Assembly: GCA_902792905.1 (NCBI GenBank)
Contig: CADBBH010000003.1
Location: forward strand, 186,001-250,000
Direction: 5' to 3'
From: Oscillospiraceae bacterium
Lineage (GTDB): Bacteria > Bacillota > Clostridia > Oscillospirales > Acutalibacteraceae
Length of the DNA: 64,000 bases
Shown here: positions 1 to 64,000 of the stretch, in pieces
Layout of the letters: every line of letters starts with the position of its first letter
How positions within the stretch are numbered: position 1 is the stretch's first letter
Position numbers and translations under genes: made by a program
The notes under the pieces: generated by a model
What the model was told of the DNA's origin: nothing
Databases searched by the model: none
What the model saw: only the letters and a program-made list of their open reading frames with translations

Positions 1-116
1 CGCTTCCTTTTTTGGGAAATCAGGTTGTGCCGACGATTTCCCATTATAAAATATTTAATAAATAATATCATTTTTTATTTTAAAAGTCAATTACAGTGTT
101 GTAACCGCCGATTAAC

Positions 117-145
117 TTGACAATTACGCTTTATGATTATATAAT
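117..145 (+). promoter_or_regulatory. sigma-A type promoter of the GH63-like gene
   Basis: TTGACA at 117-122 and TATAAT at 140-145 are separated by 17 bp. A GAGGAG ribosome binding site follows at 163-168, just before the ATG at 177. All matches are to consensus. Confidence 0.8.
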
Positions 146-176
146 TTATGATACGTAGATTTGAGGAGTATATAAA

Positions 177-1781
177 ATGCAGGAAGTTATATATAAAGAG
201 ATTAAGAAGGTTACCGGATTCAATAATCCGGGCAGCAGTTACAGCCCGATGTTTTCGACAATCGGCCTGTGCGTTTCGCCCAACAGAAACGGCGTGAGCA
301 ACCTCTGGCTGAGCTACAATTCCGCCACGAGAAGCATATTCAACGAGCTGATAGCTCTTCCCTATCCGCTGAATACCAGGGAATCCAGCATTTACAGATT
401 GGTTTTCGGATTCAATAAAGGCCGCCTCTCATTCTGGAAAAATGACGGATTCGTCTTTGAATGCGAGGGAGTCGACGAGCTCAGAATGCTGACCTCCGTC
501 TCATCCGGTACCGCTGATTTATGGAAGGAATCGGACTCCGACAGCGAGTATCTTATCCTTCACGGCTATTCGCTCAATCAGGCGCCCGAGGATCCCGATT
601 CGGTAGTTCCGTTTATATTCGGAGTGCGCGCAATAAGCGGAAGCATAGACACTTCAGACGGCTATAAAATCAAGGCGGGAGCAGACGGCAAAATTGCCAT
701 TGCCTGCGATTTTGAGGCACTCAAGGCCACATCGAAGTATGTAAGGAATATTCTTATGACCTCTCCGGCAACGGTCGATGAAGCAGCGCTTCTCTGCCGC
801 AGATGGCTCAGGAACAATTCCCGCTCATTCGAGTATGAGGCTAAGAACGAAACCGAAATCAAAGCAATTGCCCGCGCGGTCAAGGGTATGCTTTTCAACT
901 ATTCCAAGGCGCAGGGCTCCCTTGAAAACTGTGTGACGCCGTTCCCCTCAAGAGGAACGAAGGCATATACGTCCGTCTGGGATGTCTTTTTCGGCAATTT
1001 CGGATACGGTCTGCTCGGCACTAACAACAGCAAGGATTTCATCAAGCAGATTGCCCGCAGGTCGAGAGCGGACGGCAAGATTTCCGGAAAGCTCTGCTCT
1101 ACCTATGAAAGCAATGATTACCGCCTCTATCCGCTTTTCGGCAGGGCGATAATCAGAGAGATGGATTTTGATTTCGGCTTCGGCTGGGATGTGCTTCCCG
1201 CGCTCGAGGAGAATAACAAATGGTGGCTGACAGCAAGAATTTCCGATTGCGGGCTGATATTTGAAGAGATTGAAAAGCGACCGGTTATCACTATCGCAGT
1301 CAACGCGTTTTTCCTTGACCAGCTCAGAGCGACCGCGGAGCTCGCGACAATGCTCGGACTCGAGGAAAAGGTTGAAAAATGGACTGAAGATGCGGCCCGC
1401 CTCGAAGAGAATATCATAAAGAATTTTTATGACAAAGAGAATAACGTTTTCAACACCGTTTACTTCAATATTGAAAACGCGACCAGACTCGATGTTGACA
1501 ATTCCGACGAATTTGCGTCATTTGTCCCTCTTTGGGCGGGAATAAATATCGGCGAAGAGAATGCAAAGAATATGGTTGAGAAAATAGTTATTCCCTGCGA
1601 AACCGTAAAACCCGAGCAGACGGCAATCAAGCTGGAAATTCTCAGAAAATACGGTTTTTCGGAGGAATATGACAGGGTTAAAGGTGACTTCCTTAATTCC
1701 TGCGCCGCTCCCGGCACCTTCGATAACAGCCTCGCCTGCGCTCTCTATCTGCATCTGATAAGCGAGGATGAAGAAGTATAA
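177..1781 (+). CDS. GH63-like (mannosylglycerate hydrolase/glucosidase type) six-hairpin glycosidase
   Basis: A 534-residue protein with no signal peptide, so probably cytoplasmic. The central and C-terminal parts read like an (alpha/alpha)6 barrel of the GH63/MGH1 type: a W-D-x-F-F segment near residue 268 ahead of a long helical repeat region, then an A-x-F-L-D-Q-L segment near residue 380, as in these exo-glucosidases. The N-terminal 200 residues look like a beta-sandwich. It probably removes glucose or mannose from short oligosaccharides taken up by the cell. It has its own promoter and ends at a two-way terminator facing the GH130 gene. The exact substrate cannot be read from sequence. 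Confidence 0.6.
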   Translation: MQEVIYKEIKKVTGFNNPGSSYSPMFSTIGLCVSPNRNGVSNLWLSYNSATRSIFNELIALPYPLNTRESSIYRLVFGFNKGRLSFWKNDGFVFECEGVDELRMLTSVSSGTADLWKESDSDSEYLILHGYSLNQAPEDPDSVVPFIFGVRAISGSIDTSDGYKIKAGADGKIAIACDFEALKATSKYVRNILMTSPATVDEAALLCRRWLRNNSRSFEYEAKNETEIKAIARAVKGMLFNYSKAQGSLENCVTPFPSRGTKAYTSVWDVFFGNFGYGLLGTNNSKDFIKQIARRSRADGKISGKLCSTYESNDYRLYPLFGRAIIREMDFDFGFGWDVLPALEENNKWWLTARISDCGLIFEEIEKRPVITIAVNAFFLDQLRATAELATMLGLEEKVEKWTEDAARLEENIIKNFYDKENNVFNTVYFNIENATRLDVDNSDEFASFVPLWAGINIGEENAKNMVEKIVIPCETVKPEQTAIKLEILRKYGFSEEYDRVKGDFLNSCAAPGTFDNSLACALYLHLISEDEEV

Positions 1782-1802
1782 AAGCAATTGAATACAGACT
1801 TA

Positions 1803-1832
1803 AAAGGACTTGAGCATCCGCTCAAGTCCTTT
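1803..1832. terminator. bidirectional intrinsic terminator
   Basis: A perfect 13-bp stem (1803-1815 with 1820-1832, ATCC loop) has an A-rich left flank and a T-rich right flank. It lies between two convergent genes and can serve both. Confidence 0.85.
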
Positions 1833-1842
1833 ATTGTTTGTG

Positions 1843-2793
1843 CTATTTAATCATATCATGCTTCAGAATATAATCAACCGTTTCATCAATTGTTGTGAAA
1901 GCGAGAGCTACCGACGTATCGGCCGCGCCGTAGTAAATCGCGATTCTGCCTGTTTCAGCGTCCGCGAGAGCGGCACAGGGGAAGACGACATTCGGCACAT
2001 CGCCGACTGTCTCGTAGATTTCGTGGGGAGCCAGCAGGAATGAATCCGCTCTGTGAAGCACCTTTGACGGATCGTTGATATCGAGAATTGCGGCGCCCAT
2101 GCTGTAGGTGAAGCCGTTGCAGCTCGTAATAACTCCGTGATAGAAGGCGAGCCAGCCGATATCCGTTTCAATAGGAGTCGGGCCTGCGCCGACCTTCGTC
2201 ATTTCCCAGTTTCTTACCGGACCCATAACGAATCTGTATTTGCCCCAGTATTTAAGGTCCGGGCTGTGCTGGATGAAAATATCGCCGTAGGGGGTGTGGC
2301 CTCTGTCACAGGGGCGGACAAGCAGCACATATTCGCCGTTTATTTTACGCGGGAAGAGCACTCCGTTTCGCGCGACGGGATAGGTCGCGTCCTCAAGCTG
2401 CTCCCAGGTTTCAAAATCATCCGTAACCGCGATGCCGATGGTCGTACCGTGAGGGGTGAGGTTTACCCAGCTCAGATAGTATCTGCCGTCGATTTCGCAG
2501 ATTCTCGGATCATAACCGTTGAATATTTTCTTTTCGCTGAGCTCCCAGTGAATCGCGTCCTTGCTGCGGCCGGTGACGATAATCTGGTCTCTTGTTCTGT
2601 CATCTACCCTGAAAACGCCCGCGAAGCCGTCGTCGTACGGCACAACAGCCGAATTGAAAATGCTGTTTGCAAAGAAAAGATTGTCGCGAGTGATTATCGG
2701 ATTGCCCGAATAGCGCCATACGGGATATTCAAAGCCCTCCGGTTTATCCTCCCAGGGTAAATTCGGAATCGCATTGCCGATGATTTTTGCCAT
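1843..2793 (-). CDS. glycoside hydrolase family 130 protein (mannoside phosphorylase/mannosidase)
   Basis: A 316-residue five-bladed beta-propeller type protein. The Y-D-P-R-I segment near residue 95 matches the GH130 motif carrying the catalytic Asp. The later W-x-x-x-K-V-G-A-G-P-T-P-I and Y-H-G-V segments match the family phosphate/substrate site, so phosphorolysis is more likely than hydrolysis. GH130 enzymes act on beta-mannosides, for example Man-GlcNAc or mannobiose. No signal peptide is seen. It is divergent from the CE15-like gene and convergent with the GH63-like gene, which suggests a glycan-use locus. Confidence 0.82.
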   Translation of the reverse strand: MAKIIGNAIPNLPWEDKPEGFEYPVWRYSGNPIITRDNLFFANSIFNSAVVPYDDGFAGVFRVDDRTRDQIIVTGRSKDAIHWELSEKKIFNGYDPRICEIDGRYYLSWVNLTPHGTTIGIAVTDDFETWEQLEDATYPVARNGVLFPRKINGEYVLLVRPCDRGHTPYGDIFIQHSPDLKYWGKYRFVMGPVRNWEMTKVGAGPTPIETDIGWLAFYHGVITSCNGFTYSMGAAILDINDPSKVLHRADSFLLAPHEIYETVGDVPNVVFPCAALADAETGRIAIYYGAADTSVALAFTTIDETVDYILKHDMIK

Positions 2794-2828
2794 AATTTAC
2801 ACCGCCTTATAGTTTTAATTACGATGAT

Positions 2829-2857
2829 ATTTTATTTTATTTGTTACCTCTTGTCAA
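2829..2857 (-). promoter_or_regulatory. promoter of the GH130 gene
   Basis: On the minus strand, TTGACA (complement of 2852-2857) and TAAAAT (complement of 2829-2834) are separated by 17 bp, about 36 bp before the ATG at 2793. Confidence 0.7.
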
Positions 2858-2873
2858 TACTGCTGCAGTTTTA

Positions 2874-2903
2874 TTGTTGTATTTCCTGTTTTTGTGCTAT
2901 AAT
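2874..2903 (+). promoter_or_regulatory. promoter of the CE15-like esterase
   Basis: TTGTTG at 2874-2879 and TATAAT at 2898-2903 have an 18-bp spacer. It places the transcript start near 2910, which rules out the more upstream in-frame ATG at 2824 and supports the start at 2935. Confidence 0.7.
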
Positions 2904-2934
2904 AATAACGAAATATATTGACGGAAGTGATTGT

Positions 2935-3969
2935 ATGCTTAAAGAAATGCTCGCCTCCCGGAATCTTCCGGCGCTCAAACCGCGGGATGAAATGCTCGGA
3001 ATCCTTCAGCGTGAAGTTTACGGCTTCCTGCCGCCGAAGCCGGATGATATATCCTTTACGCAGGAAAAAGACATCATCCGCAGATTCTGCGCCGGAAAAG
3101 CAAATTGCGACAGAATAACCGTAAACTGCCGTGTCGATGGCAGAGAATTCTCATTCCCGATTCTCGCGACGATTCCCAACGACAGAACAAAAGGAAAATA
3201 TCCGCTATTTATCCATATTAATTTCCGCCCGGACAATCCCGACAGATATATGCCGACAGAGGAAATAATCGATAACGGCTTCGCGCTGATTTCCTTATGC
3301 TATGAGGATGTTACAAGCGATGACGGAGATTTTACAAACGGCCTCGCCGGTATTCTTTTCCCAGACGGAAAGCGCCCCGCAGACGGTGCGGGGAAAATCG
3401 CGATGTGGGCTTGGGCGGCTCAGCGCGCGCTTGATTACGCCGAAACTCTCGGCGATACTATCGACCTTGACCGCGTTTGTGTCTGCGGCCATTCACGACT
3501 TGGCAAAACCGCTCTCTTTACTGCGGCGACCGATCCGAGATTTGCCTTTGCCTATTCAAACGGCGCGGGCTGCAGCGGAGCGGCGATTCAGAGGGGAAAG
3601 ACCGGAGAAACAGTTGCCGATATAGTTGATCGTTTTCCGTTCTGGTTCTGCGAAAACTATTATAAATATGCGAATAACGAGGATAAGATGCCATTTGACC
3701 AGCATTATCTGATTGCGTCCATCGCACCGCGCAGGGTATTTGTCGGCTCTGCCGAAGAGGATGCCTGGGCTGATCCTCTCTCCGAATTTCTCTCCAGCGT
3801 CGCGGCTTCGCCCGCATTTGAAAAAGGGATTGTCTGTCCCGACCGTGTGCCCGAAACGGGCGACAGATTTCCCGAAGGCGATGTCGGCTGGCAGATACGC
3901 CCCGGTGTTCATTATTTCAGCCGCCTCGACTGGCAGAGGCTGATTGAATTCATAAAGCTGCACAGTTAA
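2935..3969 (+). CDS. CE15-like glucuronoyl esterase / alpha-beta hydrolase
   Basis: A 344-residue alpha/beta hydrolase. Features typical of carbohydrate esterase family 15 are visible: the nucleophile elbow G-H-S-R-L-G with Ser187, the G-C-S-G-A-A segment at 212-217, F-W-F-C-E-N-Y near 236-242, F-D-Q-H-Y near 254-258, an acidic site near 274-276 and the catalytic His326. CE15 enzymes cut ester links between glucuronic acid and lignin or other alcohols. There is no signal peptide, so it may act on imported fragments. The start at 2935 has a GGAAGTGA binding site and lies just downstream of the promoter. The assignment is by recalled motifs. Confidence 0.72.
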   Translation: MLKEMLASRNLPALKPRDEMLGILQREVYGFLPPKPDDISFTQEKDIIRRFCAGKANCDRITVNCRVDGREFSFPILATIPNDRTKGKYPLFIHINFRPDNPDRYMPTEEIIDNGFALISLCYEDVTSDDGDFTNGLAGILFPDGKRPADGAGKIAMWAWAAQRALDYAETLGDTIDLDRVCVCGHSRLGKTALFTAATDPRFAFAYSNGAGCSGAAIQRGKTGETVADIVDRFPFWFCENYYKYANNEDKMPFDQHYLIASIAPRRVFVGSAEEDAWADPLSEFLSSVAASPAFEKGIVCPDRVPETGDRFPEGDVGWQIRPGVHYFSRLDWQRLIEFIKLHS

Positions 3970-3973
3970 ATGA

Positions 3974-4001
3974 AATCTCCCGCCCTGAAGGACGGGAGAT
4001 T
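3974..4001. terminator. bidirectional terminator hairpin
   Basis: The 9-bp stem (3974-3982 with 3993-4001) lies between two convergent genes. The plus side is followed by a short T-rich run. It could serve both genes. Confidence 0.65.
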
Positions 4002-4007
4002 ATTCTT

Positions 4008-6446
4008 CTACTTTTCTGCCCGATTTATTGTTATCCGCGAGATATTCGGGCTTGTGGTTGTTATGCAGTTGAAGGAGTTGAAATGGTCGTTGGAAAGAAC
4101 AATTTCGTTCATTCCTTCATTCAGCCGGATATATGCTGTTGCGGTTGAGAAATTATAATCGCTGAGCGTATTCACGCACCAGAGTTCGTGTTTTTCATTG
4201 CCTGCGGTTATCGTAACATATTCCTCAATCAGGTCAACATTATAGGCGTGAAGTCCGTTTTCCTCGTTGTTTGAATATTCCAGAGTAATCGCATAGATTC
4301 CTTCACGCGGGGCGTTGAATTCAATTGCCGCGCTGCCGCCGTCCGAATTGATTCCCGTGAGGCAATCCCTGCCTCCGACCGTTTTGATTTCAGCCGTTCC
4401 CGAGAGGGCGAGTTTGTTTAATTCTGCGGTAAATTCATCTTCGTAACCGCAGGGTGCTGCTTCAATATTCCCGCCGTTTTCGTCTTTCACGTAATTGAAT
4501 CCTTTTTTCAGGTATTTATCTGCGTTGCCGATTTTATAAAAACCGTCTGCCGGAGCGATAATCAGATACTCGCCGCAATCCTTATCATATTTGCAATATG
4601 CCGATTCGTTTTCGGTATGCGGAAGGATAAGCAGGGAATCGACTACGAATGTGCCGTCGGAATGCATAAGCCTGATATTGTGCTTTCCCGCTGACAAATC
4701 TGCGGTGAAAGTATATTTATCGGTATATTCGCTCTTGACGGTGTTCGGCAGAGAGATTTCACTTTCTTCGCCGTCAAATATCATCTTTGCCCTGCCGTCG
4801 CATCTTGAAGCGGTGGATGTTCCGTCATTCGCCTTGCCGTAAACAATTGAAATATCATACTTTCCGGCTTTGCCGGTATTGAAATCAAGTGAAATGCCGT
4901 CACCGTCATTTTCAAAGCCGCCGCACATTCCCTGAATTCCGCCCGTCGTACCGTAGGCGCTGTCGTAGGTATATGCTTTGCCGAGCAGAGTTCCGTTTTC
5001 AAATTCAAATCTTTTGGGCAGAGGGGCTGCTTCAAGAAGCTTTTCTCCGCCGTAGGGTTCGATTATTACATGGTAAACCGCGTTTATATCGGGGGTGTCA
5101 ATTCTGATTTTCATATTCGCCGATGCAGTTTCAACCTTATCCGAGATGACTGACGGCTTGAAAACTTCGCCGTTGAGGCCTTCAAAGGTGACCGCTTCAA
5201 CGGTTACGCGGACCCTGCTCTTCCCGAAAATCCTGTCAGCGCCTCTGAGCGCCGCCTGATATGAGTAATCTGCTCCGCCGATAATCAGGTCAATTCGTTT
5301 ATTATCAATATCGCAGGCGCCGATGCCGTCGAGCTTCGATTTATGAAAACCGTCCCTGAAATACTTGACCGTATTCTCAAAATCGGAATGTTTCAGATCA
5401 AGCACCTCGCAGGGAATGTGCTTTCCGCGCATATCGCAATACCATTTATATAGCCACCAGCAGGAATTCGGGCAGTTACCCTTTGTAATCGTATCGCAGA
5501 GATTATCGGAGAGGCGCCAGTAGGCGATATTGCCGTAAACTCCGCTGTCCTCCATAGCGGAAATATAATGAAGCATCGGCGAGGGAACGCCGCATTCCTC
5601 CATTGTTCCGTATTCGGTGATAATAATCGGGATTTCCTTTATTCCGAGTTCTTTTTCAAATTTCCTGTATTCCTTCACATGGTCTCTGAGCCACATTGAG
5701 GATTCGCCGCCGAGCTCATGATAAATCATAATATCGGGAAGACAATCATTCTCTTTGCAGAATTTCAGAAAATCTCCGATTTTGTCAATATTGTAATCGC
5801 AGTAACCCGGTCCGCCGATTTTGCTTCCGGGATGAATTGCCCTTATCTCTTCGTTAGCGAGCTTCCACGCGCGGTAAAACTCCGCCTTTGCCTTATCATC
5901 AAAGGCAAGCCGGCCGCCTTTCTGCGGCGTGCCGAACCATACAGTGTTATCGCATTCATTATACGGGCAGTACACGAGGCGGTCGGCATAATCCTTCTGA
6001 GAGAGAATTCGGACCTTCTCCCTTGCCTGCGGGAGGAAATCATTTTCTACGAATTCCCTGCAGTCGTAGGTCCCCGCCTTTCGCATTTCCTCGATAACAT
6101 CCCAGTTGTAATACCAGGTCGGGTAGCAGTCCTGCAGATAAACAGTTATATAGTCGCAGGTGCCGAGATTGGGGCTGACATCGTCCACGTCGCCTATCGG
6201 ATGCTGAAGGCCGCCGATGACCTTCTGCGAAATGCTCGAAATATTCAGCGTTTTCACCGCCTCCGGCGAAGGAACACCCTCCTGCGCGAGACCGTACAGA
6301 AAGCCGCAGGCGCGTGAAGATATATCCGGTTCGGTGCCTATATCGCTAAGGTCAAATTCCACAGTGGGATAAAACAGATACGGCAGGCCGTGAAGCGCGA
6401 GACCGAGTACGAAAAAGAATGAAAGTATAAGTTTTATTATCTGCAT
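4008..6446 (-). CDS. GH39-like clan GH-A glycosidase with two C-terminal carbohydrate-binding modules
   Basis: An 812-residue protein. Residues 1-25 form a hydrophobic signal or anchor segment. A (beta/alpha)8 barrel follows, with Asn163-Glu164 as likely acid/base and Glu278 in a T-E-Y-G strand as likely nucleophile, the clan GH-A arrangement closest to GH39. Residues about 479-615 look like a CBM35/CBM6 sandwich and about 665-812 like a second. It probably acts at the cell surface on a plant or host polysaccharide. The start at 6446 was chosen because the promoter's -10 box overlaps the region before the longer reading frame and GGTGAT precedes this ATG. The substrate is unknown. Confidence 0.65.
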   Translation of the reverse strand: MQIIKLILSFFFVLGLALHGLPYLFYPTVEFDLSDIGTEPDISSRACGFLYGLAQEGVPSPEAVKTLNISSISQKVIGGLQHPIGDVDDVSPNLGTCDYITVYLQDCYPTWYYNWDVIEEMRKAGTYDCREFVENDFLPQAREKVRILSQKDYADRLVYCPYNECDNTVWFGTPQKGGRLAFDDKAKAEFYRAWKLANEEIRAIHPGSKIGGPGYCDYNIDKIGDFLKFCKENDCLPDIMIYHELGGESSMWLRDHVKEYRKFEKELGIKEIPIIITEYGTMEECGVPSPMLHYISAMEDSGVYGNIAYWRLSDNLCDTITKGNCPNSCWWLYKWYCDMRGKHIPCEVLDLKHSDFENTVKYFRDGFHKSKLDGIGACDIDNKRIDLIIGGADYSYQAALRGADRIFGKSRVRVTVEAVTFEGLNGEVFKPSVISDKVETASANMKIRIDTPDINAVYHVIIEPYGGEKLLEAAPLPKRFEFENGTLLGKAYTYDSAYGTTGGIQGMCGGFENDGDGISLDFNTGKAGKYDISIVYGKANDGTSTASRCDGRAKMIFDGEESEISLPNTVKSEYTDKYTFTADLSAGKHNIRLMHSDGTFVVDSLLILPHTENESAYCKYDKDCGEYLIIAPADGFYKIGNADKYLKKGFNYVKDENGGNIEAAPCGYEDEFTAELNKLALSGTAEIKTVGGRDCLTGINSDGGSAAIEFNAPREGIYAITLEYSNNEENGLHAYNVDLIEEYVTITAGNEKHELWCVNTLSDYNFSTATAYIRLNEGMNEIVLSNDHFNSFNCITTTSPNISRITINRAEK

Positions 6447-6461
6447 ATAATCACCGCTTAA

Positions 6462-6491
6462 ATTATACATTTTGCGAATTGCCCGTGTCAA
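6462..6491 (-). promoter_or_regulatory. promoter of the GH39-like gene
   Basis: On the minus strand, TTGACA (complement of 6486-6491) and TATAAT (complement of 6462-6467) have an 18-bp spacer. The -35 box lies 8 bp from the -35 box of the divergent promoter. Confidence 0.8.
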
Positions 6492-6499
6492 TATAATTA

Positions 6500-6528
6500 T
6501 TGACTCGCTGTTTGTACGGGTTTATAAT
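6500..6528 (+). promoter_or_regulatory. promoter of the EEP-family gene
   Basis: TTGACT at 6500-6505 and TATAAT at 6523-6528 have a 17-bp spacer, back to back with the minus-strand promoter. Confidence 0.8.
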
Positions 6529-6549
6529 AGTTCCGGGAGGCGAATAAAA

Positions 6550-7464
6550 ATGAACGAATCAATAAGAAACTTTTTTACAAGAATCATATCTTTCCTAACC
6601 GCAGCTGCGGTGCTCGCCGGAAACGTGATGCTTTTTTATTATCCTAAATATCAGGAAAATAAAGCGGAATATGAAATCACCGTGCCTGTGCAGGGGAATA
6701 CACTCAGAGTGATGAGCTGCAATGTGAGATGCATAAACCCAATGGATTTAGGCAAAAAGACCTGGTTTTACAGAGCGGATCTCGTCATTAAAAATATTGT
6801 TAACAACGCGCCCGGAATCATCGGATTTCAGGAGGTCACAAAATGGCAGTATCAGTATCTCTGCGACAGCCTGCCGCAGTATGATTCGACAATCACCTAC
6901 CGCGACACAGCTTTCAATTCCGAAGGCTGCCCCGTATTCTACAATACAGAACTCTACGCGCTCATAGATCAGGGCACATTCTGGCTCTCGGAGACTCCCG
7001 ATGTGATGAGCAAGGGCTGGGGCGCCGCCAACTACAGAGTCTGCGGCTATTCCGTTCTTGAAATCAGGGAAACGGGCACGAAATTTGTTATCTTCAACAC
7101 CCATCTCGATCATATAAGTGAGGCGGCCAGAATAAACGGAATCAAGCTTGTTCTTGAAAAGACGAAGGAATTCGGATCTTATCCCTCTGTGCTGATGGGC
7201 GACTTCAACGCCCATGTCGGCAGCACGACATATAATGCCGCTGTTGAAATATTTGACGACGCCGCGCTTATGACCGATAACTCAATGCCAGACTCCTGCA
7301 CATATCAGAATTACGGTCTGCAGCTCAATGACGGCAGAATTGACTACTTCATGATTTCAAAAGACACATTCAACGTCAACGAATACAAGGTTATCACCGA
7401 TACCTATGACGGAGTATATCCGAGTGACCATTTTCCGATTCTTACGGAACTTGAGATAAAATAG
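6550..7464 (+). CDS. endonuclease/exonuclease/phosphatase (EEP) family protein, membrane-anchored
   Basis: A 304-residue protein. An N-terminal hydrophobic segment (about 10-32) acts as signal anchor, followed by an EEP fold. Visible family motifs are S-C-N-V-R (first metal/Asn site), G-F-Q-E-V (metal-binding Glu), N-T-H-L-D, G-D-F-N-A-H and the closing S-D-H-F-P with catalytic Asp-His. Because it is exported, a phosphodiesterase or phosphatase acting on extracellular nucleotides, DNA or lipid headgroups is more likely than DNA repair. The start at 6550 follows a GGGAGG site. It ends at the terminator shared with the convergent lipase-like gene. Confidence 0.78.
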   Translation: MNESIRNFFTRIISFLTAAAVLAGNVMLFYYPKYQENKAEYEITVPVQGNTLRVMSCNVRCINPMDLGKKTWFYRADLVIKNIVNNAPGIIGFQEVTKWQYQYLCDSLPQYDSTITYRDTAFNSEGCPVFYNTELYALIDQGTFWLSETPDVMSKGWGAANYRVCGYSVLEIRETGTKFVIFNTHLDHISEAARINGIKLVLEKTKEFGSYPSVLMGDFNAHVGSTTYNAAVEIFDDAALMTDNSMPDSCTYQNYGLQLNDGRIDYFMISKDTFNVNEYKVITDTYDGVYPSDHFPILTELEIK

Positions 7465-7476
7465 ACCTGAGAATAT

Positions 7477-7506
7477 AAAAAAGGCACGTTTACCGTGCCT
7501 TTTTTG
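7477..7506. terminator. bidirectional intrinsic terminator
   Basis: A run of A, a GGCACG/CGTGCC stem (7483-7488 with 7494-7499) and a run of T form a symmetric terminator between convergent genes. Confidence 0.85.
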
Positions 7507-7508
7507 TT

Positions 7509-8972
7509 TTATCCCCACTTTTCGAGGTGCTGGTCTTTCGCGCTCTTCATGAAAGCGGGGTAATCCGGATTTGCGGTGACCTTGAGATTGTCGGTCGATA
7601 AGAGCCAGATGATGAAATCGGCGTAATCGGTGCCGTATGAGCCCGAAACATGGGGTGCTCCTCTTGTGAGCCAGGTGGAATCGGGATAGAGGGCGGTCGA
7701 GGTGTCGCAGACCTTGTCGGGCGAGACATAGCGTGATGAAGTGTCCGCATTTTCAAGTGTTTCGCCGAATGGTGCAACGGTCGCCTTACCGCTCATCAGC
7801 GGAGTTTCAAGCGCGGCATCGCCGTTTACGTATGAGCGCTCATAGACCGGAGCGACCGGAGAATCATAGGTCGCGGCAACAGCGATTTCCATGCCGTTTT
7901 CAACTGCCTGCGCTATCATCGCATCCCTGTTTTTCATCATTTCCTGAAGCTCGGCCGTTTTCGCTATGAAATCGGCTCTCGCTTCTTTTGTGCCGGGACG
8001 CTCATACATATATTTAATGCACGCGTCATAATCCTCGGGGAGCACAAGCGCCCATATCGGCAGCATATTGCCGAAAATCGGACCGAGAAATTCGTCAAAG
8101 ACCTGGTCTTTGTTGTTAGTTACGAATTTCATCGCCAGCTTTGTTACAAGCTTTGTGATTCCGGTGAATTTCAGGGTTTTAATCAATGCCTGCAGGGCAA
8201 AATTGTCACTGAGATTGAGAAGGAAATTGCAGAGTCTGTTTTCGTCGATAACCACATCGCCTTTGAGAAGGTCGGAGGTGACATAGGTTCCGCACCAGGT
8301 TGAGGAGAGGCAGATGAGGCGGTTTATTTTATCCGTGCCGTATTTTGTCATATAGGCTACGCTCATAAGCCCGCCCATACTGCAGTTTACAAGATTCACT
8401 TTGTCACAGTTATGGTCACGCATTGCCGTCTCAACGGTTTCGTTGATTTCATCGGCAGTCTGCATCGGGTCAAGTCGCCAGTCATAATTGAAATAATAGA
8501 CCATATCCCCGCCGAATTTTTCCGCCGCTGTACGGGTAATGCCGAATTCGTAATCGACTCTGTCAAAAAATTCGGGATAATTACCTATTGCGCCGGGGAG
8601 CTTCTCAGTCCCGACATTATACTTTGAGGAGCCGTCCTCGTTGCAGGCGTAGCCGCCGAATATCTTCTCGAGCTCTTCAATAAGGATATGCGTAGCCGCC
8701 TTGCGGTCGTTTTTGAAAAGCTTTGTCAGCAGGGCGGAGCCGACCGCCTTGAGGATGCCGCCGATATCTATATCGCCCATGCAGTTATGCTGCTTTTCGG
8801 TGCCGTAATCAATATAGAGGCCGGTGAAATCCATACCTCTGACAACTATTACCGGATATCCTCCCGCCGGCTGAAGAGCGGCTTCTGTTTTGCTTCCTTC
8901 CTGTGCAAAAGACGGAATGCAGGCGCCGAATATCATTACCGCCGCGAGCATCAATGATAAAAATTTCTTCAT
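7509..8972 (-). CDS. secreted lipase/esterase-like alpha/beta hydrolase (paralogue A)
   Basis: A 487-residue protein with a clear signal peptide (about 1-24, cut near F-A-Q). The mature part begins with the strand G-Y-P-V-I-V-V and has a nucleophile elbow N-C-S-M-G-G with Ser198, resembling LCAT-type or PGAP1-type acyl hydrolases. The first Gly of the usual G-x-S-x-G is Asn here. It is homologous to the protein at 59192-61087: same opening strand, Ser at matching position, and similar C-terminal domain. It is the last gene of a four-gene minus-strand unit, 15 bp after the sugar symporter gene. Substrate unknown. Confidence 0.68.
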   Translation of the reverse strand: MKKFLSLMLAAVMIFGACIPSFAQEGSKTEAALQPAGGYPVIVVRGMDFTGLYIDYGTEKQHNCMGDIDIGGILKAVGSALLTKLFKNDRKAATHILIEELEKIFGGYACNEDGSSKYNVGTEKLPGAIGNYPEFFDRVDYEFGITRTAAEKFGGDMVYYFNYDWRLDPMQTADEINETVETAMRDHNCDKVNLVNCSMGGLMSVAYMTKYGTDKINRLICLSSTWCGTYVTSDLLKGDVVIDENRLCNFLLNLSDNFALQALIKTLKFTGITKLVTKLAMKFVTNNKDQVFDEFLGPIFGNMLPIWALVLPEDYDACIKYMYERPGTKEARADFIAKTAELQEMMKNRDAMIAQAVENGMEIAVAATYDSPVAPVYERSYVNGDAALETPLMSGKATVAPFGETLENADTSSRYVSPDKVCDTSTALYPDSTWLTRGAPHVSGSYGTDYADFIIWLLSTDNLKVTANPDYPAFMKSAKDQHLEKWG

Positions 8973-8987
8973 TTAATAATCTCCTCT

Positions 8988-10490
8988 TTATGCATTCTTT
9001 TCATCGGTTTCAAGCTTTTCCATAAGCGCGCGTTTTGCTCTCGCTCTCTCAAGATCGAGATACATGCGCTCTCTTGTATCGCTGTCAATATTATAGAAAA
9101 GCATCGGCAGAAGCGCGAGAAAATCAAAAATCAGATGAGGCCCGAAGGCAATCAGGAAGAGCCGCCATTTTGTTTCGGTTGACTGAATTGCCGTTTCGCC
9201 TATTTCATACTTTGCCCAGTCCTGAAGCAGATGGGCGTTGACTATTTTGAGAATCGCGTCCTTAGCTTTGGTAAAATAGCCGTTGATAAGTTTTATTGTC
9301 GCCTCTACTCTGAAGCCGTTTTTCCATTCGCAGTAATCGAGAACCTCGTAATCGATTTCCTTGCCGACTATGCCCTTTGTAGCGTAGAATACCATTTCAA
9401 TCAGATTTCCCGCGCCGAAGGCGATTGACATCGGCAGCTTCTTCTGATAGAAACCGTGTTTCTCGCCGCCGATGAGACCCGTCAGGAAAAACAGCGCTTC
9501 GCTGATAAAAATCGAACCGTTCGAGAAATACCAGAGCATTTTGGTTGAAAATCGCTGTCTGAATTTCGGAGCGAGGGCGTAGGAAGCATAGGAAACGGGC
9601 ATTCCCGGTATGCCGGCGACAGTCGGCAGCATATTGAATTTCAGAACATCGTTATAGTACAAATCCTCGCCCGAGCCGATATCGATTCCGCCGATAAGGC
9701 CTGTCAGAGTATAAATCAGAAGCGGTCTGTTGCGGAATACGGAAAGTATTCCCTTGACCGGATGGGGCGGCTTCTCGCTCTGGGGCACTCTCTCCTTGCT
9801 GACGATGAACCAGAACACGGTCGGTATAATCGTGATAATCCATATTGTCGTCTTGAAGGCAATGAATGTCTTTGTCAGTGAGGCCTTGAGCTTGCCGTTT
9901 GCGATAAGGTCATAGAGCAGGCCGATAATCTGCGATGGGAGCTTTGCCACAAGATCGCCCACGAAATTCGCGCCGACGAGCAGACTCGTTCGCTCATTGG
10001 GATTCGGGGTGAAAACATTCTCTATATATTCGCCTCCTCCGAAGAAGGCGCCGATTGTCTCGTTGAAATACTGGAGAACCATATATGCTATGAGCTTTTG
10101 TCCGGTATTCATTCCGAAATACGCTGCAATCAACGGCAGGAAACAGGTGTAAATACCCGATATTATGCTCGGAAGCAGCGAGAGGTACTGGAAGGGTTTG
10201 AATTTGCCCCATCTCGTTCTCATATTGTCGATGATTGCCGCGGTAACGGGGTCGTTTATCATATCATAAACAGTCAGCGCGGCTGTTGCCTTGGCGAGAG
10301 GTTTCGGCTCAACGCCGAATATCTTATAGAGCCAGATATCGGCACCTACATCGTATTGGCCGAGCTTCAGCTTTCCGAAAGCGCTGTAGGCAACATAGGC
10401 GATGCGCTCCCTGGTGGTGCAGAAAAGGCGGTTCATATATGCCTGATTCATCTGAAGCTGCTCGGAGTCTCTGCGCTTTTCGTCAGCCAT
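8988..10490 (-). CDS. GPH-type (MFS_2) sugar:cation symporter
   Basis: A 500-residue membrane protein with about 12 hydrophobic segments. The N-terminal region has the glycoside-pentoside-hexuronide family signature: Y-D-M-I-N-D-P near residue 80, followed by T-R-W-G-K-F-K-P in the first cytoplasmic loop. It probably imports oligosaccharides or uronides by sodium or proton symport, which fits the surrounding glycosidases. The start at 10490 was chosen over 10511 because an AGGAGG site sits directly before it. It overlaps the end of the upstream zinc-ribbon gene by 8 bp, so the two are likely translationally coupled. Confidence 0.78.
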   Translation of the reverse strand: MADEKRRDSEQLQMNQAYMNRLFCTTRERIAYVAYSAFGKLKLGQYDVGADIWLYKIFGVEPKPLAKATAALTVYDMINDPVTAAIIDNMRTRWGKFKPFQYLSLLPSIISGIYTCFLPLIAAYFGMNTGQKLIAYMVLQYFNETIGAFFGGGEYIENVFTPNPNERTSLLVGANFVGDLVAKLPSQIIGLLYDLIANGKLKASLTKTFIAFKTTIWIITIIPTVFWFIVSKERVPQSEKPPHPVKGILSVFRNRPLLIYTLTGLIGGIDIGSGEDLYYNDVLKFNMLPTVAGIPGMPVSYASYALAPKFRQRFSTKMLWYFSNGSIFISEALFFLTGLIGGEKHGFYQKKLPMSIAFGAGNLIEMVFYATKGIVGKEIDYEVLDYCEWKNGFRVEATIKLINGYFTKAKDAILKIVNAHLLQDWAKYEIGETAIQSTETKWRLFLIAFGPHLIFDFLALLPMLFYNIDSDTRERMYLDLERARAKRALMEKLETDEKNA

Positions 10491-11355
10491 CTTTTTCCGC
10501 CTCCTGTCCATCTGATTCTTCCGCCGCTGTTTCGACCTGCGCCTGTGTTTTCGCTTCGTCCTCGGCTATCTTAGCTTCCATCTCGTCCTGAATAGCCTGC
10601 AGGCGTTTATATTGCTCCGCCCTTATCTCTTCAGGCGTCATTGTCTTTTGCAATTCAAAATACTCTTCAATCGGAATTCCGCCCACATAGCACTGCTTGT
10701 GATGAACGGGTATCCCTTTTTTAATTACGATAAAATCAATAATCACATTGAGAAGCTGGAGCGCGAGATAGAGATAAATGCCGATTGCAGGTCTGCCGGT
10801 CAGCACGGCGTCGGATTTATCGGCAATGAATACCGCAAGCGAGCCGAATGAGGTGAGGAGTATCAGCGCATTTATTATAACCGCTCTGGGAAACGCCCGC
10901 TTCGAGCACGCCATCATAAGGCAGAAAAAGTGTACCAGCCACATTAATATTGAAATCAGAAGCAGCAGCAAACTCGCCGCCAGCAGTTTATCGCCGGTCA
11001 GGAATCCGCTTTGCCCGACGGTTTCTATGCCGTTATAGACAGTAATCATCGAGGCGTTTCCGTCAAAATCTCCGAAAGCCGGATTGAGTCTGCAGTTCAC
11101 CATCGGCAGAAGCAGAGCAAAAACGGGTATGAACGAAGTGATGATTCTTACAACCGCGAGTTTCGAGCCGACAAACGACGCTTTGAGGCGGTCAATTTTC
11201 TTCTGAAAATGATAATGCTGAACCTCGGCAATATCCGCCTGCTGCATCAGCCGTTCCTGCAGATCATACACGACTATATTCGCGCCGCAGTGAGGGCAGT
11301 GCTGCCGCCAGTCGGTGAGTTTCAGATGAACTCCGCATTTGGGACAGTTTGCCAT
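10483..11355 (-). CDS. zinc-ribbon membrane protein of unknown function
   Basis: A 290-residue protein. The N-terminus carries a zinc ribbon (Cys4, Cys7, Cys20, Cys23). About four transmembrane helices span residues 65-215, and a charged, Glu/Ala-rich cytoplasmic tail follows. No family was recognised. The 8-bp overlap with the symporter gene suggests a joint function such as assembly or regulation of the transporter; this is inference. Confidence 0.6.
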   Translation of the reverse strand: MANCPKCGVHLKLTDWRQHCPHCGANIVVYDLQERLMQQADIAEVQHYHFQKKIDRLKASFVGSKLAVVRIITSFIPVFALLLPMVNCRLNPAFGDFDGNASMITVYNGIETVGQSGFLTGDKLLAASLLLLLISILMWLVHFFCLMMACSKRAFPRAVIINALILLTSFGSLAVFIADKSDAVLTGRPAIGIYLYLALQLLNVIIDFIVIKKGIPVHHKQCYVGGIPIEEYFELQKTMTPEEIRAEQYKRLQAIQDEMEAKIAEDEAKTQAQVETAAEESDGQEAEKDG

Positions 11356-11413
11356 TTGCTTTCCTCCTTATCGTTATCAACCGTAAAAGCTATAGTAAAA
11401 CAGTTCTTTGCCG

Positions 11414-12352
11414 TCAGACCGATACGAGCATCATTCTTTTTTCCGAAAACGGGAGAATTCCGGAGACGAATTTCTTCGCCGCCGCCTCATAGGCAATCAG
11501 GATTTTTCCGTCAACGAACTCGATATCCTCGCTCATTCTCGGAATTGTCATATCTTTGGTATGCCTGCGCGAATCAAGATAACAAAGCGGAATCTTCACG
11601 CTGCCAAGGTCGAATTCGCCGTCGGAATCGCCCTTGATATCATATATCCTGAGCTTTGAACTCATTGTTCCGCCCGAAACGGAGAGCACCGCTTTGCCGT
11701 TTTCGGCCGCGAAACCTTGCACCTTGTCGCAGGTTGAGAAGGCGACTGCGGGCGCTTCGCTCTCAATTCCGAATTCCGCGTCCGGGTTGATTTTATAGCC
11801 GAATGTAAGTGCGGCATAACTGCTGCCGTCGGGGGTTTTCAGCGCGTGGGATTCATCGGTTTCATAGCCGTCTGCGTGATATTCGCCGATAAAGATGTAT
11901 TCGCCGTTGCATGAGCAGTATGAGGCGTTGCAGGGCACATCAATATGACCTATGAACGCTGCCGAACCGCCGTCTGACGCTTCAATCAAATCGCTCTTTT
12001 TGAGCACGAAAAATTTATGCTGATTGCTGATATATACATATTCGCCCGCGGCGGTGATTCCGCCCGCGTGGCCGCCGTAATCCGAACCGTCCTCCCTCTT
12101 GAGCAGAACCATCTTCTCTTCGGAATCCTTAATCATATAGAGGCGGGAGGGCTCGTCATTCTCCATATAACCGCAGCAGATATATATATCCTCATCCGCG
12201 AGATATGTCGAGCCCTGAGGAACGAAATCTGTCGAGAGACCCGGAATATCCGCAACCTTCTCGGAGTTTTTCGCGTATTCGGGATAAAACATTCCCCAGA
12301 AAAATGAGGAGATAAAAGTAATTACGGAAAGAAATAATGCGGTGATGTTCAT
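11414..12352 (-). CDS. exported beta-propeller-like protein, function unknown
   Basis: A 312-residue protein with an N-terminal hydrophobic signal anchor (about 3-22). The rest is beta-rich, with repeated short strands and G-E-Y-V-Y-I / G-E-Y-I-F-I type segments suggesting propeller blades. No catalytic motif was recognised. It is the first gene of the minus-strand unit running to 7509, with a GGAGGA site before the ATG. Confidence 0.55.
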   Translation of the reverse strand: MNITALFLSVITFISSFFWGMFYPEYAKNSEKVADIPGLSTDFVPQGSTYLADEDIYICCGYMENDEPSRLYMIKDSEEKMVLLKREDGSDYGGHAGGITAAGEYVYISNQHKFFVLKKSDLIEASDGGSAAFIGHIDVPCNASYCSCNGEYIFIGEYHADGYETDESHALKTPDGSSYAALTFGYKINPDAEFGIESEAPAVAFSTCDKVQGFAAENGKAVLSVSGGTMSSKLRIYDIKGDSDGEFDLGSVKIPLCYLDSRRHTKDMTIPRMSEDIEFVDGKILIAYEAAAKKFVSGILPFSEKRMMLVSV

Positions 12353-12375
12353 AACCGTTCCTCCTTTACCCGTAA

Positions 12376-12405
12376 ATTATAACATACAGATATAATATTT
12401 TTCAA
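12376..12405 (-). promoter_or_regulatory. promoter of the four-gene minus-strand unit
   Basis: On the minus strand, TTGAAA (complement of 12400-12405) and TATAAT (complement of 12376-12381) have an 18-bp spacer, upstream of the start at 12352. Confidence 0.65.
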
Positions 12406-12429
12406 TCTGATTTTCAGCTTTAACCGCAC

Positions 12430-12458
12430 TTGAAACGCAGGAAAAAATATGCTATGCT
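12430..12458 (+). promoter_or_regulatory. promoter of the GH16 gene
   Basis: TTGAAA at 12430-12435 and TATGCT at 12453-12458 have a 17-bp spacer, 65 bp before the start codon. Confidence 0.55.
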
Positions 12459-12485
12459 GATATTGATTGAACAGGCGCTCAAATC

Positions 12486-12507
12486 TGTAAAGTAAAATCA
12501 CTTTACA
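12486..12507. promoter_or_regulatory. inverted repeat in the GH16 leader, possible operator
   Basis: Perfect 8-bp arms TGTAAAGT and ACTTTACA with a 6-bp spacer lie between the promoter and the ribosome binding site. They could be a repressor site or an mRNA hairpin; there is no T run, so it is not a terminator. Confidence 0.45.
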
Positions 12508-12522
12508 AACGGAGGAAAAACT

Positions 12523-13440
12523 ATGTTCAGACCTTTATTCAAATCAATTATTTCAATATTCCTGAGCATTTCCGCGTTTTTCGGCTCGCTCGGCGGGCAG
12601 ATAAGCGGCAAGCCCTATACCAAGGGCAGAGAGGTCGATATGAGTCAGTTCGAGCTCGTCTGGAGCGATGAATTTGACGGCGATGCGCTCGACCGTACAA
12701 AATGGGATTTTTCCTGGTGGATAACCGAGCGCAAGGGCGGCTACTGGCATGAAGATATGGTACGCGTCGAAGACGGAAACCTCGTCATTTCCGCCGAATA
12801 CAAGGATGAGGCGCTACCCTACCGCTATACAGAATATGACTGGGTCAAGCCCTATAAGCCCGGCTGGTACACCGGCAAGGTCGTCTCGCGCAATAAATAC
12901 GAGCAGACATACGGCTACTTTGAGGTCAGATGTCTCCTGCCCGCGGCGACAGGTCTCTGGAGCGCTTTCTGGCTGATGAACGACGACGGTGTCTATAATG
13001 TTGACGGCAGCGGTGCGGACGGCACCGAGGTTGATGTCTTTGAATCGTTCTACTATAAGGATTACGCATTCGGCGGAGACTATATCTCCTCCGGTATTCA
13101 TTATGACGGCTACGGCGACGACCACAAGGGCGACACGATAGGCAAGCAGTATCTGCCGAATGATCCCTACAGTGAATACAACACCTACGGCCTCGAGTGG
13201 ACAAAAGACGAATACATTTTCTATATAAACGGCAAGGAAACGGGAAGGCTCACTCCCGACGGCGGAGTTTCGCAGAATCCCGAGTATTTCCTGCTCTCCG
13301 TCGAATTCGCCGGAGAAAACGGAATTCAGAATTCCGACCGCCACGGCACCGGCGAAATCAGCAAAACCCCGCAGGAAAACTGGCCCGCGGAGTTCAAGGT
13401 AGATTATATCAGATGCTATCAGTATAAGGATTTGATATGA
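12523..13440 (+). CDS. glycoside hydrolase family 16 beta-glucanase, exported
   Basis: A 305-residue protein. Residues 1-28 form a hydrophobic signal segment. A GH16 jelly-roll follows: W-S-D-E-F-D-G near 47-53 and the catalytic motif E-V-D-V-F-E with Glu169 as nucleophile, Asp171 and Glu174 as acid/base. The extra residue between Asp and Glu is the beta-bulge form of GH16 (laminarinase, agarase or carrageenase types), pointing to beta-1,3- or related glucans rather than lichenan. It has an AGGAGGA-like site and its own promoter and terminator. Confidence 0.85.
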   Translation: MFRPLFKSIISIFLSISAFFGSLGGQISGKPYTKGREVDMSQFELVWSDEFDGDALDRTKWDFSWWITERKGGYWHEDMVRVEDGNLVISAEYKDEALPYRYTEYDWVKPYKPGWYTGKVVSRNKYEQTYGYFEVRCLLPAATGLWSAFWLMNDDGVYNVDGSGADGTEVDVFESFYYKDYAFGGDYISSGIHYDGYGDDHKGDTIGKQYLPNDPYSEYNTYGLEWTKDEYIFYINGKETGRLTPDGGVSQNPEYFLLSVEFAGENGIQNSDRHGTGEISKTPQENWPAEFKVDYIRCYQYKDLI

Positions 13441-13458
13441 ACTGAATTAAGCACTTGC

Positions 13459-13500
13459 AATAAGCAGTTCTCTCCGCCCGGTTAGAACTGCTTATTTTTC
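13459..13500 (+). terminator. terminator after the GH16 gene
   Basis: A 13-bp stem (13459-13471 with 13484-13496) is followed by a short T run. It isolates the hypB operon downstream from read-through. Confidence 0.85.
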
Positions 13501-13515
13501 CTGTATTTATTATTG

Positions 13516-13544
13516 TTGACTTTTTAATTTAATTTTATTATAAT
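13516..13544 (+). promoter_or_regulatory. promoter of the hypB/isomerase operon, predicted leaderless
   Basis: TTGACT at 13516-13521 and a perfect TATAAT at 13539-13544 have a 17-bp spacer. Only six bases separate the -10 box from the ATG at 13551, so the expected transcript start is at or within a base or two of the ATG. No Shine-Dalgarno sequence is present. Confidence 0.75.
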
Positions 13545-13550
13545 TACAAT

Positions 13551-14219
13551 ATGGAAATATTTACAATTAAAGAGGATATTCTCTCCAGAAACAACGAACG
13601 GGCAAAAGAAGTCCGCGCTCTGCTTGACGAAAAAGGCGTTTTTTATGTCAATCTGATGTCATCGCCGGGGGCGGGCAAGACCACCGTTCTTTCAAAGCTT
13701 ATTCCGCGTTTATCGGATGATTTCAGAATAGGCGTCATTGAGGCGGACCTTGATTCCGATAAAGACGCTCTGACCGTCGAACGCGAAACGGGAGCAAAAG
13801 TAATTCAGATTCATACAGCCGGAGCCTGCCACATTACCTGTCAGATGTCCCTTGAGGCGCTTGAGGCGCTCGGGACCGACGGGCTTGATTTGATTTTCCT
13901 TGAGAATGTCGGCAATCTTGTCTGCCCCGCCGAATTCGACACGGGTTCGGATATGAATCTTGTGCTGCTGAGCGTTCCCGAGGGAGATGACAAACCGCTC
14001 AAGTATCCGCTTATGTTTGAGGTTGCGGATGCCGTTGCCGTCACTAAGCTTGATGTGGCGGAGATATTTGATTTCAGTTTCGACAATGCCGTCAAAAATA
14101 TAAAAAAGCGCAATGAAAACGCGGAAATCTTTTTCACTTGCGCTGTTAACGGCAAGGGTATTGACGAACTTGAACAATATATAAGAAACAAAGCAGTCAA
14201 AAAAATCCGTAAGGATTAA
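13551..14219 (+). CDS. hypB: HypB-like nickel-chaperone GTPase (copy 1)
   Basis: A 222-residue SIMIBI-class GTPase. The Walker A loop S-P-G-A-G-K-T-T is at 38-45, the E-A-D-L-D-S-D-K-D switch at 64-72 and T-K-L-D for base recognition at 165-168. HypB's metal site in the G domain is represented by Cys93-His94 and Cys125. An additional Cys97 replaces the usual Asp/Ala stretch. The N-terminal C-x-x-C-G-C motif and His-rich tract of some HypB proteins are absent. HypB normally loads nickel into [NiFe]-hydrogenase or urease; neither is present here. The first gene of the operon, with a likely leaderless mRNA. Confidence 0.82.
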   Translation: MEIFTIKEDILSRNNERAKEVRALLDEKGVFYVNLMSSPGAGKTTVLSKLIPRLSDDFRIGVIEADLDSDKDALTVERETGAKVIQIHTAGACHITCQMSLEALEALGTDGLDLIFLENVGNLVCPAEFDTGSDMNLVLLSVPEGDDKPLKYPLMFEVADAVAVTKLDVAEIFDFSFDNAVKNIKKRNENAEIFFTCAVNGKGIDELEQYIRNKAVKKIRKD

Positions 14220-14240
14220 ATCAGAGAGGAGAACTGTATT

Positions 14241-15698
14241 ATGGCTGACAAAAACGAGAGAATCTGTATCATCGGCGGAGGTCCTGCCGGTCTTTCCTGC
14301 GCAATGTATCTCGAAAAGAAGGGATACTCTGACTATGTAATTTACGAGAAGCTCAATAAGGTCGGCGGCAAATGCTGGTCGCCCAAACTCAAGGTCAATC
14401 ATAACGGCGTTGAGGAAGAGAGAAGCTTCGAGACCGGCGCTATCATGGGCGCTATCACCTATCATGCTGTCAGCGAGATGGAAGAATTCGGCGGATATTA
14501 TCACAAGGGTCCCGATTTCAAAAAGGGCGAGCCGAATATGAGAAGAGAATTCCGCAATCTTGACGGAACAATAGATCATCCTTTTGAGCCGAAAGTCAAT
14601 TTTTCAATCGGCAAAATGCTCAAACTCCTTAAACTCAAAAAGCAGATGAAAAAGCTCAATCAGCTTATGCAGACCAAATATGTCGGCTATGACTGCTACG
14701 GCCATCTGGGCGTCGCGAAGGGCGAATACTACGGAATCTCAAAGGGCGTTGACGGTTATTGCGGCGCCACCAAGGAGAATTCCTTCCCCAACTATATTAA
14801 AGGCACAAACCCGAATCTCAAAGACCTGGCTCTTCCTTTCTCCGAATTCTGCAAGCTCAACGGCGTTGAAGAGGTTCAGAGAATCTGGATTGCTCCCTTC
14901 ACCTCGTTCGGCTACGGTTTCTTTGATGAGATTCCCGCGGCTCTCGTTATGAAATATCTCGATGTTACCACAGCGCTTGAATTCGTCAATATGAAGCTCT
15001 GGACCTGGCAGGACGGAACTCAGGAAATCTATGAGTGCGTCAACAGAAAACTCAAGCACCCCGCAGTACTTGAAACCGAGGTCGTCAAGGTTGAGCGCCC
15101 TGACGGAAAAGTCAATGTAACCATCAGAAAGAACGGCGAGGAAAGCACCGAGACATTCGATAAGCTTATTGTCACCACTCCTCTTGATTATTTCAAGGAT
15201 TATGCCGACGCCACCGATGAAGAAAAAGAACTCTTCGGCAAAATCGTTCACGAAAGATACTGCGATTATATAGCCACTTTCGAGCCCGGCAAGAGCCCCA
15301 ATATCTCCGGTTATATGGTTGATAATATGGTTCCCGAAAGACTCGGTCACGCTATGGTTTATTATAACAGATGGCAGCATCTCGACAGAGACTGCCCCGC
15401 GACGGTCTATGCCCTTGCAAACCATACCGGAACACCCGATGTTGATTACGATACCGTAATGAAGACAATGGATGAGGATATGGAGAAGGTCGGATTCCCC
15501 ATCAAAGAGAAGCTTTTCGCTCAGGAAGTTTACTACTGCCCGCACGTTTCCGCAAAGGATTATGCGGACGGTTGGTATGACAGGCTTGAAGCCATTCAGG
15601 GAACCCGCAACACCTATTACGCGGGTGAAATCATTTCCTTCGGCGACATGGAAGACACCTGCGCCGCCAGCAAGGATATTATCGGAAGATTCTTTTAA
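14241..15698 (+). CDS. FAD flavoprotein resembling polyunsaturated fatty acid isomerase
   Basis: A 485-residue amine-oxidase-fold flavoprotein. The FAD motif G-G-G-P-A-G is at 12-17, with a V-G-G-K-C segment near 42-46. Along its length it resembles what I recall of the linoleate/PUFA isomerase of Propionibacterium acnes: T-K-Y-x-G-Y-D, L-P-F-x-E-F, the G-Y-G-F-F-D segment, L-W-T-W-x-D-G-T-Q, R-L-G-H-x-M-V-Y-Y, and the C-terminal T-Y-Y-A-G-E-I-x-S-F-G. That enzyme moves a double bond by hydride transfer through FAD. An insertion near residues 155-195 is not in the recalled protein. It lies between two hypB-like genes. Alternatives are a desaturase-like or protoporphyrinogen-oxidase-like enzyme. 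A GAGAGGAG site precedes the start. Confidence 0.72.
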   Translation: MADKNERICIIGGGPAGLSCAMYLEKKGYSDYVIYEKLNKVGGKCWSPKLKVNHNGVEEERSFETGAIMGAITYHAVSEMEEFGGYYHKGPDFKKGEPNMRREFRNLDGTIDHPFEPKVNFSIGKMLKLLKLKKQMKKLNQLMQTKYVGYDCYGHLGVAKGEYYGISKGVDGYCGATKENSFPNYIKGTNPNLKDLALPFSEFCKLNGVEEVQRIWIAPFTSFGYGFFDEIPAALVMKYLDVTTALEFVNMKLWTWQDGTQEIYECVNRKLKHPAVLETEVVKVERPDGKVNVTIRKNGEESTETFDKLIVTTPLDYFKDYADATDEEKELFGKIVHERYCDYIATFEPGKSPNISGYMVDNMVPERLGHAMVYYNRWQHLDRDCPATVYALANHTGTPDVDYDTVMKTMDEDMEKVGFPIKEKLFAQEVYYCPHVSAKDYADGWYDRLEAIQGTRNTYYAGEIISFGDMEDTCAASKDIIGRFF

Positions 15699-15704
15699 TT
15701 GATT

Positions 15705-16367
15705 ATGCAGCAGGTTAAAACAATACTTTTATCAAAAAGCGTATTTGAAGACAACGATGCCCGGGCGGAGATTCTCCGCTCGGAGCTTCGTGAAAAAAGA
15801 GTCTGCCTTGTCAATGTCATGTCGTCGCCCGGAAGCGGGAAAACCACGCTCCTGGTCGCTCTCATCAATGCCCTGAAGCATTCTTTCAATATAGGCGTGA
15901 TGGAAGCCGATATAGACTCCGACAAGGATGCTGTTACGGTTGCCGAAAAAACCGGAGTCCGCTCCATCCAGCTTCACACGGGCGGAATGTGCCATCTTGA
16001 CGCGGATATGACTCGTCAGGGACTTTCGGAACTCGGCGAAGGACTCAATCTGATATTCCTTGAGAATGTCGGAAACCTTGTATGCCCGGCAGAATATGAC
16101 ACGGGAGCAACCGTTAATATGGTTATTCTCTCCGTGCCCGAGGGCAATGACAAGCCGCTCAAATATCCGCTTGTTTTTGAAAACAGCGAGCTTGCCGTAA
16201 TAACCAAAACGGACGCTCTGCCATATTTTGATTTCGATATGGACGAGTGTAAAGAATATATCAAGATAAGAAATCCGAAAGCATCGGTTATTGCGGTATC
16301 GGCAAAAACCGGCGACAATATGGATGAGCTTGTCAACTGGTTCATCCGCAGACTTTCCGAGAGGTGA
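15705..16367 (+). CDS. hypB: HypB-like nickel-chaperone GTPase (copy 2)
   Basis: A 220-residue GTPase with the Walker A loop at 41-48, T-K-T-D for base recognition, and a metal site closer to classical HypB than copy 1: G-G-M-C-H-L-D with Cys96 and His97, and Cys127 in N-L-V-C-P. It is clearly homologous to copy 1 but diverged, so not a recent tandem duplicate. The ATG at 15705 is preferred over the TTG at 15699. The ribosome binding site is weak and the gap to the isomerase stop is six bases, suggesting coupled translation. Confidence 0.83.
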   Translation: MQQVKTILLSKSVFEDNDARAEILRSELREKRVCLVNVMSSPGSGKTTLLVALINALKHSFNIGVMEADIDSDKDAVTVAEKTGVRSIQLHTGGMCHLDADMTRQGLSELGEGLNLIFLENVGNLVCPAEYDTGATVNMVILSVPEGNDKPLKYPLVFENSELAVITKTDALPYFDFDMDECKEYIKIRNPKASVIAVSAKTGDNMDELVNWFIRRLSER

Positions 16368-16371
16368 ATAT

Positions 16372-19230
16372 ATGCTTCAACAGAGCAAAGCCGTAAAAAG
16401 CAAATATCAGAACGAAAAAGACGTTCAGAAAAACTACGTAAAGCTCGGTAAAAAAATCACCGATGTGGTAGTTCATAAAATAGGCGGAATTACCGCCGAC
16501 GATCCCGAATACTGGGGCCTGCGCGAGGTTCTTACCCCAGAGATGGTTGACCTCTGCAACAAGATGAAGCTTCGCAAGCACTATACCCTTGATGATCTCA
16601 TCAAGCTTCATAAAGGCGTTGACCCCAAACATCTTGAAGAGATTTACGAGCAGATGTCCGTAATCGGCATAATCGAATATGATTACGGCGACAACTACAC
16701 TCATAATCTCAAGGATGATCATCCGATTAAGGATGCGCCGAAAATCAAGAGATACAGACTGCCGTTTTTCGTGCCCGGTTCGGCGGAGCTTTTCAACTCC
16801 TCGCTTGACCGCATTGAGAAAAATCCCGCAGTAACAAGTTTCTTTGAGAGAATGACCTATATTCCTCTCGCCGGCATAACCCATATGGTTGCCCCGGGCG
16901 GTATGGGTATAGGTATGCATGTTATTCCCGTTGAGCAGGCGATAAACGCTCAGCAGGAAGCGATTACCCTTGAAAAGATTTCTTACTGGCTTGAAAAATA
17001 TGACGGCCACATCGCCGCCGGCATCTGCTCATGCAGAGCGTCCAGAGCAGTGCTTGACGAAGGCTGCACCGACGATGTCAACGATTGGTGTGTTCAGCTG
17101 GGCGATATGGCGGATTACGCGGTTGAAACCCACCGCGCACACTATATCACAAAAGAGCGCGCTCTCGAGATATTTGAGCTCGCGGAAAAGAACGGATATG
17201 TCCATCAGATAACCAATATCGACGGCGAAAACAAGATTTTCGATATCTGCAACTGTAATGTCCGTATCTGTAACGCTCTCAGAACCTCAATGCTCTTCAA
17301 CACCCCCTATCTTTCGAGGAGTGCATATACCTCAAAAGTTGACCGTGAAAAATGCGTTGCCTGCGGCAAGTGTGTTGAAATCTGTCCGGCGGGCGCGGTC
17401 AAACTCGGTCAGAAACTCTGCAAGAAAGACGGAACTCCCGTTCAGTATAAGCATGCCATCCTGCCCGATAAAGTCCGCTGGGGCGAATATGCGTGGGATG
17501 AGAATTACAGAGATACAAAGGTAATGTCCAATACCTATGCTCAGGGCAGTGCACCGTGTAAGGCGGCTTGCCCCGCTCACGTGCCTATTCAGGCATATCT
17601 CAAGCTCGCGCGCGACGGTAAATACCGCGAGGCGCTTGCGATGATTAAAACAGAGAATCCCTTCCCCTCAGTCTGCGGACGCGTCTGCAACAAGAGATGT
17701 GAGGACGCCTGCACAAGAGGTCTCGTGGATTCTCCCGTATCAATCGATGCGGTCAAGAAGTTCGTAGCCGATCTCGAACTCAGGAGTGAAGACCGCTATG
17801 TTCCCGAAAAGACTGTTCAGTCCGTTTACGGCAAATGGGATGACAAGATTGCGATAATCGGCGGCGGCCCCGCAGGTCTTTCCGCTGCCTATTACCTTGC
17901 GGAGATGGGATATACACCCACCGTATTCGAAAAGAATCCCGCTCCCGGCGGTATGCTGACCTATGGTATTCCGAGCTATAAACTCGAAAAAGATGTTATT
18001 GAAGCCGAGATAGATGTTCTGCGCAAACTCGGTGTGGAAATCAAGTGCGGCGTCAATGTCGGCGAGGATGTCACGATTGACGAGCTCCGCAAGCAGGGAT
18101 ATAAAGCGTTCTATATCGCTATCGGCTGTCAGGGCGGCAGACGCCCCGGCGTACCGAATGATGACGCAGAGGGAACGGATATAGCCGTTTCATATCTGCG
18201 TAAGAGCTATGATAAGAGAGAAAACTTCACCGGTGACGTAGTAGTGGTCGGCGGCGGCAACGTTGCAGTTGACTGCGCAAGAAACGCCCATCGTCTCGGT
18301 GCCTCAAGCGTAAAGATGTTCTCGCTTGAATCCCGCGATATTATGCCTGCGACCAAGCAGGAAATAGCAGAAACCCTCGAAGAGGATATCGAAATCTGCA
18401 ACAGCTGGGGACCCAAAGAGGTGCTCACCGATGATTCGGGCAAGGTAACTGCAATCGTATTCAAGCGCTGCGTTTCGGTCTATGACGCCGACGGCAGATT
18501 TGCTCCCGCATATGATGAAGATGAAACTATCGAAGTCAAGGCGGATAAGATTGTATTTGCAATCGGTCAGACCATCGAATGGGGCAAGCTTCTTGAAGGC
18601 ACTAAGGTCGAATTCTGGCACGGCAATTATCCCGTAGCGGATAAATTCACCTATCAGACAGCCGAGGAAGATATATTCGTCGGCGGCGACGTTTACACTG
18701 GTCCCAAATTCGTTATAGATGCAATCGCCGCAGGTCACGAGGCTGCGGAGAGCCTTCACCGTTTCGTAAGGCCGAAGGCGGATATGACAATCGGCAGAAA
18801 CAGACGCGCCTATACTCCTCTTGATAAAGACGATATTTCCTTCCCGGATTATGACAAAGCCGGCAGACAGGAAGCGGGCATGGATGATTCGGAAGATCAC
18901 AAAATGTCTTATAAAGATCTTCATCTCACGCTCACCGAGGAGCAGGTTAAGACCGAGACGGCAAGATGTCTCTCGTGCGGAGCTTCTTATGTCGATCCGA
19001 ATCTCTGTATCGGCTGCGGCCTCTGCACCACAAAATGCCAGTTTGACGCCATCCATCTTATCAGAGACAATCCGAAATGCTCGGATATGCGCGTGGCCGA
19101 AGATAAGGTGACAGGTCTTATGAAATATGAGATTTCCCGCCTGGGCAAGATAATTGCCAACTCCGGCTCCGAAGAAGCGAAGATTATGCGCGAGAAGCGC
19201 AAAGAATGGAAAAAGGCGCAAAAAGGCTGA
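16372..19230 (+). CDS. multi-cluster Fe-S/FAD/NAD(P)H oxidoreductase (GltD-like)
   Basis: A 952-residue modular redox protein. An N-terminal domain carries Cys219, Cys221, Cys232, Cys240 and Cys293, Cys295, Cys300, the pattern of a ferredoxin-associated iron-sulfur module. A [4Fe-4S] motif lies at Cys328/331/334/338. A glutamate-synthase-small-subunit-like part follows: cysteines at 396-447, an FAD loop G-G-G-P-A-G at 497-502 and a pyridine-nucleotide loop G-G-G-N-V-A at 627-632. A final ferredoxin motif is at Cys879/882/885/889. It should pass electrons between NAD(P)H and a ferredoxin-like partner or substrate. The start at 16372 has a GAGGTGA site overlapping the preceding stop. Confidence 0.8.
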   Translation: MLQQSKAVKSKYQNEKDVQKNYVKLGKKITDVVVHKIGGITADDPEYWGLREVLTPEMVDLCNKMKLRKHYTLDDLIKLHKGVDPKHLEEIYEQMSVIGIIEYDYGDNYTHNLKDDHPIKDAPKIKRYRLPFFVPGSAELFNSSLDRIEKNPAVTSFFERMTYIPLAGITHMVAPGGMGIGMHVIPVEQAINAQQEAITLEKISYWLEKYDGHIAAGICSCRASRAVLDEGCTDDVNDWCVQLGDMADYAVETHRAHYITKERALEIFELAEKNGYVHQITNIDGENKIFDICNCNVRICNALRTSMLFNTPYLSRSAYTSKVDREKCVACGKCVEICPAGAVKLGQKLCKKDGTPVQYKHAILPDKVRWGEYAWDENYRDTKVMSNTYAQGSAPCKAACPAHVPIQAYLKLARDGKYREALAMIKTENPFPSVCGRVCNKRCEDACTRGLVDSPVSIDAVKKFVADLELRSEDRYVPEKTVQSVYGKWDDKIAIIGGGPAGLSAAYYLAEMGYTPTVFEKNPAPGGMLTYGIPSYKLEKDVIEAEIDVLRKLGVEIKCGVNVGEDVTIDELRKQGYKAFYIAIGCQGGRRPGVPNDDAEGTDIAVSYLRKSYDKRENFTGDVVVVGGGNVAVDCARNAHRLGASSVKMFSLESRDIMPATKQEIAETLEEDIEICNSWGPKEVLTDDSGKVTAIVFKRCVSVYDADGRFAPAYDEDETIEVKADKIVFAIGQTIEWGKLLEGTKVEFWHGNYPVADKFTYQTAEEDIFVGGDVYTGPKFVIDAIAAGHEAAESLHRFVRPKADMTIGRNRRAYTPLDKDDISFPDYDKAGRQEAGMDDSEDHKMSYKDLHLTLTEEQVKTETARCLSCGASYVDPNLCIGCGLCTTKCQFDAIHLIRDNPKCSDMRVAEDKVTGLMKYEISRLGKIIANSGSEEAKIMREKRKEWKKAQKG

Positions 19231-19234
19231 TAAA

Positions 19235-19603
19235 ATGCACGAACTCGGTATAGTAATGAATGTCGTTGAGCAGGTGGATAAAATAGCCGCCGACAATAAA
19301 GCTCTTAAAGTAGCCGGCATCACGATGGAAATTGGCGAAGTCAGTACCATCGTGCCGGAGCTGTTTCTCGATGCTTTCAACTGGGCGAAAAAGCGCACGG
19401 AATATCTGAAGGAAGCCGAGCTTGAAATGATTATAATCGAGGGCAGGACATACTGCCGCGCCTGCGGCGAAACCTACCGGACAACCGAATTCGGCAAAAA
19501 ATGCCCTCATTGCGGCAGTCCGGATACATATCTGCTGACCGGCGATCAGGTAATTATCAAAGATATTTCCGCCGTGTTTGAGCAGGAGGAAGCAGAAGAA
19601 TAA
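19235..19603 (+). CDS. hypA: HypA nickel metallochaperone
   Basis: A 122-residue protein of normal HypA length. The N-terminal Met1-His2-Glu3 nickel-binding motif is intact, and a zinc site is formed by Cys74, Cys77, Cys90 and Cys93. HypA hands nickel to HypB clients. The start at 19235 is fixed by the need for His2. It begins four bases after the oxidoreductase stop and ends the operon. No hydrogenase or urease gene is within the window. Confidence 0.93.
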   Translation: MHELGIVMNVVEQVDKIAADNKALKVAGITMEIGEVSTIVPELFLDAFNWAKKRTEYLKEAELEMIIIEGRTYCRACGETYRTTEFGKKCPHCGSPDTYLLTGDQVIIKDISAVFEQEEAEE

Positions 19604-19616
19604 TTCCAAATTCAAA

Positions 19617-19660
19617 GCGGCAAGATCTGTAACAATGCACAGATTCTGCCGCCGGTTTTT
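19617..19660 (+). terminator. terminator of the hypB/isomerase/hypA operon
   Basis: A long stem (19617-19630 with 19639-19652, one internal mismatch region) is followed by T5. Confidence 0.88.
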
Positions 19661-19765
19661 ATATATATTGAATAAACGATTAGAGTGAAATAGCAGGTTT
19701 TGCTACAGCGGTCAGCTTATAAACGACACGCTGAAATCTCCGGATTCAGAGGCAGGAGGGCTTAT

Positions 19766-20080
19766 TTATTTCACCCTTTTTCCATCGGTGAGCTTGAGCT
19801 TGCCGAGCAGAGGCAGGATAATAAATCCCGTTAGTTTGTCACCGTCAAAGGTCATTTCCGACTCGGCGAAGGTGCCGGGTTTGTAGATTTCACCTGAGAC
19901 GCGCACCTGCAGGGTGTTGCCGAATTCCTTTGCCGAAACTATTGGCAGGGATTCGATATCCCATGTTTTGATTTTAAGTGAAATTTTGTATTTACCGTTG
20001 TCATCGGAAATAGTGAAAACCGCCTTGTCTTTGACGAGCGGAGTCGATATCCCGCATGTCCAGGTGCCGAGTCCTATCAT
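19766..20080 (-). CDS. hypothetical small beta-rich protein
   Basis: A 104-residue protein with no signal peptide or membrane segment. Alternating hydrophobic and charged residues suggest a beta-sandwich or lipocalin-like fold. No family was recognised. A GGGAGA site sits properly before the ATG, which supports its being real. It stands alone between the hypA terminator and the ribosomal operon. Confidence 0.6.
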   Translation of the reverse strand: MIGLGTWTCGISTPLVKDKAVFTISDDNGKYKISLKIKTWDIESLPIVSAKEFGNTLQVRVSGEIYKPGTFAESEMTFDGDKLTGFIILPLLGKLKLTDGKRVK

Positions 20081-20381
20081 AATTTTTCTCCCGTTTAATA
20101 AAAAAATAAAAAAATTTTTGAAAAATTCCGGAGAACAATTCCGGGATTATTTGCAGCCATATACATATATTTTATCATAAATCGCAGAAAACTGCAATAT
20201 ATTTTTAACGCATATTTAGACCGGAGTCCGATTTTAGACCACAATATATTGTGCTTATAAGTTATATTATTTTATTTCAACTATTTGCCGCGGGAAAGGT
20301 TCGGGATGAAATACACGCAAAGCGTTGATAATGCTGAAAAACCGATAATATAAAAACCGAAAAAATTTTTGAAAAAAACTC
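20081..20381. other. AT-rich intergenic stretch before the ribosomal operon
   Basis: About 300 bp without a convincing gene. It holds the upstream region of the small minus-strand gene, an AT-rich tract at 20096-20125, and a perfect 14-bp palindrome (CACAATATATTGTG) at 20240-20253. No RNA gene was recognised. Confidence 0.5.
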
Positions 20382-20410
20382 TTGACTTTATATATTAATT
20401 ATGATAATAT
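20382..20410 (+). promoter_or_regulatory. promoter of the S10-spc-alpha ribosomal operon
   Basis: TTGACT at 20382-20387 and TAATAT at 20405-20410 have a 17-bp spacer and an A-rich upstream element. It gives a leader of about 430 nt ahead of rpsJ. Confidence 0.7.
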
Positions 20411-20416
20411 ACCCGA

Positions 20417-20845
20417 GCACGCCGTAAAAAAGGGATAACTATGCCCATTTTCAGGCATGCAGATATGCGATGATGCGGGAGGTGGCCGCCCGAGAGGCGG
20501 GGAATTTCCGCGGAGTATGTCCGATTTCAAACCGGGCGGTTCAATCCGGGCCCTGCGGCCTGCCGATGGTTTTCCGTCATGGTGCTCAAAGACACGGTTA
20601 CTTGCGATGAGGTTCCTTGCCTCAGACTGTGCAGGTTTGAGCATAATGATGGAAAATACGAGCAAGCCGTATGGCGGCAGCAGCCCCGTCGTTTCCCGAG
20701 CGGAGCGCTGAGCGGATTGAATATTATCAGCAAACGGCAATCGCCGAACCCGGAAAGTGTTTTCCGGTTTTTGAATCGGAAGGGTTGAAACACCCGGGTC
20801 GGTTTGCAAGTTTTGCGTGCCCGCCAAATTTAAGGAGGCATTTCA
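20417..20845 (+). ncRNA. structured leader RNA of the ribosomal operon
   Basis: About 430 nt, distinctly GC-richer than the AT-rich DNA before it. Visible pairings include CCGCC/GGCGG near 20487-20501, a long-range GCTCAAA/TTTGAGC pair (20584-20590 with 20636-20642) enclosing a GAGG/CCTC hairpin, and near the 3' end a 7-bp stem followed by T5 that looks like an intrinsic terminator. Reading frames inside it have no ribosome binding sites. It does not match tmRNA, RNase P, SRP or a T-box by eye. An autogenous ribosomal-protein control element is the likely role. Confidence 0.5.
20750..20772 (+). terminator. possible attenuator in the rpsJ leader
   Basis: CCGGAAA (20750-20756) pairs with TTTCCGG (20761-20767), followed by T5. 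It is 74 bp before rpsJ and far downstream of the promoter, so it can only act as an attenuator. Confidence 0.5.
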
Positions 20846-21157
20846 ATGGCAGCAAAGGGAAAAATCAGAATCAGACTCAAAGGTTACGATCACACTCTCG
20901 TCGACAAGTCGGCTGAGAAAATCGTAGAGACGGCAAAGAGAACAGGCGCGGACGTTTCCGGTCCCGTTCCCCTTCCCACAGAGAAGGAAATCGTCACTAT
21001 CCTTCGCGCGGTCCACAAGTATAAGGACAGCCGCGAGCAGTTTGAACAGAGAACACACAAAAGACTCATCGACATTCTCAGACCTTCGGCAAAAACAGTT
21101 GAAGCTCTGACCGGTCTTGAGCTTCCCGCAGGCGTCGAAATCGAAATCAAGCTTTAA
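20846..21157 (+). CDS. rpsJ: 30S ribosomal protein S10
   Basis: 103 residues, normal length for S10, a 30S head protein that also works with NusB in antitermination. The opening [10 protein letters not shown] and the T-H-K-R-L-I-D segment are typical. It is the first gene of the superoperon, preceded by AAGGAGG and the long structured leader. Confidence 0.98.
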
Positions 21158-21223
21158 TCGGTTTTCAGACAAATGCAGGTCAAGTTGGCTTAGGTCAACC
21201 AATAACCAAAGGAGGATGCAAAT

Positions 21224-21859
21224 ATGCAGAAAGCACTCATCGGAAAAAAGATCGGCATGACCCAGATCTTTGATGAAAAGGGAAACGTAATTCCCGTAAC
21301 GGTAGTTGAAGCAGGTCCCTGCAACGTCGTTATGAAGAAGACAATCGAAAACGACAGTTACGAGGCAGTCCAGCTCGGTTTCGGCGATGTAAAAGTTCAG
21401 CGCCTGACAAAGCCGATGCTCGGTCACTTCAAGAAGAATGATGTCGCTCCCAAGAAACATCTCAAAGAGTTCAAGTTCGACGATATCGAATCACTCAACG
21501 TGGGCGACACCCTCACAGCAGACATCTTTGCGGTCGGCGACAAAGTTGACGTAGTCGGCACCAGCAAAGGCCACGGCACAGCGGGCTCCATTAAGAGATG
21601 GAACTTCTCCAGACTCAAAGAGTCACACGGTACAGGTCCCGTTGCCAGACACGCAGGTTCACTCGGCGCTTGTTCCGATCCCTCAAGAGTTTACAAGGGA
21701 AAGAAACTTGCAGGTCACTTCGGCTGTGAAAGAGTTACAATTCAGAATCTTACAGTTGCTAAAATCGACGCGGAAAACAATCTCGTAGCCATCAAGGGCG
21801 CCGTTCCCGGCCCCAAGGGCGGCATCGTAGTTATCCGCGACAGCGTTAAGAAAGCTTAA
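21224..21859 (+). CDS. rplC: 50S ribosomal protein L3
   Basis: 211 residues. It starts with the family-typical K-K-I-G-M-T-Q-I-F and carries the loop that reaches the peptidyl transferase region. It sits 66 bp after rpsJ with a GGAGG site, in the standard S10 operon order. Confidence 0.98.
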   Translation: MQKALIGKKIGMTQIFDEKGNVIPVTVVEAGPCNVVMKKTIENDSYEAVQLGFGDVKVQRLTKPMLGHFKKNDVAPKKHLKEFKFDDIESLNVGDTLTADIFAVGDKVDVVGTSKGHGTAGSIKRWNFSRLKESHGTGPVARHAGSLGACSDPSRVYKGKKLAGHFGCERVTIQNLTVAKIDAENNLVAIKGAVPGPKGGIVVIRDSVKKA

Positions 21860-21877
21860 GGAAAGGAGTAGAAAATA

Positions 21878-22501
21878 ATGCCTACAGTATCAGTTTTTGA
21901 CATGACAGGTAAGAAGGTTTCCGATATCGACCTCAAGGAAGAGATCTTCGGAATCACCCCCAGCATTCCCGCTATGCACCTTTGTGTAGTCGCTTATCTT
22001 GCCAATCAGCGCCAGGGCACACAGTCTACCCTTACCAGATCGGAAGTCAGCGGCGGCGGCAAGAAGCCCTGGAAGCAGAAGGGTACAGGCCGCGCAAGAC
22101 AGGGTTCGACCAGAGCTCCGCAGTGGTATCACGGCGGCATCGCCCACGGTCCCAAGCCCCGCACTTATCATAAGGACGTCAACAAGAAGGTCCGCAGACT
22201 CGCTATGAAGTCCGCACTTTCAGCCAAGGTTGCAGACGAGGAGCTCATCGTTCTCGATTCCCTCACTCTCGACGCAATCAAGACCAAGGACATGGCAAAC
22301 GTTGTCAATGCACTTGAGACCGGCAAGAAAGTTCTCTTCGTCCTGCCCGAGAAGAACGATATAATCTATCGCTCTGCCCGTAACATCGCAGGCGTCAAGA
22401 CCACCCTTGTTACCACACTTAACGTTTATGACATTCTCAACGCCGACACAGTCGTCGTTCTCAAGGATGCCGTAAGCAAGATCGAGGAGGTATATGCATG
22501 A
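21878..22501 (+). CDS. rplD: 50S ribosomal protein L4
   Basis: 207 residues, an exit-tunnel protein. The conserved [13 protein letters not shown] tunnel loop is present around residues 67-79. In gamma-proteobacteria L4 represses its own operon through the leader; whether it binds the leader here is open. It overlaps rplW by 4 bp. Confidence 0.98.
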
Positions 22502-22794
22502 GCAAGGCAGCACAGGATATTATTCTCCGCCCGATAATCACTGAAAACAGTATGGACGGCATTGCAGACCGCAAATATACCTTTGAGGTTGCAAAGGATT
22601 CCAATAAAATCGAAATCGCCAAGGCAGTCGAAACCCTTTTCGATGTCAAGGTCAGCAAGGTCAACGTAATCAATGTTGACGGCAAACTGAGAAGATACGG
22701 TCGCTTCGAGGGATACACCCCCTCCCGCAAGAAGGCAATCGTTACTCTTACCGAAGATTCCAAGACCATCGAATTCTTCGACGGTATGATGTAA
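22498..22794 (+). CDS. rplW: 50S ribosomal protein L23
   Basis: 98 residues, located at the tunnel exit where SRP and trigger factor dock. It starts at an ATG overlapping the rplD stop, so translation is coupled. It is followed by an unusually long 114-bp gap before rplB. Confidence 0.97.
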
Positions 22795-22908
22795 TTTTCA
22801 GGCAATCCCTTTATATATTATATAAACCATATTATACAATCAAATCCGGCGGTAAAGTATGAAGCAATTTGAGTGCTTCGCAAAGCTGCTGTAAGGAGAG
22901 TGTAGAAA

Positions 22909-23742
22909 ATGTCTATTAAATTCTATAAGCCGACCACTAACGCAAGACGTAATATGTCGGTTACAGATTATTCCGAGCTCTCAAAGGTTGCGCCCGAAAG
23001 AAGTCTTCTTGTTTCTCTTAAGAAGAACAGCGGCCGTAACAGCTACGGAAGAATCACCGTTCGCCACAGAGGCGGCGGAGTTCGCACAAAGTATCGTATA
23101 ATTGATTTCAAGAGAGATAAGTTTGATGTTCCCGCCGAAGTAGTCAGCATCGAATACGATCCCAACCGCTCGGCATTCATCGCCCTTCTCAAATATCAGG
23201 ACGGCGAGAAGAGATACATCCTTCAGCCCGTAGGCCTTAAAGTTGGCGACACCGTTATCGCGGGTACCACAGCCGATATCAAGCCCGGCAATGCTCTTCC
23301 TCTTGCAAATATCCCCGTTGGTACAGTTGTTCACAACGTTGAGCTCTATCCCGGCAGAGGCGGCCAGCTCGCAAGAGCAGCAGGCAACTCCGCTCAGCTC
23401 ATGGCAAAAGAAGGCGGCAAAGCCCTCCTTCGTCTTCCCTCGACAGAGCTTCGTTATGTTCCCGTCAGCTGCATGGCTACAATCGGTCAGGTAGGCAACA
23501 CCGATCACGAAAACGTTAAAATCGGTAAGGCCGGCCGTAAACGCCATATGGGCTGGAGACCTACCGTACGCGGTTCCGTAATGAACCCGAACGACCACCC
23601 CCACGGCGGTGGTGAAGGTAAATCCCCCATCGGCAGACCGGGCCCTGTTACCCCCTGGGGCAAGCCCGCTCTCGGTTACAAGACCAGAAAGACAAAGAAA
23701 CCGTCAGACAAGCTTATCGTAAAGCGTCGTAACGACAAATAA
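22909..23742 (+). CDS. rplB: 50S ribosomal protein L2
   Basis: 277 residues, full length. L2 helps subunit joining and peptidyl transfer. The conserved [10 protein letters not shown] motif with the functionally important His is near residue 229. The C-terminus is rich in Lys/Arg as usual. Confidence 0.98.
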
Positions 23743-23761
23743 GTGAAAGGAGCAGATAATA

Positions 23762-24043
23762 ATGGGCAGAAGCGTTAAAAAAGGACCTTTTGTGCAGCCT
23801 AAACTGCTCGAAAGAGTTCAGGAAATGAATAAAAAAGGCGAAAAGCAGGTTCTCAAGACCTGGAGCCGTTCCTCAACAATCTTCCCCGACTTTGTCGGCC
23901 ACACATTTGCAGTTCACGACGGACGCAAGCATGTTCCCGTATATGTAACAGAGGACATGGTCGGACATAAGCTCGGCGAATTCGCACCTACAAGAACCTT
24001 CAGAGGTCATGCAGGTTCCAAGACATCCAATAACGGAAATTAA
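23762..24043 (+). CDS. rpsS: 30S ribosomal protein S19
   Basis: 93 residues, a head protein near the decoding site. It has the typical R-S-x-K-K-G-P-F start and the K-x-H-V-P-V-Y segment. A GGAG site precedes it. Confidence 0.98.
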
Positions 24044-24066
24044 TCGGCGAAAGGAGTGTATAACTA

Positions 24067-24429
24067 ATGTCAGATAACGAAATGATGAGTGTCCCGACCG
24101 CAACTGCAAAGGCCACTTACATCCGTATTGCTCCCCGCAAGGTTCAGATAGTTCTTGATCTCATCAGGAACCAGCCTGCAGACAAAGCATTGGCAATTCT
24201 CAAATACACGCCCAAAGCCGCGTGTGAACCGCTGGAGAAGCTTTTAAAATCGGCTATCGCAAATGCCGAGAATAATCACAACATGGACGTTGACCGTCTT
24301 TATGTTGCAGAGGCAAACGTAGGCCAGGGTCCCACCCTCAAGAGAATCAGACCCAGAGCTCAGGGCAGAGCCTACAGAATCAACAAGAAAACATCTCACA
24401 TCACCCTTGTTCTCAAGGAAATGGACTAA
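24067..24429 (+). CDS. rplV: 50S ribosomal protein L22
   Basis: 120 residues, lining the exit tunnel. Y-I-R-I-A-P-R-K-V at the start and the P-R-A-Q-G-R-A hairpin loop near residue 98 are diagnostic. The N-terminus is about ten residues longer than in many species. Confidence 0.97.
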
Positions 24430-24448
24430 ACGAAGAGGAGGTTAAACT

Positions 24449-25204
24449 ATGGGACAGAAAATTCATCCTACCGGTCTGCGAATCGGTGTCATAAAGCCCT
24501 GGGAATCCCGCTGGTATGCGAGTTCCGAAAAGTTTGGCGATACTCTCGTTGAAGATTATAAGCTTCGTGAGTACCTCCTTGAGAAACTTGCGCCCGCAGG
24601 CGTACCCAAGGTTGAAATAGAGCGTGATGCAAAGAGAGTTTACATTTACGTTCACTGCGCCAAGCCCGGTATGGTTATCGGCAGACAGGGTGCAGAAATC
24701 GAAAAGCTCAAGAAAATCTGCGAAAACAGACTCGGCGGCAAAGAGGTTTCCCTCAACATCGTCGAAATCAAGCAGCCCGATCTTGACGCTCAGCTCGTAG
24801 CGGAAAACATCGCTTCCCAGCTCGAGAGAAGAATTTCCCACCGTCGTGCTATCAAGCAGGCTATCGGCCGCACCATGAAGCTCGGCGCAAGAGGAATCAA
24901 GATCCAGTGCAGCGGACGTCTCGGCGGCCGTGAAATCGCAGGTTCCGAAACATATCATGAGGGAACAATTCCCCTTCAGACCATCCGTGCCGACATCGAC
25001 TACGGCTTCACAGAGGCGAAGACAACTTACGGCCGTATCGGCGTTAAGGTTTGGCTCTACAGAGGCGAAGTTCTCCGCGAGGTCAGAAATAACGGCCAGC
25101 GCAGAAGACCCGGCAGAGGCGGCAGCGATCGCAGAGAAGGCAGACCCGCCAGAGCGCCGAGAGAGAGAGCTCCGAGAGAAAACAAAGAAGGAGGTAACGA
25201 CTGA
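24449..25204 (+). CDS. rpsC: 30S ribosomal protein S3
   Basis: 251 residues, at the mRNA entry channel, where S3 has helicase activity. The KH domain G-M-V-I-G-R-Q-G is near residue 75. The last 40 residues are an Arg/Gly/Glu-rich extension longer than the core family. It overlaps rplP by 1 bp. Confidence 0.98.
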
Positions 25205-25629
25205 TGCTTTTACCCAAGCGTGTTAAATACCGCAGAGTTCAGAGAGGCAGACTCAAGGGCAAAGCTACCAGAGGCAATTTCGTCGCATACGGCGATTACG
25301 GTCTTGTAGCCCTTGAACCCGCATGGATTACCTCCAATCAGATTGAGGCAGCCCGTGTAGCTATGACGAGATACATCAAGCGTGGCGGCCAGGTCTGGAT
25401 TAAGATATTCCCCGACAAGCCCATTACCGAGAAGCCGGCTGAGACCCGCATGGGTTCAGGTAAAGGTTCTCCCGAATACTGGGTAGCAGTCGTTAAGCCC
25501 GGCAGAGTTCTCTTTGAGATCGCCGGCGTTGACAGAGAGCTTGCGGCAGAGGCTATGCGTCTTGCAGCCGCGAAGCTTCCGATCAAATGCAAATTCGTAA
25601 GCAAAGAAGAATTGGGAGGCGAGCAGTAA
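25204..25629 (+). CDS. rplP: 50S ribosomal protein L16
   Basis: 141 residues, near the A-site tRNA elbow. The basic N-terminus and R-M-G-S-G-K-G segment near residue 83 are typical. The start overlaps the rpsC stop and its stop overlaps the rpmC start, so all three are coupled. Confidence 0.98.
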
Positions 25630-25832
25630 TGAAAGCAGCTGAAATCAGAAATCTTTCGGCAGAAGAGCTTGATAAGAAGCTTGCCGAACTTAAAGACGAG
25701 CTGTTCAAGCTTCGCTTCCAGCAGGCAGTCAATCAGCTCGACAACCCGATGCGTATAAAGGCCGTCAAAAAGGATATCGCCCGCATTATGACAGTGCAGA
25801 GAGATATCGAACTTCACGGCACCAACGCTTGA
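25629..25832 (+). CDS. rpmC: 50S ribosomal protein L29
   Basis: 67 residues, two-helix protein at the tunnel exit. The ATG at 25629 shares a base with the rplP stop and gives the normal family length. The [13 protein letters not shown] segment is typical. Confidence 0.96.
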
Positions 25833-25852
25833 GAAAGGGAGGCAGACAGACT

Positions 25853-26107
25853 ATGGAAAGAAACCTCAGAAAAACCCGCGTTGGCATAGTAACCAGCGAC
25901 AAGATGGAGAAGACTGTAGTTGTTTCTGTTAAAGACAGAGTCAGACATCCTCTCTATAAGAAGATTGTTAACAATACTTATAAGCTTAAGGCGCATGACG
26001 AAAATAACGAATGCGGCATCGGCGACAGAGTAAGAGTTATGGAAACCCGTCCTCTTTCAAAAGATAAGAGATGGCGCGTAGTGGAAATCATCGAGAAGGC
26101 AAAATAA
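25853..26107 (+). CDS. rpsQ: 30S ribosomal protein S17
   Basis: 84 residues, OB-fold, binds the 5' domain of 16S rRNA. The start at 25853 follows a GGGAGG site. The K-M-E-K-T-V-V-V motif and R-P-L-S-K-x-K-R-W are typical. Confidence 0.97.
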
Positions 26108-26135
26108 TGCCCGTTATGTAAGGAGGAAAAACACT

Positions 26136-26504
26136 GTGATACAGCAACAGAGTTACCTCAAAGTTGCCGACAACACCGGCGCGAAAGAGATTATGTGCAT
26201 TCGCGTACTCGGCGGTTCCGGCAGGAGGTATGCCAATATCGGCGACGTCGTTGTTGCTTCTGTTAAAAAGGCAACACCCGGCGGCGTAGTTAAAAAAGGC
26301 GAGGTTGTTAAAGCTGTTGTAGTTCGTACAGCATTCGGTCTTCGCCGCGAAGACGGTACTTACATTCGCTTTGATGAGAATGCAGCCGTCATCATTAAGG
26401 ACGATAAGAGCCCCAGAGGCACACGTATCTTTGGGCCGGTAGCAAGAGAGCTTCGTGAAAAGGATTATACCAAGATTCTTTCACTCGCTCCCGAAGTACT
26501 TTAA
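26136..26504 (+). CDS. rplN: 50S ribosomal protein L14
   Basis: 122 residues, at the subunit interface. It begins with GTG after a strong [21 protein letters not shown] is diagnostic. Confidence 0.97.
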
Positions 26505-26519
26505 TCGGAGGTGCGCGTG

Positions 26520-26840
26520 ATGAATAAGGTTCATGTTAAAACCGGCGACGAAGTCGTCGTTATCAATGGTAAATACAGAGGCAAGAGAGGCAAGGTTATG
26601 CAGGTAAGCCCCTCCGAAGGCAAAGTCATCGTGGAAGGCGTCAACATCGTAAAGAAGCACGTCAAGCCCCGCAAGATGGGTGAGCCCGGCGGAATTATCG
26701 AAGCAGAATCCGCTCTTTATGCCGATAAGGTCCAGCTCATCTGCCCGAAATGCGGCAGACCTACCAGAGTAGGCCACAAGATTGTAGACGGCAAGAAAGT
26801 CCGCACTTGCAAAAAGAGCGACTGCCTTGCAGAGTTTTGA
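26520..26840 (+). CDS. rplX: 50S ribosomal protein L24
   Basis: 106 residues with a KOW domain (residues about 5-35), an early assembly protein. The ATG at 26520 is chosen for its spacing to GGAGGTG; GTG codons at 26511 and 26517 are alternatives. The C-terminal zinc knuckle has C-P-K-C then a C-x4-C pair, not the more usual C-x2-C. Confidence 0.95.
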
Positions 26841-26859
26841 TTAGAGGAGGATACAACAA

Positions 26860-27402
26860 ATGGCAGCAAGATTAAAAGAAATGTATGTCAATGAAGTTGC
26901 ACCTGCTCTTATGAAAAAATTCGAGTACAAGAGCGTTATGCAGATTCCGAAGATTGAGAAGATAGTTGTCAACGTAGCGTGCGGCGAAGCGAGAGATAAT
27001 TCAAAGGTTCTCGACGCCATCACTTCCGACCTTATGCAGATCACCGGCCAGAAGCCCGTTCTCTGCAAGGCGAAGAAATCAGTTGCCAACTTCAAACTTC
27101 GTGAAGGCATGATAATCGGTGCAAAGGTTACTCTCAGAGGCGACAGAATGTATGAATTCCTTGACAGATTCTTCAACCTGGCGCTCCCCAGAGTCCGCGA
27201 CTTCAGAGGAATCAACCCCAACTCATTTGACGGCAGAGGCAACTATTCCCTCGGCGTTAAAGAGCAGCTGATATTCCCCGAAATCGATTATGATAAGATT
27301 GACAAAGTCAGAGGCATGGACATCTGCTTTGTTACGACCGCAAATACAGACGAAGAAGCACGCGAGCTGCTCTCACTTATGGGCGCTCCGTTTGAGAGAT
27401 AA
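26860..27402 (+). CDS. rplE: 50S ribosomal protein L5
   Basis: 180 residues, binds 5S rRNA and contacts P-site tRNA. The [15 protein letters not shown] segment is diagnostic. Confidence 0.98.
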
Positions 27403-27414
27403 GGAGGGAATACC

Positions 27415-27600
27415 GTGGCTAAGACATCACAGAAAGTCAGACAGGCTCGCCCTGCAAAATACTCGACAAGAGCTTATAACAGATGCAAAATCTGCGGCAG
27501 ACCTCATGCTTATCTCCGCAAATACGGCGTTTGTCGTATCTGCTTCAGAGAGCTGGCTCATGCAGGTCAGATCCCCGGCGTCAAGAAAGCAAGTTGGTAA
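27415..27600 (+). CDS. rpsN: 30S ribosomal protein S14, zinc type
   Basis: 61 residues, the short zinc-binding (C+) form, with C-x2-C at residues 24-27 and C-x2-C at 40-43. It starts with GTG after GGAGGG. The C+ form is usual in Gram-positive bacteria. Confidence 0.97.
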
Positions 27601-27629
27601 TTGAGCGATTGCAAAGGAGGTAAACCAGT

Positions 27630-28028
27630 ATGCAAATTACTGATTCCATCGCTGATATGCTCACCCGTATCCGTAACGCGAATTCGGCAAAGCATGATAC
27701 AGTGAAAGTTCCCGCATCAAACATGAAGAAGGCAATTGCTCAGATTCTTGTTGATGAGGGCTATATAAAGAGTTTCAAGGTTGAGGACGACGGTAAACAG
27801 GGCATTATGGAAATCGCCCTTAAATACGGTCCCAACAAGTCTCAGGTCATTACCGGTCTTCGCAGAGTTTCAAAGCCCGGTCTGAGAATTTATACAGACG
27901 TTGAAAATATGCCCAAGGTTATGAAAGGTATCGGCATCGCCATCCTTTCCACCTCAAAGGGTGTTATGACTGACAAGGACGCGCGCAAGGCGAATGTCGG
28001 CGGCGAAGTTCTTGCATTTATCTGGTAA
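27630..28028 (+). CDS. rpsH: 30S ribosomal protein S8
   Basis: 132 residues, binds helix 21 of 16S rRNA. It starts with [13 protein letters not shown] and ends with the G-G-E-V-L-A-F-I-W pattern. AAGGAGG precedes it. Confidence 0.98.
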
Positions 28029-28040
28029 GGAGGTTACGCT

Positions 28041-28586
28041 ATGTCACGTATAGGCAAAATGCCCATCGTTATCCCCGCGGGTGTTGATGTTACAGTTGAC
28101 GGCAACCTTGTTACCGTAAAGGGTAAGAAAGAAACCCTTTCTGCAAACATCCATCCCAACATCACAGTCGAGAAGGACGGCGACACAATCACCGTTACCC
28201 GCCCGAACGACAATAAAGAAAACAGATCACTTCACGGTCTTTCAAGAACCATCATCGCCAACATGGTAAACGGCGTAAACGAGCCCTTCAAGAAGGAACT
28301 CGAGGTTAACGGCGTAGGTTACCGTGCAGAGATGAAGGGAAAGGATCTCGTTCTTAAGGTCGGTTATTCACACGACGTTATCATGACTCCTCCCGAAGGC
28401 GTCACAGTCGAAGTTCCCAATCCCAATAAGATCGTAATCTCTGGTGCCGACAAGCAGAAGGTCGGTCAGTTTGCCGCAAACGTGCGCGAGAAGCGTCCCC
28501 CCGAGCCGTATAAGGGCAAGGGCATCAAATACGCCGAAGAGCACATCCGTCGCAAGGAAGGCAAAGCCGGTAAGGGCGGCAAATAA
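28041..28586 (+). CDS. rplF: 50S ribosomal protein L6
   Basis: 181 residues, two-domain protein near the factor-binding site. S-R-I-G-K-M-P-I at the start and the [10 protein letters not shown] signature near the end are intact. Confidence 0.98.
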
Positions 28587-28613
28587 TAACAGAAGAATAA
28601 GGAGTGAAATATT

Positions 28614-28973
28614 ATGGTTAAAAGACCGGACAGCAAAAAGGCCAGACTTCATCGCCATAAGAGAGTTCGCGGTAAGATCTCCGGCACGGCTGAATGTCCC
28701 CGCCTTAATGTTTTCCGTTCACTTCAGCATATATACGCTCAGCTTATAGATGACGTCAAGGGCGAGACCCTTGTATCCGCTTCTACCGTTGAGAAGGATT
28801 TTGCTGAATACGGCGGAAACAAGTCCGCAGCTCACGCAGTGGGCAAGCTTATCGCAGAACGCGCTGCCGACAAAGGAATCACTGACTGTGTATTCGACCG
28901 CGGCGGTTACATCTATCACGGCCGTGTTCAGGAACTGGCCGAAGGCGCCCGTGAAGGCGGCCTCAAATTCTGA
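28614..28973 (+). CDS. rplR: 50S ribosomal protein L18
   Basis: 119 residues, binds 5S rRNA with L5. The basic start and the F-D-R-G-G-Y-x-Y-H-G-R-V signature near residue 95 are present. Confidence 0.98.
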
Positions 28974-28990
28974 GAAAGGAGAAATTTACT

Positions 28991-29494
28991 ATGGCTACTA
29001 AGATTGACGCATCGGCATACGAGCTTACTGAGCGCGTAGTTGCCATCAACCGCGTATCCAAGACTGTAAAGGGCGGCCGTATCATGAAATTCTCCGCTCT
29101 CGTAGTCGTCGGTGACGGAAACGGAATTATCGGTTTCGGTCTCGGCAAGTCGGGCGAAGTTCCCGATGCTATCCGCAAGGGTATAGAAGATGCCAAGAAG
29201 AATCTTATGCAGATTTCTCTCAAAGGCACCACCATTCCCCATGAAATCGTCGGCAAGTTTGGCGCAGGCGTAGTTCTGCTCAAGCCCGCCGCTCCCGGTA
29301 CCGGCGTTATCGCAGGCGGCCCCGTTCGTGCCGTTGTTGAGACCGTAGGTATCAAGGATATCAGAACAAAGGCTCTTCGTTCCAACAATCCCTGCAACGT
29401 AGTAAGAGCTACCATCGACGGACTTTCAAAACTTCGCAATGCTGAAGAAGTTGCCGCTATCAGAGGCAAGTCCGCTCAGGAAATTTTAGGTTAA
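28991..29494 (+). CDS. rpsE: 30S ribosomal protein S5
   Basis: 167 residues, a fidelity protein at the mRNA channel. The G-R[13 protein letters not shown] motif near residue 28 is diagnostic. Confidence 0.98.
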
Positions 29495-29507
29495 GGAGGG
29501 CGCAGCA

Positions 29508-29702
29508 ATGGCAGATTTACAGGTAAAACTTGTCAAGAGCCTTATCGGCTCCACAAAGCCCCAGCTTGCGACCGCCAACGCTCTCGGTCTTCACAGAATC
29601 GGCGATGTTACGGTTCAGCCCGATAACGACGCTACCAAAGGTAAGATCAGAAAGCTCAGCCATCTTCTTGAGGTTACAGAAGTTGAAGGAGGTGCAAAGT
29701 AA
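29508..29702 (+). CDS. rpmD: 50S ribosomal protein L30
   Basis: 64 residues, normal length. The V-K-S-L-I-G segment near residue 8 matches the family. It overlaps rplO by one base. GGAGGG precedes it. Confidence 0.95.
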
Positions 29703-30145
29703 TGAAATTACATGATCTTGCACCCGCTAAGGGCTCTGTCAAAGAGCGCAAGCGTATAGGCCGCGGCCCCGCTTCGGGCCAGGGCAAAACCGCGGGTAAG
29801 GGCCACAAGGGTCAGCTCGCCCGTGCAGGCAGAGGTCAGAGAGCCGGCTTCGAAGGCGGCCAGATGCCTCTTCAGAGACGCGTTCCCAAGCGCGGATTCA
29901 ACAACATTTTTGGCACAGAGTTTGCTATCGTTAACGTAGCTACTCTCGATAAGTATTTCGACGACGGTGCAACTGTTACCGTAGATTCGCTTCTTGAGAA
30001 GGGCATTCTCAACAAGACGTTAGACGGCGTCAAGATCTTAGGTCAGGGCGAGATTTCCAAGAAACTCACCGTTCAGGCAAATGCTTTTTCAGAAAGCGCC
30101 AAGTCCAAGATCGAAGCTGCCGGAGGAAAGGCAGAGGTGATCTGA
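29702..30145 (+). CDS. rplO: 50S ribosomal protein L15
   Basis: 147 residues, a late-assembly protein. It starts with [10 protein letters not shown] and has the Gly/Arg-rich stretch R-I-G-R-G-x-A-S-G-x-G-K-T. The stop is one base from the secY start codon. Confidence 0.98.
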
Positions 30146-30146
30146 T

Positions 30147-31499
30147 TTGTTCCAGACCATTATTAACGCTTGGAAAATTGCCGATCTCAGGAAAAAGATG
30201 ATCTTCACCGCTCTTATCGTTCTGATATTCAGAATCGGTTCGGCTATCCCCGTTCCCTTCACCAATATCGGCGAAGCGGGTATCATCGATCCCAACGCAA
30301 ACAACTTCATGAACTATCTCTCAATGATGACAGGTGATGCGTTCAACTACGGTACTATCTTTGCCATGTCGATCACACCCTACATCAACAGTTCGATTAT
30401 CATGCAGCTGCTTGCCGTAGCAATTCCCGCTCTTGAGAGACTGCAGAAAGAGGGCGAAGAGGGCAGAAAGAAGATTGCTTCAATCACCCGTTTCGTTACC
30501 ATCGTTCTTGGCCTTCTCCAGTCCACCGCGTATTTCTTCTATCTCCGCAGCCAGGACTATATCGTCAAAGACGCTGCCGGAAATAACTACACGGGTTTTG
30601 CAGCAGTATTCCAGGCAATCGTAATTATTCTCTGCTTCACAGCAGGTACAGCCCTTATTATGTGGCTCGGTGAAAGAATCAACGATAAGGGCATCGGTAA
30701 CGGCATTTCGATTATCCTTTTTGCCGGTATCGTAGCAAGAATTCCCACTCTTCTCACTTCACTCTACGCTCCGAAGTCGGGCTATATCCATTACGGCGGT
30801 CCGTATTACTGGCTCACTCCGCTCGTAGGCGTAATCCTCCTTCTCATGATTGCTTACATCGTATGGATGGATAACGCGGAGAGAAGAATTCCGATTCAGT
30901 ATGCCAAGAGAGTTGTCGGCAGAAAGATGTATGGCGGCCAGAATACTCATATGCCCATCAAGGTCAATATGAGCGGCGTTATGCCCATCATCTTCGCTTC
31001 CTCAATCCTTTCTCTTCCCCCGACAATCAAGATGTTTATCGGCAATAAGATCAAGGAAGGCAGCGGCTGGGATAAGTTCTTCAATCTCTTCAACGGAGAT
31101 CACTGGGCATACGCAATTGTTTATTTCGTATTCATCCTTGCTTTCGCATACTTCTATGCGAGCATTCAGTACAACCCGATTGAAATGTCAAAGAATATCC
31201 GTGAAAACGGCGGTTCAATCCCCGGCATCCGTCCCGGCGAGCCGACTGCGAGATATATCGGCAAGATTATCAACAGAATCACCCTTCTCGGTGCTCTGCT
31301 TCTGAGCGTTGTCGCTCTCTTCCCGATAGTCTTTTCCCAGATTTCGACTTTCGCTCTCAACAAAGCGGGATATACCGCGGGTCTCAATGTTTCACTCGGC
31401 GGTACCTCAATCATCATTCTTGTCGGCGTTGCTCTTGAAACAGTCAAGCAGCTTGAGAGCCAGATGATGATGAGACACTATAAGGGATTCCTTGATTAA
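30147..31499 (+). CDS. secY: preprotein translocase subunit SecY
   Basis: 450 residues, the channel-forming subunit of the Sec translocon, with ten hydrophobic segments. The R-I-G-S-A-I-P-V-P motif lies in helix 1, and the G-I-R-P-G-E-P-T loop near residue 355 is typical. It uses TTG, seven bases after AGGTGA. SecA is encoded about 8 kb downstream. Confidence 0.97.
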   Translation: MFQTIINAWKIADLRKKMIFTALIVLIFRIGSAIPVPFTNIGEAGIIDPNANNFMNYLSMMTGDAFNYGTIFAMSITPYINSSIIMQLLAVAIPALERLQKEGEEGRKKIASITRFVTIVLGLLQSTAYFFYLRSQDYIVKDAAGNNYTGFAAVFQAIVIILCFTAGTALIMWLGERINDKGIGNGISIILFAGIVARIPTLLTSLYAPKSGYIHYGGPYYWLTPLVGVILLLMIAYIVWMDNAERRIPIQYAKRVVGRKMYGGQNTHMPIKVNMSGVMPIIFASSILSLPPTIKMFIGNKIKEGSGWDKFFNLFNGDHWAYAIVYFVFILAFAYFYASIQYNPIEMSKNIRENGGSIPGIRPGEPTARYIGKIINRITLLGALLLSVVALFPIVFSQISTFALNKAGYTAGLNVSLGGTSIIILVGVALETVKQLESQMMMRHYKGFLD

Positions 31500-31550
31500 T
31501 ATGGAAGCCCGTATGAGCATAAAACTGCTCGTTAAACTCGGAGGAACAGC

Positions 31551-32300
31551 ATGATAGAGCTCAAAACATCAAGCGAATTGAAGCAGATGATGGAGGCGTG
31601 CAAAATTGCCGCCGGAGCATTGAAAGCGGCGGGCGAAGCGGTCAAACCCGGTGTTTCAACCGCGTATGTTGATTCGGTAGCCCACGAATATATTGTGAAA
31701 CACGGGGCAGTCCCCACGTTTCTCGGCTACAACGGATTCCCCGCTGCATCATGCATTTCCATAAATGACGAGGTCATTCACGGCATTCCGAGCAAGAGCC
31801 GTATCATTCAGGAGGGCGATATCGTCTCTGTTGATACCGGCGCCACCTTCAAGGGCTTTGTCGGAGATAATGCTGCCACATTTGCGGCGGGCGAGATTTC
31901 GCCCGAAGCACAGCGGCTGTGTGACGCCACAAGAGAATCACTCTATGAGGGAATCAAAATGGCTGTCGCAGGCAACAGAATCGGCGACATCGGCTCAGCA
32001 ATCCAGAGGTATTGCGAGGAGAGAGGCTTCTCCGTAGTCCGCGAATTCACAGGTCACGGCTGCGGAAGAGTCATGCATGAAGACCCCAGCGTTCCGAACT
32101 ACGGAACACCCGGCAGAGGCGTGCGCCTGCAAGCCGGCATGACAATAGCCATAGAGCCCATGATAAATATGGGCACTGCAAGAATCAGACAGCTGCCCGA
32201 CGGCTGGACGATAAAAACCGGAGACGGAAAACCGTCGGCTCATTTTGAGCATACGATCGCCATCACTTCAAACGGTCCCGTCATTCTCACACAGATATAG
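31551..32300 (+). CDS. map: methionine aminopeptidase type I
   Basis: 249 residues, removes the first Met of new proteins. The metal ligands can be placed in D-T-G-A near 97, D-N-A near 108, G-H-G-C-G near 171, E-P near 204 and E-H-T near 235. The usual adk gene between secY and map is missing. Confidence 0.97.
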   Translation: MIELKTSSELKQMMEACKIAAGALKAAGEAVKPGVSTAYVDSVAHEYIVKHGAVPTFLGYNGFPAASCISINDEVIHGIPSKSRIIQEGDIVSVDTGATFKGFVGDNAATFAAGEISPEAQRLCDATRESLYEGIKMAVAGNRIGDIGSAIQRYCEERGFSVVREFTGHGCGRVMHEDPSVPNYGTPGRGVRLQAGMTIAIEPMINMGTARIRQLPDGWTIKTGDGKPSAHFEHTIAITSNGPVILTQI

Positions 32301-32311
32301 GAGAATGAGAG

Positions 32312-32554
32312 ATGCTTGAAAAAGGCAGAGTGGTCAGAAGTCTCGCAGGCAGAGACAGCGGATATCTGCTCGCCGTAATTTCGGCGGATGATAAAACCGC
32401 CCAAGTCTGCGACGGTAAAGAACGTCCCCTCGGCAGACCGAAAAGAAAAAACATACGCCATATAGAGCCGCTCGAAACAGTCCTCACAGAGGATGAGATG
32501 AGAAGCGACAGAGCGCTGAAAAAGGCGCTCGCGTGTGTAAAAAACGGATTATAA
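32312..32554 (+). CDS. KOW-domain RNA-binding protein (L14e/L6e-like)
   Basis: 80 residues. K-G-R-V-V-R-S-L-A-G-R-D-S-G near the start is a KOW motif as in eukaryotic-type L14e and L6e, followed by a basic R-P-K-R-K-N segment. Members occur at this place, between map and infA, in many Clostridia; their role in the ribosome is not well defined. Confidence 0.85.
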   Translation: MLEKGRVVRSLAGRDSGYLLAVISADDKTAQVCDGKERPLGRPKRKNIRHIEPLETVLTEDEMRSDRALKKALACVKNGL

Positions 32555-32577
32555 TGTAACGATCAGGAGGTGTTGTT

Positions 32578-32796
32578 GTGTCGAAGCAGGACATGATCGA
32601 AATTGAGGGTACCGTGGTAGAAGCGTTACCCAACGCGACCTTCCAGGTTGAACTGGAAAACGGTCACAGAATTATGGCACATATTTCCGGCAAGCTCAGG
32701 ATGAATTACATCCGCATTCTTCCCGGAGATAAGGTGACAGTGGAAATGTCGCCATACGACCTTTCAAAGGGCCGTATTACATGGCGCTCTAAGTAA
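32578..32796 (+). CDS. infA: translation initiation factor IF-1
   Basis: 72 residues, OB-fold, blocks the A site during initiation. It starts with GTG after [18 protein letters not shown] and the [13 protein letters not shown] segment are diagnostic. Confidence 0.97.
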
Positions 32797-32816
32797 AATC
32801 AAGGAGGTATTCAAAT

Positions 32817-32930
32817 ATGAAAGTCAGACCTTCTGTTAAGAAAATGTGCGAAAAATGCAAAATAATCAAGCGCAAGGGAAAAGTAATGGTAATCTGTGAA
32901 AATCCCAAGCACAAACAGCGTCAGGGTTAA
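32817..32930 (+). CDS. rpmJ: 50S ribosomal protein L36, zinc type
   Basis: 37 residues: [11 protein letters not shown] at the start, C-x2-C at residues 11-14, Cys27 and His32, the C+ form. AAGGAGG precedes the ATG. Confidence 0.96.
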
Positions 32931-32966
32931 TCCCGACGAAACCGAATTTGGAGGTGCAACTGACAA

Positions 32967-33335
32967 ATGGCGCGTATATCAGGTGTTGACCTGCCCAGAG
33001 ATAAGAGAATAGAGATCGCTCTTACTTATATCTACGGCATCGGTCGCAAAACAGCAAGCGACATTATTGCAGCAACCGGCGTTGATCCCGACCTCAGAGT
33101 CAAGGATATGACCGAAGACGACGTTTCGAAGCTTCGTGAATACATTGACCACAATGTCAAGGTTGAAGGTGATCTTCGCAGAGAAACAGCTTTCGATATC
33201 AAGAGACTTATCGAAATCGGCTGCTACCGCGGTGTCCGTCACCGCAAGGGTCTCCCCGTAAGAGGCCAGCGTTCCAAGACAAACGCAAGAACCCGCAAAG
33301 GTCCCAAGAAGACCATCGCAAATAAGAAGAAATAA
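32967..33335 (+). CDS. rpsM: 30S ribosomal protein S13
   Basis: 122 residues, forms head bridges to the 50[10 protein letters not shown] at the start and G-L-P-V-R-G-Q-R-S near residue 93 are diagnostic. Confidence 0.98.
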
Positions 33336-33350
33336 TTCAAGGAGGATATT

Positions 33351-33752
33351 ATGGCTAAAGCAGCAAAGAAAACCACAGGCACCCGCAAACGCCGTGAGCG
33401 CAAGAATATTGAGCGCGGCGCAGCCCATATCCAATCCACCTTTAACAACACTATCGTCACTATCACTGACACTCAGGGCAACGCAGTTTCCTGGGCAAGC
33501 GCCGGTGAAATGGGCTTCAGAGGTTCAAAGAAGTCCACTCCGTTCGCAGCTCAGACCGCAGCCGAGACAGCGGCAAAGATCGCTATCGACCACGGCATGA
33601 AGACTGTTGAAGTTTATGTCAAGGGCCCCGGTCAGGGACGTGAAGCGGCAATCAGAGCACTTCAGACCGCAGGTCTCGAAGTCAACATGATAAAGGATGT
33701 TACTCCCATTCCTCACAACGGATGCCGCCCGCCCAAGAGAAGACGCGTATAA
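33351..33752 (+). CDS. rpsK: 30S ribosomal protein S11
   Basis: 133 residues, in the platform at the mRNA exit. [12 protein letters not shown] near 24 and the C-terminal [11 protein letters not shown] are diagnostic. Confidence 0.98.
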
Positions 33753-33775
33753 TCGGAAGAAGGAGGATTCACTAA

Positions 33776-34378
33776 ATGGCAAGAAATATGCAGCCTATAG
33801 CCAAGCGTTGTAAGGCACTCGGCCTTTCTCCCCAGGTAATGGGTTACAAAGGCAAGGATACTTTCCGCAACCCCAAGGGTCAGATGAGAAGAAAGAAATC
33901 CGAATATGCTGTGCAGTATAACGAGAAGCAGAAGGTTAAGTTTGTTTACGGCATTCTTGAAAAGCAGTTTGCTTCATATTATGAGAAGGCAACCAAAATG
34001 CAGGGTAAAGCAGGCGAGAATCTCCTCATTCTCTGCGAGCGCCGTCTCGACAATGTTGTTTTCCGTCTCGGATTTGCAGCAACCCGCCGCCAGGCAAGGC
34101 AGCTTGTCAACCACGGTCATTTCACCGTTAACGGCAAGCGCGTTGACATTCCGTCATACCTTGTTAAGCCCGGTGAAGTAATTGCTATCTGCGAAAAGAG
34201 CAAGACCAACGCTCTCTTCACTTCTCTTACCGGTGAGAACTCACCTGTAGTTCTCGTTCCGAAGTGGATTGAAAAGAATGAAGATGGAATCTCAGGCAAA
34301 ATCGTTGCCATGCCCGCAAGGGACGACATCGACTTTGAGGTTGAGGAACATCTTATCGTCGAGCTTTATTCCAAATAA
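33776..34378 (+). CDS. rpsD: 30S ribosomal protein S4
   Basis: 200 residues, primary 16S binder. The S4 RNA-binding domain (R-R-L-D-N-V-V-F-R-L-G-F) starts near residue 88. The N-terminus lacks the four-Cys zinc site found in some S4 proteins. It is followed by a 111-bp gap containing two hairpins before rpoA. Confidence 0.97.
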   Translation: MARNMQPIAKRCKALGLSPQVMGYKGKDTFRNPKGQMRRKKSEYAVQYNEKQKVKFVYGILEKQFASYYEKATKMQGKAGENLLILCERRLDNVVFRLGFAATRRQARQLVNHGHFTVNGKRVDIPSYLVKPGEVIAICEKSKTNALFTSLTGENSPVVLVPKWIEKNEDGISGKIVAMPARDDIDFEVEEHLIVELYSK

Positions 34379-34390
34379 TAAAAGATGCCG

Positions 34391-34467
34391 TGTGTGCCCT
34401 TTACGGGCATACACCAAGGCGTTTATCAGACGTTTTTTTGAATGCTTACAGCAGGAATTATTCCTGC
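34391..34467 (+). promoter_or_regulatory. two hairpins between rpsD and rpoA
   Basis: A 9-bp stem (34391-34399 with 34405-34413, one G-U pair) is followed 19 bp later by T7 at 34433-34439. Then comes a 7-bp stem (34451-34457 with 34461-34467) just before the rpoA ribosome binding site. It may be a weak attenuator or a processing site. Confidence 0.4.
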
Positions 34468-34489
34468 CTTATATAAGGAGGGTTTTGAA

Positions 34490-35440
34490 ATGATTGGTAT
34501 CGAAAAGCCCAGAATTGATACTGCCGAAATCACAGCCGACGGTAAATACGGAAGATTTATAGTTTCTCCTCTCGAGTCCGGCTTTGGCCGCACTCTCGGC
34601 AACAGCCTGAGAAGAGTGCTCCTTTCCTCTTTACCCGGATATGCCATCACATCTGTTAAGATTGACGGTGTTCTTCATGAGTTCAGCACCATTCCCGGTG
34701 TTAAAGAAGACGTTACCGAAATCGTTCTCAGTCTGAAGGATGTAATCCTGAAGATAAACGGCGAAGGTCCCAAAACGCTTTATATCAGCGCTTCCGGCGA
34801 GGGTGAAATCACCGCCGGCGACATCAAGACAGATTCAGAGGTTGAGATTCTCAATCCCGAGCTGCACATCGCCACCCTTAATGAGGACGCTCACGTCAGC
34901 ATGGAGCTCACCTGTGATAAGGGCAGAGGATATGTTTCTTCGGAAAAGAATAAAGAACTCTTAAAGCCCATTATAGGCGTTATCGCAATTGATTCGATCT
35001 ATACGCCGGTATTAAAGGTTAATTACACAGTCGAGAACACACGTGTCGGTCAGATTACTGACTTTGACAAGCTTACTATTGAAGTGTGGACAAACGGAAC
35101 CATTACAGCCAGGGAAGCCGTATCTCTTGGTGCCAAGATTCTCAACGAGCATCTCGACCTCTTCAGGACTCTTTCGGATGAGGCCTATGAGACAGAGGTT
35201 ATGGTTACTAAGCAGGATGACGAAAAAGAAAAAGTCCTTGAGATGACCATTGAGGAACTTGACCTGTCTGTGCGTTCGTTCAATTGCCTTAAGAGAGCCC
35301 AGTATAATACTGTTGGCGATCTTATTACCAAGACCGAAGAAGAAATGATGAAAGTCCGTAACCTCGGCAGAAAATCTCTTGACGAAGTTGTTGCAAAGCT
35401 CAATTCACTCGGCTTTGACCTTCGCAGAGATGACGACTAA
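34490..35440 (+). CDS. rpoA: DNA-directed RNA polymerase alpha subunit
   Basis: 316 residues. The N-terminal dimerisation domain has [15 protein letters not shown] near 34-48, and the C-terminal domain binding UP elements has the [10 protein letters not shown] segment near 290. The start at 34490 follows AAGGAGGG; the longer frame from 34442 is not used. Confidence 0.98.
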
Positions 35441-35461
35441 CTAACAAGGAGTGTGAACTAA

Positions 35462-35803
35462 ATGCCCGGAACCAGAAAACTCGGCCGCAGCAGCGACCAT
35501 CGCAAAGCGATGCTCAGAGGCCTTGTCACATATCTTTTGGAAAACGGCAGAATAGAGACCACCGTTACCAGAGCGCAGGAAGTCCGCGCAATGGCTGAGA
35601 AGATGATCACCATTGCCAAGGATGATTCCCTTAACTCAAAGCGCAAGGTTCTGGCTTACGTCACCAAAGAAGACGTGGTCAAGAAGCTCTTTGATGAAAT
35701 CGCTCCCAAGTACAAGGAAGTAAACGGCGGTTATTGCCGTATAATCAAGACCGGTCCCCGCAGGGGCGATGCCGCAGAGATGTGCATCATTGAGCTGGTC
35801 TGA
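35462..35803 (+). CDS. rplQ: 50S ribosomal protein L17
   Basis: 113 residues. [15 protein letters not shown] near the start is diagnostic. It is the last gene of the superoperon and is followed by a strong terminator. Confidence 0.98.
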
Positions 35804-35823
35804 TTGACAGATAACAGAGAACT

Positions 35824-35849
35824 CCTCACGGGAAACCGTGAGGGGTTTT
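35824..35849 (+). terminator. terminator of the ribosomal superoperon
   Basis: CCTCACGG and CCGTGAGG with a GAAA tetraloop, followed by GGTTTT. Confidence 0.88.
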
Positions 35850-35856
35850 AATATGC

Positions 35857-35888
35857 AAAAAAGAAAGGCGCGGTTCTTGAACCGCGCC
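35857..35888 (-). terminator. terminator of the lipoprotein gene
   Basis: A 10-bp stem (35867-35876 with 35879-35888). On the minus strand it is followed by a T-rich run, the complement of the A run at 35857-35866. Confidence 0.8.
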
Positions 35889-35905
35889 GGAATTGTTTAA
35901 ATCTG

Positions 35906-36757
35906 TCAGATAACAACCTTGTAGTCAACAGCAGCCTTGAGGTTCTTAAGGGTGATGCTGATACCAAGCTTGCCCTTTGCGTTGCCGACAAAGATCTTTA
36001 CAAGATAATGCCATGTGCCGCCTATAATCTTGCCGTCTTTAATCTTAGCGGTAAGATAAGCGTCAGTGTAGGTAAGAGAAACTGTGTTTCTGCCTTCGGT
36101 AATCTCTGCGCCGAGCTCACCCAAAGCACTGTCGATGCTGCCGAGAGTGCTGATACCGCGCTCAACGGGACCTGAGCTCTTGTCGGGACCGTCAACCTGA
36201 TCCTTGAACTTGAGTTCAACTGTGGTTACGCCGTCTTTGGTGGTAGCCTTAGCGGAGGTAACGTCGGTAGCGAGGATGTCGCCGTGATCGTGACCGGGGA
36301 TCCAGTCAGTATCTTTTGAGTTCTTTTCAAGAGCGCTCTTTGCTGCGGGCTGAAGAACCTGAAGGAGTGCGCCGATAAAGCCGTCGCCGGTGATCTCGCC
36401 GGAGAGAGCCATAGTCTGATGGCCCTTGGGAGCGGGATTGGTAGCTTTGCGTGCTGCGTTGTAAAACTCAACTACTTCTTTAGCGTCGGTGGAATTGAAT
36501 TCTTTCTTTTCTTCTTCTGTGGTCTCTTCTTCTTTGGAAGCGTCTTCTTTGCTCTCTTCGGGAGCTTCGGTGCTCTCTTCGGGAGCCTCGGTGGACTCGC
36601 CTTCTGCGGGCTCTGTTGCGTCTTCGGTTACTTCTTCAGTGATTTCTTCGGTAACTTCGGGCTCGGTGGTGGTTGTCTCATCCTCGGTCTTCGCGCCGCA
36701 TGCTGCAAGACCGATAACCAGAGTCAGAGCAAGAAGGATTGCAAGTAACTTTTTCAT
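35906..36757 (-). CDS. acidic lipoprotein of unknown function
   Basis: A 283-residue protein with a signal peptide ending in the lipobox L-A-A-C (Cys20). Residues about 24-90 are a Glu/Thr/Ser-rich linker with the repeat E-S-T-E-A-P-E twice, typical of a wall-spanning spacer. The folded part (about 95-283) is beta-rich and unrecognised. AGGAGG precedes the start. It is a single gene, convergent with the ribosomal operon. Confidence 0.75.
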   Translation of the reverse strand: MKKLLAILLALTLVIGLAACGAKTEDETTTTEPEVTEEITEEVTEDATEPAEGESTEAPEESTEAPEESKEDASKEEETTEEEKKEFNSTDAKEVVEFYNAARKATNPAPKGHQTMALSGEITGDGFIGALLQVLQPAAKSALEKNSKDTDWIPGHDHGDILATDVTSAKATTKDGVTTVELKFKDQVDGPDKSSGPVERGISTLGSIDSALGELGAEITEGRNTVSLTYTDAYLTAKIKDGKIIGGTWHYLVKIFVGNAKGKLGISITLKNLKAAVDYKVVI

Positions 36758-36945
36758 ATTTTGTCCTCCTGAACTTTTATTCTTTTCTGTCTGTTGCTTT
36801 TATACAATATGAATATAAAGAGCAACTTCGTAACTATAAAAATACAACATTATGCTTGATTTGTCAAGTAGAATTGTTTATTTTATACTGTTAAAGAATA
36901 ATATTTTATAAAATTGTTAATTATTCTGTTTTTATAAATAAATGC

Positions 36946-36974
36946 GTGACATATCCATACGCCTGTGATATAAT
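36946..36974 (+). promoter_or_regulatory. promoter of xth-secA unit, extended -10
   Basis: GTGACA at 36946-36951 and TATAAT at 36969-36974, spacer 17 bp, with the TGn extension directly before the -10 box. Confidence 0.7.
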
Positions 36975-37000
36975 AAGCTAATAAAGTGGGAGAGTATGGT

Positions 37001-37759
37001 ATGAAAAAGTTTGTATCCTGGAATGTAAACGGCATCCGTGCCTGTATAAATAAAGATTTCTACGAGAGCTTTGCTTCTCTTGATGCGGATATACTCTGCC
37101 TGCAGGAAACGAAGGTGCAGGCTGGTCAGGTTGAGCTTGAACTGCCCGGTTATCACCAGTATTGGAATTATGCTGAGAAAAAGGGCTATTCGGGGACTGC
37201 GGTTTTTACCCGCGAGGAGCCGCTCGATGTCGCCTACGGCATAGATATTCCGGAACACGATACCGAAGGCAGGGTGATAACTCTTGAATTCAGGGATTAT
37301 TACTTTGTGACCGTGTATGTCCCGAATTCGCAGGACGGTCTTCGCCGCCTCGATTACAGGATGAAATGGGAAGACGATTTCAGAGCGTATATCAAGTCGC
37401 TCGATGATAACAAGCCGGTTATATACTGCGGCGATCTCAATGTTGCACATAAGGAAATCGACCTCAAGAACCCTTCCGCCAATCATCAGAATGCGGGCTT
37501 CACCGATGAGGAACGCGGCAAGATGACAGAAATGCTCGGCGCCGGATTCATTGACACGTTCAGATACCTTTATCCCGATATGAAGGATATTTATTCCTGG
37601 TGGTCCTATCGTTTTCAGGCAAGGGACAGGAACGCGGGTTGGAGAATTGACTATTTTATCGCCTCCGAACGCCTCGCTCCGAAGATTAAAGACGCGAAAA
37701 TCCACACCGATATTTACGGCTCCGACCATTGTCCGGTCGAGCTCGATATTGAAATTTGA
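37001..37759 (+). CDS. xth: exodeoxyribonuclease III (AP endonuclease)
   Basis: 252 residues, a base-excision repair enzyme of the EEP fold. Active-site motifs are in order: S-W-N-V-N-G-I-R-A at 5-13, L-Q-E-T-K near 34, Y-V-P-N-S near 110, G-D-L-N-V-A-H near 143, and G-S-D-H-C-P-V at the end. The start at 37001 gives the family's usual beginning and lies seven bases after GGGAGA. Confidence 0.96.
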
Positions 37760-37771
37760 GGAGATGCTGAT

Positions 37772-39064
37772 TTGAAGACAAGAATCATTGCGATAATTCT
37801 CGCGGTTATAGCGGCGGGCTCGGCCGCGGCGTATTTCATTACGAAACAGCCGAAAAAAGAGGAGTCGTTAAAGCCCGTCATCGAGGACTTTTCGCTGACA
37901 AACAGCGATTATTCCAAGGCGGTTGAGGTGCTCGGCGCAAACGGCGAAATCTTCCTTCCGACCGACAGGGAGGGTCTCTACTACACCGCGACTCTCAAGA
38001 ATAAAATCGAATTCTATGTTTACACGGGCGGCAAATTTGAGAAGGCGAAATACGATGTCAAAAAGACAAAGGTCAGTCTCGGCGCCTCGAATATTTCAAT
38101 ACCCGTTGAGATAACATATATTGATGCCGGCGGTCTTATTGTCGGCTACGGCGTGACCACATCCGATATGAATAAGGACCTCAGGCTCTATGAATACGCC
38201 TTTGTAAAGATTGCGAAGAAGGCAGCGGGTTACGGCGAGGGCTACTGGCTGCTTGCCGACTTTGACAAGAGCAATTTCTATTCGCCCGATAAGGTTTACA
38301 GCGAAATTTATAATTACAAAGTCGGCGATTCCAAGGTCAACACCGCGGTCAATCAGAATACCCGCCTGATCGACAGAAACGGCACCTACCGTCAGGACTG
38401 GACGATGATGACCGATGAATTCATAAGAAATCTCGGCAAATCGAATTACTTTATTTCATCGAGATACTATTCCTATGAAGAGACCGGAAAACGCTCGGAT
38501 ATTATGGTCTGGAGCGGCGCCTACAGGCCGAAAATCGTCGCGAAGGATATAATCGGCACCTGGTTTGTCAGCGATGACAAAGGAATTCACTATCTCAAGA
38601 AATCCTCCGACGGTTTCAATTCAATAACCAAAAAGGACGATAAAGAAAAAAAGACGGTCAAATTCAACGCCCCTTATGAGCAGTATCTCAGAAGCGGCAA
38701 CTATGTGGTGAATACGCAGACTGCCGTTATGACAAATCTGCTTACCGGCGATGAGACCGAGCTTAAGGATATCGACCTGACAAAGGCCGTCAAATTCTCA
38801 ATCAACAAGGATGCCTCCCGCGCCGTATTCATTTACAGCACTCAGGAGGAGAACATCAGCAGAGTCAATACAAATCAGAAAATCACTTATTATTCATTTG
38901 ATTCCGGTGTTATGACCGAAACATTTGAAGAGCCGATGCTTTATCAGGAAATGACCGGTATTGTATGGCTCGAGGGCGGCAACAGCGTTATGACCGTCAG
39001 GGCAACCAGCGACGACGGCGAAAATACAGGCAGCGTTGTCTATACCTTCAAGGCAGAAGATTAA
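37772..39064 (+). CDS. membrane-anchored extracellular protein, unknown
   Basis: A 430-residue protein starting with TTG; the nearby ATG in another frame hits a stop at once. One N-terminal transmembrane segment (about 4-22) is followed by a long beta-rich outside domain. No motif was recognised. It lies between xth and secA, 12 bp after xth, and so is likely cotranscribed. Confidence 0.65.
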
Positions 39065-39074
39065 GGAGACAGAT

Positions 39075-41834
39075 ATGGGTTTATTAACAAAAATTTTCGG
39101 CGATTATTCATCAAAAGAGGTTAAAAGAGTAAAGCCGATAGCCGATAAGGTTATGGCTCTTGAAGAGGAATATGCCGCGCTCACCGATGAGCAGCTTCAG
39201 GCAAAAACTCCCGAATTCAAGGAGCGCCTTGCAAACGGCGAAACTCTCGACGATATTCTTCCCGAGGCATTCGCCGCCTGCCGTGAGGCATCTTCGCGCG
39301 TAATCGGGCTGAAGCATTTCTATGTTCAGATTATCGGCGGCATCATCCTGCATCAGGGCAGAATCGCCGAGATGAAGACCGGCGAAGGCAAAACACTCGT
39401 TGCGACTCTTCCCGCATACCTCAACGCTCTTGAGGGAAAGGGTGTTCATATTGTTACGGTAAACGATTACCTCGCCCGCCGCGACTCCGAATGGATGGGC
39501 AAGGTTTACAGATTTATGGGACTTACCGTCGGCCTTATCATCCATGAAAAAGAGGGAAAGGACAGGCAGGATGCCTACGCCGCGGATATTACCTACGGCA
39601 CAAATAACGAGATGGGTTTCGATTACCTCAGAGACAATATGGTAGTCTATAAGGAGCAGAAAGTTCAGCGCGGCCACCATTTCGGTATCGTCGATGAGGT
39701 TGACTCAATCCTTATCGATGAGGCGAGAACTCCGCTTATCATTTCGGGCAGAGGCGAGAAATCCACCGACTTATATAAGATGGCCAATTCCTTCGCGACG
39801 ACTCTCAAATGCCTTAGAATAAAGGAAGTTGACAGTAAGACGGATGTTGACGATCTTGTTGACGACAGCGTCGATTATGTTGTTGACGAGAAGGCGAAGA
39901 CCGCTACGCTCACCAAGAGCGGCGTTGCCAAGGCGGAGAGATTCTTCAATCTCGAAAACCTAATGGACAGCGAGAATATGACTATTCAGCACCATATTAA
40001 CCAGGCAATCAAGGCAATCGGCGTTATGAAACGCGATGTTGACTATGTTGTCCGTGATAATCAGGTGCTTATCGTCGATGAATTCACCGGCCGTATCATG
40101 CTCGGCAGACGCTACAACGAAGGCCTTCATCAGGCGATTGAAGCCAAGGAGGGCGTAAATGTTGAGCATGAGAGCAAAACTCTCGCGACAATCACTTTCC
40201 AGAATTATTTCCGTCTCTATGATAAACTCTCGGGTATGACCGGTACTGCCATGACCGAAGAGGGCGAATTCAATCAGATTTACTCACTCGATGTTATCGC
40301 GATTCCGACCAATAAGGAAATGATCCGCGAGGATATGCCCGATGTGGTCTATAAGAATAAAAACGCGAAATACAGAGCCGTCATCGAAACAATAATTGAG
40401 GCTCATTCAAAGGGTCAGCCCGTGCTTGTAGGTACGGTTTCAATCGAGAAATCGGAAGAACTTTCCTCCCTGCTCAAGAAAAAGGGTATCAAGCACGAAG
40501 TCCTCAACGCCAAATATCACGACAAGGAAGCGGAAATCGTCGCTCAGGCAGGTAAAGAGGGCGCGGTCACAATCGCCACCAACATGGCGGGCCGCGGAAC
40601 CGATATCAAGCTCGGTGGTAACTCCGAATATCTCGCAAAGGCCGAAATGCGCCGTATGGGCTATACCGAGGAGCTCATCGAAGAGGCGACCGGCTTTGCC
40701 GAAACAGATAATGAAGAAATCCTCGAGGCGAGAAAGACATACACCTCGCTCGAGAAAAAATATGATGAAGAAATCGAGCCCGAGGCAAACAGAGTCCGCG
40801 AGGCGGGCGGCCTGTTTATTATCGGTACCGAGCGCCATGAATCAAGGCGTATCGATAACCAGCTCAGAGGCCGTTCAGGCCGTCAGGGCGATCCGGGCAA
40901 GAGCCGTTTCTTCCTCTCTCTCGATGATGACCTTATGCGTCTTTTCGGCGGAGAGAGAATCAATACGATTATGAATACCCTGAAAGCTGACGAGGATCTG
41001 CCGATCGAAGCGAAAATGATTTCGAATACAATCGAGAACGCCCAGAAGAGAATTGAGGGCAGGAACTTCGCCATCAGAAAGAGTGTTCTCCAGTACGACG
41101 ATGTTATGAACCGCCAGAGAGAGCTTATCTATAAGCAGCGCGATCAGGTGCTTGACGGCGAGGAGCTGAAGCCCGTCATAACGAGGATGATTCATTCCTC
41201 AATCGATGCCGCGGTTGATTCCGCGTGCAGCGATGCCGCGCATTCAAGCGAATGGAATATCGACGCTCTCAGAGAGAAGTTCAACGGCTGGCTCATGACC
41301 GATGATGATTTCAAAGACGGCGTTTCCGATAAAGAAGAAATCCGCGAAACACTCTATGAGCGCGCTGATAAGCGCTATGCCGAGAGAGAAGAACTCTTCG
41401 GCAACGATGAAAACGGCGTTCCCGTAATGCGCTCGCTCGAAAAGATGATTCTTCTGCGCAATGTTGACAAGCACTGGATGGATCACATCGACGCTATGGA
41501 TCAGCTTCGCAGAGGTATCGGCCTGAGAGCATACGGTCAGGCGGACCCCGTAGTCGCTTACAGAGAAGTCGGTTCCGATATGTTTGACGCTATGAATGAG
41601 GAAATCCGCGAGGAGACCGCCATGCAGATTCTCACCTTCGTTATCAAGAAGGCGGAGGATACAGAGCGCAAGCAGGTCGCGACCATCACAGCTACCAGCA
41701 GCTCGAGCGACGACACGGATAAGAAGAGACCTGTTCGCAATACCGAGAAGAAAATAGGCCCGAACGATCCCTGTCCCTGCGGCAGCGGCAAGAAATATAA
41801 GAAATGCTGCGGCAGTGTCAACAAAGAGCAGTAA
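39075..41834 (+). CDS. secA: preprotein translocase ATPase SecA
   Basis: 919 residues. Motor domain 1 has M-K-T-G-E-G-K-T (Walker A) near residue 101 and D-E-V-D-S-I-L-I-D (Walker B) near 208. The G-R-G-T-D-I motif near 515 and the R-G-R-S-G-R-Q-G-D motif near 597 are present. The C-terminal zinc/SecB-type tail [13 protein letters not shown] is complete. It drives export through the SecY encoded upstream. An AAGGAG site precedes the ATG at 39075. Confidence 0.98.
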
Positions 41835-41836
41835 GT

Positions 41837-43024
41837 ATGAAAAGAACTGTTGCGGCAATAAGTTTCATTTTAATATTTATTATGATTATTTCGGCCTCTG
41901 TCATCACGGCAGGGGCTGAGGGAGAGTCTGTAACTTATGTTGCGCCTAAAAACATAAAAATCAATGGTCAATATGACGATCTGGAGTGGCGAGGTTATGC
42001 AGCGATTCATCCGTTTGGTCAGCCGAACTTGGCTGATGACGAAAAAATAAACTCGGGCAATGATGTCAATTGGCTTACGGTTCAGATAGCAAGAGTTGAT
42101 AAAAACACAGCAAAATTCAATATATCTGCTCAGCTGGAAGATTCCGGAGAGGATATAGCAAACATAGGGGTAAAGTTTTCAGTTGAGAGAAGCCGATACG
42201 CACAGATAACTATTGCTGACGGTCAGAAAACAAAAGTCACAATGGTAAATGATGATAAATGTGAGATGACTGGAGCAATCACTTATGATGAGCCCAGCGG
42301 ATCGATGGTTTGTGAAATAGAAGCGGTATTAAAAAGCGGAGAGTTTGGCGAAAGAATCGAATGCAGTTTCAGGATAATTGATGGTAATGGTATTGAATCT
42401 ACAGAGGGAGTAATATCCCCGCCGAGTATAACTACCACAACAGAGAAAACCACAAAAGAAAAGACTACCAAAGAGAAAACGACCAAAACCACAACCGAAA
42501 AAGCTACAACAAGCAAGCCCGAAAAGACCTCAACAACCAAGGCGACAACGACTGTCACGACCGAAATAAGCCACAGAACACGCCGTACGACCACAGCGAA
42601 GCCAACTACGGAAAAGGAAACTGAAAAGACAGCGAAAGCCAAGACAACAAAAGCCGCCGAGGTCAAAACGACAAAGGCAAAAACAACCAAAGCGAAGAAA
42701 GCTTCAACAAAAGCAGAGAGATTAACAACCGAAAGATATTATTCCGCCGAAGCGGCCGAATCAACGACCGTAATCACTTCGGCAGAAATAACTTCGGAAC
42801 AGACTTCCGTATCGACTGCTACGCAAACCGAAAAATCTCTTTTCGGCGGAGAAAAGCTATCGAAATCTTCGCTTTATAAACTCATCACAGGCGCGGTCGC
42901 GCTCCTTCTGTTCGCGATAATCGGCGTTTCCGCAGTGCGGACAAAATCCGCCGCCGACAAGGCCGAAGAAAAACCGTTTTCCGAAAAAGAGAAAGAGGAA
43001 GAAAAAGAGGATAAGAAGGAATAG
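41837..43024 (+). CDS. surface protein with Thr/Lys-rich repeat stalk
   Basis: A 395-residue protein. It has a signal peptide (about 1-28), a beta-rich domain (about 30-200), then a Thr/Lys/Glu repeat stalk (about 205-300, units such as T-T-K-E-K), a transmembrane segment near 352-374 and a charged cytoplasmic tail. The stalk resembles a wall spacer. The first 600 bases are more AT-rich than secA next to it, hinting at different history. It starts 2 bp after the secA stop with a poor ribosome binding site. Confidence 0.65.
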   Translation: MKRTVAAISFILIFIMIISASVITAGAEGESVTYVAPKNIKINGQYDDLEWRGYAAIHPFGQPNLADDEKINSGNDVNWLTVQIARVDKNTAKFNISAQLEDSGEDIANIGVKFSVERSRYAQITIADGQKTKVTMVNDDKCEMTGAITYDEPSGSMVCEIEAVLKSGEFGERIECSFRIIDGNGIESTEGVISPPSITTTTEKTTKEKTTKEKTTKTTTEKATTSKPEKTSTTKATTTVTTEISHRTRRTTTAKPTTEKETEKTAKAKTTKAAEVKTTKAKTTKAKKASTKAERLTTERYYSAEAAESTTVITSAEITSEQTSVSTATQTEKSLFGGEKLSKSSLYKLITGAVALLLFAIIGVSAVRTKSAADKAEEKPFSEKEKEEEKEDKKE

Positions 43025-43033
43025 AGTCCGCTT

Positions 43034-43056
43034 TCATCCTGAGCAAAGCGAAGGAT
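43034..43056. repeat. REP-like short inverted element
   Basis: A sequence of the type ATCCT-N11-AGGAT with the core GAGCAAAGCGA lies between convergent genes. Sequences of this form recur in many bacterial genomes; only one copy was noticed in this window. Confidence 0.4.
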
Positions 43057-43075
43057 CGCATTCACAATACGGCAT

Positions 43076-43107
43076 AAAAAACCCGCAGGGCATCCGAACC
43101 CTGCGGG
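43076..43107 (-). terminator. terminator of the TfoX-like gene
   Basis: CCCGCAGGG (43082-43090) pairs with CCCTGCGGG (43099-43107). On the minus strand it is followed by T6, the complement of the A run at 43076-43081. Confidence 0.8.
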
Positions 43108-43123
43108 CTTACTGTTTATGCTG

Positions 43124-43444
43124 TTATTTCTTTTTCTTCGCCTTCGGCTCCGGCAGGTCTTCGGCAACCGCCGGTATGAGTTCGGCGAGAAGTTCCCTGC
43201 TCTCAACATTGTCAACGAGCAGCATTTCCTTCGCGCCCTCATATGGGAGCTCGTATTCCGCTTCTGGCATAAGCCGTTTTGCGGCGGCGGTGGGTTTTAT
43301 AAGCAGACGGTCATCATATATTCCGCCCACCACTTTTCCGTTGCAATAGATTATGTATTCGCCCATCATCGCGCGGAATGCAATCCCTTCAATGCCGTCA
43401 AGCTGTTCCCTGATGAATTCAAAGTAGCTTTTGCCCGTTGCCAT
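43124..43444 (-). CDS. TfoX/Sxy N-terminal domain protein
   Basis: 106 residues, only the N-terminal TfoX domain: the R-x-M-M-G-E-Y-I-I-Y segment near 24-33 is typical. Such short proteins are common in Clostridia; a competence role is unproven for them. The C-terminus ends with a Lys tail. The ATG sits directly after the stop of the upstream hydrolase gene. Confidence 0.82.
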   Translation of the reverse strand: MATGKSYFEFIREQLDGIEGIAFRAMMGEYIIYCNGKVVGGIYDDRLLIKPTAAAKRLMPEAEYELPYEGAKEMLLVDNVESRELLAELIPAVAEDLPEPKAKKKK

Positions 43445-44056
43445 TTATATTCTCTCCTTAATCCAGTTGTCGAGGAACCGCATCTGCTCAGGCGTATGGA
43501 ACCAGTGCTCCCCGCCTTCCATAACGGTCAGGTTTGCCCCGGTTCTGTCAGCGAACGCGCGCATTGTCTCATAATCGGTAAGACTGTCATTGCTGCCGTA
43601 AAGAATCTCAGTCGAAGCATCTGTTTTGACCAGGTTTTCTCTCATATAAGCGAGATAATCCCACGAAAGAGTTTCACCCGATGCCGTATGAATAATTGAT
43701 TTCGATTTCAATTCGTCTTCCGTAACATTTGCCCGCGCCATCATATCAAGAATAATCTTTTCCATATTGACAACCGGTGAAATAAAAAACGCCTTGCGGA
43801 CTGCAGTTAAGCCGGCATTCATTGCAAAATACGCGCCGATGCTGTTTGCGATAAGAACAACTGATTCATATCTATCTTGCAACGAATCAAAATACGCCGC
43901 AAATTCTTCTTTTGCATCCCCCGGATTCTGCGATTTGTAATCAAAACCGATTACGTCGCAGTCAGGGAAAAGCGGTCTGTAGTGCTCCGCTTCATCCGCT
44001 TTGCCGCCCATTCCGTGAATGTAGATAACGGCGTTTTTATCGTTATGAATAATCAT
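43445..44056 (-). CDS. small alpha/beta hydrolase
   Basis: 203 residues. The opening I-Y-I-H-G-M-G-G is the oxyanion strand, the nucleophile elbow is A-N-S-I-G-A (Ser near residue 72), and a late G-x-H-W motif gives the catalytic His. The substrate is unknown. It probably forms an operon with the TfoX-like gene, with which it is end-to-start adjacent. Confidence 0.72.
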   Translation of the reverse strand: MIIHNDKNAVIYIHGMGGKADEAEHYRPLFPDCDVIGFDYKSQNPGDAKEEFAAYFDSLQDRYESVVLIANSIGAYFAMNAGLTAVRKAFFISPVVNMEKIILDMMARANVTEDELKSKSIIHTASGETLSWDYLAYMRENLVKTDASTEILYGSNDSLTDYETMRAFADRTGANLTVMEGGEHWFHTPEQMRFLDNWIKERI

Positions 44057-44076
44057 CGGGAATCTTCCTTTGCTTT

Positions 44077-44102
44077 GCAGGGCACGGTGCGCCGTGCCCT
44101 GC
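44077..44102. other. perfect inverted repeat between two genes
   Basis: 11-bp GC-rich arms (44077-44087 with 44092-44102) and a 4-base loop. No T run on the minus side, so it may be an attenuator or RNA-stabilising hairpin between the GNAT and hydrolase genes. Confidence 0.5.
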
Positions 44103-44113
44103 TGTTTGTTCGC

Positions 44114-44740
44114 TCAGAAAATCTGTCCCGGCAGTTTCAGCTTCTCCATTGGAGGAAAGCGACGGTCGAATTCATCGGCATCCGCTTCGTCCACATAGTA
44201 GCCCGGCGGAGTCTGATAAACTCCCGTTACATTGTCAAGATAACCCGGAATAAGCTCCTTACAGAGGAAGAAAGAGTCATCCGCTCCCTCGGGTAAATCG
44301 TGATATCTTATGCCGAAATTTCGGGCATAATCGAAACCGCTTTTACCGTAGAAGGCTATATTTCCTTCGAAGAGGACAGCCCCGAAACCGAGCTGAGCCG
44401 CTTTTTCAAGCGAATAATCCAGCAGGATTTTGCCAAAGCCCCTGCGTTTCAGCGCGGGAGTTATACATATCGGTCCCATTGTCAGCACGGGAACAATACC
44501 GCCCGCTTCGGATTCGATGACGGTTTTCATAAACATATTCTGGCCGATGATTCTTCCGCCGGTTTCCATAACGAAATCAAGCTCTTTTATGAAAGCCGGA
44601 TCATCGCGGAGCACGTGAATCACATAGTGCTCAAGGCAGCCCGGTCGGTAAACATTCCAGAACGCCTCTCTTACAAGGCTTTCAACCTCTGCATAATCTT
44701 CTTTATTTTCCAAACGAATGGTGATGTCATTTATATTCAT
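44114..44740 (-). CDS. GNAT family N-acetyltransferase
   Basis: 208 residues. The acetyl-CoA binding motif R-R-G-F-G-K near residue 108 follows the beta4 strand (V-L-T-M-G-P-I-C-I), and a Y-G-K-S-G-F segment near 146 is typical of GNAT motif B. Substrate unknown. A GGAGG site precedes the start. Confidence 0.85.
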   Translation of the reverse strand: MNINDITIRLENKEDYAEVESLVREAFWNVYRPGCLEHYVIHVLRDDPAFIKELDFVMETGGRIIGQNMFMKTVIESEAGGIVPVLTMGPICITPALKRRGFGKILLDYSLEKAAQLGFGAVLFEGNIAFYGKSGFDYARNFGIRYHDLPEGADDSFFLCKELIPGYLDNVTGVYQTPPGYYVDEADADEFDRRFPPMEKLKLPGQIF

Positions 44741-44893
44741 TGTTTTACCTCCTGAAAATTGTTGACTTCAATGGGGGAGGTCAGCTGAATGCACGCGTAA
44801 CCTCCCGGTCAGGCGGCAATCACCGTTTTGTTGTACTTTTTCAAAAAGCACTCTCCTGAAAAAAATATTTATAATACGCCCAAGGCGGTATTA

Positions 44894-45478
44894 TCAGCGC
44901 TTAATCATAAACAGACCGTGTCTGTTGCAGTATGCGTAAAACTTCTCAATGCGGTTGATTCTGAATCTCGCTTCGGCATTTCCCTCGGGGTAGAGTTTTA
45001 CGAACTGAACACCGTTATCCGAAACCGCGGCAATAAATGAGATATAATGCTCCTTTGTCATCGGATGATTAACCGTAACATAGAATTCATCCTCTGATAT
45101 TTCAGCTTTAATTATATGCTCATCGTCCGGCTTTTCCGCATCAAGCGGCGGCAGAGTTAATCCGCAGCAGCTGACTACTGTTTCGCCGCTTGCGAAAATC
45201 ACATTTCCGCAGACGGGGCAGACGTAGAATTTGCTTTTCGCGATATTCGACGAGCGGTTGAGATTCCTGATATCCTCTCCGGAAAGCAGTTCAATCACCG
45301 ATATTCCGAGCGCCTGAGCAAGCGGCTCAAGCAGGCTGATATCCGGGAATCCCTGCCCCGTTTCCCATTTGCTGACAGCCTTGCTGCTTACGAAAATCTT
45401 TTGTGCCAGCTCCTCCTGCGTCATTTTCTTGTTTTCGCGGAGTTTACGTATAACGGCTCCGGTAACATATTTATCCAT
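44894..45478 (-). CDS. HTH (XRE) regulator fused to desulfoferrodoxin-like domain
   Basis: 194 residues. Residues 1-66 are an XRE/Cro helix-turn-helix (S-K-A-V-S-K-W-E recognition helix). Residues 84-108 carry the desulforedoxin pattern Cys87-x2-Cys90, Cys104-Cys105. Residues 119-190 resemble superoxide reductase, keeping all five likely iron ligands: His121, His138 (H-P-M), His144, Cys184 and His187 (C-N-R-H-G). It could be a redox-sensing repressor or a reductase with DNA-binding targeting. The neighbours do not show its target. Confidence 0.82.
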   Translation of the reverse strand: MDKYVTGAVIRKLRENKKMTQEELAQKIFVSSKAVSKWETGQGFPDISLLEPLAQALGISVIELLSGEDIRNLNRSSNIAKSKFYVCPVCGNVIFASGETVVSCCGLTLPPLDAEKPDDEHIIKAEISEDEFYVTVNHPMTKEHYISFIAAVSDNGVQFVKLYPEGNAEARFRINRIEKFYAYCNRHGLFMIKR

Positions 45479-45549
45479 ATATTAACCTCCTTTGCCGTTA
45501 TACTATCATGAGCAGTGTACCGAATCAACCTACGAAGCGTGGATATCTG

Positions 45550-46425
45550 TCAATCGTTGTAATCGGCACGGGAGCGAAGATTCTCATAGAATTCATAAGG
45601 AACAAAGAGTCCGCCTCTGCCTGTGCCGATAGATATATGCGGCTTGGTTTGTCCGTGAAAATCGGAACCGCCGCTTTGGAGCAGACCGAATTCTTCCGCA
45701 AACGAAACAGAAGTCGCAATCGCCTGCTCGTCATATTCGCTGTATCTTGTTTCAATGGCATCGAGCCCCGCTTCCTTTGCTTCGGGCAGGAATTCTCTCA
45801 TCCTTGATTCGTCCATACTCAGCAAACCGTGCGCCATGACAGCTACGGCGCCGTAGGTCTTGATAAACCTTATTGCGGCAGTTGAGGTTATTCTACGCGC
45901 CGGATTATAGAAACCGGCGCCCGGTTGAAGCAGGGTATCAAAAGCCTCTTCAACACTCTTGACATATCCCTTTGCCATCAGCACCCTTGCGACGTGCGCG
46001 CGGTTGAATTCGCCGCCTGTCAGAGCGGAGGCTTCTTCTGCCGTAATTTTATATCCTGCTTTGTTGAGATTCTCAATCAGGTTCATATTGCTGTTGTGCT
46101 TTGCAATCTGGGCCAGCTCAAGGAAATCCTCGATTTCGCTCCAGCATTCCTTCCGGAAAAACAAACCAACAATATGTATTTCAATATGGTTCCACTCGGT
46201 CGAGAATTCGCAACCCGGCACAGCGGCAACCGAGCTGTTTTTGCCGGCTTGCGTAAACTCCGCAAGTCCTTTGGAAGTATTGTGATCCGTCAGCGCGAGT
46301 GCGGAAACATTGCTCTCTTCGGCGAGTTTAATCAGCTCCGCCGGTGAAAGCGTGCCGTCTGAAAAAGTTGAGTGGCAATGAAGATCGCATCTTTTGTCCG
46401 TATTTTCAAAACTAATCTTTTGCAT
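45550..46425 (-). CDS. PHP-domain metal-dependent phosphoesterase
   Basis: About 291 residues. The PHP motif H-C-H-S near residue 16, T-D-H-N near 46, and late G-S-D-F-H-G match YciV/RNase AM-type phosphoesterases acting on nucleotide phosphates or short RNA. ATG at 46425 is preferred over the GTG at 46431 for its spacing to AAGGA. Confidence 0.8.
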   Translation of the reverse strand: MQKISFENTDKRCDLHCHSTFSDGTLSPAELIKLAEESNVSALALTDHNTSKGLAEFTQAGKNSSVAAVPGCEFSTEWNHIEIHIVGLFFRKECWSEIEDFLELAQIAKHNSNMNLIENLNKAGYKITAEEASALTGGEFNRAHVARVLMAKGYVKSVEEAFDTLLQPGAGFYNPARRITSTAAIRFIKTYGAVAVMAHGLLSMDESRMREFLPEAKEAGLDAIETRYSEYDEQAIATSVSFAEEFGLLQSGGSDFHGQTKPHISIGTGRGGLFVPYEFYENLRSRADYND

Positions 46426-46462
46426 ATTCACATTCCTTATCTGTAATCCGGAATAATGTTTC

Positions 46463-47743
46463 TTAATCCTCCGGCATCTTCATTAAAGGATATAATGCCT
46501 TTTCCTGTCTGAGAACATTGTAATTGATATTGTTTTCCCGAAGCTGTTTTACGAACAGAGAGAAGTACTCCATTTCCGGGAAATACTGAATAAAGTTCAA
46601 AACAATCAGACCGTTCATTGACACCATCTCTATTGTAAGCGGAGTATGCATTGACGGCAGCGCTGTTGACGGGAGAGGGTCAAACTCCTGCAGATAGTTC
46701 TCCATTGCTCCCATATTGGCCTTTCCGATGTAGCTGACCGTCGCAGTGACACAGCGCGAGAGGTTTTCCATACGGCGCACACAGATTTTGTGGCGCTCTT
46801 CGAATGAATCCGTTGCGCTGAGTTCCTGCATCAGCTCCTGATAATCCCTTATCTCGTCAAGCACCATTTCGTGGTCGGATTGCAGGGCGACCATCCCTCT
46901 GAAACAGGTTGCCTGATGCATAAACGGAATCTTCTTCAATTTGTCGTTATATACAAGACGGACGTCTCCGACCAGACTCTGGTGCGCGAGCGGCGCTCCC
47001 AGGGCTTTTCTTTGATTGACACACATGGCTATAACGACCGGGTCTGCCTCAACAGGATGAACCATATCCAGACTGCGGGCAAGCAAAAGAGAGACGATTG
47101 TCGCCGGCGAGCCATCGTTTGACATACTGAACGGAATAAACTCTTTTTCGGAAATACCGATGGTTGTTACGATGCTTTCGGGCTTTAGATGTACACGGCT
47201 TTCATCAATCTGAAACGCGGGTGAAGACCATTTTGAGGTCAGACCGTCCCGGTGCGGGGGAAGGATGACGGCGCCCGGGTCATTCCATTCCGCTTCAAGC
47301 ACTTCGCTGCCCGGCAGACGGATGCCCGTCGTGTCAAGCTCAATCCCGTAATAAGCGGATATATACATATGAAGCAGAGTCATAATCATCGGGTGCAGTC
47401 CGCCGCCGTCTGTCAGGCCGTGATAGCAGTCAACATGGAGCCAGTTTTGCCAGTAGCAAACGGCCAGCAGGTGATAATTCGTCTCTTCGGTGCCCAGAGT
47501 AATCCTGTCACCGGTATTGATAACAGGCAAAGGAAGCTCGTTGCTTTCAAAGAAGATGTCTGCGCATTCCCTGACCATGCGCACCAGAAAATACGGATAT
47601 CTCCCGGCTGTGCTGTTGACAACATCGCGCAGGATGTCGCCGTCAATGAGGTCTTTCATCTTGATTGACAGTCTGAAGGTATGCGGATCTTCAGCGGTGG
47701 TTTCATAAATTGTCCGCAGTTCGGAGAATAGTTTCTGTCTCAT
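46463..47743 (-). CDS. condensation/alcohol-acyltransferase-like protein
   Basis: 426 residues. The catalytic motif H-G-L-T-D-G near residue 108 matches the H-x3-D-G motif of the CoA-dependent acyltransferase superfamily (chloramphenicol acetyltransferase, NRPS condensation domains, Pap proteins). No carrier protein or NRPS gene is nearby, so a stand-alone acyltransferase for a small alcohol or lipid is likely. Confidence 0.7.
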   Translation of the reverse strand: MRQKLFSELRTIYETTAEDPHTFRLSIKMKDLIDGDILRDVVNSTAGRYPYFLVRMVRECADIFFESNELPLPVINTGDRITLGTEETNYHLLAVCYWQNWLHVDCYHGLTDGGGLHPMIMTLLHMYISAYYGIELDTTGIRLPGSEVLEAEWNDPGAVILPPHRDGLTSKWSSPAFQIDESRVHLKPESIVTTIGISEKEFIPFSMSNDGSPATIVSLLLARSLDMVHPVEADPVVIAMCVNQRKALGAPLAHQSLVGDVRLVYNDKLKKIPFMHQATCFRGMVALQSDHEMVLDEIRDYQELMQELSATDSFEERHKICVRRMENLSRCVTATVSYIGKANMGAMENYLQEFDPLPSTALPSMHTPLTIEMVSMNGLIVLNFIQYFPEMEYFSLFVKQLRENNINYNVLRQEKALYPLMKMPED

Positions 47744-47796
47744 AAAGTCACCTTTTTCATTTATATTTCTTCTTTCGCTGAGTCTTCAGTCGACAT

Positions 47797-48963
47797 TTAC
47801 CTGACTAACAAAACAACAGTCTCCACATGGTTTGTAAACGGGAACATGTCCACGGGTGTCATTTCTTTTACCTTATAACCGCCTTTGATTATATAATTGA
47901 GGTCGCGGGCGAGGGTTTCGGGATTGCATGAGATATATACTATTTTTTCCGGACCGAGTTTCAGCATTGATTCGATGAATTTTCTGCTGCTTCCGGCTCG
48001 GGGCGGATCCATGAATACCACGTCCGCGCTCTCGCCCTCATCAGCCATTGCCTCCATGAATTCGCCTGCGTCATCGCAGTAAAAACCGATATTCTTCATG
48101 TCGTTGCGCTTCGCATTTGAAATCGCATCTCTGACAGCGTCTTTGTTAAGTTCAACCCCGATTACGCTGCCTGCGGTCTTCGCGGCGACCATACCGATGG
48201 TTCCGATTCCGCAGTACGCATCGATTACCTTTGAATTCCCGTCGAGCTCGGCGTATTCCATCGCTTTGTTATAGAGCTTCTCGCATTGAACCGGATTTAT
48301 CTGATAGAAGGATTTCGGGGAAATCGCGAATTTCAGGCCGCAGAGAGTATCCTCGATATATCCCGCGCCGTGAAGAATTTCCTCCCTCTCGCCGAGTACG
48401 AGATTTGTATCCTTCGGATTGATATTGAGCACTACCGTCGTGATTTCGGGATGCATTTCAAGCAGTGCGGCGGTGAATTTCTTTTTCATCGGGAAGCGCG
48501 AATCGGCTGCGACGAGCACAACCATAACCTCACCGCTTGAAAAACCGCGTTTTACGAGTACGTGCCGCAGAAAGCCGGTGCGCCGGTCCTCATCATAGAC
48601 GGTCATTTTGAATTTCGGGAGCATCGCGCGGATATCGGTGATGATTTTATCCGCCGTTTCATCCTCTGTCATACAGGAATCGACATTGACTATTCTGTGC
48701 GTGCCGCTCTGATACACGCCCGAAATTATCTTGCCGCTTTTTGTTCTGCCGAAGGCCGCCTGGACCTTATTGCGGTAGTGAAGCGGGTTTTCCATACCGA
48801 TTATCCTGCGGACTTTTCCGTATTTTTTGAGCAGAATCTCACAGCGCGCCTGCTTCCATTTAAGCTGGCGCTCATAGGTCATATTCTGAAGCTGGCAGCC
48901 GCCGCATTTCTTTGAGAGCGGGCAGGCGAGCGGATTTGTTTTCAGATTTGATTTCTGTGACAT
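47797..48963 (-). CDS. rlmD: RlmD/TrmA-type 23S rRNA uracil-5 methyltransferase
   Basis: 388 residues. N-terminal iron-sulfur cysteines Cys14, Cys20 and Cys23, a Rossmann SAM site (Y-C-G-I-G-T-I-G), the D-P-P-R-A-G motif, and the catalytic Cys in I-S-C-N-P-E-T-L-A. The N-terminal TRAM domain of long members is missing. It modifies uridines in 23S rRNA; which position (1939 or 747) cannot be told. Confidence 0.85.
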   Translation of the reverse strand: MSQKSNLKTNPLACPLSKKCGGCQLQNMTYERQLKWKQARCEILLKKYGKVRRIIGMENPLHYRNKVQAAFGRTKSGKIISGVYQSGTHRIVNVDSCMTEDETADKIITDIRAMLPKFKMTVYDEDRRTGFLRHVLVKRGFSSGEVMVVLVAADSRFPMKKKFTAALLEMHPEITTVVLNINPKDTNLVLGEREEILHGAGYIEDTLCGLKFAISPKSFYQINPVQCEKLYNKAMEYAELDGNSKVIDAYCGIGTIGMVAAKTAGSVIGVELNKDAVRDAISNAKRNDMKNIGFYCDDAGEFMEAMADEGESADVVFMDPPRAGSSRKFIESMLKLGPEKIVYISCNPETLARDLNYIIKGGYKVKEMTPVDMFPFTNHVETVVLLVR

Positions 48964-48984
48964 AATCTCTCCGTTTTATAAGAA

Positions 48985-49812
48985 TCAGAGCGCGTTTTTC
49001 GGGCAGTTTTCAGCGCATTCAAGGCAGAGTATGCACTCGGTTCCGTTTTTGCGTTTTCTTGAATTATCGGTCATATCAACATCCATAGGGCAGACTTTTT
49101 TGCATTTGCCGCAGCCGACACATTTTGATTTATCGCATTTTACTCTGAAAAGCGAGAAGTAACTTGCGGGCTTAAGGAATACGGTGACCGGGCAGAAATA
49201 TTTGCAGAATGCGCGGTTATCCTTGAAAATAAATGCGGCGGTAATGCCCAGCGCATAGTAAACCGCGTTACCGATTATAAACGCCCAAAACATAATTTTC
49301 TCGATGTTTCCGGCTTTTGCGAGAAACAGTGCCGAGACAAAAATCAGGGACGCAGCGAAGGTTACATATCTTATCCATCCGAGCTTTTTGCGGGGACCTG
49401 CAGGCGTTTTGTACGGGAGAAAATCGAGCACCATTGCGGTCCAGCAGGCGTATCCGCACCAGCCGCGTCCGAAAATAAGGGGCCCGAAGATTTTTGCGAC
49501 AGCATAGTGTATTGTCGCAGCTTCAAAAACACCCGTGAAAAGATAATACCAAAAGCCTTCTATCTGCATATTCTCGCCGCGTATAAATCCGAGAAATACC
49601 AGCATATACAGGCCGACAAGCAGCTGCACGACGCGCCTTGCGTATTTGTATTTCTTAATAAAAAGCAAAATTCCGAGCGAGACGGAAACGCCTATATAGG
49701 TGAAATTGAAAAGATAGAATATATTGGCTTTTGTAAGCCAGAGAGCGACGGCAACCGCCTCGAATACCAGCAGCATTCCGGCCGGTATCAGATATTTCCT
49801 TGCTGTTTTCAT
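48985..49812 (-). CDS. NapH-like membrane ferredoxin protein
   Basis: About 275 residues, with five or six membrane helices, a C-x3-C-P-V segment near 188-195 after the last helix, and two C-terminal [4Fe-4S] motifs (C-V-G-C-G-K-C-K-K-V-C-P and C-I-L-C-L-E-C-A-E-N-C-P). It resembles NapH/YccM-type electron-transfer proteins. No partner reductase is adjacent. The start at 49812 follows GGAGAT; the longer frame begins inside the promoter. Confidence 0.78.
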   Translation of the reverse strand: MKTARKYLIPAGMLLVFEAVAVALWLTKANIFYLFNFTYIGVSVSLGILLFIKKYKYARRVVQLLVGLYMLVFLGFIRGENMQIEGFWYYLFTGVFEAATIHYAVAKIFGPLIFGRGWCGYACWTAMVLDFLPYKTPAGPRKKLGWIRYVTFAASLIFVSALFLAKAGNIEKIMFWAFIIGNAVYYALGITAAFIFKDNRAFCKYFCPVTVFLKPASYFSLFRVKCDKSKCVGCGKCKKVCPMDVDMTDNSRKRKNGTECILCLECAENCPKNAL

Positions 49813-49831
49813 TATACCATCTCCGGTTACC

Positions 49832-49860
49832 ATTATACTTTACAGCTTCTGTTTCGTCAA
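49832..49860 (-). promoter_or_regulatory. promoter of the NapH-like gene
   Basis: On the minus strand, TTGACG (complement of 49855-49860) and TATAAT (complement of 49832-49837), spacer 17 bp. Confidence 0.75.
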
Positions 49861-49911
49861 CATAAACAAAAAAATCGGCATAAAATTTATACCCGTATTT
49901 TTTGTTTTTTA

Positions 49912-49939
49912 TTGCAATATGAAATGCAGATTGTATAAT
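49912..49939 (+). promoter_or_regulatory. promoter of the oxidoreductase/isomerase operon
   Basis: TTGCAA at 49912-49917 and TATAAT at 49934-49939, spacer 16 bp, about 50 bp before the ATG. Confidence 0.65.
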
Positions 49940-49990
49940 TAAGAATGGATTATTTTAATCACAAATCTCTAAAGAAGAGGAGAAATCATC

Positions 49991-51082
49991 ATGGAAAAAC
50001 TTAAGGTCGGCATAATCGGATGCGGAGGCATCGCAAACGGCAAGCACCTGCCTGCGCTCTCCAGAAACAAGAATGTTGAAGTGGTCGCTTTCTGCGACAT
50101 AATCAAAGAAAGAGCCGAAGAGGCAGCTGAGAAATACGGCACAGCCGACGCAAGAGTTTATGAGGATTACAAGGAACTGCTCGCGAACGAGCCGGAGATT
50201 ACGGCGATTCACGTCTGCACTCCGAACCGCTCTCATTCCTTTATTACGATAGATTCTCTCGAGGCCGGCAAGCACGTTCTCTGCGAGAAGCCGATGGCAA
50301 AGACCTATGCAGAGGCGAAGGCAATGTATGAGGCATCGGTCAGAACGGGCAAGAAGCTCTCTATCGGCTACCAGTCCCGCTGGAGAGGCGATTCGCAGTA
50401 TCTCAAGACCTGCTGCGAAAACGGCGATCTCGGTGAGATTTACTATGCCAGAGCTATCGCGCTCAGAAGAAGAGCCGTTCCGACCTGGGGCGTATTTCTC
50501 AATGAATATGAGCAGGGCGGCGGTCCGCTCATAGATATCGGAACCCACGCTCTCGACCTCACCCTCTGGATGATGAATAACTACAAGCCCAAAATGTGTG
50601 TGGGCGTCAAATACAAGAAACTCGGTGACGCGAACGGCACCGGCAACGCCTGGGGCGACTGGGATCCCGAAAAATACACGGTTGAGGATTCCGCGTTCGG
50701 ATTTGTCATTATGGAAAACGGCGCGACGGTCAGCGTCGAATCAAGCTGGGCGCTGAATATTGCCGACCCGCACGAGGCAATCACTCTTCTCTGCGGCGAC
50801 AAGGGCGGAGCGGATATGCTCGACGGCCTGCGACTGAATTATATCAAAAACAACAGGCAGGTAATTGAGAAGCCCAGCTTCGATGCCGGCGGAGTTGCGT
50901 TTTTTGACGGCGCTTCCGACAGGGCGGAGGACCTTGAAAACCTCGCGTTCTATGATGCAATTATAAATAATCACGAGCTTTCCACCAAGCCCGAGCAGGC
51001 GATGGTTGTAACTCAGATACTCGAGGGCATCTATAAGTCCGCTGAATCCGGCAAGCCCTACTATTTTAACGAAGAGGAGTAA
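49991..51082 (+). CDS. Gfo/Idh/MocA family NAD(P)-dependent oxidoreductase
   Basis: 363 residues. The N-terminal Rossmann motif G-C-G-G-I-A at 11-16 and the E-K-P-M-A motif near 99 are the family signature; the G-T-H-A-L-D-L segment near 182 gives the likely catalytic His. It oxidises or reduces a sugar or cyclitol such as inositol. It is followed by two sugar-phosphate-isomerase-type genes, which suggests one pathway. Confidence 0.88.
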   Translation: MEKLKVGIIGCGGIANGKHLPALSRNKNVEVVAFCDIIKERAEEAAEKYGTADARVYEDYKELLANEPEITAIHVCTPNRSHSFITIDSLEAGKHVLCEKPMAKTYAEAKAMYEASVRTGKKLSIGYQSRWRGDSQYLKTCCENGDLGEIYYARAIALRRRAVPTWGVFLNEYEQGGGPLIDIGTHALDLTLWMMNNYKPKMCVGVKYKKLGDANGTGNAWGDWDPEKYTVEDSAFGFVIMENGATVSVESSWALNIADPHEAITLLCGDKGGADMLDGLRLNYIKNNRQVIEKPSFDAGGVAFFDGASDRAEDLENLAFYDAIINNHELSTKPEQAMVVTQILEGIYKSAESGKPYYFNEEE

Positions 51083-51088
51083 GAGAAG

Positions 51089-51826
51089 ATGAAAATTGCC
51101 GTTCAGGTATATTCGGTAAGAGATGCGATAAACGACGAAGCCTCGCTTCTTAAAGCACTGGAAAGAATCAAGGAAATCGGATACGACGGTGTTGAATTCG
51201 CGGGTTATTTCGGAGCGAGCGCTCAGACAATCCGCACGAAGCTCGATGAACTCGGTCTCGTCTGTGTCGGCGGCCATATAGGTCTCGACGATTTTGCCCC
51301 GGAAAAACTTGAGGAGACCATTGAATTCCAGCATACTCTCGGCGCGAAGGCAATCGGCGTCGGCGGCGCCCCGCACTCCACTCAGGAGGAATGCGTGAAG
51401 ACCGGAAAGGTTCTCGGCAGAGCCCGCGACTACGCCATGGAAAAATACGGGATGACGACCTATTATCATAATCATTCCGAGGAATTCAGGCCCATGCGCA
51501 ACAAGCGCCTTCCGATTGACGTAATCGGAAGCTACTGCAACCTCGAAATCGATACATACTGGAGTTTTTACGCGGGAGTTGACAACTATAAATTCCTTCT
51601 TGCCAATATGGCTAATATAGTTCATCTTCACGTCAAGGACGGTGTTGACGGCCATCCGAAAGCGCTCGGCGAGGGCAACTGCGATCTGATTTCGGTCGTG
51701 CGCGCCGCCAAAGCAATGGAACTCGAATGGCTCATAGTCGAGAATGACGATCCCGTGCCGAACGGGTTTGAAGACATAGCGAGGAGTCTTACCTTCCTCA
51801 AAGCCCTTATAAAATCACAGCAGTAA
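51089..51826 (+). CDS. sugar phosphate isomerase/epimerase (TIM barrel), first
   Basis: 245 residues, AP2Ec/xylose-isomerase-like barrel. Probable metal ligands lie in the Y-H-N-H segment near 129, E-I-D-T near 151, H-L-H-V-K near 181 and the E-N-D strand near 219. It is related to IolE/IolI-type enzymes. It starts 6 bp after the oxidoreductase stop, in the same operon. Confidence 0.85.
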   Translation: MKIAVQVYSVRDAINDEASLLKALERIKEIGYDGVEFAGYFGASAQTIRTKLDELGLVCVGGHIGLDDFAPEKLEETIEFQHTLGAKAIGVGGAPHSTQEECVKTGKVLGRARDYAMEKYGMTTYYHNHSEEFRPMRNKRLPIDVIGSYCNLEIDTYWSFYAGVDNYKFLLANMANIVHLHVKDGVDGHPKALGEGNCDLISVVRAAKAMELEWLIVENDDPVPNGFEDIARSLTFLKALIKSQQ

Positions 51827-51839
51827 AGGAGATATAATT

Positions 51840-52805
51840 ATGAAACTCGGAGTATTCACGACCTTACTTTCAAACGTTCCTTTTGAGGAAGCGCTCAAAT
51901 ATTTCAAATCCCTCGGTATCGAGATGATAGAAATCGGCTGCGGCGGCTATCCGGGCAATGCTCACGCGAATCCGGAGATTCTGCTCAATGACGATGCAAA
52001 GCTAGCCGAATTCAAAGAACTTGTGGCAAAATACGGTCTTCAGATAAGCGCCCTCTCCTGCCACGGCAATCCCGTTCATCCCAATAAGGAAATCGCTGCG
52101 GAATTCGATAAGGCGATAAAAGACACGATTCTGCTTGCAGAAAAGCTCGGAATTCATCAGATAAACACCTTCTCGGGCTGCCCGGGTGACAGCGAAAATT
52201 CAAAATATCCCAACTGGGTTGTCTGCCCCTGGCCCGATGATTTTACGGAGATTCTCAAATGGCAGTGGGAAGAGAAGCTTATTCCCTATTGGAAGGAGAC
52301 CGTCGCTTTCGCGAAGGCGCACGGAGTTGACAAAATCGCTCTTGAACTGCATCCCGGTTTCTGCGTATATAATACCGATTCGCTTATGAAACTGCGTGAG
52401 GCGGTCGGACCCGAAATCGGCGCAAACTTCGACCCGAGCCATCTTATCTGGCAGGGTATGGATCCCGTTGCCTGCATCCGCAAAATGGGCGATGCGATAT
52501 TCCATTTCCACGCTAAGGATACAAGAATCGATAAATACAACACCGCTGTAAACGGCGTTCTTGACACAAAGTCCTACGGCGATATTCCGAAGCGCTCCTG
52601 GGTATTCCGCACCGTCGGCTACGGCAACGATTATTCATACTGGAAGGATATGATTTCAGCCCTGCGAGAGGTCGGTTATGATTACGCAATAAGCATTGAG
52701 CATGAGGATTCGCTTATGAGCCAGAACGAAGGCCTGACCAAGGCGGTCGGTTTCCTCAAGGACGTGCTGATTACCGAATCTGCAGGCGAAGCGTGGTGGT
52801 TCTGA
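51840..52805 (+). CDS. sugar phosphate isomerase/epimerase (TIM barrel), second
   Basis: 321 residues, the same superfamily but a different branch from the gene before it. Probable ligands are in L-E-L-H-P near 168, N-F-D-P-S-H near 199, H-F-H-A-K-D near 225 and I-E-H-E-D near 283. Its longer length fits the keto-inositol or 3-keto-sugar processing branch; the exact substrate is not certain. Confidence 0.85.
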   Translation: MKLGVFTTLLSNVPFEEALKYFKSLGIEMIEIGCGGYPGNAHANPEILLNDDAKLAEFKELVAKYGLQISALSCHGNPVHPNKEIAAEFDKAIKDTILLAEKLGIHQINTFSGCPGDSENSKYPNWVVCPWPDDFTEILKWQWEEKLIPYWKETVAFAKAHGVDKIALELHPGFCVYNTDSLMKLREAVGPEIGANFDPSHLIWQGMDPVACIRKMGDAIFHFHAKDTRIDKYNTAVNGVLDTKSYGDIPKRSWVFRTVGYGNDYSYWKDMISALREVGYDYAISIEHEDSLMSQNEGLTKAVGFLKDVLITESAGEAWWF

Positions 52806-52806
52806 T

Positions 52807-53355
52807 ATGAGAAGCAATGACGACGATATCAAAATCTTTCATCCAAAAATAAAAGAGACTCCGGCATCGGACCTGACAAGCATTGCCGGAGTGATGGATA
52901 AGCACAGGGCAAACGGCAACAGCGCCAAGGCCGATATTCTCGGTGAGCGCCTTGCCGATTATAAGCCCGAGGATTTGTGTCCCGACGATGTTAAAAAAAT
53001 CAGCAATAAGGAGCTTATGCAGCTTCGCGCTTTAATGGTTTTCGCCGCGCAGATTGCTATGCATAAATATCTTCCCCATAAGATTCTCTCCGCGCAGGCG
53101 GTAAACTCGATGTATGAAAAAATCGAGCAGACCTCGCCCGGTTTCTTCCGCAATATTTCGGACGGTTCGTCATTCAGCTTCTATTATCTCGCAGTCAGAA
53201 AGAATGAGAATGTCGAGGAGGAGATAGGCAAGGACTACGCGATGCTCTGCGACAGGGATGATAACGAGTATCTTATTGATCTCGGCAAGCGTGTCTATGC
53301 GCAGACCGATGCCAAGGTCCTCTCGCTGATAGAGAATTTTGAATTTGAGAATTAA
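52807..53355 (+). CDS. hypothetical protein at end of sugar operon
   Basis: 182 residues, mostly helical, no membrane segment and no recognised motif. It starts 1 bp after the isomerase stop, so it is likely coupled, and the operon terminator follows it. Function unknown. Confidence 0.65.
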   Translation: MRSNDDDIKIFHPKIKETPASDLTSIAGVMDKHRANGNSAKADILGERLADYKPEDLCPDDVKKISNKELMQLRALMVFAAQIAMHKYLPHKILSAQAVNSMYEKIEQTSPGFFRNISDGSSFSFYYLAVRKNENVEEEIGKDYAMLCDRDDNEYLIDLGKRVYAQTDAKVLSLIENFEFEN

Positions 53356-53369
53356 AAGCGGAACATAAT

Positions 53370-53398
53370 AAAAGGGGCTGTCACTGACAGTCCCTTTT
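53370..53398. terminator. bidirectional terminator
   Basis: An A-run, a GG-rich stem with CTGTCA/TGACAG pairing and one bulge, and a T-run (53370-53398) between convergent genes. Confidence 0.8.
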
Positions 53399-53409
53399 GA
53401 AAACAGATA

Positions 53410-54147
53410 TTATGCGGTTATTCCCGATTTAATAAGGTATTCGCGCGCGTGCCTGAGCATATTCTTATCATTTGCGAATTTGAGTGTTTCTATCGCCCGG
53501 TCGTAATCGAGCCAGACATAGTCCTCAATTTCCTCGCGCTGAATTATGGTCTGAGTGTCGTCAGTCCTGGCAAGATAAATCGTGACCGATTTTTCGATAT
53601 TGCCGTGAATCGTGTATTCCGCCTTATAGGCGAATGACGGGAGAATCTCAATATGAATCCCCGTCTCTTCGAGCACCTCGCGTATTGCGGTCTGCTCGTT
53701 GGTCTCGCCTCTCTCGACGTGGCCCTTCGGGAAGCCCCAGTTTGACGAGCGCTTGTTTTTGATAAGCAGATACCTTATTCCGTCGTTGATATAGCGGTAA
53801 ACTATCGCTCCGCAGGAGCGCTCATAAAGACAGCTTAATTTATATTTGACTCCTTCAATGGCAAAAGAAACAGCGTCTTCAATCTGATTGACGATGAATC
53901 TTGTGCTCTTGGGGGCGACCACATAAAACGGCTGCGAGCTTCCCTCCTGCTCAATGCAGGCGATAACTCTGCCGTCAAAAGTTCTCACGGGATGGTCGAT
54001 TCCCATGATATACGCTCCGTATTTGGCGTTGTCAAATCTCTTTTTGCCTTCAATAAGGCCGTAATTGAGCCCATAGGTAAATCCGAATTGACTGCTTACG
54101 GAGTGGATGGGGTTGGTTACCCTGACTCTGACATACTTGCCGAGCAT
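53410..54147 (-). CDS. PPase-like/Nudix hydrolase fusion
   Basis: 245 residues. Residues 1-95 resemble the short inorganic-pyrophosphatase-like proteins of Firmicutes (N-Y-G-L-I-E-G, V-V-A-P segments) but without the full acidic catalytic set. Residues 105-245 are a Nudix hydrolase with a perfect Nudix box G-x5-E-x7-R-E-x2-E-E-x-G starting at Gly142. The Nudix part looks like diadenosine-tetraphosphatase types (W-G-F-P-K-G-H-V-E). The two parts may bind and split the same polyphosphate. Confidence 0.82.
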   Translation of the reverse strand: MLGKYVRVRVTNPIHSVSSQFGFTYGLNYGLIEGKKRFDNAKYGAYIMGIDHPVRTFDGRVIACIEQEGSSQPFYVVAPKSTRFIVNQIEDAVSFAIEGVKYKLSCLYERSCGAIVYRYINDGIRYLLIKNKRSSNWGFPKGHVERGETNEQTAIREVLEETGIHIEILPSFAYKAEYTIHGNIEKSVTIYLARTDDTQTIIQREEIEDYVWLDYDRAIETLKFANDKNMLRHAREYLIKSGITA

Positions 54148-54187
54148 TATACCACACCTTTCGAAATGGCCATACAGCCACGGTATA

Positions 54188-54212
54188 GAGCGGGTGAAAC
54201 GGTATCCCGCTC
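54188..54212. other. hairpin in the Nudix 5' leader
   Basis: A 7-bp perfect stem GAGCGGG/CCCGCTC with an 11-base loop, in the untranslated leader of the minus-strand gene. There is no T run. Confidence 0.4.
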
Positions 54213-54309
54213 ACATAATGGCATTATTATACTAAATGAAATTGATTAACACAATAGTTTTTTTGCATTTTTTCGCATAAATTTGAAAAAAGCAAAAATT
54301 TTTTCGGAA

Positions 54310-54333
54310 TATATGCAACAAAAACGGCATATT
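54310..54333. promoter_or_regulatory. inverted repeat before the ECF sigma gene, possible operator
   Basis: 7-bp arms AATATGC and GCATATT with a 10-base spacer, 39 bp before the sigma gene. The embedded TGCAAC could also be the -35 of an ECF-type promoter for self-activation. Confidence 0.4.
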
Positions 54334-54371
54334 TTTACACTTATATTTGAAAGAGAAAGCGGTGAGATGAT

Positions 54372-54911
54372 TTGGGCGCCGACATAAAAAAATATGTTAT
54401 TGCCGCCGGACGCGGCGACGCGGAGGCTTTCGGTGAGCTGTATGCTCTGTATAAAAATGAAATGTTCCGCTACGCCTGCATAGTGGTCGGCAATCCCGTT
54501 GCGGCGGAGGATGCCGTTTCCGAGGCGGTCATCGAAGCTTTTGAAAATATCGGCACTCTGCGAAGCCCCGGCTCTTTCAAGGGATGGCTGTTTAAGATAT
54601 TGAACAGCGCTTGCCGACGGCAGTTCAAGGATTTCAATAAGGATTTACCTCTTATCGAGGAAGCGGACCTTGAGCCTGACGACCGGAACGGAATCGAACT
54701 CAAAGAGATGTCGATTGATCTTCAGCAGGCGATGTCGGTCCTGAATCCCGAAGACCGTCAGATAGTAATGATGAGGGCGGTTGCCGGCATAGGAAGCCGC
54801 GAAATAGCCGAATCGCTCGGCATACCGGACGCAACAGTCCGTTCCAGATACTCACGCGCAATTTCAAAACTCGGCAGAATACTTAAAGAAGGAGGCGAAA
54901 ATGATGAATAA
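54372..54911 (+). CDS. ECF-type RNA polymerase sigma factor
   Basis: 179 residues. Region 2 (about 20-85, with A-E-D-A-V-S-E-A) and region 4 (about 112-170, with G-S-R-E-I-A-E-S-L-G-I-P-x-x-T-V-R-S-R) are both present. It uses TTG as start, because the nearby ATG frame stops at once. It overlaps the next gene by 11 bp, so the two are probably a sigma/anti-sigma pair. Confidence 0.93.
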   Translation: MGADIKKYVIAAGRGDAEAFGELYALYKNEMFRYACIVVGNPVAAEDAVSEAVIEAFENIGTLRSPGSFKGWLFKILNSACRRQFKDFNKDLPLIEEADLEPDDRNGIELKEMSIDLQQAMSVLNPEDRQIVMMRAVAGIGSREIAESLGIPDATVRSRYSRAISKLGRILKEGGENDE

Positions 54912-56685
54912 CGAAAAAGAAATTCTCGGCCTTATCGCGGATAAATTCGGCGAAGAAGCGCAGAATGCAAGCGTACCCGAATCGCTTGAAAAAGACAATG
55001 TCGTAGCAATGCTCAAGGCGTCATCGGGCAAGGTTGTGAATCTCTCCGCAAAGAGCGAAATCGAAAAATACACCAGGACCATCAACGCTCTCAAGCGGGT
55101 TGTCGCTGTTGCCGCGGCTCTTATGGTTGTTCTCATCACAGCGCTCTTTCTGAATACACGCAACAACATTTCCGTTTTCAGCAAAGGTAACAACGCCGGC
55201 ACGGAAGATCTCAATCTCGAGAAGATCGGCGAATATATAGAGCATGAGCTCAAGCGTACCGTATCCGGAACAAAAACCGAAGGTACGACAAAAAAGGCCG
55301 GCGTATTTGACAGGACCAAGGCAAGCGAAACCTCTAAGCCCGATCCGACCACCGTCGTAGCCGAGCAGAAGGTTCCCGCCTCGCTCGTCTCGGGCAAGTC
55401 CGATGTTTCGGCGAAGGTCAATTTTGTCCGCACGGACAGCAGATATATTTACAGATACATCACCGTCACCGAAGACGGCAGCTCCAAGTCATACATTGAC
55501 ATCATTTCTCTCTCCTCTCTTGTACGTGTTTCCGAGAAGACCATACTGCCGGGCGGCAGATGCTTCGATATCATAGTTCAGAACAATACTCTGGCTGCGC
55601 TCATGAAGACCGAGAACGGAATCAAAGCGGAATACTATGACATCACAGACCGCGCCGCTCCCCAAAAGAGCAGGGAATTTACGCAGGAAGGCACATTTGT
55701 CCATGCGCAGTCGGCAGGCGGCAAGCTCTGTATCATTACAGATACCGAGAGCTCCGATGCGACTTATTCCGTAAACGGCGATGCCGTGAGCGTAGATACC
55801 GAACCTGAAGCGCAGGCAAAGAATTATTCGTTCATTACGGTTACCGATATTGATAATCTCAATTCCGATCTCGTTACGGGGATTGTTCCCGGCAAATGCG
55901 CGGGATGCCTCTTCGCCGAGACGGGCATATATCTCACCTCGGTTCAGAAAGATGCCGAAACAGGCGAGAGTGTAACTGTTATTTCCAGATTCACTCTTGA
56001 CGGCGACAGTCTCAGAAAATCAGCGTCTTATGATCTGAAGGGTGTTGTCACAGGCGGTATTAATGTCTCCGGCGGTGAAGTTACCGCTGTTACGGACGGC
56101 GCAGGATATTCGGTTTATCTTTTGAGCGGCAATCTTGAGCTTATCGCAAGTGCCGCAGAGATATACGATGGCAGGATTGCAAATATATACTACGCCGATG
56201 ATTACATCTGCGTTTCGGGCAATTCCGGAGTGAAGATAATCAAAAACGCAGGCGAAGGAAAGTTCACCTTCACCGAGCCTGAGGGCGATTCGGCATTCGA
56301 CGATGCCAAAGCGGTATTCACAGCCGGCGGAATCACAGCGGCAGAAGGCAAAAGCGATTCCGAAGGGAAGGCCGTCTGGAGTATGATAAACGCGAAGGGA
56401 GAAATGATAAACTTCTCTCTCAACTCCCGCACCATCACCTGCAATCCGCATTTACAGGCGGTATACGATAAATCCGGCAGCAGAGTCGGTGTACCGGTTA
56501 TTATCAACGGCAAGAGCGGATATCTCTTCTTCAGACTTGATTCGGCGGGCAGGCTGACCGCCTATCCCAAGCCCTATATCACGGGCGGCGGCGCAGATTC
56601 GGTCTGCTTCATTGCCGGCGATAAATTCTATACCGTATCCGACGGCAGAGTTACCGCGGTATCGGTTTCCGAAATTACAGATTAA
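54901..56685 (+). CDS. probable membrane anti-sigma protein with propeller domain
   Basis: 594 residues. A cytoplasmic part of 65 residues is followed by one membrane helix (about 67-88), a linker rich in Lys/Thr (about 105-160) and an outside beta-propeller (about 165-590). No H-x3-C-x2-C zinc anti-sigma motif is in the cytoplasmic part. The propeller resembles the C-terminal domain of secreted propeller proteins. Its 11-bp overlap with the sigma gene suggests it controls that factor by sensing something outside. Confidence 0.75.
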   Translation: MMNNEKEILGLIADKFGEEAQNASVPESLEKDNVVAMLKASSGKVVNLSAKSEIEKYTRTINALKRVVAVAAALMVVLITALFLNTRNNISVFSKGNNAGTEDLNLEKIGEYIEHELKRTVSGTKTEGTTKKAGVFDRTKASETSKPDPTTVVAEQKVPASLVSGKSDVSAKVNFVRTDSRYIYRYITVTEDGSSKSYIDIISLSSLVRVSEKTILPGGRCFDIIVQNNTLAALMKTENGIKAEYYDITDRAAPQKSREFTQEGTFVHAQSAGGKLCIITDTESSDATYSVNGDAVSVDTEPEAQAKNYSFITVTDIDNLNSDLVTGIVPGKCAGCLFAETGIYLTSVQKDAETGESVTVISRFTLDGDSLRKSASYDLKGVVTGGINVSGGEVTAVTDGAGYSVYLLSGNLELIASAAEIYDGRIANIYYADDYICVSGNSGVKIIKNAGEGKFTFTEPEGDSAFDDAKAVFTAGGITAAEGKSDSEGKAVWSMINAKGEMINFSLNSRTITCNPHLQAVYDKSGSRVGVPVIINGKSGYLFFRLDSAGRLTAYPKPYITGGGADSVCFIAGDKFYTVSDGRVTAVSVSEITD

Positions 56686-56704
56686 CATATAACACGGGGG
56701 GCAA

Positions 56705-56722
56705 CGGACGGTTTTCCGTCCG
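56705..56722 (+). other. short hairpin, 3' end of the sigma operon
   Basis: CGGACGG and CCGTCCG with a TTTT loop lie 20 bp after the stop codon. No following T-run, so on its own it is not an intrinsic terminator. Confidence 0.5.
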
Positions 56723-56733
56723 GAAGCAGTGTT

Positions 56734-56777
56734 CGGCAGAACAGGGTGGCACCGGATTTTATCCGCCTGTTCTGCCG
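56734..56777 (+). promoter_or_regulatory. T-box-antiterminator-shaped hairpin
   Basis: A 12-bp stem (56734-56745 with 56766-56777) is interrupted on its 5' side by the 7-base bulge TGGCACC (56747-56753), then a GGAT/ATCC upper stem. This is the layout of a T-box antiterminator with N = C. No stem I or specifier loop fits upstream, and no synthetase gene follows. It may be a relic, a stand-alone element or coincidence. It could also help end the sigma operon. Confidence 0.45.
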
Positions 56778-56807
56778 CTTTATAAGAATGTGTCGTCATA
56801 TTTACTC

Positions 56808-56836
56808 TTGACAAATTAAGGTTTTACTATTAAAAT
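56808..56836 (+). promoter_or_regulatory. promoter of the wall-protein gene
   Basis: TTGACA at 56808-56813 and TAAAAT at 56831-56836, spacer 17 bp. Confidence 0.75.
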
Positions 56837-56876
56837 ATACGTGTCTTTTAAGAATTATCGAAAGGATGGTTATTTT

Positions 56877-57395
56877 ATGAAAAAGACAACATCACTCATT
56901 ATAGCGGTTGTTATTGCTCTTACGGCAATCTGCACAGTATCGGTTATGGCTTTCGCAAAGACAGTTGAAATTACTGAGGCGCCCGCTACATCTGCATCTG
57001 CAGCAGCAGATTCCACTTCTTCCACCAAGGCTCCCGCCACTACCGATCCCCAGAATGCAAAGAACACCACAGCCACCACCAAGGCGGCTTCCACCAAGAG
57101 CCCCGCAGACATCATTGCCGACCTGAGCAGCGCAGTTGACAAGCTCGGCTCCACCACTCTTCCCAACAAGCCCACTGAGGATAACGGCGACGTAGTTACC
57201 AATCCCAGCGGCGTTACAGCAGTTGATGACAGCGGCGACACAACCAAGGCGGCTGTTTCCTCCACCAGAAAAGCAGCTCCCGTAAGCGGCAGAGTTCCCA
57301 ACACCGGCAGCAGCATCGCTGTTCCCGCAATCGCAGTTCTCGCTCTCCTTGCAGGCACCGTAGCAGTAGTCAAGACCAAGAAGAACGAAGACTGA
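56877..57395 (+). CDS. Ser/Thr-rich wall protein with V-P-N-T-G sorting-like end
   Basis: 172 residues. It has a signal peptide (about 1-28), a low-complexity Ala/Thr/Ser/Lys body, a V-P-N-T-G motif near 137-141, a hydrophobic segment and a short K-T-K-K-N-E-D tail. This is the layout of a sortase substrate, though the motif is not the usual L-P-x-T-G. No sortase gene is within the window. A GGATGG site precedes the ATG. Confidence 0.75.
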   Translation: MKKTTSLIIAVVIALTAICTVSVMAFAKTVEITEAPATSASAAADSTSSTKAPATTDPQNAKNTTATTKAASTKSPADIIADLSSAVDKLGSTTLPNKPTEDNGDVVTNPSGVTAVDDSGDTTKAAVSSTRKAAPVSGRVPNTGSSIAVPAIAVLALLAGTVAVVKTKKNED

Positions 57396-57430
57396 TAACT
57401 GATTCTCAGTAAGAATAAGCAAACAAGAAC

Positions 57431-57460
57431 CCGCAAGGTTAATTACCTTGCGGGTTGTCT
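57431..57460. terminator. bidirectional terminator
   Basis: CCCGCAAGGT (57431-57440) pairs with ACCTTGCGGG (57446-57455), with a T-rich run on both sides, between convergent genes. Confidence 0.85.
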
Positions 57461-57462
57461 TT

Positions 57463-58656
57463 TTATCCTTCTTTGATTTCTCCTGCTTTTTTAAGACAGG
57501 CTTTGGCAACGCCGGGACCTACAAGTTCATATATGAGCGTGCCGCAGAGGATTACCGCGCGTATCTGAGATGCGTATTCGGGGAATGTCCGCCCAGCGAC
57601 GAGCGAGAGACCTATAGCGACACCCGCCTGAGGCATAAGCGCGGGACCGAGATATTTTTTGATGTTCGCATCCGCCTTGCAGATTACCGCGCCGAGAGTT
57701 GTGCCCAGCATCTTACCGATTACTCTGAATACTATATATATCGCGCCGACTATACCGACCGTCGGCAGGACTTTAATATTAAGACCTGCGCCCGAAGCGA
57801 CAAAGAACAGCATAAATACGGGGGGCGTGATATTATCCGAAATATCCATAAGCTTATTGACATCCGAGGAGAAATTCGCGATTATCGCGCCGAGCGACAT
57901 ACACAGCAGCAGCGAGGAGAATCCGCAGAGTTGCGAGAGCCCGAGTCCGAGGAAGATGAATCCGACTGTCAGAGCGGTTCTGTTTCCGGTCTTCTTGAAG
58001 AATTTGAGCGGAAGCAGGAAGATGAAGCCGAGAACTGCGCCCGCCGCAATCGCGCCGAAAATCTCAATCGCAGGTGAGAGGATAAGCTGAGATGTCGAGG
58101 CGCTTTTGCCGGAAATTGCCGCAGCCGCCGCGGTGGCGAGCGAATACATAATCAGCGCGGTTGCGTCATCAAGAGCGACTACCGAGAGCAGAGTTTCGGT
58201 CACCGGACCTTTCGCCCTGTATTGCTTGATTACCATAATCGTCGCCGCAGGAGCTGTTGCCGCCGCGATGGACGAGAGTACGAGCGAAAATCTGAGATTG
58301 CCTGTCACGGGAATCAGCACTACAGCCACGATTCCGACCGCGAAGAGCGATTCAAGAATCGCAATCATTATCGGGGTTATACCGACTCTTTTGAAATAAG
58401 AGAGCTTGAATTCGTTTCCGATTGAGAAGGCGATGAATCCGAGTGCGCAGTCGGATATTATCGAAATCTTATCAAGAAAGCCTTCACTCAGCAGACCGAG
58501 AACGGACGGCCCCAGAATCAGACCTGCGATGAGATATCCCGTAACATTCGGCAGTTTTATTCTTTTTACCAGCCGCCCCATCGCCATTCCGCAGAATATC
58601 ATCAGCGCGAGGTCGGTAAAGGTATTGAGTTTGATTACATTTGCAAGGTCTAACAT
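57463..58656 (-). CDS. CPA2-type (Kef-like) cation:proton antiporter
   Basis: 397 residues and about 12 membrane segments. The G-Y-L-I-A-G-L-I-L-G-P segment near 40 and a double Asp in L-D-D-A near 167 are typical of CPA2. Only the membrane part is present; no RCK/TrkA-N domain follows. Its start codon shares a base with the stop of the PII-like gene. Confidence 0.87.
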   Translation of the reverse strand: MLDLANVIKLNTFTDLALMIFCGMAMGRLVKRIKLPNVTGYLIAGLILGPSVLGLLSEGFLDKISIISDCALGFIAFSIGNEFKLSYFKRVGITPIMIAILESLFAVGIVAVVLIPVTGNLRFSLVLSSIAAATAPAATIMVIKQYRAKGPVTETLLSVVALDDATALIMYSLATAAAAAISGKSASTSQLILSPAIEIFGAIAAGAVLGFIFLLPLKFFKKTGNRTALTVGFIFLGLGLSQLCGFSSLLLCMSLGAIIANFSSDVNKLMDISDNITPPVFMLFFVASGAGLNIKVLPTVGIVGAIYIVFRVIGKMLGTTLGAVICKADANIKKYLGPALMPQAGVAIGLSLVAGRTFPEYASQIRAVILCGTLIYELVGPGVAKACLKKAGEIKEG

Positions 58657-58994
58657 CAGTGCGCCATTCCCTCCAGATAATCTATCGGCAGGGTAAACAT
58701 AATGCCTGTGTCGGGCTTGCTCAGACCGCCTGTCGCCTCATTGAGAATTCTTGAAATAACCTTGATATCCTCATCGCGCGCTACCATAAGAATGGTCTTA
58801 TTCTCATTGTGCTCGGGCGTGAAAAGTCCGCGAAGCGAGCCGACGATGCGGACATCGTTGCTGTCGTTGAGTTCCTGAATCATACCCTTGCTGTCAATTA
58901 TCGTCGCACCGGGCAGATTGTTTTCCTTGAATGTTTCGAGAAGATTGTCTAAGCATTCGGTTTTATTGAGAATTATCGTTACAAGTTTCATCAT
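58656..58994 (-). CDS. PII-like signalling protein
   Basis: 112 residues. The ferredoxin-like alpha/beta pattern and the C-terminal K-P-D-T-G-I-M-F-T-L-P-I-D segment are like those of PII-superfamily regulators that lack the uridylylation Tyr. It is likely a trimer sensing a nucleotide or ion. ATG at 58994 (or 58991) after AAGGAGAG is preferred to the longer frame. Coupled to the antiporter by a one-base overlap. Confidence 0.78.
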   Translation of the reverse strand: MMKLVTIILNKTECLDNLLETFKENNLPGATIIDSKGMIQELNDSNDVRIVGSLRGLFTPEHNENKTILMVARDEDIKVISRILNEATGGLSKPDTGIMFTLPIDYLEGMAH

Positions 58995-59010
58995 AATAAT
59001 CTCTCCTTCT

Positions 59011-59026
59011 GTGATAATTTTATCAC
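59011..59026. promoter_or_regulatory. palindrome over the -10 of the PII-like/antiporter promoter
   Basis: GTGATAA-TT-TTATCAC is a perfect inverted repeat that covers the -10 box, so it is a likely operator. Confidence 0.5.
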
Positions 59027-59045
59027 CCGAAGGGGTTATTTTCAA
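59017..59045 (-). promoter_or_regulatory. promoter of the PII-like/antiporter operon
   Basis: On the minus strand, TTGAAA (complement of 59040-59045) and TAAAAT (complement of 59017-59022), spacer 17 bp. Confidence 0.65.
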
Positions 59046-59146
59046 TATTGCCGGCTTAAAAACACGGTGATTTTTTATAAATCAGATTAATCCCATTTGT
59101 GAAATATTTACAAAAATAAAAAATGCGTCGAGATTTGTTCCCGTTG

Positions 59147-59155
59147 TGATATAAT
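59147..59155 (+). promoter_or_regulatory. extended -10 promoter of lipase-like paralogue B
   Basis: TGATATAAT is an extended -10 (TGn-TATAAT). No good -35 box is seen, which extended -10 promoters do not need. Confidence 0.5.
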
Positions 59156-59191
59156 ATTTATGTATCAAATCTTTCAATCGGGGTTGAAATT

Positions 59192-61087
59192 ATGAAAAAA
59201 ACGCTCTGTATAATATTCAGCATATTACTCGCCTTTTCTGTCTGCTCAATCGCTGTGAGCGCAAAGCAGGATGATATAGAATACAACGGTTACCCGGTCA
59301 TACTCGTGCCGGGTTACAGTTCGTCGTTTATGTATGATACCGAAACCGGTCAGCAGGCATGGGGGCTGGATTTCGGCAAAATCGGCCCGATGGTGCTCGA
59401 GAGCATAGCCGATCTCGGCATCTCGCTCGGTGCGATGACTGTCGGCAACGCCGATAAAATCGCGAAATATATCGGTGAGGGTATAATCGAAATGTGCGCC
59501 GAGCTTCCCTGCAATCCCGACGGTTCAAGCGTTCATCCTCTTGAGAGATACTACACGAGCGCTGAGGATATGTGCTATGCCGCCATCCGCGAGCGTCACC
59601 CCGAAGGCGGCTACTGCAGCGAGCCGAAAATTGCCGCGGAGATAGCAAAATACACGGGCTATGAGAACATATATAATTTCACCGACGATTTCCGTATGGG
59701 CAGTGAATTCTGTGCAGAACAGCTCGACGAATTCATCGAATCCGTAAAGGAATATACGGGCAAGGACAAGGTCAATATTATTGCCATCAGCCACGGCGGC
59801 CAGACTGTGTCAACCTACCTCGCTCTTCACGGCGAAAAGAACGATATTGTCAACGCAACGCTTGCCGTTCCCGCAATCTCGGGCGCAGGATTCGCGTTTG
59901 ATGCCCTGATGGGTGATGTTCACCTCGATGAGGACTGCATCGCGAGATTCGTTGAATACGGCAACGCCGTTGAGGCGGATTTCGACTGGCTACTCAAGGC
60001 TCAGCAGCTCGGCTTCCTCGATCAGATATGCAATAAACTTATCCCCTATGTTCTGGAAGTAATAGGTAACTGGGGCAGTATCTGGGATTTCGTTCCCGCC
60101 GACAGATATGAGGAAGCGAAGACACTCCGCCTCGATCCCGAAGTGAACGCAGGGCTGATTGAAACCTCCGACAGATATCATTATGATATTCAGCCGAAGG
60201 TGCGCGAGGCGTTCGCAACCTGCCGTGAAAACGGAATGAATATAAATATCGTCGCCGGCACCGGTCAGTCAATAGTCACCGGTCTTGCCGAGAATTCGGA
60301 CGGCATTATCACGACTCAGAGCTCAACCGGTGCGACCTGCGCTCCGCTCGGCTCAAGATTTGCCGACGGCTATACTCAGGTAAATGAGTGCGGCGGCAAA
60401 TATAAGGTCAACCCCGCTATGACGGTTGACGCCTCAACCGCCTACCTCCCCGATAACACCTGGTTCGTCGAGGGAATGTTCCACGGAATGATGATTTATG
60501 ACCCGTATGTGTTTGAGTTTATGATGCGGAGTGTTCTCGATGATAAGATACAGGATGTCTTTTCCGATCCGCGATTCCCGCAGTTCAGGGATTCGGAAGG
60601 CGCAGCTCTCAGCGTATATACCGAATTCAAGGGCTGCCTGCCCGGATATATTGATGAGGGTGCAACGGCGCTGACTGTCAAAAACTGCTGCAACAAAGCT
60701 AACATTACGATCACATCAATCACCGCAAAAGGACTTGATTTGCATTTCAGAATCAATTCAAAACCGCTGAAACCCGGCGAGACAGTTGATATTCCGTTCA
60801 AAGGCGAGATTCCCGCGGTCAGCAAAAAGCATGTCGATATCACGGTAACATTCCTGATTGATACAGTCACTCCCGCTTGCTACAGAGTCCAAAGCTATAC
60901 TCTGATGAACGGTGAAGACGTAAGCTTTGACGGAGGATACACTGCGGCTCATGAATCCCTGCTCGAAAAGCTTGTCGGTCCGACATTTTACGGAATTCTC
61001 AAAAAGCTCGGAGTCGGTGAGTTCCTGTCAATGATTTACAATGTAATATATTACTGGTTCAATTCCGTATCGAAGATATTTGCCTGA
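59192..61087 (+). CDS. secreted lipase/esterase-like alpha/beta hydrolase (paralogue B)
   Basis: 631 residues with a signal peptide (about 1-24). The opening strand G-Y-P-V-I-L-V-P-G and the elbow A-I-S-H-G-G with Ser200 match paralogue A at 7509-8972; here the first Gly of the elbow is Ala. Beyond the shared core it has about 140 further residues: an Ig-like domain (about 480-570) and an amphipathic C-terminal helix that may touch membranes. It has its own promoter. Confidence 0.7.
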   Translation: MKKTLCIIFSILLAFSVCSIAVSAKQDDIEYNGYPVILVPGYSSSFMYDTETGQQAWGLDFGKIGPMVLESIADLGISLGAMTVGNADKIAKYIGEGIIEMCAELPCNPDGSSVHPLERYYTSAEDMCYAAIRERHPEGGYCSEPKIAAEIAKYTGYENIYNFTDDFRMGSEFCAEQLDEFIESVKEYTGKDKVNIIAISHGGQTVSTYLALHGEKNDIVNATLAVPAISGAGFAFDALMGDVHLDEDCIARFVEYGNAVEADFDWLLKAQQLGFLDQICNKLIPYVLEVIGNWGSIWDFVPADRYEEAKTLRLDPEVNAGLIETSDRYHYDIQPKVREAFATCRENGMNINIVAGTGQSIVTGLAENSDGIITTQSSTGATCAPLGSRFADGYTQVNECGGKYKVNPAMTVDASTAYLPDNTWFVEGMFHGMMIYDPYVFEFMMRSVLDDKIQDVFSDPRFPQFRDSEGAALSVYTEFKGCLPGYIDEGATALTVKNCCNKANITITSITAKGLDLHFRINSKPLKPGETVDIPFKGEIPAVSKKHVDITVTFLIDTVTPACYRVQSYTLMNGEDVSFDGGYTAAHESLLEKLVGPTFYGILKKLGVGEFLSMIYNVIYYWFNSVSKIFA

Positions 61088-61091
61088 AATA

Positions 61092-61121
61092 TTGACAACC
61101 GGGCGCTCCTTATGATAAAAT
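61092..61121 (+). promoter_or_regulatory. promoter of pyrC-pyrK-pyrD
   Basis: TTGACA at 61092-61097 and TAAAAT at 61116-61121, spacer 18 bp, 46 bp before the ATG. No PyrR-type or attenuator structure was seen in the short leader. Confidence 0.7.
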
Positions 61122-61166
61122 ACTCAAGATAAGCAAGAGAGAATATTAATCATAACGGAGAGTAAA

Positions 61167-62363
61167 ATGATCAGAATTGCAAGCGAAAAATATAAGAGCA
61201 TTGAAGCATTTGCCTTGGACTGTTTATCTCTTGCGGGATTCGTGCCCGAAAATGAAAAAGAATATATTATTTTTCCCGGTTTCTGTGATGTTCACGTTCA
61301 TTTCAGAGAGCCGGGTTTTTGTTATAAAGAAACGATGAAGACCGGTTCTGCCGCCGCCGCTCACGGCGGCTATACGGCGGTTTGCCCGATGCCGAATCTG
61401 AAGCCCGCGCCCGACTGCCTTGATAATCTTAGAATCGAGCTTGATGCCGCGGAAAAATCGCCTGTACGCGTGATTCCCTACGGCACAATCACGAGAAACG
61501 AAGAGGGAGAGGCGCTCTCGGATATGGATGAAATGAGCCCGTTTGTATGCGGCTTCTCCGATGACGGCAGAGGAGTTCAGGCGGGTGAGATGATGGAGAG
61601 CGCTATGCTCAGGGCAAAATCGCTGGGCAAAATAATCGCCGCTCACTGCGAGGATAATTCTCTGCTTAACGGCGGATACATTCACGAGGGGAGATATGCC
61701 GCAGCCCATGGACACAAAGGAATATCAAGCGCAAGCGAATACAGGCAGATTGAACGCGACATTGCCCTGTGTGAAAAGACCGGCTGCGCCTACCACGTCT
61801 GCCATATTTCAACCAAGGAGAGCGTTGCGCTTATTAGGGACGCGAAAGCGCGCGGTGTCAATATCACCTGCGAAACAGGCCCACACTACCTCGCTCTATG
61901 TGAGGATGACCTGATTGAGGACGGCAGATTCAAGATGAATCCCCCTTTGCGCTCCGCAGAGGATAAGGCGGCGCTGATTGAGGGAATAAAAGACGGAACG
62001 ATTGATATGATTGCCACCGACCATGCTCCGCACTCAGCAGAGGAAAAATCAAAGGGACTTGCGGGGAGTCTGATGGGAATTGTCGGGCTTGAAACGGCGT
62101 TTTCCGTTCTTTATACAAAGCTTGTGAAGCCCGGAATCATTACCGTCGAAAAGCTTGCCGATCTCCTCTGTGAGAACCCTAAAAAGCGCTTCTCGATAGA
62201 TACGGGCAATGATTTTACAGTGTTTGAAGTATCGGAGCCTTATAAGATAGATTCCGGCAGATTTCTTTCAAAAGGCAGAGCAACTCCCTTTGAAGGCGAT
62301 GAGGTTTACGGCAGATGCGTGCTTACGGTCTGCAGAGGAAAAACGGTATATTCGGAGATCTGA
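61167..62363 (+). CDS. pyrC: dihydroorotase
   Basis: 398 residues, class I type. It closes the dihydroorotate ring in pyrimidine synthesis. Metal-binding H-V-H-F-R-E-P-G near 48 and D-H-A-P-H-S near 289 are intact. The substrate-binding Asn of the M-P-N segment near 77 is present. Confidence 0.95.
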   Translation: MIRIASEKYKSIEAFALDCLSLAGFVPENEKEYIIFPGFCDVHVHFREPGFCYKETMKTGSAAAAHGGYTAVCPMPNLKPAPDCLDNLRIELDAAEKSPVRVIPYGTITRNEEGEALSDMDEMSPFVCGFSDDGRGVQAGEMMESAMLRAKSLGKIIAAHCEDNSLLNGGYIHEGRYAAAHGHKGISSASEYRQIERDIALCEKTGCAYHVCHISTKESVALIRDAKARGVNITCETGPHYLALCEDDLIEDGRFKMNPPLRSAEDKAALIEGIKDGTIDMIATDHAPHSAEEKSKGLAGSLMGIVGLETAFSVLYTKLVKPGIITVEKLADLLCENPKKRFSIDTGNDFTVFEVSEPYKIDSGRFLSKGRATPFEGDEVYGRCVLTVCRGKTVYSEI

Positions 62364-62364
62364 A

Positions 62365-63102
62365 ATGAAACAGGAAATTTTCACGATAAAATCAAATAAA
62401 AAAATCGCGAGGGACGTTTATGAACTGATTCTTGCGGGCAATACAAATGAAATCACAGCCCCCGGTCAGTTCGTGAATATCGCGCTCGACGGCTTCTATC
62501 TGCGCAGGCCGATTTCCGTCTGCGATTATGAGAGCGGAAAGCTTACGCTGATATATAAGGTTGTCGGCAAGGGAACCGAAAAGCTCGCGAAAATGACTGA
62601 GGGCGAGACTCTCGATATACTCACGGGGCTCGGCAACGGTTACAATACCTCTAAGAGCGGTGATAAGCCCGTCCTGATAGGCGGCGGAGTCGGCGTTCCT
62701 CCTATGTTCAATCTCGCGAAGAAGCTGATTTCCGAGGGTAAAAAAGTCACCGCGATACTCGGTTTCAACACGAAGGACGAGGTCTTTTATGAAGATGAAT
62801 TCAGAGCGTCGGGCGCAGAAACAATTATTGTCACCGCCGACGGCTCATACGGTAAAAAGGGCTTCGTGACCGATGCTCTTCCGGAAGTTGATTATTCGTT
62901 CTTTTATACCTGCGGCCCCGAGCCGATGTTCAGGGCGCTGAATAAGGTTGTCAAAACCGAAGGTCAATACAGCTTTGAGGAGAGAATGGGCTGCGGTTTC
63001 GGCGCTTGTATGGGCTGCTCGTGCAAAACTCTCACGGGCAATAAACGAATCTGCAAAGAGGGCCCGGTTATGGAAAGCGGGGAGATAATATGGAAAGATT
63101 AA
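62365..63102 (+). CDS. pyrK: dihydroorotate dehydrogenase B, electron transfer subunit
   Basis: 245 residues. FAD-binding R-R-P-I-S-V near 50, an NAD-binding G-G-G-V-G-V-P-P near 110, and a C-terminal [2Fe-2S] cysteine set in G-C-G-x-G-A-C-M-G-C followed by a late Cys. It passes electrons from PyrD to NAD+. It starts 1 bp after pyrC and overlaps pyrD by 13 bp. Confidence 0.95.
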   Translation: MKQEIFTIKSNKKIARDVYELILAGNTNEITAPGQFVNIALDGFYLRRPISVCDYESGKLTLIYKVVGKGTEKLAKMTEGETLDILTGLGNGYNTSKSGDKPVLIGGGVGVPPMFNLAKKLISEGKKVTAILGFNTKDEVFYEDEFRASGAETIIVTADGSYGKKGFVTDALPEVDYSFFYTCGPEPMFRALNKVVKTEGQYSFEERMGCGFGACMGCSCKTLTGNKRICKEGPVMESGEIIWKD

Positions 63103-64000
63103 AAGTTAATCTCTGCGGAATTGAACTCGATAACCCCGTCATTCCCGCTTCGGGAACATTCGGCTTCGGTTATGAATTCGCCGAGCTTTATGATATAAAT
63201 ATTCTCGGCACGTTTTCGTTCAAGGGAACCACAAAGGATGCCCGCTTCGGGAATCCGACACCGCGAATCGCGGAATGCACCTCGGGAATGATAAACGCGG
63301 TCGGTTTGCAGAATCCGGGCGTTGATAAGGTCATCAGCGAGGAACTGCCGAAGCTGAAGGCGGTTTTCAATAAAAAGGTGATGGCGAATGTCAGCGGCTT
63401 CTCGGTCGAAGACTACGCTTACACCTGCGAAAAGCTCGATAAAGAGGAGCAGGTCGGCTGGCTTGAGGTCAATGTCAGCTGCCCGAATGTTCACGGGGGC
63501 GGTATGAGTTTCGGCACAAATCCCGAAAGTGCCGCCGAGGTGACGAGGGCGGTTAAGGCAGTCACGAAAAAGCCCGTTTTCATCAAGCTCTCTCCCAATG
63601 TTACCGATATAGTCGCGATAGCGAAAGCCTGCGAGCAGGCGGGAGCGGACGGCATCAGTCTGATTAACACCCTGCTCGGAATGAGAATAGATCTGAAAAC
63701 AAAGCGTCCCGTAATTGCGAATAAAATGGGCGGCTTCTCCGGCCCCGCGATTTTCCCCGTGGCTTTGAGAATGGTGTATCAGGTCGCTTCGAATGTGAAT
63801 ATTCCCGTAATCGGTATAGGCGGAGTTTCAAGCGCAGAGGATGTGATTGAAATGATGCTCGCCGGCGCTACGGCGGTGCAGGTGGGCGCTGCGAATCTCG
63901 TCAATCCCTTCGCCTGCAAGGAAATAATCGAAAATCTGCCCGCCGCAATGGATAAATACAGAATCGAAAATCTTAAAGATATAATCGGAGGTGCGCTCAA
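63090..64000 (+). CDS. pyrD: dihydroorotate dehydrogenase B catalytic subunit, cut by window edge
   Basis: The first 303 residues are in the window; the frame is open to the last base, so almost all of a protein of about 305 residues is visible. FMN barrel with N-P-V-I-P-A-S-G-T near 15, catalytic Cys in N-V-S-C-P-N-V near 129, and the G-I-G-G-V phosphate-binding segment near 245. It is the PyrDB type, used with PyrK. Confidence 0.94.
   Translation, partial: MERLKVNLCGIELDNPVIPASGTFGFGYEFAELYDINILGTFSFKGTTKDARFGNPTPRIAECTSGMINAVGLQNPGVDKVISEELPKLKAVFNKKVMANVSGFSVEDYAYTCEKLDKEEQVGWLEVNVSCPNVHGGGMSFGTNPESAAEVTRAVKAVTKKPVFIKLSPNVTDIVAIAKACEQAGADGISLINTLLGMRIDLKTKRPVIANKMGGFSGPAIFPVALRMVYQVASNVNIPVIGIGGVSSAEDVIEMMLAGATAVQVGAANLVNPFACKEIIENLPAAMDKYRIENLKDIIGGAL

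Follow-up and report, generated by a model that had tools for sequence, protein, structure and literature searches.

A candidate operon for two-step biohydrogenation of polyunsaturated fatty acids, combining a PAI-like flavoprotein, an IsrA-like oxidoreductase and HypA/HypB, in an Oscillospiraceae bacterium

Introduction

The window analyzed here is a 64,000-nucleotide stretch of DNA from an Oscillospiraceae bacterium (positions 186,001 to 250,000 of contig CADBBH010000003.1, assembly GCA_902792905.1). Within it, genes for one HypA and two HypB proteins are joined with genes for a flavoprotein and a large Fe-S oxidoreductase. Which reactions do the two redox proteins catalyze, and which protein do the Hyp proteins serve? 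The question bears on rumen biohydrogenation, which sets the saturation of milk and meat fat and whose genes are poorly known. According to excerpts of a survey of butyrivibrio genomes, the fatty-acid oxidoreductase could not be searched for, being missing from KEGG, COG and Pfam (PMC4478896), and excerpts of another survey report that a linoleate isomerase gene was found neither in the Butyrivibrio strain under study nor in other Butyrivibrio species (PMC6249431).

Operon organization and regulatory signals

The operon comprises five genes, all on the + strand, in the order hypB1, flavoprotein, hypB2, Fe-S/FAD protein and hypA, separated by gaps of 21, 6, 4 and 4 bp. The ORFs and profile matches bear out this order and the gaps of 4 to 21 bp given in the original prediction. 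The first gene, hypB1 (13551..14219, + strand), encodes a HypB-type GTPase and candidate nickel chaperone that matches TIGR00073 with 224.9 bits (E 7.8e-67; cut-off 121.2). It is followed by the gene of a PAI-like FAD flavoprotein of 485 aa, a proposed PUFA isomerase (14241..15698, + strand), and by hypB2 (15705..16367, + strand), encoding a second HypB-type GTPase (216.5 bits with TIGR00073, E 3e-64). The ATG was taken as the start of hypB2; an alternative TTG is present at 15699. The two remaining genes encode an IsrA-like Fe-S/FAD/NAD(P)H oxidoreductase of 952 aa, a proposed conjugated-diene reductase (16372..19230, + strand), and a HypA-type metallochaperone (hypA, 19235..19603, + strand; PF01155, 100.8 bits, cut-off 28.9).

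The original prediction had also placed the operon between a promoter and a terminator of its own, in agreement with the signals described here. A putative promoter, TTGACT-17-TATAAT (13516..13544, + strand), matches 11/12 consensus bases, ends 6 bp upstream of the hypB1 ATG and ranks first among 21 sigma-70-like sites of this region (8.0 on average in shuffles). Among nine aligned operons, the -10 element is kept in all nine and TTGACT in eight, and the upstream sequence is mostly drifting outside these promoter elements. Because the conserved -10 lies only 6-9 bp ahead of the ATG in the aligned operons, the transcript is probably leaderless. At the 3' end, a terminator-like hairpin (about 19617-19652) with a T run (19617..19672 in all, + strand) has a folding energy of -19.7 kcal/mol (z -3.9); it contains internal mismatches and is absent from the list produced by a consensus scan. 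The flanking genes appear unrelated to the operon: a GH16-type glycosyl hydrolase is encoded upstream, and downstream a short opposite-strand ORF is followed, from 20846, by ribosomal-protein-like ORFs (named by eye).

Relationship of the flavoprotein to PUFA isomerases

The flavoprotein had been likened to linoleate isomerase, and the structural and phylogenetic comparisons uphold this reading. Its only strong match in the PDB is 2b9w, the PAI of Propionibacterium acnes (E 3.2e-107; the next match has 5.3e-6), an entry titled 'CLA-producing fatty acid isomerase'. The two proteins are 46% identical over nearly the entire length, PAI being about 60 residues shorter, and have full-length homology and a common fold above other amine-oxidase-fold proteins. 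R88 and F193 of PAI, which we take to be its substrate-binding residues, are kept in 43/44 rows (the remaining row is truncated) and in 44/44 rows, respectively. More distant flavoproteins that adjoin IsrA-like genes show 23-32% identity to PAI.

Two trees of 48 rows each were built, the first thinned by hand from 85 rows and the second from a similar hand pick to which PAI, L131 and four CrtI-like rows were added. PAI falls in a 100* set together with the window flavoprotein and 34 relatives; the CrtI-like proteins lie far outside, and a grouping of the flavoprotein with an amine-oxidase branch was not seen. From these comparisons, we propose that it is a PAI-type PUFA isomerase and not a member of the amine oxidase branch.

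Relationship of the large oxidoreductase to IsrA

The large protein consists of an N-terminal Cys6 domain, Fer4, Fer4_20 and Pyr_redox_2 domains and a C-terminal ferredoxin-like region, with a core of the GltD/Nfn/DPD type from residue 391 onward. Six cysteines of the N-domain (219, 221, 240, 293, 295 and 300) and H278 are invariant in all 49 rows of the alignment, which holds the window protein and the 48 ORFs of its sequence cluster that reach 850 aa or more. The codons for C219 to C300 (17026..17271, + strand) mark the proposed active-site cluster and candidate nickel site, in which two CxC motifs, at 219 and 293, have a spacing of 74. A Pfam search of the N-terminal part (the query starts one codon before the ATG) returned no family before the first Fer4 (323) and only Fer4-type matches at 318-352, plus two at E 0.13 and 0.25. 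The structure matches listed for the protein start at residue 372. Mean pLDDT of the predicted model is 66.3, falling to 28-51 in ten-residue blocks between 301 and 390, and neither the cluster nor a fatty-acid tunnel is visible in it because the model is poor in the N-domain.

This architecture resembles that of IsrA from Acetobacterium wieringae, which in excerpts of its description is a putative isoprene reductase induced by isoprene, the reductase role being based on expression data (PMC10134865). There, the N-domain of IsrA likewise has no known family, its Cys6 site is formed partly by C180xC182 and C254xC256, and the protein has the same core and C-terminal ferredoxin region, its operon also encoding HypA and HypB (PMC10134865). 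The window protein shows the published traits of IsrA clade 9, namely length (about 900 vs 952 aa), domain order, hypA/hypB neighbors and the CxC spacing. By this published description (PMC10134865, in part), the large protein is IsrA-like. Among 988 IsrA relatives, the same excerpts give frequencies of 0.73 for a nearby hypA and 0.56 for hypB, and propose that relatives may hydrogenate other conjugated hydrocarbons, terpenes among them (PMC10134865). Owing to its resemblance to IsrA in domains and CxC spacing, the large protein is likely a diene reductase itself and the client of HypA/HypB; the original view of it as a supplier or acceptor of electrons was too narrow.

HypA, HypB and their candidate clients

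The two HypB proteins are 52% identical, and hypB1 carries C93-H94 and C125. In an alignment of HypB proteins of 190-260 aa, C96 and C127 of the G domain (hypB2 numbering) occur in 57/57 rows and H97 in 56/57. HypA proteins of 105-135 aa all share (32/32 rows) the MHE start with H2 and E3 and four cysteines in two CxxC motifs; against TIGR00100, the window HypA scores 68.7 bits, below the cut-off of 88.1. These conserved residues are of the kinds named as nickel and zinc ligands in the excerpts of PMC10134865. A histidine-rich stretch is absent from both HypB proteins, which have 2 and 3 His.

Profile searches of the genome's own assembly, which is 84.4% complete, found a single HypA above cut-off, one weak LarA-like match, and no match for HypD, the [NiFe] large subunit, urease alpha or prismane/CODH; the incompleteness of the assembly makes these absences weak. 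As originally predicted, HypD and [NiFe]-hydrogenase were thus not found in this assembly, nor was the combination of HypD and large subunit that would indicate a [NiFe]-hydrogenase maturation set, and no hydrogenase operon emerged as the evident client. Across 23 genomes, 22 of which carry an IsrA-like gene, HypD scored above cut-off in three and the [NiFe] large subunit in two. Urease, prismane and LarA were searched in 10 of these 23 genomes, and the prismane family, which also holds hybrid-cluster proteins, matched five of the 10, the genome under study not among them. The prediction that HypA/HypB mature a metal-dependent partner within the set agrees with these results: the IsrA-like protein fits this role, and Hyp genes adjoin IsrA-like genes across different arrangements.

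Conservation and co-occurrence of the gene set

Loci for comparison were collected by searching species genomes with the flavoprotein as query, and the best 80 of 118 relatives were analyzed. The complete order of the window occurs in 10 of these 80 loci; one of the ten (L101) hardly differs from the window and is probably from the same species. The recurrence of the exact order in 10/80 loci argues that the five-gene set is more than chance. An IsrA-like N-domain is encoded in 31 of the best 80 loci, and HypA or HypB in 30. The other 49 have no IsrA-like gene in the stretch examined, and some of them end at contig ends; an IsrA-like gene is found elsewhere in 44 of these 49 genomes (E 1e-15 or better), and five show none.

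Besides the window order, nine arrangements that include an IsrA-like gene were observed among the best 80 of 118 loci, some of them cut by contig ends. Variant loci include those with divergent halves (L060, L063, L087 and L089), with the isomerase behind hypA (L067, L071, L072 and L075), with the isomerase adjoining isrA alone (L108, L109, L114 and L121) and with inverted hyp genes (L117). Cultured bacteria are among the carriers, namely Porcincola intestinalis (L117) and the rumen isolate NK3D112 (L109). Distant genomes (L142-L145) have an HTH gene, the flavoprotein, isrA, DUF5692 and hypA, with hypB variable in position or not seen. Hence the linkage on which the predicted system depended persists through rearrangement, and the genes are not scattered among relatives.

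The background frequency of IsrA-like genes is 15/345 genomes of the order and 8/299 of the phylum. The flavoprotein was found in six of 340 genomes of the order, and all six are among the 15 with an IsrA-like gene, giving a naive P of 2.4e-9 that is too small because relatedness and joint transfer are ignored. In the phylum sample, five of six flavoprotein genomes also carry an IsrA-like gene. Conversely, the flavoprotein (E 1e-30 or better) is present in 10 of 22 IsrA genomes, and its absence from the other 12 at this threshold suggests further uses for the reductase family. Having the isomerase implies having the reductase much more strongly than the other way round.

Habitat and possible gene transfer

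Ruminant-tract labels occur in the titles of 49 of the records behind the best 80 of 118 relatives, RUG, RGIG and RUI in titles being, presumably, ruminant-tract catalogues; 19 titles give the ruminant host by name, and 31 of the 80 reveal no ruminant source. The ruminant tract is rich in C18 PUFA. The window flavoprotein shares 88% identity with that of a goat reticulum record labeled Bacilli and 79% with that of a goat rumen record labeled Spirochaetaceae, and in the tree it lies inside a group with mixed Bacilli, Clostridia and other labels. The high identity across class labels and the mixed group point to transfer of the flavoprotein between classes, if the record labels are right.

Proposed pathway and alternative explanations

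Of the functions suggested originally, lipid isomerization or biohydrogenation is the best fit to the gene families, their linkage and the ruminant-tract labels. On these grounds, we regard it as reasonably probable that the operon serves to hydrogenate free C18 polyunsaturated fatty acids anaerobically in two steps, with a metal loaded by HypA/HypB; its substrate and the nickel are what we infer. In the first step, as its family suggests, the FAD flavoprotein would, like PAI, act on linoleic or alpha-linolenic acid by shifting one of the double bonds, so that a conjugated diene results. Electrons from NAD(P)H would then pass through FAD and the [4Fe-4S] chain to the N-terminal Cys6 site of the IsrA-type protein, at which reduction would turn the conjugated diene into a trans mono-ene. 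The metal of the Cys6 site, most likely nickel, would be inserted by HypA together with both HypB GTPases, a step adopted here because it is proposed for IsrA in the excerpts of PMC10134865. Isoprene belongs to the conjugated dienes, so an enzyme that forms such dienes by isomerization would be the logical upstream partner. In the excerpted literature, rumen biohydrogenation of linoleic acid consists of an isomerization and then reductions (PMC6037716), and a purified Butyrivibrio CLA reductase reportedly did not reduce t11,c15-18:2 but reduced its conjugated isomer (PMC2654759). Relatives of PAI and of a putative conjugated-diene reductase, encoded in one operon, would fit these isomerization and reduction steps.

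The same isomerase-then-reductase chemistry might act on another unsaturated lipid (a plant terpenoid, phytol-type compound, carotenoid or oxylipin) instead of C18 fatty acids. Isoprene as the reported substrate of IsrA and the terpenes proposed for its relatives (PMC10134865, excerpts) would suit such lipids, and the low identity to PAI of the distant flavoproteins beside IsrA-like genes implies that substrates may vary. Nevertheless, we judge this explanation unlikely for the window, whose flavoprotein is much closer to PAI and keeps R88 and F193, and whose close relatives are concentrated in ruminant-tract records, from a habitat described as rich in C18 PUFA (PMC2836310).

The two-step pathway is also compatible with a reductase that is not a nickel enzyme, in which case HypA/HypB would deliver another metal or use GTP to help Fe-S assembly. 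A non-nickel role for HypB had been raised in the original prediction, and the lack of a HypD, hydrogenase or urease match in the incomplete assembly, together with the missing histidine-rich stretch, is in its favor. It is made less likely, and in our estimate somewhat improbable, by the conservation of C96-H97...C127 in HypB and H2-E3 in HypA, nickel-ligand kinds in the excerpts of PMC10134865. Far less credible is an arrangement in which HypA/HypB merely share the operon while their client is an unrelated enzyme encoded at another place in the genome. The incomplete assembly and its weak LarA-like match leave some room for such a client; however, HypA/HypB adjoin IsrA-like genes in many arrangements, including the published set (PMC10134865, in part), and HypD and the [NiFe] large subunit are rare among the 23 genomes. 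LarA, moreover, has maturation proteins of its own. One of them, larE, is named in the excerpts of PMC10134865.

The operon offers cloneable candidates for both biohydrogenation steps on one transcript, and the IsrA family gains a second candidate substrate class; should nickel be confirmed, the reductase would represent a nickel enzyme of a new type. A more far-reaching version, which we put forward tentatively and would not yet favor, is that of a horizontally spread PUFA-biohydrogenation set in uncultured rumen Bacillota, whose reductase would represent a new nickel/Fe-S enzyme class with nickel at Cys6, hydrogenating unactivated conjugated C=C bonds and perhaps driving electron bifurcation.

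Comparison with known systems

A CLA reductase of the rumen bacterium Butyrivibrio fibrisolvens was reportedly described by Hughes in 1982, and the gene of a Butyrivibrio CLA reductase is said to have been sequenced by Fukuda in 2007. Compared by description only, its likeness to the window system is the proposed reaction from a conjugated diene acid to a trans mono-ene. The electron-bifurcating transhydrogenases NfnABC/StnABC match only the core of the IsrA-like protein and have no counterpart for its N-terminal Cys6 part or for the operon partners.

The closest resemblance is to the isr operon of A. wieringae (Kronen 2023), which, in the excerpts of PMC10134865, shares the IsrA domain order, HypA together with HypB, a genome without HypD and the CxC spacing of 74. 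There, two hypA genes accompany a single hypB and a separate ferredoxin gene, and an isomerase gene is missing (PMC10134865), whereas in the window operon one hypA is combined with two hypB and a gene for a PAI-like isomerase, but not with a further ferredoxin gene. The original statement that no system of such layout had been described holds only in part: IsrA with HypA/HypB was already published in 2023, and what the excerpts (PMC10134865) leave unnamed is the isomerase partner. Among open-licence PMC papers, PMC10134865 was the only one of this kind that we found, and none linked IsrA/HypAB to a PUFA isomerase or to the biohydrogenation of fatty acids. Parts of such neighborhoods had been noticed before, but the excerpts do not read them in this way. 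The excerpts of PMC10134865 name no PUFA isomerase beside isrA relatives; the neighbors they report are an oleate hydratase adjoining IsrA relatives in A. woodii and A. fimetarium and the ferredoxin oxidoreductase ENOG41061TH beside some others.

Transcription start and gene content of the operon

The spacing between the −10 box and the ATG is 6–9 bp in all nine aligned operons (window position 13551; loci L042–L047, L077 and L101 in other genomes, the last probably from the same species). Judged from these sequences, the start is conserved and looks leaderless. The two hypB copies share a 144-nt segment with 75% DNA identity (window 13877–14020 in hypB1 and 16037–16180 in hypB2), which is consistent with an old hypB duplication. 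About 4.5 kb from the operon, and outside it, an ORF whose product matches the LCAT/alpha-beta hydrolase family lies on the minus strand (window 7509–8972; PF02450, 6.8e-6). Its product has an N-terminus that resembles a signal peptide by eye and is a possible lipase that could release fatty acids.

Gene neighborhoods of the isomerase and IsrA-like genes

In L124 (G533; 12342–15079) and L131 (G633), a two-gene pair lies between or adjoins the genes for the flavoprotein and the IsrA-like oxidoreductase. Based on the L124 copies tested, the first member, named by eye as a CrtI-like FAD protein, matches Pfam DAO/Amino_oxidase, and the second is a reductase of the FNR type that carries a 2Fe-2S domain. 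The pair might catalyze an additional redox step on lipids. Downstream of the isomerase in L071, L072 and L075 is a dihydropyrimidine dehydrogenase-like pair, comprising a GltD-like protein of 410 aa (Fer4_20, Pyr_redox_2) and a 415-aa protein named by eye.

A goat rumen record labeled Spirochaetaceae (L098) encodes an isomerase with 79% identity to that of the window (3767–5224), and a search of this genome found no IsrA-like gene. Perhaps the isomerase was transferred alone, or else the assembly has a gap.

At loci L142–L145 and L147–L151, IsrA-like genes are accompanied by a DUF5692 membrane protein. Most of these loci additionally encode an HTH protein together with a distantly related flavoprotein (23–32% identity to the Propionibacterium acnes isomerase PAI); one copy per protein type was analyzed by Pfam.
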